A DNA stretch of 32,315 nucleotides. Source: an uncultured Spirochaetales bacterium. GTDB taxonomy: Bacteria; Spirochaetota; Spirochaetia; Sphaerochaetales; Sphaerochaetaceae. Position 1 is the first letter of the stretch, and each line of letters opens with the position of its first letter. The notes under the pieces were generated by a model. The model saw only the letters and a program-made list of their open reading frames with translations. It was not told the origin of the DNA and did no database searches. The position numbers and the translations under genes were made by a program. Shown here piece after piece: positions 1-32,315 of the stretch. The stretch spans positions 1-32,315 of the forward strand of contig CASDRU010000017.1 in the NCBI GenBank assembly GCA_949283305.1, read 5' to 3'.

Positions 1-543
1 TATTCCGGAACATTTCTTTCCGTTTATGTAAACATCATTCACCCACTTTATCTTGCAATCAAGACCAGTGTTCTTTTCTATTGCAGTGCTGACTGCAACA
101 GCTGCCTTTGCTGTTATTAAAGCGGGATCTGAAATGAATGAAGAAGGAATCAGAATCGAGAAATAAAGACCGCCTGAAGGAGAAGAGAAACTTCTTCCAA
201 GCCTTCCCCTTCCCCCGCTCTGAGCAAGAGACAGGCAGAGCGTTATTCTCTCACTCTTTTTCTCAAGGCTTTTGAGCACCTTGTTCGTGCTGTCCGTATG
301 CGTAAGAAATATTATGTCATAGTCCGGGAATGTGCTTTTGAGAGCAACCTCGCTCAGCATATCTGTTTTATCGAGGAGATAGCCCTTGTTCTTTACCCCG
401 TCTATTTTATAGCCCTCATCTCTGAGAGCGGAAACAGCCTTGTTTATATTCATCCTTGAGCAGGAAAATCGTTCTGCAAGAGCTTCACCTGATATAAATG
501 ACGGCTCTGAATAAAGGCATGAGAGGATATCGTCTTTAAGCAT
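1..543 (-). CDS. birA: Biotin--[acetyl-CoA-carboxylase] ligase, N-terminal 181 residues (cut by window edge)
   Basis: BirA activates biotin with ATP and transfers it to the biotin carboxyl carrier protein; versions with an N-terminal DNA-binding domain can also repress biotin genes. The translation from the ATG at 543 starts with about 65 residues that look like a winged-helix HTH (SGEALAERFSCSRMNINKAV). The catalytic domain follows, with the TDSTN motif and the biotin/ATP loop SGGRGRLGRSFSSPSGGLYFS, here interrupted only by my spacing of the motif: it begins SGGRGRLGR and ends GGLYFS. A later KWVNDVYINGKK segment also matches the family. The reading frame is open to base 1, so the C-terminal part lies outside. 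The gene diverges from the serine acetyltransferase gene. No Shine-Dalgarno precedes the ATG. Having the HTH suggests a bifunctional repressor, which is an inference. Confidence 0.92.
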   Translation of the reverse strand, partial: MLKDDILSCLYSEPSFISGEALAERFSCSRMNINKAVSALRDEGYKIDGVKNKGYLLDKTDMLSEVALKSTFPDYDIIFLTHTDSTNKVLKSLEKKSERITLCLSLAQSGGRGRLGRSFSSPSGGLYFSILIPSSFISDPALITAKAAVAVSTAIEKNTGLDCKIKWVNDVYINGKKCSGI

Positions 544-549
544 GGCTTT

Positions 550-577
550 ATAATACCGCTAAGCCACCATCTGTTAA
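550..577 (-). promoter_or_regulatory. Candidate birA promoter, possibly giving a leaderless mRNA
   Basis: On the minus strand TTAACA (577-572) is followed after 16 bp by TATTAT (555-550). Only six bases separate this -10 from the ATG at 543, so transcription would start at or next to the start codon. This fits the lack of a Shine-Dalgarno. It is a pattern match only. Confidence 0.45.
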
Positions 578-622
578 AGGAGGCAGTAGAAAAAAAGAAC
601 CAATTTCACTACCATTAATCAT

Positions 623-1528
623 ATGTATTACTCATGCGATAAATTCATCCCAAGCTACATAGATTCATTTAACAGGAACAAGAGGAACACTGAGAACAAA
701 AAAGGGCTGGTGCTTCCGAAAATGGAAGATATTGAAAGCCTTGAGAACGAAGTGTTCGCCCTCTTCTTTCCTGGACTCTCTGGCGGAGAGACAAGAAGCA
801 AGCTGATTTCAATCATCTCATACCATATGGAGAATGTGACAAGGCTTCTTGCAGACTCTGTCTTCCTCGCTCTCAGCTATGAGGACAAGGGCGAAAGCTC
901 TGCATCAGCGCTTGAGGAAAAGACAGTGAAAATCGTAGATAATGTTGCATCAAAACTCAAGGACATCAGGGCGAATTTGAAGCTTGATGCCGAAAGCGGC
1001 TTCAACGGAGACCCTGCAAGCAAGAGCATACATGAGATAATCCTTTCATATCCTTCGATGATTGCACTCTCTGCATACCGGGTGGCACATGAGCTTTATG
1101 AGCTTTCTGTTCCGCTTATTCCGCGCATGATGAGCGAGATTGTTCACAGAAAGACAGGAATAGACATACATCCCGGAGCTAAAATCGGCAAGAGCTTCTT
1201 CATTGATCATGGAACCGGGGTTGTGATTGGAGAAACAGCTGTAATCGGGGACAATGTGAAGATCTATCAGGGGGTGACCCTTGGTGCGCTCTCGTTCAAG
1301 AAAGACTCATGCGGGGCCCTGATAAAAGGAATAAAGAGGCATCCGACAATCGAAGACAATGTGACGATTTATTCAAACACATCAATACTTGGCGATGTGA
1401 GGATAGGACACAACAGCATAATCGGAACATCTGTAAGAATCACCACAGACATTCCTGCCTACAGTCTTGTAACCGCGCCGCGTCCGGATATAAGAATCCG
1501 CGACATAAGAGAAAACGAGACTAGATAA
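623..1528 (+). CDS. cysE: Serine O-acetyltransferase, EpsC-type
   Basis: It transfers acetyl from acetyl-CoA to L-serine, the first step of cysteine synthesis. The N-terminal half is the helical SATase domain, including an LFFPGLSGG-like start typical of the longer EpsC subgroup. The C-terminal part from about residue 175 is a left-handed beta helix of hexapeptide repeats (IDIHPGAKIG, GVVIGETAVIGDNV). The catalytic His region IDHGTGVVIGETA lies near residue 190. The length of 301 residues fits EpsC proteins. The start is uncertain: no Shine-Dalgarno lies close to 623, and an AAAGGAGG at 576-583 is about 40 bases away. The next Met (722) would cut into a conserved region, so 623 is preferred. 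The last eight bases overlap the convergent mtaB gene. No cysteine synthase gene is in view. Confidence 0.92.
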   Translation: MYYSCDKFIPSYIDSFNRNKRNTENKKGLVLPKMEDIESLENEVFALFFPGLSGGETRSKLISIISYHMENVTRLLADSVFLALSYEDKGESSASALEEKTVKIVDNVASKLKDIRANLKLDAESGFNGDPASKSIHEIILSYPSMIALSAYRVAHELYELSVPLIPRMMSEIVHRKTGIDIHPGAKIGKSFFIDHGTGVVIGETAVIGDNVKIYQGVTLGALSFKKDSCGALIKGIKRHPTIEDNVTIYSNTSILGDVRIGHNSIIGTSVRITTDIPAYSLVTAPRPDIRIRDIRENETR

Positions 1529-2792
1529 TCCTGACAGCCGGCGGATTTATCTTATACAGCACGCCCTCTAAGAGCTCACCGCTTTCATGGCTTCTGGTGC
1601 TTTCAACCCTCACCTTAAGATAGTTTCCGCTTGTCCCCCATCCGTTTTTCTCATAAATGACTTCAACTTTTTTCCCTTCCTGGCGGGCAATGTATTTCCT
1701 CGTCTGTATTTCAGAAAGCCTTCTGAGCTCCTCAGCACGCTTGTCGCGCACCCTCTCCTCGCTCTTGTCCTTTGCACCAAAGAGCGCAGTCTTTTCCCTT
1801 GGAGAGTATGGAAAGACATGGAAGGCAGCAAAATCCATTCGAAGAAGAAAATCCTTTGTCATCTGATAATCCTCTTCCTCCTCTCCAGGAAGCCCTGTGA
1901 TTATATCGCAGGAGATGAAGGGGTCATCCTTTTTCTCTCTTATCCTTCTCACAATGTATTCAATCTCATCTATCTGGTATTTTCTCTCGACGCGCGCAAG
2001 GACCTTGTTGCTCGCACTCTGGACAGGCAGATGGAAATGAGGCATTATCCTCCTGTCTGAGAATGTTTCTATCAAGCGGTCATCGACATTGTCAGCCTCA
2101 AGGGAAGAAAAGCGTATTCTCATATCAGGGCCAAGATTTGAAAGAAGAGCTTCCACAAGAGGAGCAAGCCCGCCTTCGTTATGGTTATACATTGTAAGGT
2201 TTACTCCGGTAAGCATTATCTCATGGTAGCCGTCCATTTCTATTTTTTTTGCTCTTTTTACAACTTCATCAACAGGAAGGCTCACGCTCTTTCCGCGCGC
2301 AACTGATGTCTGGCAGAAAGCACAGTGGTTGTCGCATCCATCCTGGATTTTAAGGTATGCACGGCTATGATAGGAAAAGATGTTGGCATCAAAGACAAAG
2401 GCATCTGTTTCCTTTTTCTCAAACGAGAAGACGGCAGAGGGATTTCTCCCATTCTCATTCAGATAAAGAGGAAGAGAAAGAAGGCTTCCCTTCTCCTTGA
2501 GAGAGAAAACCCTTATGTTCTCTCCCAGCATTTTTATCTCATCTTCCTTCATCTGGGCATAGCATCCTGTGACCACAACTGCCTCAGCAGTTTTTCCAAA
2601 AAGTCTTATCATGCGCCTGGCCTTCTGCTCTGCCTTGCTTGTGACTGTGCATGTGTTCACAACTATCAAGGAAGCGTTTCTGTAATCCTTTTGAATATCA
2701 AAGCCGCCTGTTCTGAAGGCCTGGCTTATCGCCTCGCTTTCTGCCTGATTAAGACGGCAGCCAAGTGTGTAGACATAAACAGAATCGATCAT
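1521..2792 (-). CDS. mtaB: tRNA threonylcarbamoyladenosine methylthiotransferase MtaB-like
   Basis: This radical SAM enzyme inserts a methylthio group at C2 of t6A37 in ANN-decoding tRNAs. The order of domains is: an N-terminal UPF0004 domain with the opening YTLGCRLNQAESE and further cysteines (VNTCTVTSKAE, VTGCYAQ) for the auxiliary cluster; a radical SAM domain with DGCDNHCAFC (CX3CX2C) near residues 150-160; and a C-terminal TRAM-like tail after about residue 365. At 423 residues it has the usual family length. It could be one of the sister MiaB-type enzymes, but the CRLNQAESE opening is typical of MtaB. Its ATG overlaps the tyrA stop by four bases (ATGA), so the two are probably translationally coupled. 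It converges on cysE with an 8-bp overlap and no visible terminator. Confidence 0.92.
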   Translation of the reverse strand: MIDSVYVYTLGCRLNQAESEAISQAFRTGGFDIQKDYRNASLIVVNTCTVTSKAEQKARRMIRLFGKTAEAVVVTGCYAQMKEDEIKMLGENIRVFSLKEKGSLLSLPLYLNENGRNPSAVFSFEKKETDAFVFDANIFSYHSRAYLKIQDGCDNHCAFCQTSVARGKSVSLPVDEVVKRAKKIEMDGYHEIMLTGVNLTMYNHNEGGLAPLVEALLSNLGPDMRIRFSSLEADNVDDRLIETFSDRRIMPHFHLPVQSASNKVLARVERKYQIDEIEYIVRRIREKKDDPFISCDIITGLPGEEEEDYQMTKDFLLRMDFAAFHVFPYSPREKTALFGAKDKSEERVRDKRAEELRRLSEIQTRKYIARQEGKKVEVIYEKNGWGTSGNYLKVRVESTRSHESGELLEGVLYKINPPAVRII

Positions 2793-3517
2793 CCTTCGTT
2801 CTCCATGAGGTCATTGAGGACTTTTTCCACTGCAAACTGAAGGGAAAGCCTCATCTCCTTTGCATATGGGTTAAAGCGCTGGAGATCATAAAAAAGCTCA
2901 AGAGAGTCATTGCAGGTCTGGCTGACTATCTGCATCAGCGTCCTGTATCCCTTTGTGGCTATCTCTGTATCCTTCATGTTCATCTTATCAAGCACACGGC
3001 CTACAAAGTGCGTGACACCCTGAGAGTATGCGGCTTCCCTGTCATGCTCAAGGCTGGTCATCTCAAGGATCTTGAAGCCAAAGGGCTCAATAGCTTTTTT
3101 CAGCGAGGTGTAGCGCTCGCTCTTTCTGTCTCCTGGACAGAAGACAAATGGAAGGCCCTTACATCCGGATGCGGCGCTGTCAGGGCCGAACATCGGATGA
3201 GTGGGGATTATCTCATTTTTCTTTATGTGCTTCCTCATCCACTTTTCAGGCTCTGCCTTGACAGAGCATGTGTCGAGCACAACCGTATTTTCCCCTATCC
3301 TATCCTTCACACGCTCAAGAAGGCTCTCAAAGCTCCTGATCGAGACACAGAAGAAAAGATAGTCCGCTTTAAGCACCTCATCCTCAGAAACGATGCGTAC
3401 ATTTTCTGGCGCATCATGCTTTGAGCGGGAATAGGCGATGACATCAAAGCCTCCCTTTGCAAGGAGGGCCGAGAAAAAAGATCCGAATCTGCCAAGTCCG
3501 TAAACACCTGCTATCAT
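2789..3517 (-). CDS. tyrA: Prephenate dehydrogenase (TyrA family)
   Basis: It performs oxidative decarboxylation of prephenate (or arogenate) in tyrosine synthesis using NAD(P). The protein begins with the Rossmann motif MIAGVYGLGRFGSFF. THPMFGPDSA, a signature of the prephenate dehydrogenase catalytic region, follows near residue 105, then a helical C-terminal domain. No ACT domain or chorismate mutase domain is attached, so it is a minimal 242-residue form. The frame is open up to an ATG at 3562 (15 more residues). I prefer 3517 because the Rossmann fold begins right there and because a perfect palindrome and a promoter-like pair lie between the two ATGs. Neither start has a clear Shine-Dalgarno. 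It is coupled to mtaB by an ATGA overlap. Confidence 0.88.
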   Translation of the reverse strand: MIAGVYGLGRFGSFFSALLAKGGFDVIAYSRSKHDAPENVRIVSEDEVLKADYLFFCVSIRSFESLLERVKDRIGENTVVLDTCSVKAEPEKWMRKHIKKNEIIPTHPMFGPDSAASGCKGLPFVFCPGDRKSERYTSLKKAIEPFGFKILEMTSLEHDREAAYSQGVTHFVGRVLDKMNMKDTEIATKGYRTLMQIVSQTCNDSLELFYDLQRFNPYAKEMRLSLQFAVEKVLNDLMENEG

Positions 3518-3524
3518 GGAAAAG

Positions 3525-3553
3525 AAAATATCTGCTTTTTGCAAAATTTGCAA
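3525..3553 (-). promoter_or_regulatory. Palindromic element and promoter-like hexamers just upstream of the preferred tyrA start
   Basis: TTGCAAAATTTGCAA at 3539-3553 is a perfect 7+1+7 inverted repeat. On the minus strand its first half (TTGCAA, 3553-3548) is followed after 17 bp by TATTTT (3530-3525), which sits seven bases before the ATG at 3517. The arrangement suggests an operator overlapping a weak promoter for tyrA-mtaB. If the upstream ATG (3562) is used, the palindrome would instead be coding. Confidence 0.35.
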
Positions 3554-3574
3554 CAAAGACATGTTTGATGAATC

Positions 3575-3603
3575 TTAACAAAAGGCAAAGTCAGTAATAT
3601 AAT
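3575..3603 (+). promoter_or_regulatory. pta promoter
   Basis: TTAACA (3575-3580) and TATAAT (3598-3603) are separated by 17 bp, close to the housekeeping sigma consensus. A Shine-Dalgarno AGGAG at 3623-3627 precedes the pta ATG at 3637, leaving a short leader of about 27 bases. Confidence 0.75.
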
Positions 3604-3636
3604 TATTTTCAGTTTAAATTCCAGGAGAAAAGAAAG

Positions 3637-4635
3637 ATGAGCAATTTCAGTGAAATAATGAAGGAAAAGGCAAAAAAAGCCCAGAAAACCCTCGTTCTTG
3701 CAGAAGGAACAGAAGAGAGGACACTGCAGGCTGCAAGAAAGATTAAGGACCAGAATCTTGCAAAGGATGTCATTCTTGTCGGAAAAGAGGATGATGTTAA
3801 GAAAGCAGCAGATGCTCTTGGCGTAAGCCTTGACGGAATCCTGATTTCAGACCCGGAAAAGAGCGAATATCTTGATCAGTTTGCAAACGAGTATTATGAG
3901 ATGAGAAAGCACAAGGGCATGAGCCAGGAGCAGGCAAGAGTTGACATACTTGACCGCCTCCGCTGGGGTGCAATGCTTGTGCATATGGACAAGGCAGATG
4001 CAATGGTTGCAGGAGCTGTAAGCACAACTGCTGATGTTCTCAGGGCAGCATTTGCTATCATAAAGTGCCGCAAGGGAATAAAGAGCGCATCCAGCTGCTT
4101 TGTAATGGCTACAGACAAGAAGGAATATGGAGCAAACGGCTCATTCATATTCTCAGACTGCGCAACAATTCCTAACCCGACTGCAGAACAGCTTGCAGAG
4201 ATTGCCGAGCTTGCCGCAGACAGCTGCAGGACATTCATCGGTGCTGAACCGTATGTATCACTGCTCTCATACTCCACCAAGGGCTCTGCAAAGGGAGAGA
4301 TGATCGACAAGGTCACAGCAGCACTTGCTCTTGTTAAGGAAAAATGCCCTGATCTTCATGTTGACGGAGAGCTTCAGGCTGATGCTTCAATGGTTCCATC
4401 TGTTGCATCCCTCAAAGCTCCGGGCTCTGATGTTGCAGGAAAGGCAAATGTTCTTGTATTCCCTGACCTCCAGGCAGGAAACATCGGTTACAAGCTCGTA
4501 CAGCGCCTTGCAGGAGCTGAAGCATACGGACCTATTCTCCAGGGCTTTGCAAAACCGATAAGCGACCTCTCCCGCGGATGCTCTGTTGACGACATTGTCG
4601 TAACAAGCGCAATAACACTGGCTCAGGCAGAATAA
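3637..4635 (+). CDS. pta: Phosphate acetyltransferase
   Basis: It interconverts acetyl-CoA and acetyl phosphate. With acetate kinase it gives ATP by substrate-level phosphorylation, a central fermentative route. The 332-residue protein is the short form containing only the PTA_PTB catalytic domain, without the N-terminal DRTGG/BioD-like regions of the long enterobacterial enzyme. Recognisable segments are LVLAEGTEERTLQAA at the N-terminus, DAMVAGAVSTTADVLRAA in the middle, and GSDVAGKANVLVFPDLQAG with NIGYKLVQRLAGA near the C-terminus. The start is supported by AGGAG nine bases upstream. The gene is monocistronic, with a promoter in front and a strong terminator behind. The acetate kinase partner is not in the window. 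Confidence 0.96.
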   Translation: MSNFSEIMKEKAKKAQKTLVLAEGTEERTLQAARKIKDQNLAKDVILVGKEDDVKKAADALGVSLDGILISDPEKSEYLDQFANEYYEMRKHKGMSQEQARVDILDRLRWGAMLVHMDKADAMVAGAVSTTADVLRAAFAIIKCRKGIKSASSCFVMATDKKEYGANGSFIFSDCATIPNPTAEQLAEIAELAADSCRTFIGAEPYVSLLSYSTKGSAKGEMIDKVTAALALVKEKCPDLHVDGELQADASMVPSVASLKAPGSDVAGKANVLVFPDLQAGNIGYKLVQRLAGAEAYGPILQGFAKPISDLSRGCSVDDIVVTSAITLAQAE

Positions 4636-4657
4636 ACAAGTGAAAAGGCTTAGATTG

Positions 4658-4684
4658 ACGGATGGAGTTTTCCATCCGTTTTTT
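4658..4684 (+). terminator. Rho-independent terminator of pta
   Basis: ACGGATGGA (4658-4666) and TCCATCCGT (4671-4679) form a perfect 9-bp stem with a GTTT loop, followed by a run of six T (4679-4684). On the minus strand the hairpin has no T run after it, so it serves pta only, although it touches the rsmA stop codon. Confidence 0.92.
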
Positions 4685-5543
4685 ATTTTTCAAGGCGGGA
4701 AAAGAAAAGGGATGCAAGAGATAAAAGCTCGTCAAAGGAAAAATCCTCTGCCCTCTCAGATCCGGTCAGTCCTGCTTTTTTTATAAGCTCGTCAAGTTCT
4801 TCCTTTGTAAAGTCCGGAGAGCAGAATGTCTTCAGGTTGTTTTTTATGTTCTTCCTTCTCTGGAGGAAAATGGCTCTGTTGAAAGAAATGAAGAAGGCTC
4901 TCATCTGAGGGGGAACAAGAGCTTTTTCCCTCTTCTTCATCACGACTACAGCTGAATCCACATTCGGGGAGGGATAGAAGCTTGTGCTTTTTATCACCTT
5001 TGCAAGGCTCACTTCATAATCCATCTGGCACAAGATGGAAAAGGATGAATAAGAAGAGCTCTTGTTTTTTGCCACCATGCGCTCAACAACTTCCTTCTGC
5101 AGTGTGAAGACCATGCGGCGCGGTGTGATGTCATTCTCAATAAGGCGTGCAATGATTATGCTCCCGACATTGTATGGCAGGTTTCCTGCAATGAGAGAAG
5201 GCTTTACATTAATTGAAAAAAGAGTCTTCAGCGCATCGCCTGGCACAAGATGGAAATTCTCTTCATCCTGGAATGCCTTGTTAAGCAGAAAGCAGAATCC
5301 GTTATCAATTTCAAAAGAGTATACATCCTTTGCCTTTTTTATAATCAGTGCGGTGATTGCTCCAAGGCCGGGACCGATTTCAAATACAGTGTCTGTGCTC
5401 TCTATCTCAAGAGAAGAGACAATGAATTCTCTTGCACTTTCAGAGAGGAGAAAATTCTGACCGAATTTCTTGCTCATCGCAAGAGAATTCTCCTCCAGTA
5501 TTTTCTTTATTTCAGATGCACTTGAATAATTGAAATCCCACAC
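4683..5543 (-). CDS. rsmA: 16S rRNA (adenine1518/1519-N6)-dimethyltransferase
   Basis: KsgA/RsmA dimethylates two adjacent adenines in the 3' terminal helix of 16S rRNA late in 30S assembly. The sequence shows the family opening KKFGQNFLLSESAREFIV, SAM motif I FEIGPGLGAIT near residue 56, and catalytic motif IV GNLPYNVGS near residue 119. The C-terminal helical domain has the usual FFISFNRAIFLQRRKNIKNN-like region that contacts RNA. The 286 residues match the family size. It is the last gene of the operon starting at 10009, ten bases after the ComEC-like gene. Confidence 0.95.
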   Translation of the reverse strand: MWDFNYSSASEIKKILEENSLAMSKKFGQNFLLSESAREFIVSSLEIESTDTVFEIGPGLGAITALIIKKAKDVYSFEIDNGFCFLLNKAFQDEENFHLVPGDALKTLFSINVKPSLIAGNLPYNVGSIIIARLIENDITPRRMVFTLQKEVVERMVAKNKSSSYSSFSILCQMDYEVSLAKVIKSTSFYPSPNVDSAVVVMKKREKALVPPQMRAFFISFNRAIFLQRRKNIKNNLKTFCSPDFTKEELDELIKKAGLTGSERAEDFSFDELLSLASLFFSRLEK

Positions 5544-5553
5544 AAGGTGAATG

Positions 5554-6864
5554 TTATCTTTTATCCTTCATTTTTGCAATTGATATCGCATAAAGCAAGA
5601 ATGTGATGAAAAGGAGAATCAAAAGAGGTGTAATGCTTTCAAAGGAAAAAGAAAGAAAGGAAGATGATGAAAGCATATGAATCAGATTGTAAAGACAGCT
5701 TAAAAGGAAGGAAAGAGAAGGAAGCAGAACAGAGAGAATTGAAATGAACATATAAAGAGTCACTAAAGGAGAGATCAGCGGCGTGTATATTATCCCTGAA
5801 AGGCTGTATGAGGAAAAAAGTTGAAAAGAATAAAAACTCGTGAAGAGGACTGCCGAGATAGAAATCACAATGCTGGAAAAAGGATAAGAGAAAACACGTT
5901 TGAAAAGAGAAGTGAGGCTGGCATATAAAAATGCCATGCCTGAAAGGGCAAGATAGCTGAGCACAGCAGATGCGCTTATAATGCTGCCTGGATCCAGAGC
6001 ATTATGGATTATTATCACAAGCATGAAGCGCTCGCTTTTATCCATTTCAGGAAGAAAAACATCAGAGCTGTATTTTATGAAGGCGCGCATGATAGACGGC
6101 CTCCATGATGCTGTGTATGTAAAGACAAGGAGGGGAAGAAGCAAAGCCTTCTCGCTTTTTCTCTTCTCTTTGAAAAAGAAATTCAGGACAGGGAGCATGA
6201 ATGAGCTGATTATTACAAGATGCATTCCAGAAAGCGCATAGATATGCATCAGGCCTTTTTCCCGCGAAAGAAGCATCAGAGAGCCCTCCGCACCGTCAGA
6301 AGTGCCTAAAAGGAGCATGAGTGCCAGCTCTCTCTCATCCTCCCCCGCACCTTTGAGTGCCTTTCTTATATATGAAATCGCCTTTTTCCTGAACTCTGCA
6401 CCATTGTTTTTTTCCACTCTCCTGATATTCTCTGCAATGAATATGTTTTCTTCATAGAAGCTGCCGCTTGAGCAAAAGACATCTCCTTTCATGACTTCCC
6501 CCAGCGGTGAGATTACATATATCTTTCCTTCAGCTGAAGAGATTGTTCCTTCTTCATCCTTGACGGCAATCAGAGATGCATCTGTTCCGCTTTTCCTTTT
6601 CTCTCTGACCTTCTGATCGTATAAGGCGGAAAAATAGATTTCCCTGACTGAAGAAGGCTCAAGAGAAAGGCGCACATCAGTTTTTGTCAGTGCGTTTGAG
6701 AATGTTATATACAGAAGGCACAAAAATAAAATCCTTCTTCTGGTTTTCTCTCCTTTAAGGAGTATGAAAAGAAAAAGGAAAAGCGGAAGGAAAAAGAAGG
6801 AAAGAGAGAAAAAAGATGGTAGGAATGCTGCTGTATAGAATAAAAAAGCGACAATTATGTACAC
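5554..6864 (-). CDS. ComEC/Rec2-like membrane protein lacking the metallo-beta-lactamase domain
   Basis: ComEC is the inner-membrane channel for DNA uptake in natural transformation. The 436-residue protein has two or three hydrophobic helices in the first 55 residues, then a soluble DUF4131-like segment (about 60-165). A Competence-domain core follows with LLLGTSDGAEG and the hallmark ALSGMHLVII near residue 213, then many TM helices to the C-terminus. The metallo-beta-lactamase-like nuclease domain that ends full-length ComEC (700 or more residues) is absent, and the neighbouring gene is rsmA. The start is a GTG at 6864 with AAGGGAG a little far upstream. A role in DNA uptake is therefore uncertain; some other transport role is possible. 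Confidence 0.75.
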   Translation of the reverse strand: MYIIVAFLFYTAAFLPSFFSLSFFFLPLFLFLFILLKGEKTRRRILFLCLLYITFSNALTKTDVRLSLEPSSVREIYFSALYDQKVREKRKSGTDASLIAVKDEEGTISSAEGKIYVISPLGEVMKGDVFCSSGSFYEENIFIAENIRRVEKNNGAEFRKKAISYIRKALKGAGEDERELALMLLLGTSDGAEGSLMLLSREKGLMHIYALSGMHLVIISSFMLPVLNFFFKEKRKSEKALLLPLLVFTYTASWRPSIMRAFIKYSSDVFLPEMDKSERFMLVIIIHNALDPGSIISASAVLSYLALSGMAFLYASLTSLFKRVFSYPFSSIVISISAVLFTSFYSFQLFSSYSLSGIIYTPLISPLVTLYMFISILSVLLPSLSFLLSCLYNLIHMLSSSSFLSFSFESITPLLILLFITFLLYAISIAKMKDKR

Positions 6865-6895
6865 ATAAGAAGAGAGATTTCTCCCTTTCTAGCGG

Positions 6896-7594
6896 TCAAG
6901 GAAGAATCTGATAGCCTGAAAGAATTGTCTTGTATGTGAGAAAAAGAGCCCTGTCCATCTTTCTGTCTCTGATGAAATGAGTTGTCCTCTCCTCATCATC
7001 TCTCATAAGAGCCTTTAACAGCGCCCTGTCTTCTCTTTTTATGCTCTGAGTAAGGAAAAGACGGAATTCAAGAAAAAGATCCTCCTCATTTTTGTTTACG
7101 AGGATTCTCCTGCCCTCTTTGCCTTCTTTAAGCGATGAATAAAGCTCCTCGGTATCACGGATGAAGACAAGGTATGTGTTTTCTGCCATTTCAATTTTTC
7201 TTCTAATTTGCTCTTCTTTCTCTTTAATCACGGAGGCCTTTACATCGTGTTTTCTGATGAAGAAATAAAAGAGGATGGAAAGGATGAGGGCTACTGCTAT
7301 CTCATCGATAAGAGGAATGCTGTCCCTTATTCCGACACTTCCTATGAAGTAGACAATGAGGAATATTATGGCTGAGAGAATGAGATGGAAAATATATCTC
7401 TTTTCCTGAAACCATGTGATGACAAGAGCATGGAGATCCTCAGAAAGATTCTTTTCCACCTCAGCAGAGTCCTCTGTGGAAATGAGAGAAGATGAAAAAA
7501 CAGTGAATTCTGAGCACTCAAGGCTGTCAATTTCCTTTTCAGGAAGGCTCGAGAAGAGCCTCTTCCTGTCAAGGGAAATGAAATATGCATGCAT
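6896..7594 (-). CDS. Hypothetical protein with two transmembrane helices
   Basis: I do not recognise this 232-residue protein. It has a soluble N-terminus of about 68 residues, two adjacent hydrophobic helices (about 69-92 and 97-114), and a charged helical C-terminal half rich in Lys, Glu and Arg. That half is probably cytoplasmic and may form a coiled coil around residues 118-150. Its ATG overlaps the stop of the phosphohexomutase gene by one base (TGATG), so it is translationally coupled to that gene. It lies 31 bases before the ComEC-like gene. The coupling argues that it is a real protein. Confidence 0.7.
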   Translation of the reverse strand: MHAYFISLDRKRLFSSLPEKEIDSLECSEFTVFSSSLISTEDSAEVEKNLSEDLHALVITWFQEKRYIFHLILSAIIFLIVYFIGSVGIRDSIPLIDEIAVALILSILFYFFIRKHDVKASVIKEKEEQIRRKIEMAENTYLVFIRDTEELYSSLKEGKEGRRILVNKNEEDLFLEFRLFLTQSIKREDRALLKALMRDDEERTTHFIRDRKMDRALFLTYKTILSGYQILP

Positions 7595-9309
7595 CAGAGT
7601 GCGTCCTTGAAATCCTTTATTATGCTTGGAAGCCTCTGCTCAAGTGCCGCCCTTCCGTCAGCTCCTTCACTGAGGAAGATATAGTACTTGATCTTAGGTT
7701 CTGTCCCGCTTGGACGGATCACAAGCTTTTCACCGGACAAGAAGCGTATTACAAGCACATCAGACTTCGGGAAGCCGCTGTTTTCCTTCATAAGGTCCGT
7801 AACACTCTCAACAGTGCGCCCAACAAGAACAGACCCCTTCTCAAGACTTCTGTAGCCCTTCATTATCGCTTCCATCTTCGCCTTTCCGCTTGAGCCTTCA
7901 TAATCATTTGAGAACACGACTTCAGTGCTGTAGCCGTAGGATGCATAGATTGCATCAAGGCGCTGATTGAGGCTGATTCCGCGTGAAGCATAATAGCACA
8001 TCATCTCAACTGCACAGATTGCAGATGAGACTGCATCCTTATCGCGCACATGGGGAACAGTCAAAAATCCATAGCTTTCCTCACAGCCGAAGAGGAAGTA
8101 CTCCTTATCGTTTTCTCCGCTGACAGTCTTTTCTATCTCTTGAGCAATGTATTTGAATCCTGTCAGCACATCGCGGCATACAGCTCCGTTCTTTTCTGCT
8201 ATCTTTCTTACCAGATCTGTTGTGACAAGACTCTTTACTACAAGAGGCTTCTTGTCCTTTATTCCCCTTTCAAGCTCTGTGACAAGAAGATAATCTGCAA
8301 GAAGGGTGGCAATCTGGTTTCCTGTAAGAAGCTGGTATTCGCTCTTATCCTCATTTTTCGGAATGGCAATTCCAAGTCTGTCAGCATCAGGGTCGGTGCC
8401 AAGGACTATGTCTGCCTTTATCTTCTTTGCAAGCTCGATGACGCTGCTCATTGCCTCAGCGGACTCAGGGTTTGGAAGCTTTACTGTCGGGAATGCTCCG
8501 TCAGGATCCTTCTGCGAGGATACAACATGTGTCTCGATTCCAAAGTCAGAGAGCATCTTTGTCACAGGTACATATCCCGTGCCGTGAAGCGGTGTGTAAG
8601 CAACCTTTATCTTCGCGCCGTTTACGTACTCAGGTCTCCTCAGACTATCTTTTACCATCTGGTAATAAGCTTCATCTACCTCAGAGGGAACTGAAGAGAG
8701 AATTCCTTTTTCTCTTGCCTCCACCTCGCTCATGCTCTTTATCTGGTCCGGCTTTACGCTGTTTGCCCTCTTTGCGATTTCTATATCATGAGGAGGAGTG
8801 ACCTGACCTCCGTCCTGCCAGTAAACCTTGTAGCCGTTATATTTGCTCGGGTTGTGGCTTGCTGTGATTACAATGCCGCTTGTTGTCTTTAAGTATCTTA
8901 GAGCAAATGAGAGCATCGGAACCGGATGAAGAGTGTCATACAGGTATGTCCTGACTCCGTTTGCAGCAAGGACAAGTGCAGATGAGAGTGCAAACTCCTT
9001 TGAATAATGCCTTGAATCATATGCAATTGTGCATGACGGGTTTTCCTGACTGTTGAGATAGTCTGCAAGACCCTGGCTCACTTTTTCCACCATGAATGTG
9101 TTGATTCTGTTGGTGCCTCCCCCGATCACACCGCGCATGCCGGCTGTCCCGAATGAAAGGGATGTATAGAATCTCTCATATAAATCATCATAATCCTCTT
9201 TCTCAAGAGACGAGACGACTTCCCTTTTGAAGTTCTCGTTCTTCTCGCTTTTTATATAAAGCTCAGCTTTCTCCCTTATTTCATTCTTGGTTTTCTCATC
9301 CAGTGCCAT
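7594..9309 (-). CDS. Phosphoglucomutase/phosphomannomutase (alpha-D-phosphohexomutase)
   Basis: It interconverts glucose (or mannose) 1-phosphate and 6-phosphate, linking glycolysis with polysaccharide precursor synthesis. All four superfamily signatures are visible: the phosphoserine loop TASHNPSKYNGYKVY near residue 147, the metal loop GTDPDADRLG near 303, the sugar-specificity loop GCEESYGF near 400, and the phosphate-binding RPSGTEPKIKYY near 531. At 571 residues it belongs to the longer PgcA/PGM2-like group. CGGAGG precedes the ATG by seven bases. It is the second gene of the operon, 19 bases after a HAD phosphatase. Confidence 0.95.
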   Translation of the reverse strand: MALDEKTKNEIREKAELYIKSEKNENFKREVVSSLEKEDYDDLYERFYTSLSFGTAGMRGVIGGGTNRINTFMVEKVSQGLADYLNSQENPSCTIAYDSRHYSKEFALSSALVLAANGVRTYLYDTLHPVPMLSFALRYLKTTSGIVITASHNPSKYNGYKVYWQDGGQVTPPHDIEIAKRANSVKPDQIKSMSEVEAREKGILSSVPSEVDEAYYQMVKDSLRRPEYVNGAKIKVAYTPLHGTGYVPVTKMLSDFGIETHVVSSQKDPDGAFPTVKLPNPESAEAMSSVIELAKKIKADIVLGTDPDADRLGIAIPKNEDKSEYQLLTGNQIATLLADYLLVTELERGIKDKKPLVVKSLVTTDLVRKIAEKNGAVCRDVLTGFKYIAQEIEKTVSGENDKEYFLFGCEESYGFLTVPHVRDKDAVSSAICAVEMMCYYASRGISLNQRLDAIYASYGYSTEVVFSNDYEGSSGKAKMEAIMKGYRSLEKGSVLVGRTVESVTDLMKENSGFPKSDVLVIRFLSGEKLVIRPSGTEPKIKYYIFLSEGADGRAALEQRLPSIIKDFKDAL

Positions 9310-9328
9310 TTTTTTCCTCCGTTTTTCA

Positions 9329-10009
9329 TTATAGCATCACTTTAGCAACTTTCTCTATTTCTTTTTCCAGCTCAGCAACATTCTTTATTGTTTTTTCAAC
9401 ACCGGTTTTTCTGAGTTCTGCTTCGCTTTTATACCCGTATGATACGATAAGCGGGTAAGCTCCGGCGTTGAGGGCAGTCATATAGTCAACATCGCTGTCT
9501 CCGACTATTATTGTCCTCTCAGCCTTGCTCTGAATGGAAGACAGGACTTCAAGCGTAAGGGCCCTGTCCGGCTTGAGAGCACTTGATGGCCTCTTTCCTC
9601 TGACAAAGGAAAACCGGACACTGGGGAAAAATGTCATTACAAGCGCCTTTGCAATAGAGTCATCCTTGTTTGTGAGAACACATACCTTGATGCCGCGTGA
9701 GACAAGCTTCATTAGCAGGCTCTCCATCCCCTTATAAGGTTCTGTCAAATTCGCGGCATTCTTTGAGTAATATGAAATCAGGATTGAAAGGGCCCTGTCC
9801 GTCTCTTTCTCAGCAAGACCCTCTCCTCCTTTGTCGATAAGGGCACTCTTTATTGCATTTTTCAGCCCGGATCCCACATAATGCCTTACATCATCTTCAG
9901 AGGCATTTTTCAGACCATAGCAGCAGAGTGTGTAGTTTATCGCATTTCTTATATCGGCAAGGGTATTCAATATTGTCCCGTCAAGGTCAAAAACTATCGT
10001 GTCAAACAT
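9329..10009 (-). CDS. HAD-family hydrolase, phosphoglycolate phosphatase-like
   Basis: This is a HAD phosphatase of subfamily IA with motif I FDLDGTILNT (nucleophile Asp near residue 8), motif II VLTNKDD, and a motif III/IV region VGDSDVDYMTALNAG. The alpha-helical cap between residues 15 and 85 resembles Gph. The substrate cannot be told from sequence: phosphoglycolate, pyrophosphate or a sugar phosphate are all possible. It heads the five-gene operon with phosphohexomutase. No Shine-Dalgarno is present; a TATTAT at 10024-10019 lies nine bases before the ATG, hinting at a very short leader. Confidence 0.88.
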   Translation of the reverse strand: MFDTIVFDLDGTILNTLADIRNAINYTLCCYGLKNASEDDVRHYVGSGLKNAIKSALIDKGGEGLAEKETDRALSILISYYSKNAANLTEPYKGMESLLMKLVSRGIKVCVLTNKDDSIAKALVMTFFPSVRFSFVRGKRPSSALKPDRALTLEVLSSIQSKAERTIIVGDSDVDYMTALNAGAYPLIVSYGYKSEAELRKTGVEKTIKNVAELEKEIEKVAKVML

Positions 10010-10085
10010 GAATAAAGGATAATAGCTGCATCTATTTTTCTCAACACTCTACACAAAGATAATGCATGTAATTATCATGAAAGAC

Positions 10086-11336
10086 ATGTATACGATCAAG
10101 CTGAAAGAAGGAAAGGAAAAGCAGGCCCTTTTCCATCATCCATGGGTATTCTCCGGTGCTGTAAAAAGCATAGATCCACCTTATACAGAAGCAGGACTTG
10201 CCTCTGTATGCTCAAGTAGCGGTGCCTTTGTTGCTTATGGCTACTATGATGAGAAAAGCCATATCATCCTCCATCTTCTTTCCTGGCAGAAGGACATCAT
10301 CCCGGATGATGAGTTTGTATACAGGAAAGCTGTTGAGGCTGTTGAAAGAAGAAAAGCATTCTTTTCTGACAGCAGTTCTACAAATGCTTTCCGCCTGATT
10401 CATGGAGAGGCTGACTTCCTTCCCGGCGTTGCCGCAGACTGGTATAACGGATACATAAAGATCATCTACTCTTCCCGCTTTGCTTATTCCAAGCTTCCCG
10501 TTATAGCCAGAGCACTTGCGCAGGCTCTGAAAGCAAAACTCATTGCGGCAAATGCGGACAGAGAATACGCAGCAAGTGAAGCACTTGATATGAAAACCAG
10601 GTATTTCATAGATGGTTCAGAGGCAAAAATAAAGGAAGATGAGCTTGAGGATGTAAGGATAAACGAGAACGGAATCATCTATTCGGTTTCTCTCCGTCAG
10701 GGACAGAAAAGCGGTTTTTACTGTGACCAGAGAGATAACCGCATGATAGCAGAACTCTATGCAAAAAACCGCCGTGTCCTTGATGTCTGCTCCTACACAG
10801 GATCATTTACCCTCCATGCCCTGAGAGCAGGAGCAGCGAGCGTGAAGGCAATTGATTCATCAGAGTCCGTCCTGCGTCATCTTCTTTACCAGGTGAACAT
10901 AAATGAGGATGAGAAGACCATAGCAGAGGGCTCAAGGAAAAAAGTTGAAATCCTTTCTGCTGACTGCTTTGAAGCGCTGAGAAAGGAAAAGGATGATTAT
11001 TATGACCTTATAATCCTTGATCCGCCGAAGCTTGCCAAGACAAAGGGGGCGCTTGAGAAGGCTGAGCGTGCATACAAGGATATAAACCGTGTTGCGATGA
11101 ACAAGATAAGGAACAATGGGATACTGATTTCCTTCAGTTGCTCTGCCTCACTTACAAGAGAAGAGCTGAGAAAAGTCCTGTCTTGGGCAAGCAAGGATGC
11201 ACATGTAGAAATCCAGATACTCCGGAATCTGTTTCAGGCAGAAGATCACCCGGTGCGTCTGTCATTCCCTGAAAGCGAATATCTCAAAGGCTTTGTAATG
11301 AAGGTGATCAAAGCTCAGTCTTCCTTGTCAAGCTGA
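10086..11336 (+). CDS. Class I SAM-dependent rRNA methyltransferase, RlmI-like (PUA plus methyltransferase)
   Basis: Homologues such as RlmI methylate a cytosine (C5) in 23S rRNA. The N-terminal PUA domain has the typical opening IKLKEGKEKQALFHHPWVFSGAV. The Rossmann methyltransferase domain shows SAM motif I VLDVCSYTGSFTLHALRAGA and motif IV IILDPPKLA. A later SFSCSASLTREEL segment contains the region of the catalytic cysteine. The frame is open to an ATG at 10062, with other ATGs at 10077 and 10086. I chose 10086 because homologues start only two or three residues before the IKLKEG strand and because a GATAAT overlaps the first ATG; this is uncertain. It converges on corA, and the two coding regions share 22 bp. 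Confidence 0.9.
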   Translation: MYTIKLKEGKEKQALFHHPWVFSGAVKSIDPPYTEAGLASVCSSSGAFVAYGYYDEKSHIILHLLSWQKDIIPDDEFVYRKAVEAVERRKAFFSDSSSTNAFRLIHGEADFLPGVAADWYNGYIKIIYSSRFAYSKLPVIARALAQALKAKLIAANADREYAASEALDMKTRYFIDGSEAKIKEDELEDVRINENGIIYSVSLRQGQKSGFYCDQRDNRMIAELYAKNRRVLDVCSYTGSFTLHALRAGAASVKAIDSSESVLRHLLYQVNINEDEKTIAEGSRKKVEILSADCFEALRKEKDDYYDLIILDPPKLAKTKGALEKAERAYKDINRVAMNKIRNNGILISFSCSASLTREELRKVLSWASKDAHVEIQILRNLFQAEDHPVRLSFPESEYLKGFVMKVIKAQSSLSS

Positions 11337-12328
11337 GCCTTCTTGCGCATGAGATACTTTCTCTCACTTGCGCTCTTCTTTTTGTTTTTCCTGCTGTTTG
11401 CCTTTATTATCTGCTTGTTTCTCCTGTCAGATATCACCCAGGCGCCAATTAGGGCAACAGCAAGGCAGATGAAGATCAGGAAAATCCAGGCAAAGGGACT
11501 GTCCATTCCGGGAATCGGAACATTCATGCCGAAAAAACCTGTGATGAATGTAGGGAACATCAGGGCAATTGATATCACAGTCAGCCTCTTGATTATGAGG
11601 TTGTTGTTGTTCCCGATGACGGAGGCAAATGCATCCATCGTTCCTGTCAGGATATCTGAATATATGTTTGCCATCTGGATAGCCTGCTTGTTATCTGTAA
11701 TCGCATCCTCAAGGAACTCCTCCTCCTCTTCATTGTTCAGGCGGAAAAACGGAGTCTTTCCAAGCTTTTCAAGAAGCATCTCGTTCCCAGTAAGGCTTGT
11801 AGTGAAATATACAAGGGACTTCTGAATCTGCAACAGCTGTATAAGCTCATAGTTCATGACAGATTTATGCAGCTGTTCCTCAACAAGGTCCTTCTGCCTG
11901 TTGATATACTTCAGCAGCCTGATGAATACAAGTGCAGTGCGTCCGAGAATTGAGATTACAAGTCCTTCCTTGTAATCAACAGGACAGCTCCTGATCTTCC
12001 TCTTTGCTATGTCATCAATTATGACATTGTCTTCCTTGCATATTGTTATGATCTTGTCCGGAAAGAGTATGATGCCGAGAGGAATGCATGTCTTAATCAG
12101 AGGATCCTCCTCATCATCGTTGTCAGATGGTATTCTGCAGATGATGACTGTATACTCATCCTCTTTCTCGATTCTTGCCTGCTCGTCCTGGTCCATGATA
12201 TCTGCAAGCACTTCGCTTGAGATCGAATACTCATCGCTGAGTGTCTTCACATCATCTCGTGTGATGTCACGGGCATCAATCCATGTATAATTCTGTCGTG
12301 GTGATAAATCTGTTCTCTTTACTATCAT
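11315..12328 (-). CDS. corA: CorA-family magnesium/divalent cation transporter
   Basis: CorA is a homopentameric inner-membrane channel for Mg2+ (also Co2+ and Ni2+). The protein has a large cytoplasmic N-terminal domain of about 245 residues. Two C-terminal TM helices surround the selectivity signature GFFGMNV (GMN near residue 264). A basic tail rich in Lys and Arg follows. At 337 residues it is of normal length. ATG 12328 has an AGGGG Shine-Dalgarno at 12339-12335. A small ORF with its own strong Shine-Dalgarno lies just upstream (12430-12365), suggesting leader-peptide control. Confidence 0.94.
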   Translation of the reverse strand: MIVKRTDLSPRQNYTWIDARDITRDDVKTLSDEYSISSEVLADIMDQDEQARIEKEDEYTVIICRIPSDNDDEEDPLIKTCIPLGIILFPDKIITICKEDNVIIDDIAKRKIRSCPVDYKEGLVISILGRTALVFIRLLKYINRQKDLVEEQLHKSVMNYELIQLLQIQKSLVYFTTSLTGNEMLLEKLGKTPFFRLNNEEEEEFLEDAITDNKQAIQMANIYSDILTGTMDAFASVIGNNNNLIIKRLTVISIALMFPTFITGFFGMNVPIPGMDSPFAWIFLIFICLAVALIGAWVISDRRNKQIIKANSRKNKKKSASERKYLMRKKAQLDKED

Positions 12329-12334
12329 TTCTGG

Positions 12335-12380
12335 CCCCTGTGCCCAGAGACCGCATGAATGAAATCAGAGGGCTCTGGAC
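12335..12380 (-). promoter_or_regulatory. Possible alternating RNA structures between the leader ORF and the corA Shine-Dalgarno
   Basis: The 3' end of the leader ORF (GTCCAGAG, 12380-12373) can pair with CTCTGGGC (12349-12342), giving eight pairs including one U-G. The next leader bases (GCCCTCTG, 12373-12366) can instead pair with CAGGGGC (12340-12334), with one bulge, and this would bury the corA Shine-Dalgarno. A ribosome finishing the leader would block both pairings. The pairings were found by eye and no folding energy was computed. Confidence 0.4.
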
Positions 12381-12430
12381 GATTTTGAGATAATCTTGTT
12401 TTCAGGTAAAGGATAACTGCCGTCGTCCAT
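12365..12430 (-). CDS. Putative 21-residue leader peptide upstream of corA
   Basis: The ORF has ATG at 12430 and TGA at 12367-12365. A strong Shine-Dalgarno (AGAGGAG, ending six bases before the ATG) supports translation. The peptide begins MDDGSYPLPENK and ends SSRAL. An acidic start and a Pro-Leu-Pro at residues 7-9 recall the MgtL leader peptides of enterobacterial mgtA, which, as I remember, also have Pro-Leu-Pro at residues 7-9 after an acidic, Pro-rich start. The stop codon lies 36 bases before the corA ATG. A leader-peptide role is inferred from position and composition; an independent small protein is the alternative. Confidence 0.6.
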   Translation of the reverse strand: MDDGSYPLPENKIISKSSRAL

Positions 12431-12532
12431 ATAACTCTCCTCTAAAATTTTTCCATAGACATACTACCACCAATAAAGGAAAATGAAAACCTTATTTTGC
12501 ATACTGTTCATTTATTTACTGTACAACAAAAT

Positions 12533-12562
12533 ATTGAAAATTATCCTGCAAAATAAAATAAT
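12533..12562 (+). promoter_or_regulatory. Candidate promoter of the outer-membrane protein gene
   Basis: TTGAAA (12533-12538) and AATAAT (12557-12562), 18 bp apart, each match consensus at five of six positions. The predicted leader is about 68 bases. A TATAAT at 12618-12623 is too close to the ATG and overlaps the Shine-Dalgarno region, so it was not chosen. The surrounding stretch is very AT-rich, which raises the chance of a false match. Confidence 0.5.
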
Positions 12563-12636
12563 TTTTCATCTTTTTATTTCATTTTTTCTGTCACTTTTTG
12601 CATTCTGATGCTATTACTATAATAAAGGAGCAAGAT

Positions 12637-13158
12637 ATGAAAAAACTAATAACATTACTTATGATTCTCCTTGCAGCAACTTCTCTTTTCGCAGCAAGGA
12701 ACATCGATGTAGATCTCTCACTTATGGGAGAACTCAACAGTCTAAGCCTTACTGTGCAAGATGACAAGAATTCTGATGCCAAGCTTAATTTCAACATCAA
12801 TCTCGATGTAAGAGGAAACATCTACTTTGACGGCGAGAACGGTATGTTCGTTGAGCTTGGATACAACATGGAAGAAAGTGATGCTGTCACGATTGCAGCA
12901 GGATATGCATACAAGCTTCCAGTTGAATCTTTGGATCTTGCACTCCAGGTAGGTCCTCATTTCATCGTCATTGGGAAAAACTGTGTCTTCGGCTTTGACC
13001 TTGATGCAGACTTCATCTATTCAATGACAAAGACGGTCTTCCTTACATTCGGTGCAGGAATTGACCTTAATTTCCTCACATTCGGTCAGCAGAAAGCAAG
13101 GACATATTTTGACATGACACTTGCAGCACCGCGCTTCGGACTCGGATTCTCATTCTGA
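12637..13158 (+). CDS. Small outer-membrane beta-barrel-like protein
   Basis: This 173-residue protein is unrecognised by name. The start at 12637 is fixed by AAGGAG at 12625-12630 and by the signal peptide that begins there: MKKLITLLMILLAATSLFAA, cleaved after an Ala-rich box. The mature part consists of alternating short polar/hydrophobic strands with turns (for example FVELGYNMEESDAVTIAAGYAY) and ends in Phe-Ser-Phe. A C-terminal aromatic residue is typical of outer-membrane barrels. Its size suggests an eight-stranded barrel. It is monocistronic, with a likely promoter upstream and a terminator directly after it. The function is unknown. Confidence 0.8.
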   Translation: MKKLITLLMILLAATSLFAARNIDVDLSLMGELNSLSLTVQDDKNSDAKLNFNINLDVRGNIYFDGENGMFVELGYNMEESDAVTIAAGYAYKLPVESLDLALQVGPHFIVIGKNCVFGFDLDADFIYSMTKTVFLTFGAGIDLNFLTFGQQKARTYFDMTLAAPRFGLGFSF

Positions 13159-13178
13159 TAAGAGCTAAAGACACGATT

Positions 13179-13208
13179 ATGGCCCCGCTTTCTTGCGAGG
13201 CCATTTTT
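13179..13208 (+). terminator. Rho-independent terminator of the outer-membrane protein gene
   Basis: ATGGCC-C-CGC (13179-13188) pairs with GCG-A-GGCCAT (13195-13204) with one internal C/A mismatch and a TTTCTT loop, followed by a T run (13204-13208). It lies 20 bases after the stop codon. Confidence 0.88.
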
Positions 13209-13215
13209 CATAAGT

Positions 13216-13240
13216 AAAAAAGTCCAGGCGTAAGCTGGAC
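13216..13240 (-). terminator. Rho-independent terminator at the end of the pyr operon
   Basis: On the minus strand GTCCAG (13240-13235) and CTGGAC (13227-13222) form a 6-bp stem with a 7-base loop, followed by six T (13221-13216). It lies 25 bases past the pyrC stop and faces the plus-strand terminator of the neighbouring gene. Confidence 0.88.
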
Positions 13241-13265
13241 ATGAAATGTAATCAGAAAATGGTAT

Positions 13266-14306
13266 TCAGGACCAGATGAAAGGCTTTACCGGATATTCAT
13301 CCAGAACAAGGGAAAACCTTCTTTTCCTGTCCTTCGGGATGAACACCTCCTCATCCTTGAGATTGAAGAGTTTGAGAACATTGCCTCCAAAGAGATCCTT
13401 TATTCTCTCTTCATCAACACCATCCCTGACAAGATGATCCAGAAGCAGAAGAGTTCCTGCAAAGCCCGGAATTCCTCCTGCCCCTCTCTCCTTGTCTTCA
13501 AGAGTATGCGGAGCATGATCAGACTCAACAAAATCAATGAGCCCGCTTTTCAGTGCATCATAAACAGCATTCCTGTCGCTCTGAGATCTCAAGGGCGGAT
13601 TCATCTTCAGATATCTGTTTCTCTCCTTTGCATCAGAAAGAGTCAAAAGAGCATGATGCGCAGTTGCACCGCAGGAGATCCTGATGATTTTCCTTTCTTT
13701 TGCCTTTCTTATCTCATCAAGGGCAAGGCTTGTCGACACATGGCATATATGGAGATTTCCAGAAAATGAATATTTCTCGCAAAGTGCTATTATGTTCTTA
13801 ACACTCTCAGATTCAGATATTGCGGGCCGTGCATATGAGTGGCTTGACCAGTCAGATGGATCTTCCTTTGCGCTCTCAAAAAAGGACTCGTCCTCTGCAT
13901 GAACTGCAAGGACTCCTGAATAATTGAGAAGAGCAAGGTTCTTTATTATCTCTTCCTGCATTCTCCTGTCAGTTATTCCCATGTTTCCCGTGCTGTTTGC
14001 AAGAAACATCTTTAGTCCGATGACAAGAGGAAAGAGCTCAGAATGAAGGCTCACAAGATCAGACAGGCGCGAAATGTCATTGGTTATACCGGCATAAAGC
14101 GAGTATGATACGCGATGCTTTTTCACAGATGGAGATGCAAGAGCAAGACGGTCGAGAATCACAGAGCGCTCAGTGAGGGCCGGATCTGTGTTCGGCATGT
14201 CAAAGACTCTCGTAATCCCTGCCTTTCTTGCTGCAGAAAGCCCATGCTCTATCGTTTCCTTGCCACTCTGCTTCCAGTCCCTCAAATGCACATGCGGATC
14301 TATCAT
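13266..14306 (-). CDS. pyrC: Dihydroorotase, short form
   Basis: It cyclises N-carbamoyl-L-aspartate to dihydroorotate. The protein starts directly at the amidohydrolase metal site MIDPHVHLRDW (His5, His7). DMPNTDPALTE follows, then GLKMFLANSTGN near residue 99 (its Lys may be the carboxylated metal bridge), LHICHVSTSLALDEI with a metal His near residue 190, and VESDHAPHTLEDKERG near residue 258 with the catalytic Asp. The motifs are those of class I enzymes, but at 346 residues it lacks most of the flanking beta-sandwich that puts about 50 residues before HxH in typical class I proteins. The ATG overlaps the pyrDK stop by one base (TGATG), which fixes this short start. Confidence 0.93.
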   Translation of the reverse strand: MIDPHVHLRDWKQSGKETIEHGLSAARKAGITRVFDMPNTDPALTERSVILDRLALASPSVKKHRVSYSLYAGITNDISRLSDLVSLHSELFPLVIGLKMFLANSTGNMGITDRRMQEEIIKNLALLNYSGVLAVHAEDESFFESAKEDPSDWSSHSYARPAISESESVKNIIALCEKYSFSGNLHICHVSTSLALDEIRKAKERKIIRISCGATAHHALLTLSDAKERNRYLKMNPPLRSQSDRNAVYDALKSGLIDFVESDHAPHTLEDKERGAGGIPGFAGTLLLLDHLVRDGVDEERIKDLFGGNVLKLFNLKDEEVFIPKDRKRRFSLVLDEYPVKPFIWS

Positions 14307-15967
14307 CAGTACTCAGCTCCTGTCTGTTCAAGATATTCAAGAGAGAAGAAAGTGCCTTCCTTGCATGTGAGCTTTCCGCCACAGGAACACTCTCCGCACA
14401 TTCCGATTCCGCAAAGCGTCATCTTCTCCATTGAGAGGAATATCATGGAAGAAGGAACTCCCAGTGAAAGAAAATGCTCTGATGCTTTCTTCATCATGAT
14501 TGAAGGACCTACAATATATACTGCAGTGTCTTCATCCACATCATCTTTATCAAATGAGCAGATTACCCTTCCTGCAACTCCGTCATCGCTTACAATCCTA
14601 TAAGAGCCGAATGCCTTAAGCTCATCTTCAAGAAGCCCTTTCTTTCCACTCTCATGACTTGGAAGCCCAAGACGGATATCCATTTTCGTACCGTTTTCTG
14701 CAAGGCGGGATGCAAGCAGATTGAGAACCACTATTCCAGTTCCTCCCCCAAGCAGTATTGCCTTCTTTGTCTTCTTGACTTCAAGAGGGGCCCCGCAGAG
14801 TCCGCGTACATAAATATCATCACCGGCATTCACGTTCATGAGAGCAGAAGTGAATTCGCCTCTGACCTTTATTATGAAAGTAAGCGGATCGTTCTTTGCA
14901 ACAGAGAAAGGACGCTCTCCGTACTCAGGATGCCAGAGGAAGACAAACTGTCCTGCCTGGCACTCAGATTTTCCGTCCAGAGTGAGAATATAGGTGTCCG
15001 GGGAGTAAATATACTTGTCTATGATCTTATGCTTTACATATGTGATATTGCTCCTGTCCCTGCTCTGATATTTCCTGCTGTCTTCACCTTTGTTCTTTAT
15101 TGCAGAGAAGAATGCTTCATAGTCCTTCATGGCAACTGTTGCAGATGCAGATCCTACACCGACTATGTCAGCACCAGCACAGACCATGTTGAGCGCATCC
15201 TCATGTGTTGTAACTCCGCCCATGCCAAGAATAACCGGCTCATCTCCTATTGCCTCACGGATCTGACGGACTTTCTCAAGAGCAATTTTCTTCACCCATT
15301 CACCAGATGCGCCTCCCTTTCCTCCAAGCTTATTGAAGAGTATGGGATGCCCGTCATGATAATACTCTCTAGGACCGACTGTATTTATTGCGCTTATTCC
15401 ATCAGCTCCTGCCTCGATTGCAGCTTTTGCAATCTGAGCGATGTTGTCGACATTGGGAGTAAGCTTTACAAGAAGCATGCTCTTTCTTTCCTTATACCCG
15501 TTTGTTATGTATGAGACATATTCACGGACAGTATTCTCATCAGACCCGATTGATGCGCCGAAGCCTGCTGCCGCATGAGGGCATGAGAAATTGAGCTCAA
15601 GAAAATCAGCATAAGGGTCAAATCTTTTCACAAGAGAAAGGAAGTCTTCCTTTCTGTTTCCGGCAAGAGAGATGTTGAGAAGGGCTCTCATGCCCATGCC
15701 TTTCAGCCTCTTTATGTATTCTTCTGCCTTGTCAGCACCAGGATTCCTGAGCCCCACAGAATTTCCATAATCCCCCTCTTCTGGAGAAGTGACCACAGGG
15801 GGCCTGTTTCCTTCAGTCTCTGTTAGCTGAAAGCTCTTTGTGGTGATCACATCAACAGAGGGAACGCTCTTGTCGAAAAGACGGATCATGTCCTCTTTTG
15901 TAGTAAGGACTCCTGATACAGTAGAAAGCAGGATTCTGCCTTTTTTATGGTTTCCTCTTATTTCCAT
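14306..15967 (-). CDS. pyrDK: Fused dihydroorotate dehydrogenase: PyrD catalytic domain plus PyrK electron-transfer domain
   Basis: It oxidises dihydroorotate to orotate and passes electrons through FMN, an iron-sulfur cluster and FAD to NAD. Residues 1 to about 305 form an FMN barrel (NSVGLRNPG, ELNFSCPH with the likely catalytic Cys, VKLTPN, INTVGP, GMGGVTT, GVGSA). Residues from about 315 form a PyrK-like ferredoxin-reductase module: an FAD region GERPFSVAKND, a nucleotide loop LLGGGTGIVVLNLLASRL, and a C-terminal [2Fe-2S] motif CGIGMCGECSCGGKLTC. In most bacteria these are two polypeptides, PyrDB and PyrK. The start at 15967 overlaps the pyrF stop as TGATG. The frame is open to 16012 but that start lies inside pyrF. 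The substrate loop reads SCPH where dihydroorotate dehydrogenases usually have SCPN. The operon context supports orotate formation. Confidence 0.9.
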   Translation of the reverse strand: MEIRGNHKKGRILLSTVSGVLTTKEDMIRLFDKSVPSVDVITTKSFQLTETEGNRPPVVTSPEEGDYGNSVGLRNPGADKAEEYIKRLKGMGMRALLNISLAGNRKEDFLSLVKRFDPYADFLELNFSCPHAAAGFGASIGSDENTVREYVSYITNGYKERKSMLLVKLTPNVDNIAQIAKAAIEAGADGISAINTVGPREYYHDGHPILFNKLGGKGGASGEWVKKIALEKVRQIREAIGDEPVILGMGGVTTHEDALNMVCAGADIVGVGSASATVAMKDYEAFFSAIKNKGEDSRKYQSRDRSNITYVKHKIIDKYIYSPDTYILTLDGKSECQAGQFVFLWHPEYGERPFSVAKNDPLTFIIKVRGEFTSALMNVNAGDDIYVRGLCGAPLEVKKTKKAILLGGGTGIVVLNLLASRLAENGTKMDIRLGLPSHESGKKGLLEDELKAFGSYRIVSDDGVAGRVICSFDKDDVDEDTAVYIVGPSIMMKKASEHFLSLGVPSSMIFLSMEKMTLCGIGMCGECSCGGKLTCKEGTFFSLEYLEQTGAEY

Positions 15968-16845
15968 CAGATCTGAGCCTCTGAACAAAGCTTCTCTATC
16001 TTTGAAATACACAGGTCAAGCCAGTCAGACGGGACGCTGTCCTTCCACGGGCTTGTGAGTCCGCTTGATGAGTTTATTCTTGCAAGCTTATATGGATATG
16101 AGCATTTCTTGAGTGCATCAAGAACCTCAGGTGCTGTACCGCCCTGACTGCCGACTCCTGGAATAAGCATCGGAAGCTCCTTGTCATTGTAATAAAGAGC
16201 AATATCCTCAAGCTCCTTTATGTTTGTCGCACCTACAACACTTCCAAGACCTGATCTTGTATTCACCCAGTAGGCAAGCATATGTGCAACCTGCATGTAT
16301 ACAGGATAGATTTCCTTCTCGTCAACGCTGTCAAGCATGAGACGGTTCTGGAAATCCTTTGCTCCGGGATTGCTTGTACGTGTAAGAACATACACTCCCT
16401 TGTTCTCAAAGCAGAATGGCTCAACGCTGTCGAGCCCCATGTATGGAGATACGGTGACAGCATCACAGCCCCAGATGTCAAATGCCTCTTTTGCATAGTT
16501 CAGACTGCTTTTTGCAATATCTCCCCTCTTGCTGTCAAGGATGACAGGAACAGAAGGGAAATATGATGAGAGCATGTCAAGAACACGCGAAAGTGCCATG
16601 CTTCCTGAAAACTTGCCTTCCCTCGGGCGGTCAAGAACACTGTAAAATCCGAGATTAGGCTTGAAGGCCGCAACCTTTACGTTCCTGCTTGCCATCTTTG
16701 AAAACAGGGTGTCAAAGAATTTTACAATTCTTTCTCCGTCTTCCATTCCATCATAAGGAAGGCGGGAGACGACGGGATCAAGGCCCATGCAAACGATGTT
16801 TCCAGCACTTTCTGCTGAAGAATAAAGCTTATCTACGTAACTCAT
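15967..16845 (-). CDS. pyrF: Orotidine 5'-phosphate decarboxylase (type 2)
   Basis: It decarboxylates OMP to UMP, the last step of the pathway. The 292-residue length and sequence fit the longer type 2 group. The N-terminus has CMGLDPVVSRLP. The catalytic Lys-Asp array is LDSKRGDIAKSS near residue 101, followed by DAVTVSPYMGLDSV, and the phosphate-binding loop is near LIPGVGSQGG. Both junctions are one-base TGATG overlaps, with pyrE upstream and pyrDK downstream, so its translation is tightly coupled to its neighbours. Confidence 0.96.
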   Translation of the reverse strand: MSYVDKLYSSAESAGNIVCMGLDPVVSRLPYDGMEDGERIVKFFDTLFSKMASRNVKVAAFKPNLGFYSVLDRPREGKFSGSMALSRVLDMLSSYFPSVPVILDSKRGDIAKSSLNYAKEAFDIWGCDAVTVSPYMGLDSVEPFCFENKGVYVLTRTSNPGAKDFQNRLMLDSVDEKEIYPVYMQVAHMLAYWVNTRSGLGSVVGATNIKELEDIALYYNDKELPMLIPGVGSQGGTAPEVLDALKKCSYPYKLARINSSSGLTSPWKDSVPSDWLDLCISKIEKLCSEAQI

Positions 16846-17540
16846 CAGACCTCCCTTTTAAATCCTCTTTCCTCGCCCCAGGTAAACGGGCTCTCTCTCC
16901 ACTTTGCAAGTTCCTGGCTCTCCTTCTCATTAATATATCCTATGTTCTTTGCAACAGAGAGCATCAGGTCATATGAGAGGATTGTATGGAATGCGCACTT
17001 CGGATCAAGATCATCAAATGCCTTCTGGCTGGCATCAAGACCATATGTGAAGATAGCCAGACATGTCGAGCAGTTTCCATCAGCTTTCCTGATTGCATCA
17101 ACAGCCTTGATGCTTGAAGATCCTGTTGAAATAAGATCCTCAATTAAAAGAACCTTTGCCCCATGATAGCTTGAATCCTTTCCAAGGCCCTCAATCTGAT
17201 GTCCAAGTCCATGGTCCTTGCTTGATGAGCGGACATAGGAAAGAGGCTTTTTGAGCCTGTCAGCAAGTGTTGTCGCATGCGGGATTCCTGCTGTTGCTGT
17301 TCCTGCGATATTGTCCATATCGAGATTGAGACACTCAATCATATCTGAAAATGCATCGCAGATCAGTGCGCGGTATGATGCAGATGAGAGAAACTGCCTG
17401 TTGTCGTTGTAAATCGGCATTCTGTATCCGCTTGCCCACTTGAACGGGTTATAGACATCAAGCCTGATTGCTCCAAGCTCAAGGGCACCGCGTGCAAGCT
17501 GTGTACCATAGTAATTTGTTATTTCGCTTAAAGTTTTCAT
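16845..17540 (-). CDS. pyrE: Orotate phosphoribosyltransferase
   Basis: It joins orotate and PRPP to make OMP. Visible are the N-terminal ALELGAIRLDVYNPFKWASGYRMPIY orotate-binding region (given here as two parts: ALELGAIRL and FKWASGYRMPIY), the flexible loop KDHGLGHQIEG, and the PRPP motif VLLIEDLISTGSSS near residue 130. The frame is open to 17624, but that start lies inside pyrBI. I chose the ATG at 17540 because GAGGA sits just upstream, giving a normal 231-residue protein. The gene begins 25 bases after pyrBI and is coupled to pyrF by TGATG. Its substrate PRPP is made by prs, also in this window. Confidence 0.95.
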   Translation of the reverse strand: MKTLSEITNYYGTQLARGALELGAIRLDVYNPFKWASGYRMPIYNDNRQFLSSASYRALICDAFSDMIECLNLDMDNIAGTATAGIPHATTLADRLKKPLSYVRSSSKDHGLGHQIEGLGKDSSYHGAKVLLIEDLISTGSSSIKAVDAIRKADGNCSTCLAIFTYGLDASQKAFDDLDPKCAFHTILSYDLMLSVAKNIGYINEKESQELAKWRESPFTWGEERGFKREV

Positions 17541-17565
17541 ATAGTCCTCATTATATCCTGTATTT

Positions 17566-19149
17566 TTATTTTTTGCTCCAGATTTCCTTGAAGGAATGCA
17601 CTTTTCCGCAATATGCACATTCATACTGCCCGTCAGGAGTCCTCAAGAACTTTGCTGCAACACCCTCATTGTTTGCCGGATGTGAGATGCATGCCTCATT
17701 CTTGCAGCAGAGATCAGAGAAATTGTAGATCCTTGGAGGAAGATGAGTGCGGTACTTTTTATAAACGCTCTTTTCCTTGATTATATTAAGTGTACAGTGC
17801 GGTGCTATTGCCGCAAGTCTCTTCAAATCAGAGCGTGTAAATGAATACTCTCCCGGACGGAAGATTATGCCTTTGAAAAGTCCGTCAGAGCCACGGCTGA
17901 CCCACTCTCCTCCCTTTCCTTCATCAAGATTGAGAATTGAGGATATAAGTCTCATGTGGTTTCTTATCTCACCAGGCTCATCTCCCTTGCATATGTGGTC
18001 AATTACAATTCCGTTTTCAATCGGATTGACACCCTCGCTGTAGACCTTAGTCTCGTTCTTCTTCTTAGAAAGGTCCACCTCGATGATATATTCCTCGCTC
18101 TCATAGTCCTTCTCTTTCTCGCATGATCTGAAATCAGAACCGATTTTCCCTGCAATCAAAGATAAGAGCACCATGCGCACATACATGCCGTTTATGGCCT
18201 GTCGCTCCCATGCGTTGAAGCTTGTCCTGTCAAGGAATGTCGGAATTGTAGGATGCTCCTTATGGCGGGGAAGCGGATGATAGAACTTTGTTCTGCTGTC
18301 GACTTTGTCCATGAATTCAGGTGCAAATGTGATTGACTGACGCAGAATTTCCTGCTTCTGCAGAATTCTTTCTCCCATTCTCTCAAGCTGAGGGCGGGTG
18401 AAGTACCATTTGAGAGCAACATCCCCTGATTCGATGTATTCCCTGATTGAAGAGAAGATTCTCACCTCAAAGCCGTTTTCCTTCATAATCTCTATATAGG
18501 AATCCGGCATCATGAGCTCTGCAGGAGCAACCAGATCAACCTTGACTTTATCAAAGACCTTGAGCCCGTTTGCCTTGCTGTGAACAGTCCTTCCATGGTA
18601 GAGGTCTCCAACCAGTGCAAGGTGGATGGAGCTATAATCCATGTTCTGGTCTTCAAGGAATGTGAATTCATCTAAAAGCTCCTGAGTCGGATGCTCATGC
18701 TTTCCATCCCCTGCATTTATGAATGCCGGCTTATATTTCAGAGCGTTTCTCTCTGCGTACTCGTTGCATTCCTCTTTCAGCCAGGTGGTCAGGCCCTCAA
18801 CCTTGCTTCGCACGATGAAAATCACATTAGAATACCCTGAGAGCATGTTGAATGTGTCTGCATAGCTTTCACCCTTGTTTATGCTACTGGACTGACATAA
18901 AAGCTCACTGACCTTCACATGATGGAACTTTGCAGCATTGCGGAATGATTCCTTCGTCCTTGTGCTGTCTTCCAGGAACACTTCATAAATCCCGAAATCC
19001 GGATCTGCTATCCTGAAGCTGTCCATAACACTCTCATCGCCTGAGATTATGGCCTTCTTCAGCTCCATTGTCTTGTCAAAAAGATATCTTCTCTCTTCAA
19101 TTGAGAAGTCCTCAATGACACAAAGGCTTCTTCCTTTAAATCCGCTCAT
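17566..19149 (-). CDS. pyrB: Aspartate carbamoyltransferase, catalytic and regulatory chains fused (PyrB-PyrI)
   Basis: It condenses carbamoyl phosphate and aspartate, the first committed pyrimidine step. Residues 1 to about 345 are the catalytic chain: carbamoyl phosphate site DSTRTKESF near residue 62, GDGKHEHPTQELLDE near 150, and FYHPLPRHKEHPT near 290. After a charged linker, residues from about 360 are the regulatory chain: an allosteric domain with NGIVIDHI, then a zinc domain with CKNEAC near 483 and CAYC near 512 (CX4C and CX2C). Fused PyrBI proteins are known from Thermotoga and some spirochaetes. The intact zinc cysteines suggest that the regulatory part still docks. AGGAG at 19159-19155 precedes the ATG, directly after an intrinsic terminator. 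Confidence 0.95.
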   Translation of the reverse strand: MSGFKGRSLCVIEDFSIEERRYLFDKTMELKKAIISGDESVMDSFRIADPDFGIYEVFLEDSTRTKESFRNAAKFHHVKVSELLCQSSSINKGESYADTFNMLSGYSNVIFIVRSKVEGLTTWLKEECNEYAERNALKYKPAFINAGDGKHEHPTQELLDEFTFLEDQNMDYSSIHLALVGDLYHGRTVHSKANGLKVFDKVKVDLVAPAELMMPDSYIEIMKENGFEVRIFSSIREYIESGDVALKWYFTRPQLERMGERILQKQEILRQSITFAPEFMDKVDSRTKFYHPLPRHKEHPTIPTFLDRTSFNAWERQAINGMYVRMVLLSLIAGKIGSDFRSCEKEKDYESEEYIIEVDLSKKKNETKVYSEGVNPIENGIVIDHICKGDEPGEIRNHMRLISSILNLDEGKGGEWVSRGSDGLFKGIIFRPGEYSFTRSDLKRLAAIAPHCTLNIIKEKSVYKKYRTHLPPRIYNFSDLCCKNEACISHPANNEGVAAKFLRTPDGQYECAYCGKVHSFKEIWSKK

Positions 19150-19161
19150 AGCTACTCCTAT

Positions 19162-19188
19162 AAAAAAAGCGACCCTGAAAAGAGTCGC
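19162..19188 (-). terminator. Intrinsic terminator immediately before pyrBI (attenuator)
   Basis: GCGACTC (19188-19182) pairs with GGGTCGC (19175-19169) over seven base pairs (one T-G), with a TTTTCA loop, followed by seven T (19168-19162). The pyrBI ATG is only 12 bases further on, so no promoter fits between. A promoter and a leader ORF lie upstream, which makes this an attenuator rather than a simple end-of-gene terminator. Confidence 0.88.
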
Positions 19189-19194
19189 ATGAAT

Positions 19195-19260
19195 TCAAAA
19201 TAAAACAGGAATGTCCAGATTGTCACAAGAAATAATTTCTGTCGCAAAGTGTCTGTACAT
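19195..19260 (-). CDS. Putative 21-residue leader peptide of the pyr operon
   Basis: The ORF starts at ATG 19260 with AGAGGA (19270-19265) at good spacing and stops at TGA 19197-19195, six bases before the terminator stem. The peptide begins MYRHFATEII and ends PVLF. Its last codons lie in a U-rich stretch (GTTTTATTTTGA). A ribosome at the stop codon would cover the 5' arm of the terminator. A second ATG four bases after the stop opens an 11-codon frame (19190-19158) running through the hairpin to a TAG in the pyrBI Shine-Dalgarno; it could be read by re-initiation. The arrangement matches the enterobacterial PyrL/pyrBI attenuator in layout, not in peptide sequence. Confidence 0.65.
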   Translation of the reverse strand: MYRHFATEIISCDNLDIPVLF

Positions 19261-19294
19261 ATATTCCTCTGACTGAAAATTTTAAACAATCTGG
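19215..19294. repeat. Separated 9-bp inverted repeat spanning the pyr promoter and leader
   Basis: CCAGATTGT (19215-19223) and ACAATCTGG (19286-19294) are perfect inverted copies about 70 bp apart, centre to centre. One lies in the promoter spacer and one in the leader ORF. It could be a paired operator or chance. Only transcripts reading through from upstream would contain both arms as RNA. Confidence 0.35.
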
Positions 19295-19308
19295 CAATAT
19301 TTTGTCTA
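19279..19308 (-). promoter_or_regulatory. Candidate promoter of the pyr operon
   Basis: TAGACA (19308-19303) and TAAAAT (19284-19279) are 18 bp apart, each one base from consensus. The predicted transcript would start near 19272 and run straight into the leader ORF Shine-Dalgarno. The promoter begins just six bases after the stop codon of the BY-kinase gene. Confidence 0.6.
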
Positions 19309-19313
19309 TAGCC

Positions 19314-21695
19314 TTATTCCTTTTTTCCTCTGGCATTCTCATCATTCTCGATTTCAGAGAGATAGCTCTCGAAATTCCTTATCACGCTGTGAACGGTTTT
19401 CTTTCTTCCCTCACTGTTGAACTCAGGACGCTTCATCTCCCCTTTATATGCCAGCGGAGCATCATAGAAAGAACTCTTATCTATGACCTTTTCTCTCATC
19501 TTAAGGCTCTTCTTGTACATGCTGGCAGCACTCCTCATGCTCTTCACATAGTGCTTCTCTGCGTCTTCAGAAGCATTTCCATAGCCATATGAATAGCCAT
19601 AGCGGTTTGCAGAAATCGATGTCGCACTTAAAGGAAGGCCATTTAGGACAGCTCCCAGTATGCTTACATTTGTCTGCTCAAAATCAGACAGGAGCTCTTC
19701 AAGCTCTGTTGAAAGAGATGCACAGGAACGAGCAACCACGATGACCTCTGGAACGCTTCTGACGATTGTGAGAATCTCGGAAGCATACTGCAGCGGAGGT
19801 GCATCAAAGAATATGAAATCATAATACTTTGAGAGGTTGGAAACAATGCTGTTGAGTGTATCTGTCTGGATGATGACAGAAGGAACAGCAACAGGGCTTC
19901 CTGCACCGATTACATGGAAGGTCTCAAGCTTTTCATAAGGAATCCTTATAACATCCTTTTCCGAGCATCTTCCGCAAAGAAGGTCAGATATTCCCTTGTC
20001 AGAATGCGTGATCTCAAGAGTGTTTTCAATATTGGGCCTTCTTAAGTCCATGTCTATGACAAGGACACGCTTGCCTGAAAGAGCAAGTGAGTATGCTATG
20101 TTTAAAAGCACTGTGGTCTTTCCGTCGCTCTTTCCCGGCGAGCATACTGTTATTGCATGAGAGCCGAGTCTCTTGCCGTACATGATTGCACTGGCAATGT
20201 GCTTATAACGCTCACTCATGAGGCTCATCGGATTGTTCACAAGCTCGATAACAGTTCTCTTTCCTTCTTCCTTCTGCTTCTTCTCAAGAGGAATCCAGCC
20301 CAGAACAGGAGTGTCGTTGCCGATGATTTTCTGCAGATCATCCCTTGTCTTTATTCTCTTGTCTGTAATTGAGAGCAGGATTGCAGTGCCACAGCCGATG
20401 AAGATTCCGAGCATTCCTCCAAGAAGAAGCATCTGGGCTTTCTTCGGGCTTACGGGCTCATCAGTTGCATCAGCGGCGTCTATTATCTGCACAGTGTTCG
20501 TTATTGATGCGCTTATCAGCTCTGTCTCGCTCTGCATCTCCATAAGCTTGAGTGCAAGGGCTGAATAGACATCCACCTTGCTCTGAAGGCTCACCATCTC
20601 GCGCTCAAGATCCGGCATTGTCTCAAGTTCCAGATCAAGAGATGCAAGGCTTTCGTCTATGACATCAATCTTAGTGCTTGTGATGATGTATGATCTGTAA
20701 TATTCAGTGTAAAGAGGATCTTCAATCCCGTTTTTCTCTCTCAGAATATCAATCTCAGCTTCTATCTGATGCTCTACATCCTGGTTCCTGTTTGAAAGGA
20801 CGTAATATCTTTCCATCTGACTCTGAGAAAGAGAGTTTGAAGTGCCCTGAGAGCCCTGGGATGCCTGAAGGAGATCATAAAGAAGTATTTCTGCATAGGA
20901 GGTCCTGTAATCTGAAAGAAGATTATCAAGAGTTGAAGAAGATACTCTTAGAAGTGATATATTGTTGCTCTTGTCCCTTGCGTCAGCCATCTCCTTTTCA
21001 AGAGGGGACCTTACAAGAGAATAATAGCTGAGCTGCCTCAGAATCTGTGTAGCTCTCTCACTGAGCTGAAGCGTCTGATTGTCTTTCTGGAAATTGCTCA
21101 GAGCAAGGGAAGCATCAGCAAGATTTTCCTCAGTCACGGCAATCTGGGATTCGATGAAATCAAGCTGGCTGTATGCGCTTGACTTGGACATCTCCAGCAT
21201 TCTGTTCGAAAACTGCTCTACAAGAGCGGAAACAAAATCCTCGGCAAATGCAGGATTGCTGTGCTTGAATGAAATCTCGACGAAGTTCGTATCCTCGACA
21301 ACTGATATATTCACACCAAGACGGAGATCTTCTGCCTTTATATCCAGCTCAGAATATTTTTCTCCGTTTTCAGAAACGTAGTTATCCAGATCAAGAGAAT
21401 CAAGAGCCATCTGGAATGTGCTCTTTGATGTGAGGATCTCTATGTCATTCTGGATATCCGTTGATTGACCTGAGAGAGAAAGGAGTGATGAGAGATCACT
21501 CGATTTCTCACTGGACTGCACCATTATGCGCTCAGTCACCTCATAAACTGGTGTGGCATTTAAAAGATACACTACAACAAGCAGCACGAAGACCAGAAAG
21601 GAAAGGGCCACCATCCATATACGGGAGATAACCGCCTTGACAAGATCCATTATGCTTATCTCTATTTCCTCACTCTTTTTCACTTCTTCACTCAT
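19314..21695 (-). CDS. Polysaccharide co-polymerase fused to a tyrosine autokinase (Wzz-BY-kinase)
   Basis: Such inner-membrane proteins set chain length and drive export of capsule or exopolysaccharide. The layout is: a short cytoplasmic start, TM1 (about 30-50), a large periplasmic Wzz domain with long coiled-coil helices (about 60-410), TM2 near residue 425, then a cytoplasmic BY-kinase. The kinase shows Walker A CSPGKSDGKTT near 522, Walker A' RVLVIDMDLRRPN near 545, and Walker B FIFFDAPPLQ near 625. A tyrosine cluster YGYSYGYG near 702 probably takes autophosphorylation, although it is followed by about 85 more residues instead of ending the chain. Its ATG overlaps the stop of the SLBB gene by four bases, so the two form an export pair. 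Confidence 0.92.
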   Translation of the reverse strand: MSEEVKKSEEIEISIMDLVKAVISRIWMVALSFLVFVLLVVVYLLNATPVYEVTERIMVQSSEKSSDLSSLLSLSGQSTDIQNDIEILTSKSTFQMALDSLDLDNYVSENGEKYSELDIKAEDLRLGVNISVVEDTNFVEISFKHSNPAFAEDFVSALVEQFSNRMLEMSKSSAYSQLDFIESQIAVTEENLADASLALSNFQKDNQTLQLSERATQILRQLSYYSLVRSPLEKEMADARDKSNNISLLRVSSSTLDNLLSDYRTSYAEILLYDLLQASQGSQGTSNSLSQSQMERYYVLSNRNQDVEHQIEAEIDILREKNGIEDPLYTEYYRSYIITSTKIDVIDESLASLDLELETMPDLEREMVSLQSKVDVYSALALKLMEMQSETELISASITNTVQIIDAADATDEPVSPKKAQMLLLGGMLGIFIGCGTAILLSITDKRIKTRDDLQKIIGNDTPVLGWIPLEKKQKEEGKRTVIELVNNPMSLMSERYKHIASAIMYGKRLGSHAITVCSPGKSDGKTTVLLNIAYSLALSGKRVLVIDMDLRRPNIENTLEITHSDKGISDLLCGRCSEKDVIRIPYEKLETFHVIGAGSPVAVPSVIIQTDTLNSIVSNLSKYYDFIFFDAPPLQYASEILTIVRSVPEVIVVARSCASLSTELEELLSDFEQTNVSILGAVLNGLPLSATSISANRYGYSYGYGNASEDAEKHYVKSMRSAASMYKKSLKMREKVIDKSSFYDAPLAYKGEMKRPEFNSEGRKKTVHSVIRNFESYLSEIENDENARGKKE

Positions 21696-23209
21696 TTGAA
21701 CGCTCCGACATCACTTGCTATGCTTACTCCTGTCGCAATAAGGCCGACAACAGATGTGACGATGCCAAGAACTGCAACTGTTCCTGCAAGCTTTGCACTC
21801 GTATCGTCTCTCTTGACGTTTATAACGCTCTCGGCAGGCATTTCCTCATCAAGCTCAAGCTTGTTGCCGTTTTTATCAACAGCAGTGATCTTTCCCTTGC
21901 TGTTTGCACTCTCGCCTCCCGCAAGACTGATGTAATAGCTTGCATCCTTTCCCGGGATATAGCCATAAAGTCCAGGATTTGCAACAGCGCCGTTCACTGT
22001 AACGAACATCTGTGTGAACGGGATGTAAATCACATCACCTGCATTGAGCACTGTAGAACCCTCAGGAGAACCGCTATAAAGAATTGCCTCAAGATCAAGG
22101 CTGTATGTCACACCATCCCTGATAAGCTTTCCTCCGCTCAGGTCTGAGGACTCTGTAAGATAAGGGGAAATGGCGTTTAGAAGATCAAGTATGTTTTCTC
22201 CCGGCATGAAGCGGTAATAATATTTCTGGCTCTTTTCTCCAAGAATCATGTTTGTGCTCTCTCCCTTGAGCGCACCCTCAACAGATACAGAGTTGTTCTG
22301 TCCGATTACCGGCTCCACATACACAACATCGTCATCTGCAAGGACAAAGGAAGAGGCATCTTCCACAACAATTTCCTTGTACTGCTTGTCTCCTGAAATC
22401 CTCTGGACCTTTATCACACCGCTTGAAAGCTCATCATAGCCTTCTCCGTAATAAGTTATGAGATTCTCAACTGTCTCAGTTTCAAGAACCTGGTATGTTC
22501 CGGGGCTCTTGACTGCACCTGAGAGCACAACCTCTTTATCCTCTGCCTTTACAGTGATGACATCACCTGGGCGCAGATAAGGATTGTTTGACTCATCCCC
22601 TCTCTTGAGAGCAAGGTATATGTCATAGTTTTTTTCCACACCGTTATTTGAGATCACCACATCACGCACGGAGGCATCATCAGAAAAAAGATATGCAAGA
22701 TCAGAAAGACGTTTCAGTCCGTTTACAGCAACGCGCTGCGTTGAAGAGACTTTTCCTTTGACAGTGACCTGGAAAAGACCAAGGCTTGTAAGGTTTACTG
22801 TCGGCTCAGCATATCTGTTGCTGGCTGTTATCTGGCTTTCTATCTCAGCCTTGACGCTCTGAAAAGTAAGGCCGCTTGTATCTACCTGAAAAAGACTGGC
22901 TGACTTTATTACCCCGTCAAGCGGCACAATCACAGAAAGATTTACAACATTCATTCCTGTGCGGTCCATATAGCTTATGGAAAGCACATCTCCCGGAGTC
23001 ACAAGATAATCGGGAGAAGAGATGGCAAGAAGCACATCCTGTTCTGCCTCAGTATCGAAAGCAGTCAGGCCGAGCATTTCAGCCGTCCCTTCATGCCTTG
23101 TCTGGACAACAAGCATCTCCTGGTCAATATCCGGGCTGCTTATGACAGTGGCCGAATTGAGGGAGAATGCAAGAAATAAAAATATTGCCAAAAATAATGT
23201 CTTTTTCAT
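21692..23209 (-). CDS. Polysaccharide export protein with SLBB domains (Wza-like)
   Basis: This periplasmic or outer-membrane partner of Wzz proteins forms the export channel. The ATG at 23209 gives a good signal peptide (MKKTLFLAIFLFLAFSLNSA); the frame is open to 23230, seven residues further. A Poly_export domain (YLVTPGDVLSISYMDRTG) starts around residue 70. Three SLBB-like units follow (VVLSGAVKSPGTYQV, SVEGALKGEST, VTVNGAVANPGLYGY). A hydrophobic helix near the C-terminus (about 475-500) may anchor it in a membrane. There is no lipobox cysteine, unlike Escherichia coli Wza. No glycosyltransferase genes are nearby, so the polymer is unknown. No clear Shine-Dalgarno was found. Confidence 0.9.
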   Translation of the reverse strand: MKKTLFLAIFLFLAFSLNSATVISSPDIDQEMLVVQTRHEGTAEMLGLTAFDTEAEQDVLLAISSPDYLVTPGDVLSISYMDRTGMNVVNLSVIVPLDGVIKSASLFQVDTSGLTFQSVKAEIESQITASNRYAEPTVNLTSLGLFQVTVKGKVSSTQRVAVNGLKRLSDLAYLFSDDASVRDVVISNNGVEKNYDIYLALKRGDESNNPYLRPGDVITVKAEDKEVVLSGAVKSPGTYQVLETETVENLITYYGEGYDELSSGVIKVQRISGDKQYKEIVVEDASSFVLADDDVVYVEPVIGQNNSVSVEGALKGESTNMILGEKSQKYYYRFMPGENILDLLNAISPYLTESSDLSGGKLIRDGVTYSLDLEAILYSGSPEGSTVLNAGDVIYIPFTQMFVTVNGAVANPGLYGYIPGKDASYYISLAGGESANSKGKITAVDKNGNKLELDEEMPAESVINVKRDDTSAKLAGTVAVLGIVTSVVGLIATGVSIASDVGAFK

Positions 23210-23231
23210 AACTAACTGTAAAAATATCATA

Positions 23232-23266
23232 AAGAAGGAATATGGAGAATATCGATATTCCTTCTT
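23232..23266. repeat. Perfect 12-bp inverted repeat between ridA and the SLBB gene
   Basis: AAGAAGGAATAT (23232-23243) and ATATTCCTTCTT (23255-23266) form a 12-bp stem with an 11-base spacer. A second palindrome, GAATATCGATATTC (23247-23260), overlaps its centre. There is no adjacent T run on either strand, so a standard terminator is unlikely. It may be an mRNA processing or stability hairpin, or a binding site in front of the export genes. Confidence 0.7.
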
Positions 23267-23278
23267 GAGAAAAACAAA

Positions 23279-23662
23279 TCAGAGTATTGCTATTGCCTCA
23301 ATCTCAACAAGAACATCCTTTGGAAGTCTTGCAACTTCGACACAGCTCCTTGCAGGAAGGACTTCACAGCCTGAAAAATAAGCAGAATACACCTCGTTCA
23401 CAAGGCCAAAGTCATTCATGTCCTTTATGAACACACAAGCCTTCACGATATTCTCTTTCTTTGCACCGGATGCAGAGAGAACTGCATCGATGTTCTTGAA
23501 GACTCTCTCAGCCTGCTCTTTGACTCCACCTTCAACAACAAGTCCGGTTTCCGGATTTACAGGAATCTGTCCTGAAAGGAAAAGCATGTTGTTTGCGCAT
23601 ACTGCCTGAGAATATGGTCCGATTGCCGCCGGAGCATTCTTTGTTTCAATTTTTCTGATCAT
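23279..23662 (-). CDS. ridA: RidA family reactive enamine/imine deaminase
   Basis: RidA hydrolyses reactive 2-aminoacrylate and related enamines made by PLP enzymes to keto acids and ammonia, protecting other PLP enzymes. The 127-residue protein shows the family signatures [22 protein letters not shown] and [23 protein letters not shown] (catalytic Arg near residue 104). AGGAGA precedes the ATG at 23662. The start lies within the 3' end of the HAD gene (17-base overlap). An aminotransferase gene upstream on the same strand is a plausible functional neighbour. Confidence 0.96.
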
Positions 23663-24311
23663 CGTAATCTTCTCCTGTTATGAATTTATATAACTTCCGT
23701 GCACTTTCCACATGAGAAAGTGCAGCATAGCCATTTCTGAATCCAAACCCCCACTCTACGGCAAGGAAATCAACACCGCTTTCGCGCGCTCCTTTCTCAT
23801 CTCCTTCCGTATCACCCACCATGAGTGTCTCTGAGTGAGGAATCTGAGAATCTCTTATACATCTGTCTATGAGAGCACTTTTTGTCTCGCATTCTTTCAC
23901 ACTTGAACCTTCGACTGATGAAAAAAGACCAGGAGGAAAGGCAGCTGAAAGCATTTCTCTTGCCGCTTCAGTGTTCTTGAGCGTGCTGACTGAAAGCAAA
24001 AATCCTTTCCTTTTGAGAGCTGAAAGCACACATGAGAGCTCAGGATAATGCTCATAGAGCTTTATTCCCTCTTCTTTGTAAATTTCCCTGTAGCGGTGGA
24101 CAGCAGCTGGAATGACATTCTCATCCATGTCAAATACAAGCTCAAAGCCGGTCTTCAATGGAGGACCTACAAAAAGGGAAAGGCGCGAAATATCGCGGCA
24201 CTCTGGATATGAGAACTCAGATGCCGTCTTGTTTGCAGTAAGGAATATGCCTTTTGATGTGTCCAAAAGCGTTCCATCAAGATCAAATATTATATGCCTA
24301 TACACCTTCAA
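23646..24311 (-). CDS. HAD-family hydrolase (phosphoglycolate phosphatase-like), second copy in the window
   Basis: The 221-residue protein has HAD motif [14 protein letters not shown] at the N-terminus, motif [12 protein letters not shown], a Lys region near residue 140 and motif [22 protein letters not shown] helical cap sits between residues 20 and 85. The substrate is unknown. It overlaps both neighbours: 14 bases with the inositol-phosphatase-like gene and 17 bases with ridA. It is only distantly similar to the HAD protein at 9329-10009. Confidence 0.88.
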
Positions 24312-25053
24312 TGGCCCTTTTTATGTCAGGATATGAAGAAGGGGATGATGATATCACAATAAGCCCAGCCTCATCTTCTGTCACTTCGTTTACCGCCCCA
24401 GCTTCTTCTGCAATCAAAAGCCCTGCTGCCGCATCGTAAAGCTGGAGATAGCGCTCATAGTATGAGCACGCTCTTCCAGATGCGACATAAGAAAGGCTTA
24501 AAGCCGCGCTGCCGATGCTTCTTATATCCGAAAAATAATCGTAGATTCTTCTGAACTCTTTGAGATAAGAATCAAGCTCACTGTGTTTTCTGTGTGGAGG
24601 AACGGCTATGCATAATCCGTGTTTTGAATCAAGAGAGGAAACACTTATTTTCTTTCCGTTCAAAAACGCACCATTGCCGCGCTGGGCAAAGAATGTCTCG
24701 CCTCGGCACACATCCCTGACAACACCGAAGAGCGCCTCTCCTTTTTCCATGTAGCAGATTGAGATTGTGTAGGAAGGAAAAGTGTTCATGAAATTCACAG
24801 TCCCGTCAATCGGGTCAATAACCCATAGCGGATCATCTGTTATTTTCCCGCCGCTTTCCTCAGCATATATGCTGTCAGATGGAAAAGATGTGGAGATTGC
24901 GGATATTATGATCCTCTCAGCCTCCTTATCAGCGAGAGTCACGTAGTCATTCTCTTTCTTGCTCTCAAATGCCTTCCTTTCTTCAGTGTGAGAAAGAAGA
25001 AAGGAGGAAGCCATATCTGCTGCCTTGAAGGCGCATTCTATTTTCTCTTTCAT
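24298..25053 (-). CDS. Inositol monophosphatase family protein
   Basis: This Mg2+-dependent, Li+-sensitive sugar phosphatase superfamily acts on inositol phosphates, 3'-phosphoadenosine 5'-phosphate or fructose 1,6-bisphosphate. The metal-binding signatures are IYAEESGG near residue 65, WVIDPIDGTVNFMN near residue 80, and a second site LQLYDAAAGLLIAEEAGA near residue 210. The Tyr-Asp in the latter replaces the more common Trp-Asp. At 251 residues it is of normal size. Its ATG overlaps the stop of the acidic protein gene by four bases (ATGA). The exact substrate cannot be told. Confidence 0.9.
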   Translation of the reverse strand: MKEKIECAFKAADMASSFLLSHTEERKAFESKKENDYVTLADKEAERIIISAISTSFPSDSIYAEESGGKITDDPLWVIDPIDGTVNFMNTFPSYTISICYMEKGEALFGVVRDVCRGETFFAQRGNGAFLNGKKISVSSLDSKHGLCIAVPPHRKHSELDSYLKEFRRIYDYFSDIRSIGSAALSLSYVASGRACSYYERYLQLYDAAAGLLIAEEAGAVNEVTEDEAGLIVISSSPSSYPDIKRAIEGV

Positions 25054-28000
25054 CTGGATCTTCTTATAAGCTCCTCGCCTATTATCGATACAATCTTCCA
25101 GTTTGATGGGGAGAAGTCATCCTTGGAGAAACTTTCTATCTTCGCACTCTCCACCTCAAAATCCTTATTAAGCGACAGAATCAGGGCATTCCATTTGTTT
25201 TTTCCTTTACTGTACATCACAGCCCCTGCATTGTTTATCAGCTCGCTGGTCCTCAATTCATCATGGACTCTTCCTTTTGCAAGAAGAACTGAAAGATCAT
25301 ATTCGAAGATGCTGAACATCTTGTCCTTCCCGTCCTCTCTCTGAGCTTTCCAGCAATTTGCCACAATCTGATTGAAGTAATCAAGAACGCTTCTGTCTTC
25401 ATATTCAAGGAAATTGTGGAAGACACCAAGATTTCCGTCCAGCTTTCTTACAATCTGGCGGATGAGATCTGAATATCTGGGATTATTGAGATCAAGAGTG
25501 CTCTTTCTGTTTTCTGTTTCGTCTCCTCTGGAAACAACCTCATCAGCACTCAGATGATCGTCCTTTCCAAATTCAAGCACTACTTTGTCTGCACTCTCAT
25601 CTTCTTTTTCATCCTCGACAGTCTCATCCTCAACTATCTTTTCAACATCCTCTTCTGCAGAAGAAGGAAGACTTTCGGATATCATGACCTCGCTTATGTT
25701 TCCGTTTTCAGCAGAGCCTGAAGCTTCTGGTCCTTCGCTCTCCACTTCATTTATATACTCAAGGCTTACGTTCTTCTCATCCTCTCCAAATGAACCAAGC
25801 CTCTGGTCTTCTTCTGTAAGCTCGAATACGTTCTCGCTCTCTTTAATGGAAAGACCATTATGCTCTTCTTCCTCTAAACTGTCATGCAGTGCAGATGGAT
25901 TTCCATCCTCGTTTTCAAATCCCGGATCTTCTTCATCAGAGCATTGTGAACCATCATCCTGCATGCCTGATTCTTCTCCATCAAGCTCATCAGCAGCTTC
26001 AAAGCAAGCATCCTGCTTTACGTCTTCACCATATTCAATTCCTGATGATATGCCGTCTTCCCTTTCAAGATCTGATGTATCTTCTTCATCAGGATATTCT
26101 GGATAATCCTCCTTCTCATATGGTTCTTCATCAGATGGACTGTCAGAAAAAGCATCATGCGGCTCTGGTTCTTCATTGTTTTCAATTCCTGATGATATGC
26201 CGTCTTCCCTTTCAAGATCTGATGTATCTTCTTCATCAGGATATTCTGGATAATCCTCCTGCATGTCTGATCCTTCTTCATCCACAGGTTCAGCACCTGC
26301 TTCAGAAGGAATTTCTTCCTCTTTTTCAAAGCCTGAATCATCATCTTCAGCATCAGAGTGTTCTGAATAATCATGCTGCATATCTGATTCTTCATTTTCA
26401 ATTTCTGATGATGGCTCACCTTCCCTTTCAAGATCTGATGTATCTTCTTCATCAGGATATTCTGGATAATCTTCCACCGCTTCTTCTTTTTCTGAATCAT
26501 CTTCTCCATCAAAGGAAGCATTTTCTTCATCCTGATCTGGATTTGAAACATCTTCATTCATAGCCAGAGGCGATGGTGCAAGATTGTCCTTACGGGCAAG
26601 AAGGGCCTGCTCAAGAGGATCTGAGTAAGAATACTCATCCTTCCTCTCCTCCTCCGCATCAGAGTCAAGGATATCGAAGAAATTGAGCTGATCCGGATCA
26701 TTTTCCTCATCCAGCTCATCGTCGGCCTGATTTACATCATCGCTTTCTTCCTCAAACTCATCGAAAAGATAGGATTCCATATCATCTTCTTCCGCAAGGT
26801 CTTCCTCTTCTTCATCCTCATCATCATATGAGCCAAGATCCACACCCTTATAATCATCATTGAGGTCCTTGTTCTCAAGCTCATTTTTGATGAAGTCCAT
26901 ATCCTCGTCGTACTGCCTTATATACTCATTCCTCTTTTCTTCATCAAGGGACGGAAGAGTGACATCTGGAAGAGGAATATCCTCATCAATTGCTGTATCT
27001 TTTTCTTCCTCCTCATCGCTTTCAATCTCGTCAAAGAATGATGATTCATCAGATAAGACTCCATCATCATCGGAATAAGGAATATCTTTTTCTCCTTCAT
27101 CCTCATCAAAGATGTGAGTAATGTCATCCTCATCCTCATCATACTCTTCCCCAAGCAGCATGCGGTACATGTCACTCCTTTTCATGCTGGAATCAGAAGC
27201 CATGATCAGAGCACATGTGCTTACAGAAAAGCAGTCGATTCCTTTCTTCTCAAGCTCTGCATATCCGTCAGGATCCACATAAAGAATCTTATGACCCTCC
27301 TTTGCTTTCTCCTGCATTTCAGCTTCTCTTCTGTCCAGGCGGATGTTGTAAAGCTCTGCATTGAGCACCGCATTAATCTCATCAAGGGAAGAGAGGGCAA
27401 TGACATCTATTTTCTGCCCTCTGAGGCTGTATACTCCCTCTACATCTGTTGATGAAAAGAGGGAGGCAAGTGCTCTTTCTGTGGCCTCATCACGGCGTGA
27501 ATACAGATTCATCCTCGTTGCAAGCATCCTGATTGAACAAGAGAGCATGTATTTGCCGACAAAAGTGAAATACATTCCGGCAAAGCGGATGAATGGATAG
27601 CATGTTGAGAGCCAGAGGCCTTTTTCAAAAAGATAGGAATAGAGATCTGTGTCGCTAGAAGGGTCAAGAGCGAAAAATGACAGGTATTTCTCGCTTAAAG
27701 ATGAAGAGAAGTCCGGACGGAAGAGATCAAAGTCATCCCTCAGGCCCTCAAGTCTCTTTGACTCCTGGTAAATATCGCTGTCGCGGAAGATTATGGCTTT
27801 TGCATCCTCCTCTGAAAGGCTGTCAAGCCTTCTTGCCCTGATCCGCTGCTCAACCTTCTCCTTGAATCTGGTGCTGTCCTCAGACAGCCTGTCTATCGCA
27901 TCCAGGCTGTATGTAGCGAGATTGAAAGCTTCATTGACAAGAGAAGCGCTCGACATTGAGAAAAGGCTTTGAACTGTATCCTCTTCTCTCTCTATATATG

Positions 28001-28505
28001 CATGTGTCAGATATGCGTCGTTTTCTATGTTTTTTCTGCTTTTCTCTTCGGGGAAGAACTGTGAATAAAGAGACTTTCTGTATTCAAGCACATTGTCCCT
28101 TGATATCTTTCCATCATGCATGAAGAGCACTGCAAGGGAGTCAATATAGCGGGAAAGCTTCCTCACCAGGTCCTCTGAAAGAGAAAGTACACGCTGCCAG
28201 TCAGCTTTCCTTATCTGTCTGTCAAGGCTTGTTTTCTTATAAAGGCTGGACTCGACAATGCTCTGAAGGAGAACAGGAAGAAGGCGAGATGAGAGCATGC
28301 TCTTCTCATCCGTGGAGTTTTTCACTACCTTCCTTTCTTCCCAGGATGCCATCTTGATCATCTCAAGCGGATGATAAAGGCTTGCAATTGAGGCGATATT
28401 GCTGATATCAAGCTTTATATAATTCTTTGCCTCAGCAATATTCTTCTCACATTTTTCACGTGAGATATCCAGATAGGGAAGAAAATCTTCATCAAAAGTA
28501 TTCAC
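25050..28505 (-). CDS. Very long acidic protein with internal repeats, unknown function
   Basis: I do not recognise this 1151-residue protein. Residues 1 to about 460 look mainly alpha-helical and of ordinary composition (DNA 28505-27125). Residues about 462-1000 are extremely rich in Glu, Asp and Ser, low in hydrophobics and probably disordered, with repeats built on DYPEYPDEEDTSDLERE. Residues about 1020-1151 return to a folded-looking composition (VVLEFGKDD, then YSDLIRQIVRKLDGNLGVF). No signal peptide or TM helix was seen, so it is probably cytoplasmic. The start is GTG with AGGAG at 28517-28513. It is coupled to the inositol-phosphatase-like gene by ATGA. The intact long frame, despite repeats, argues that it is expressed. 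Confidence 0.85.
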   Translation of the reverse strand: MNTFDEDFLPYLDISREKCEKNIAEAKNYIKLDISNIASIASLYHPLEMIKMASWEERKVVKNSTDEKSMLSSRLLPVLLQSIVESSLYKKTSLDRQIRKADWQRVLSLSEDLVRKLSRYIDSLAVLFMHDGKISRDNVLEYRKSLYSQFFPEEKSRKNIENDAYLTHAYIEREEDTVQSLFSMSSASLVNEAFNLATYSLDAIDRLSEDSTRFKEKVEQRIRARRLDSLSEEDAKAIIFRDSDIYQESKRLEGLRDDFDLFRPDFSSSLSEKYLSFFALDPSSDTDLYSYLFEKGLWLSTCYPFIRFAGMYFTFVGKYMLSCSIRMLATRMNLYSRRDEATERALASLFSSTDVEGVYSLRGQKIDVIALSSLDEINAVLNAELYNIRLDRREAEMQEKAKEGHKILYVDPDGYAELEKKGIDCFSVSTCALIMASDSSMKRSDMYRMLLGEEYDEDEDDITHIFDEDEGEKDIPYSDDDGVLSDESSFFDEIESDEEEEKDTAIDEDIPLPDVTLPSLDEEKRNEYIRQYDEDMDFIKNELENKDLNDDYKGVDLGSYDDEDEEEEDLAEEDDMESYLFDEFEEESDDVNQADDELDEENDPDQLNFFDILDSDAEEERKDEYSYSDPLEQALLARKDNLAPSPLAMNEDVSNPDQDEENASFDGEDDSEKEEAVEDYPEYPDEEDTSDLEREGEPSSEIENEESDMQHDYSEHSDAEDDDSGFEKEEEIPSEAGAEPVDEEGSDMQEDYPEYPDEEDTSDLEREDGISSGIENNEEPEPHDAFSDSPSDEEPYEKEDYPEYPDEEDTSDLEREDGISSGIEYGEDVKQDACFEAADELDGEESGMQDDGSQCSDEEDPGFENEDGNPSALHDSLEEEEHNGLSIKESENVFELTEEDQRLGSFGEDEKNVSLEYINEVESEGPEASGSAENGNISEVMISESLPSSAEEDVEKIVEDETVEDEKEDESADKVVLEFGKDDHLSADEVVSRGDETENRKSTLDLNNPRYSDLIRQIVRKLDGNLGVFHNFLEYEDRSVLDYFNQIVANCWKAQREDGKDKMFSIFEYDLSVLLAKGRVHDELRTSELINNAGAVMYSKGKNKWNALILSLNKDFEVESAKIESFSKDDFSPSNWKIVSIIGEELIRRSR
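26034..26260 (-). repeat. Two identical 80-bp direct repeats inside the acidic protein gene
   Basis: Bases 26034-26113 and 26181-26260 are identical over 80 positions and lie 147 bp apart, exactly 49 codons, so both are in frame. They encode the EDYPEYPDEEDTSDLERE unit and part of its flank. Identity at silent positions suggests recent duplication or gene conversion. Confidence 0.93.
26420..26471 (-). repeat. Third, shorter copy of the same repeat
   Basis: These 52 bases are identical to 26057-26108 and 26204-26255. More diverged copies (DYSEHSDAED and SQCSDEEDPGF types) can be read between and after the exact ones, so the array is a gradient of old and recent duplications. Confidence 0.88.
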
Positions 28506-28507
28506 AG

Positions 28508-28528
28508 ATAACTCCTAAACAGAGTTAT
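28508..28528 (-). promoter_or_regulatory. Hairpin over the Shine-Dalgarno of the acidic protein gene
   Basis: ATAACTC (28528-28522 read on the minus strand) pairs with GAGTTAT (28514-28508), a perfect 7-bp stem with a 7-base loop. The AGGAG Shine-Dalgarno spans the loop and 3' arm, and the start codon is GTG. Together these suggest weak or regulated initiation of the acidic protein, while read-through from the aminotransferase gene would melt it. Confidence 0.5.
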
Positions 28529-28534
28529 TATAAT

Positions 28535-29737
28535 CTACTTTCCCTTCTTTTTTCTATATGCTTCAAGTCCGTACCTGAGACACCTTGCGGCACGTACAAG
28601 TTCATCCTCATTAAGCACATATGCGATTCTGGCCTGGTTTCTTCCCAGTCCTTTAGTGACATAAAAGTCCTCAGCCGGAGCAAACATCACAGTCTCACCC
28701 TCATAGGAGAAATCCCTGAGCATGAAGATTGCAAAATCCTCTGCATCCTCAACAGGAAATGATGCTACAAAATAGAATGCTCCCTTTGGATTGTTGCATA
28801 CAACCCCGTCTATCTTCCTCATCTCCTCAAGAAGGATGTTCCTTCTTCTCTCATAGTTTTCTCTCACGTTTTCAACATAATCAGAAGGGGCATCCAGAGC
28901 CGCAGTTGCCGCAACCTGCCCTATTGCAGGAGGACAGAGCCGTGCCTGTGCAAGCTTCATCACGTTCTGACGGAAAGCGGCATTTTTTGTGACAATCGCA
29001 CCAACTCGGGAACCGCACATGGAAAAGCGTTTAGAAAAGCTGTCGACACAGATTATCCTGTCGCTGTACTCCTTGAAGGAGAGTATGGATGTGAACTTCA
29101 TCTCGTCATAGCAGAACTCACGGTAGACTTCATCCACAACAAGGAAAATATCATGTTTTCTGCACAGCTCTAAAATCGAGAGAAGCTCAGATTCTGAATA
29201 TATATGCCCGGTCGGATTGTTGGGAGAACAGAGAATGATCCCCATTGTCTTCTTGTTTATCTTCTTCTCAAACTCCTCAATGGGAGGAAGGGCAAAATCA
29301 TTCTCCATCCTTGATGTCACAGGGACAAGATTGACCATTGCAATTGATGAGAACGTGGCTACATTAGTGTAATAAGGCTCAGGGATTATGAACTCATCAT
29401 ACGGATCGCAGAGGGTCATGAAAGTGAACTGGATTGCCTCGCTTCCACCTGTGGTGATGATTATATCATCCTCGGTTATGTCATCAGCGCCGAAGCCCCT
29501 GTAATAATCTACAAGCTTTCTTCTCAGCTCCACTTCTCCCTCAGAAAGCCCGTAGGCAATTATGTCATCGCCATAACTCTTTATAGCATCAAGTGCCTCT
29601 TTTGGTGTCTTTATATCAGGCTGCCCGATATTCAAATGTATCACATGAACTCCCCTTTTCTCTGCCTCTCGGCTGAAAGGTACAAGGCGTCTTATCGGAG
29701 ATGCCTGGAATGATGATATCCTGTTTGACATTTGCAT
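28535..29737 (-). CDS. Pyridoxal phosphate-dependent aminotransferase, class I/II
   Basis: This fold type I aminotransferase resembles AspC/aromatic enzymes. Visible are HLNIGQPDIKTP, the PLP phosphate region TTGGSEAIQ near residue 95, SPNNPTGHIYS near 170, VVDEVYREF near 200, and the Schiff-base Lys in DSFSKRFSMCGSRVG near 235. The C-terminal substrate Arg lies in NQARIAYVL. At 400 residues the length is normal. GGGAGG is placed eight bases before the ATG at 29737. The substrate is not clear; aspartate, aromatic or branched-chain acids are possible, and tyrA elsewhere in the window needs such a partner. A terminator lies directly upstream. Confidence 0.92.
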   Translation of the reverse strand: MQMSNRISSFQASPIRRLVPFSREAEKRGVHVIHLNIGQPDIKTPKEALDAIKSYGDDIIAYGLSEGEVELRRKLVDYYRGFGADDITEDDIIITTGGSEAIQFTFMTLCDPYDEFIIPEPYYTNVATFSSIAMVNLVPVTSRMENDFALPPIEEFEKKINKKTMGIILCSPNNPTGHIYSESELLSILELCRKHDIFLVVDEVYREFCYDEMKFTSILSFKEYSDRIICVDSFSKRFSMCGSRVGAIVTKNAAFRQNVMKLAQARLCPPAIGQVAATAALDAPSDYVENVRENYERRRNILLEEMRKIDGVVCNNPKGAFYFVASFPVEDAEDFAIFMLRDFSYEGETVMFAPAEDFYVTKGLGRNQARIAYVLNEDELVRAARCLRYGLEAYRKKKGK

Positions 29738-29754
29738 GGCTCTTTCCTCCCTTG

Positions 29755-29779
29755 AAAAAAAGCCCCGGCTCGCGGGGCT
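29755..29779 (-). terminator. Rho-independent terminator between prs and the aminotransferase gene
   Basis: AGCCCCG (29779-29773) and CGGGGCT (29767-29761) form a 7-bp GC-rich stem with loop CGAGC, running into seven T (29761-29755). It lies 18 bases after the prs stop and 17 bases before the aminotransferase ATG. Confidence 0.93.
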
Positions 29780-29797
29780 TAAACAGCAAGTATTCTG

Positions 29798-31087
29798 TCA
29801 ATCCATGAACGAGTCTTCTTTTTCCTTCAGGACAGGGGCCGCAGGATTGGCCTGAGAAGAATCGATGAGTTTCTGTATGAATTTTCTGTTATCCAGAAGC
29901 GGAGAAATGCTTCTTCCGTGATGAAGTCTTGTGATAACACGTGCAAAGAGCTCTGTGACATCAGCCTGGACAAACCATTCCTTTTCAAGAAGCTCTTTTC
30001 CCTGGAATACTGCATTTGTTCCGATTATGCGCCAGAAAACGCCTTCCTTGTATGCTGCGTCAAAGTTCTCGATCGCACTTCCGTTGAAGAATGGAAGCGA
30101 GACTATGCATATTATCTTCTTTGCTCCTCTCTTCATCAGCTCCCTCATCGCAATTATGAGGGTGCCTCCTGTTGCTATCATGTCATCAGCCATCAGAACA
30201 GTCTTCCCGCTGACATCTCCAAGGAGGTTGATGCTCTTTATGTTTGTATTCTTCGCATCCCGGGATACAACAGAATAATCTCTTTCCTTGTAAAGGACAG
30301 CAAGAGGTCTGTGCAGGCCCTGAGCATAAAACTTGTTTCTGTTGACAGCACCTGTGTCTGGAGATACAACAACAAGATCCGGGTCTGAGAAATCAATGAG
30401 CTTTCTAAGACAGATTAAAGTCTGGTATGAAGCATGCAGATTCTCAAGATGGCATTTGCTGAATGAGTTTTCTATCTCTCTTGAGTGGATATCGAGTGTT
30501 ATTATCCTGCTGACTCCGAGCTCTTCGCAGAATCTTGCGAACATGCTTGCTGTCAGAGCTTCCCTTCCTGCTTTCTTATGCTGGCGGGCATAGGGATAAG
30601 TCGGAAGAACCAGGGTAATTGACTCAGCACCTGCAAGACGGACTGCATCAATTGTGGTAAAGAGGAACATCAGATGGTCATTCACGCTAAGCGGACGGGG
30701 CTCATCAAGACCCGCAACCTTTATCGGGAAAGAATTCGACACATCATAGACTATGTATACATGAAGTCCTCTTACAGGGTCGATTATCTCGGCCTTCTCC
30801 TCTCCGTTTGCAAAGCGGGTGTACTTTACATTGATGGTGACATCCGGACAGTAGAACTGGCTTGGCAGCTTCCCTGCTGGTATCTTCCTTGCATTGAGAT
30901 CATCAATCAAGGTCACTTCTTTTAAAAGCTCATCTTCGCTCATCCCGTGGCGCTTTACAAGTGCTTCACTGAGCCTTGAATAGCGGTCGAGATATAACCG
31001 GCGGATGTGCTTTACGACTCTGCCTGTGAAATACTCTGAGCCTGGACCGGCAATAACTCCAAGCTTGTGTGGTTTAATGATGCTCAT
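29798..31087 (-). CDS. prs: Ribose-phosphate pyrophosphokinase, long form
   Basis: It makes PRPP from ribose 5-phosphate and ATP, feeding PyrE and purine, histidine, tryptophan and NAD synthesis. The signature PRPP loop VLMADDMIATGGT is near residue 300. A catalytic flexible-loop motif YPYARQHKKAGREALTA is near 165, and DIHSREIENSF near 200. At 429 residues it is about 110 longer than the usual 315. The extra length comes from an N-terminal segment with insertions (residues 25-85) and a C-terminal tail after residue 395. Classical allosteric (class I) behaviour cannot be assumed. No Shine-Dalgarno is visible. A TATAAT 11 bases before the ATG suggests a very short leader. Confidence 0.92.
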   Translation of the reverse strand: MSIIKPHKLGVIAGPGSEYFTGRVVKHIRRLYLDRYSRLSEALVKRHGMSEDELLKEVTLIDDLNARKIPAGKLPSQFYCPDVTINVKYTRFANGEEKAEIIDPVRGLHVYIVYDVSNSFPIKVAGLDEPRPLSVNDHLMFLFTTIDAVRLAGAESITLVLPTYPYARQHKKAGREALTASMFARFCEELGVSRIITLDIHSREIENSFSKCHLENLHASYQTLICLRKLIDFSDPDLVVVSPDTGAVNRNKFYAQGLHRPLAVLYKERDYSVVSRDAKNTNIKSINLLGDVSGKTVLMADDMIATGGTLIIAMRELMKRGAKKIICIVSLPFFNGSAIENFDAAYKEGVFWRIIGTNAVFQGKELLEKEWFVQADVTELFARVITRLHHGRSISPLLDNRKFIQKLIDSSQANPAAPVLKEKEDSFMD

Positions 31088-31098
31088 AGTGATTTCAG

Positions 31099-31125
31099 AT
31101 TATAATAATTGGAAAAGCTTGGCAA
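31099..31125 (-). promoter_or_regulatory. Candidate prs promoter in the prs/lipoprotein divergent region
   Basis: TATAAT (31104-31099) is preceded by TTGCCA (31125-31120) with a short 15-bp spacer. Eleven bases separate the -10 from the prs ATG, so the leader would be only about four bases. The same AT-rich block reads TATAAT on the plus strand at 31101-31106 and may also serve the lipoprotein gene. Confidence 0.4.
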
Positions 31126-31153
31126 TGGATGGCGGAGGCTTTTCTTTATATGT

Positions 31154-32122
31154 ATGAAACATATATTCATCATTTTCTTAGCATTTCCTCTCCTTGTATC
31201 CTGCCCGGCAGAAGTAATTGACATGATCAATTCTTACAGCGACAGAATCAACAGCACTCCTGTTCTTCTGGATTATGATGTGATTTCAAACAGCAATGCT
31301 GTCTTTCATTTTGACAACCCTGTTTTCTTCACAGACATCAGGCTGAACGGAAAGGAGAATTACAAGAACGGTGTATGGAAAAAGATGCAGAGCATAAAAT
31401 TCGACACCCCTTTGTCCTCATCTGAGAACACACTCTCCTTTTCAGTGATCAACAGGGAGGGCAACAGCAGCAGATACACAATGAAGATATCAAGTGTGAA
31501 CGAGGACCAGGCCTCTCTCCTGATAACTGAGGCCAGCATAAAGGGGACAAAGGACAGTCCTGACAGAATAGAGCTCATATGCATGGAAAGCGGCAGCACT
31601 GACGGCATTGTAATTGCAGATGCGGAGAAAGACTCAGCTGACCATCTTTTTTTCCTTCCGCACATGAAGCTTGAAAAGGGAGATATCATCATAGTCTACT
31701 GGGATAGCGATCCTGATTACCCCTCAGCATTCAAAAGAGGAGACAGCATGACATATAAGCTCAGCGCAGAGAGTGAGGAGACACTCATTTCGACAAACGG
31801 GGCAATTGTGCTCTACTCCTCGATAAACGGCAAGGGAGATGTCATGGATGCGCTTTTATACAACAAGAGCGATGCAGAGGATTCTGAGGGATTTGGAAAC
31901 AAAAAGAGCCAGAACACCTATTCAGAGATGGAAAAGCTCGGCCAGTGGAGCGGCGCGACAGTGCTCTCAGATGAAGTGACTGCAAGCCGCGTCATAGCCC
32001 GCTACTATCCTTATGAGGACACAGACACATGCGATGACTTTTACATTACAAAGCCGCGGCATTCCACATTCGGCTACATAAACACTAACGAGGCATGTCA
32101 ACGACCTTCAGGACAAGCCTGA
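31154..32122 (+). CDS. Lipoprotein with lamin-tail-like domain, last codons supplied by an IS end
   Basis: The ATG at 31154 gives a lipoprotein signal: MKHIFIIFLAFPLLVSC, with a lipobox Leu-Val-Ser-Cys. After about 95 residues of beta-rich sequence comes a region resembling lamin-tail domains: LLITEASIKGTKDSPDRIELI, split here as LLITEASI and DRIELI, then LEKGDIIIVYWD, NGAIVLYSS and a closing segment DDFYITKPRHSTFGYIN. In such domains the chain normally ends soon after this point. The final residues (EACQRPSGQA) are read across the end of the tnpB element and stop inside its hairpin. CGGAGG at 31133-31138 is rather far from the ATG. The function is unknown; attachment to a membrane on the cell surface or periplasm is inferred. 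Confidence 0.75.
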   Translation: MKHIFIIFLAFPLLVSCPAEVIDMINSYSDRINSTPVLLDYDVISNSNAVFHFDNPVFFTDIRLNGKENYKNGVWKKMQSIKFDTPLSSSENTLSFSVINREGNSSRYTMKISSVNEDQASLLITEASIKGTKDSPDRIELICMESGSTDGIVIADAEKDSADHLFFLPHMKLEKGDIIIVYWDSDPDYPSAFKRGDSMTYKLSAESEETLISTNGAIVLYSSINGKGDVMDALLYNKSDAEDSEGFGNKKSQNTYSEMEKLGQWSGATVLSDEVTASRVIARYYPYEDTDTCDDFYITKPRHSTFGYINTNEACQRPSGQA

Positions 32123-32125
32123 AGG
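32105..32125 (-). mobile_element. Terminal hairpin at the tnpB-side end of the IS element
   Basis: CCTTCAGG (32105-32112) and CCTGAAGG (32118-32125) form a perfect 8-bp stem with a 5-base loop, overlapping the tnpB stop. IS200/IS605 elements carry such subterminal hairpins at both ends, and the guide RNA of TnpB ends here. The exact element boundary probably lies within about 20 bases to the left, near 32090-32100. Confidence 0.75.
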
Positions 32126-32315
32126 CTTGGACGTGAGCGTTTTATCCACAGATTCCGTTTCCGGTTTACCTGTGGCACCCCATCCATACGGCTGATTGAC
32201 TGCAGCCTGCCCGGATTGCATGACCCGGGTGATGTAGTTGTCGCGGATGTTGATGGCGGCATTCGTGTCGGCATGCATGCTGCTGCCGCAATGCCTGCAT
32301 GTGTATCTGTTCCCA
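32108..32315 (-). CDS. tnpB: IS200/IS605-family TnpB, C-terminal 69 residues (cut by window edge)
   Basis: TnpB is the RNA-guided nuclease of IS200/IS605 transposons. The visible end has RYTCRHCG (one CxxC of the zinc ribbon) followed by MHADTNAAINIRDNY, the RuvC-III region with its conserved Asp and the DxNAA pattern. A polar tail ends in KPSGLS. The other CxxC and the rest of the protein lie beyond the right edge. The stop codon (32110-32108) lies inside the terminal hairpin. Whether the full gene is intact cannot be judged. Confidence 0.9.
   Translation of the reverse strand, partial: GNRYTCRHCGSSMHADTNAAINIRDNYITRVMQSGQAAVNQPYGWGATGKPETESVDKTLTSKPSGLS

Follow-up and report, generated by a model that had tools for sequence, protein, structure and literature searches.

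The window analysed here is a stretch of 32,315 nucleotides (contig C17) from the genome of a gut spirochaete (1.49 Mb, 96% complete). Its PyrBI protein shares 99% identity with that of Candidatus Ornithospirochaeta avicola, and the source genome is nearly identical to that organism. On the minus strand, the window carries a pyrimidine operon in the order pyrBI (fused), pyrE, pyrF, a pyrD-pyrK fusion and pyrC, in which pyrBI is the first gene under control, with its ATG at 19149 (Table 1). PyrD and PyrK are joined in a single protein of 568 amino acids, with NF005574 matching residues 31-292 and NF000796 residues 329-563, both under the curated cut-off. The upstream neighbor of pyrBI is a gene encoding a Wzc-like kinase, which ends at 19314. 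In L001 and in other members of the genus, the kinase gene overlaps the -35 box, ~170 nt upstream of pyrBI: its TAG stop codon supplies the first bases of TAGACA. Elsewhere in the window, positions 25050-28505 encode a large acidic protein of 1151 amino acids with a repetitive middle section.

Table 1. Features of the pyrimidine operon and its leader, in the order in which they lie on the minus strand.
Feature	Position	Strand	Description
promoter TAGACA-18-TAAAAT	19279..19308	(-)	-35 TAGACA 19308-19303, 18-nt spacer, -10 TAAAAT 19284-19279
leader Shine-Dalgarno AGAGGA	19265..19270	(-)	near the predicted transcript 5' end, ~19272
leader ORF	19195..19260	(-)	21 codons, MYRHFATEIISCDNLDIPVLF; ATG 19260; stop TGA 19197-19195
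U-rich tract	19189..19210	(-)	putative UTP-sensitive pausing zone; U-rich letters 19210-19197
second small ORF (MRLFSGSLFL)	19158..19190	(-)	ATG 19190-19188, passes through the hairpin; not a conserved feature
intrinsic terminator (putative attenuator)	19162..19188	(-)	8-bp stem, 4-nt loop, seven T
pyrBI Shine-Dalgarno TAGGAG	19155..19160	(-)	read from the sequence
pyrBI	17566..19149	(-)	fused aspartate carbamoyltransferase catalytic/regulatory subunit; NF009916 over cut-off, E 4e-246
pyrE	16845..17624	(-)	orotate phosphoribosyltransferase; TIGR00336 over cut-off
pyrF	15967..16845	(-)	orotidine-5'-phosphate decarboxylase; TIGR02127 over cut-off
pyrD-pyrK fusion	14306..16012	(-)	dihydroorotate dehydrogenase + electron-transfer subunit
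pyrC	13266..14306	(-)	dihydroorotase; NF002668 and TIGR00857, both under curated cut-off

An earlier note on this DNA had described a promoter, a 21-codon ORF led by a Shine-Dalgarno sequence, a U-rich tract, a terminator and the pyrBI start packed into this interval, and all of these were found, between 19308 and 19149 on the minus strand. The leader stop codon does lie six nt before the stem, as proposed (TGA at 19197-19195, with the stem beginning at 19188). For the terminator, the seven T were recovered as described, but the stem, which had been given as 7 bp, is longer: the hairpin GCGACTCT-TTTC-AGGGTCGC at 19188-19169 has 8 pairs, including one G-U, and a folding energy of -11.8 kcal/mol. 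The promoter is the top match within the 5 kb scanned. However, promoter-like matches occur in this region in no more than a chance number (8 found vs 7.3 expected), and folding of the leader in the window is only mildly stable (z = -1.8). Because the window alone was only suggestive, we compared the upstream regions of pyrBI in relatives.

The sample was drawn from 48 genomes of the genus, the remaining family and the phylum, yielding 130 distinct pyrBI upstream regions; in the remaining family, pyrBI itself is carried by 119 of 139 genomes. A terminator was called ahead of pyrBI in 121 of the 130 regions, and 105 of the regions with a terminator also have a start codon led by a Shine-Dalgarno sequence 40-100 nt upstream of the stem. 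This leader start was chosen from the Shine-Dalgarno sequence and start codon alone, blind to the frame, and a frame was counted as open to the stem if no stop codon came earlier than the last 12 nt ahead of the stem. By this measure the leader frame is open in 100 of the 105 relatives, compared with 27 and 35 for the +1 and +2 frames and 37.6±4.3 for shuffled leaders (maximum 52 in 300 rounds). The 105 sequences are related and their counts are not independent, and 78 diverged representatives, one sequence per diverged cluster, yield the same result, with the leader frame open in 73 and the shifted frames in 17 and 27. These data indicate that an open leader frame reaching the terminator stem is under selection. 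As a control, the same pipeline applied to E. coli recovered pyrL and its terminator.

Other parts of the leader are conserved as well. Most relatives have a GGAGG-type leader Shine-Dalgarno sequence, and the distance from start to stem is 68±10 nt. A family-wide promoter, with a TAGACA or TGGACA -35 box and a (TGn)TATnnT -10 box, stands far over shuffles (mean score in relatives 9.2 vs 7.4±0.9), and the extended -10 TG is present in 80 of 104 relatives vs 21%. The leader stop falls just before the stem in 53 relatives, inside the hairpin in 27 and past the hairpin in 18, with no stop in the sequence in 2; in each of these arrangements, a ribosome would either lie over the 5' arm or pass across it. 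The case for the element is thus made by the comparative tests of frame and promoter rather than by the window alone, and at the level of sequence these tests confirm that the combination of leader ORF and terminator is more than chance. The comparison with relatives that the earlier note had called for came out in its favor: across the family, the leader retains its start, its Shine-Dalgarno sequence, a frame that reaches the terminator and that terminator as well, and the peptide drifts.

We propose that the element is a UTP-sensitive, ribosome-coupled transcription attenuator of pyrBI-E-F-DK-C, of the E. coli pyrBI/pyrE type, with a probability of roughly 0.8. This appears to be the best reading because of the U-rich tract, the content of the operon, the absence of PyrR (see below) and the position of the leader stop. 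Several features of the E. coli systems bear on it. At pyrL, low UTP leads to pausing of the polymerase and the ribosome prevents the hairpin (PMC10135430), and the regulation of pyrE is set by where the rph stop lies with respect to the pyrE hairpin (PMC2784333). Bringing a stop codon closer to a terminator, from 28 bp to 5 bp upstream of it, lowered termination from ~90% to <10%, and termination was maximal with the stop more than ~27 nt from the terminator (PMC4824070). At six nt before the stem, the leader stop in the window is well within the distance at which a ribosome behind the polymerase suppresses termination.

The anatomy, its conservation, the U-richness and the selection that keeps the frame open as far as the stem can be read directly from the sequences compared; from them we infer that transcription terminates at the hairpin, that the polymerase pauses, that UTP is the signal and which way control runs. 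Transcription would start a few bases ahead of the leader Shine-Dalgarno sequence. When UTP is plentiful, RNA polymerase would outrun the leader ribosome across the U-rich tract, the hairpin would form, and transcription would end ahead of pyrBI. When UTP is scarce, the polymerase would pause in the U-rich tract, allowing the leader ribosome to close the gap. A ribosome on the last codons or on the stop codon, six nt from the stem, would place its footprint over the 5' arm; with this arm covered, the hairpin could not form and the operon would be transcribed.

T makes up 60% of the 20 nt immediately upstream of the stem in the window, 52% in the genus subset and 47% in relatives, vs 27% at control terminators. 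The 87 controls are other terminators flanking pyrBI loci, almost all of them within this genus, and the test treats related sequences as independent. U-richness also bears on an alternative in which the leader has to be translated but what is sensed is general coupling or the state of growth (through ribosome supply or ppGpp), and not UTP. The anatomy does point to ribosome dependence more directly than to UTP dependence, and in the genus labelled g16 some leaders show no strong U-richness. We nevertheless consider a general signal unlikely, given the placement of the element before a pyrimidine operon, the U enrichment exactly upstream of the stem, and the absence of the element from carA, where the layout was reported in only 2 of 18 upstream regions (L180 and L192), which we read as chance calls in upstream sequence.

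A simpler possibility is that the hairpin is a mere 3' terminator of the upstream kinase operon, that the ORF is there by chance and that pyrBI has its own promoter elsewhere. The kinase gene does end 125 nt before the stem, and ORFs of ~20 codons are common by chance alone. This explanation seems very improbable in view of the leader frame kept in 100 of 105 relatives and of the promoter, which in most relatives lies between the kinase and the hairpin, upstream of the leader. Moreover, several relatives with no kinase-like frame just upstream retain the element.

Equally improbable, in our view, is amino-acid attenuation or nascent-peptide arrest, in which the leader would sense, through its sequence, a small molecule or an amino acid such as aspartate. 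One clade does have a common peptide ending, IVSE, but leader peptides differ from clade to clade, no amino-acid doublet in the relatives' leaders is well over expectation, and no residue is universal. Between close leader pairs, substitutions are spread evenly over the three codon positions (128/131/133; pN/pS 0.61). Seven leader peptides gave no match in Pfam at E<=10, and none was found in NCBIfam, although such very short queries limit the power of these searches; within that limit, the earlier impression that the peptide is unlike PyrL was borne out. We therefore do not assign the leader to the PyrL family on its sequence, and propose that the peptide sequence itself may have no role.

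PyrR attenuation is a common form of pyrimidine control in Gram-positives, and five genomes of the genus (L161-L165) have a true PyrR, but control of the hairpin by a protein or ligand that binds the RNA (PyrR, or the ligand of an unknown riboswitch) has very little to recommend it, as the other 133 of the 138 genomes, including that of the window, have no PyrR over cut-off, Rfam finds no family over the window and the PyrR-bearing relatives, a complement search upstream of the hairpin 5' arm in relatives gave antiterminator candidates below shuffles, the conserved thing is a reading frame rather than a structure, and in L162, the one PyrR genome whose gene order was read, pyrR is divergent and adjoins uraA, not pyrBI. 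In the genome of the window, the best PyrR hits score 19.5 and 18.5 bits (cut-off 138). Thus, the claim that the operon has no pyrR gene extends to the whole genome searched, at this cut-off.

Two further ideas were rejected. First, PyrR and the leader might have been mutually exclusive. The five PyrR genomes (L067-L071) have no Shine-Dalgarno sequence, but in those examined a TAGATT -10 box is followed 9 nt later by an in-frame ATG, the start of a frame that ends near the stem; they thus keep a possible leaderless ORF, and the contrast failed. Second, the earlier note had suggested that a second ATG might carry re-initiating ribosomes through the hairpin. An ATG frame does run through the hairpin in 25 of the 53 leaders that stop before the stem. 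However, among ATGs near the stop, 29 of 34 have a frame that passes through the hairpin, vs 909 of 1060 of all positions (86%), so that open ATG frames show no enrichment in relatives. Since open frames are equally frequent at any position, the second ATG is not marked as selected, and this part of the proposal was dropped.

The element varies across the group in several ways. In a subclade comprising the genus labelled g21 and L066-L071, the Shine-Dalgarno sequence is missing and an ATG lies 7-10 nt after a TAGAtT -10 box; the ATG frame ends near or in the stem, and the +1 frame stops early. Leaders of this subclade thus appear to be translated leaderless. In L133, L136 and L138, an upstream frame of >100 codons ends 3-7 nt before the pyrBI terminator, and in L138 this long frame matches the kinase. 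Five genomes from another family (L144-L148; 2.8 Mb, each assembled in one or two contigs) carry MIYSLVTISCKFCISRLF or a sequence very like it, with its end immediately ahead of the stem. In the PyrBI tree, their proteins nest in the clade of the window's family, so the operon and leader would either be of common origin or have moved together. A few relatives (L127, L130 and L112) are without the element, and the leader-terminator layout is also absent for eight PyrBI sequences placed farther away in the tree.

The layout resembles several known attenuators to different degrees. With pyrBI of E. coli and Salmonella it has in common the promoter, the short 5' leader, the ORF led by a Shine-Dalgarno sequence, the U-rich tract and the terminator, as well as the gene controlled and the absence of both an antiterminator and a regulator protein. 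However, the pyrL leader is 44 codons long and runs through the hairpin, whereas that of the window has 21 codons and stops six nt before it; the peptides are unrelated, and pyrB and pyrI are fused in the spirochaete. E. coli rph-pyrE does have a stop codon that precedes the stem by a few nt, with T-rich sequence in the gap, but there the ribosome comes from a full upstream gene rather than from a dedicated 21-codon ORF; the long frames of L133, L136 and L138 are of this kind. Thus, the earlier comparison with the enterobacterial pyrBI layout holds for the type of attenuator but not for its geometry in the window, which is nearer to rph-pyrE. A frame running through the hairpin is found in about 18-20 relatives. 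Bacillus-type PyrR attenuators likewise place a premature terminator before pyr genes, but the genome of the window has neither a PyrR gene nor a PyrR RNA motif, and a reading frame is conserved instead. Attenuators of the trp/his type also combine a leader peptide with a terminator, but the spirochaete leader has no regulatory codon run and no antiterminator.

With no sequence match to PyrL, a different stop position, and distant PyrBI relatives that have no such layout, it is plausible, on grounds of parsimony, that the element evolved independently of that in E. coli. We lean slightly towards a broader reading, in which UTP-sensitive, ribosome-coupled control of pyrBI arose independently in spirochaetes and came to include both E. 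coli geometries (a stop before the stem, as at pyrE, and a frame through the stem, as at pyrBI), between which the element would have moved freely, together with replacement by a full gene and, in a subclade, apparently leaderless mini-ORFs. A literature search combining spirochaetes or T. denticola with pyr attenuation found no report, but the main attenuation reviews were outside the search and a prior description is possible. If the proposed attenuator is real, close ribosome-polymerase coupling would be in use for metabolic sensing well outside the enterobacteria, in a phylum for which we found no study, and the element would be a candidate means of controlling pyrimidine genes where PyrR is missing. 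The relatives would also offer about 100 naturally occurring variants, differing in stop position, spacing and U-tract, with which to test the distance at which a ribosome defeats a terminator.

Other pyrimidine genes in these genomes were also inspected. The leader layout was not seen by inspection upstream of the uracil permease gene, uraA. The uraA leader of L219 and L220 contains CAGAGAGACCGG, followed later by a T-run, and looks like a PyrR box, though Rfam gives no match. In six genomes of the genus (G003, G030, G031, G032, G039 and G020), pyrBI is present and a search for carA gave no match at E<=1e-40, which raises the question of where their carbamoyl phosphate comes from unless the assemblies are incomplete. 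Upstream regions of carA (~200 nt; L189, L168-L183, L187 and L192) have no leader ORF and carry repeated GTTGCA/TGCAAC words over ~60 nt; similar words are found before uraA in L200, L212 and L219. From their sequence, these repeats may be the operator of some regulator.
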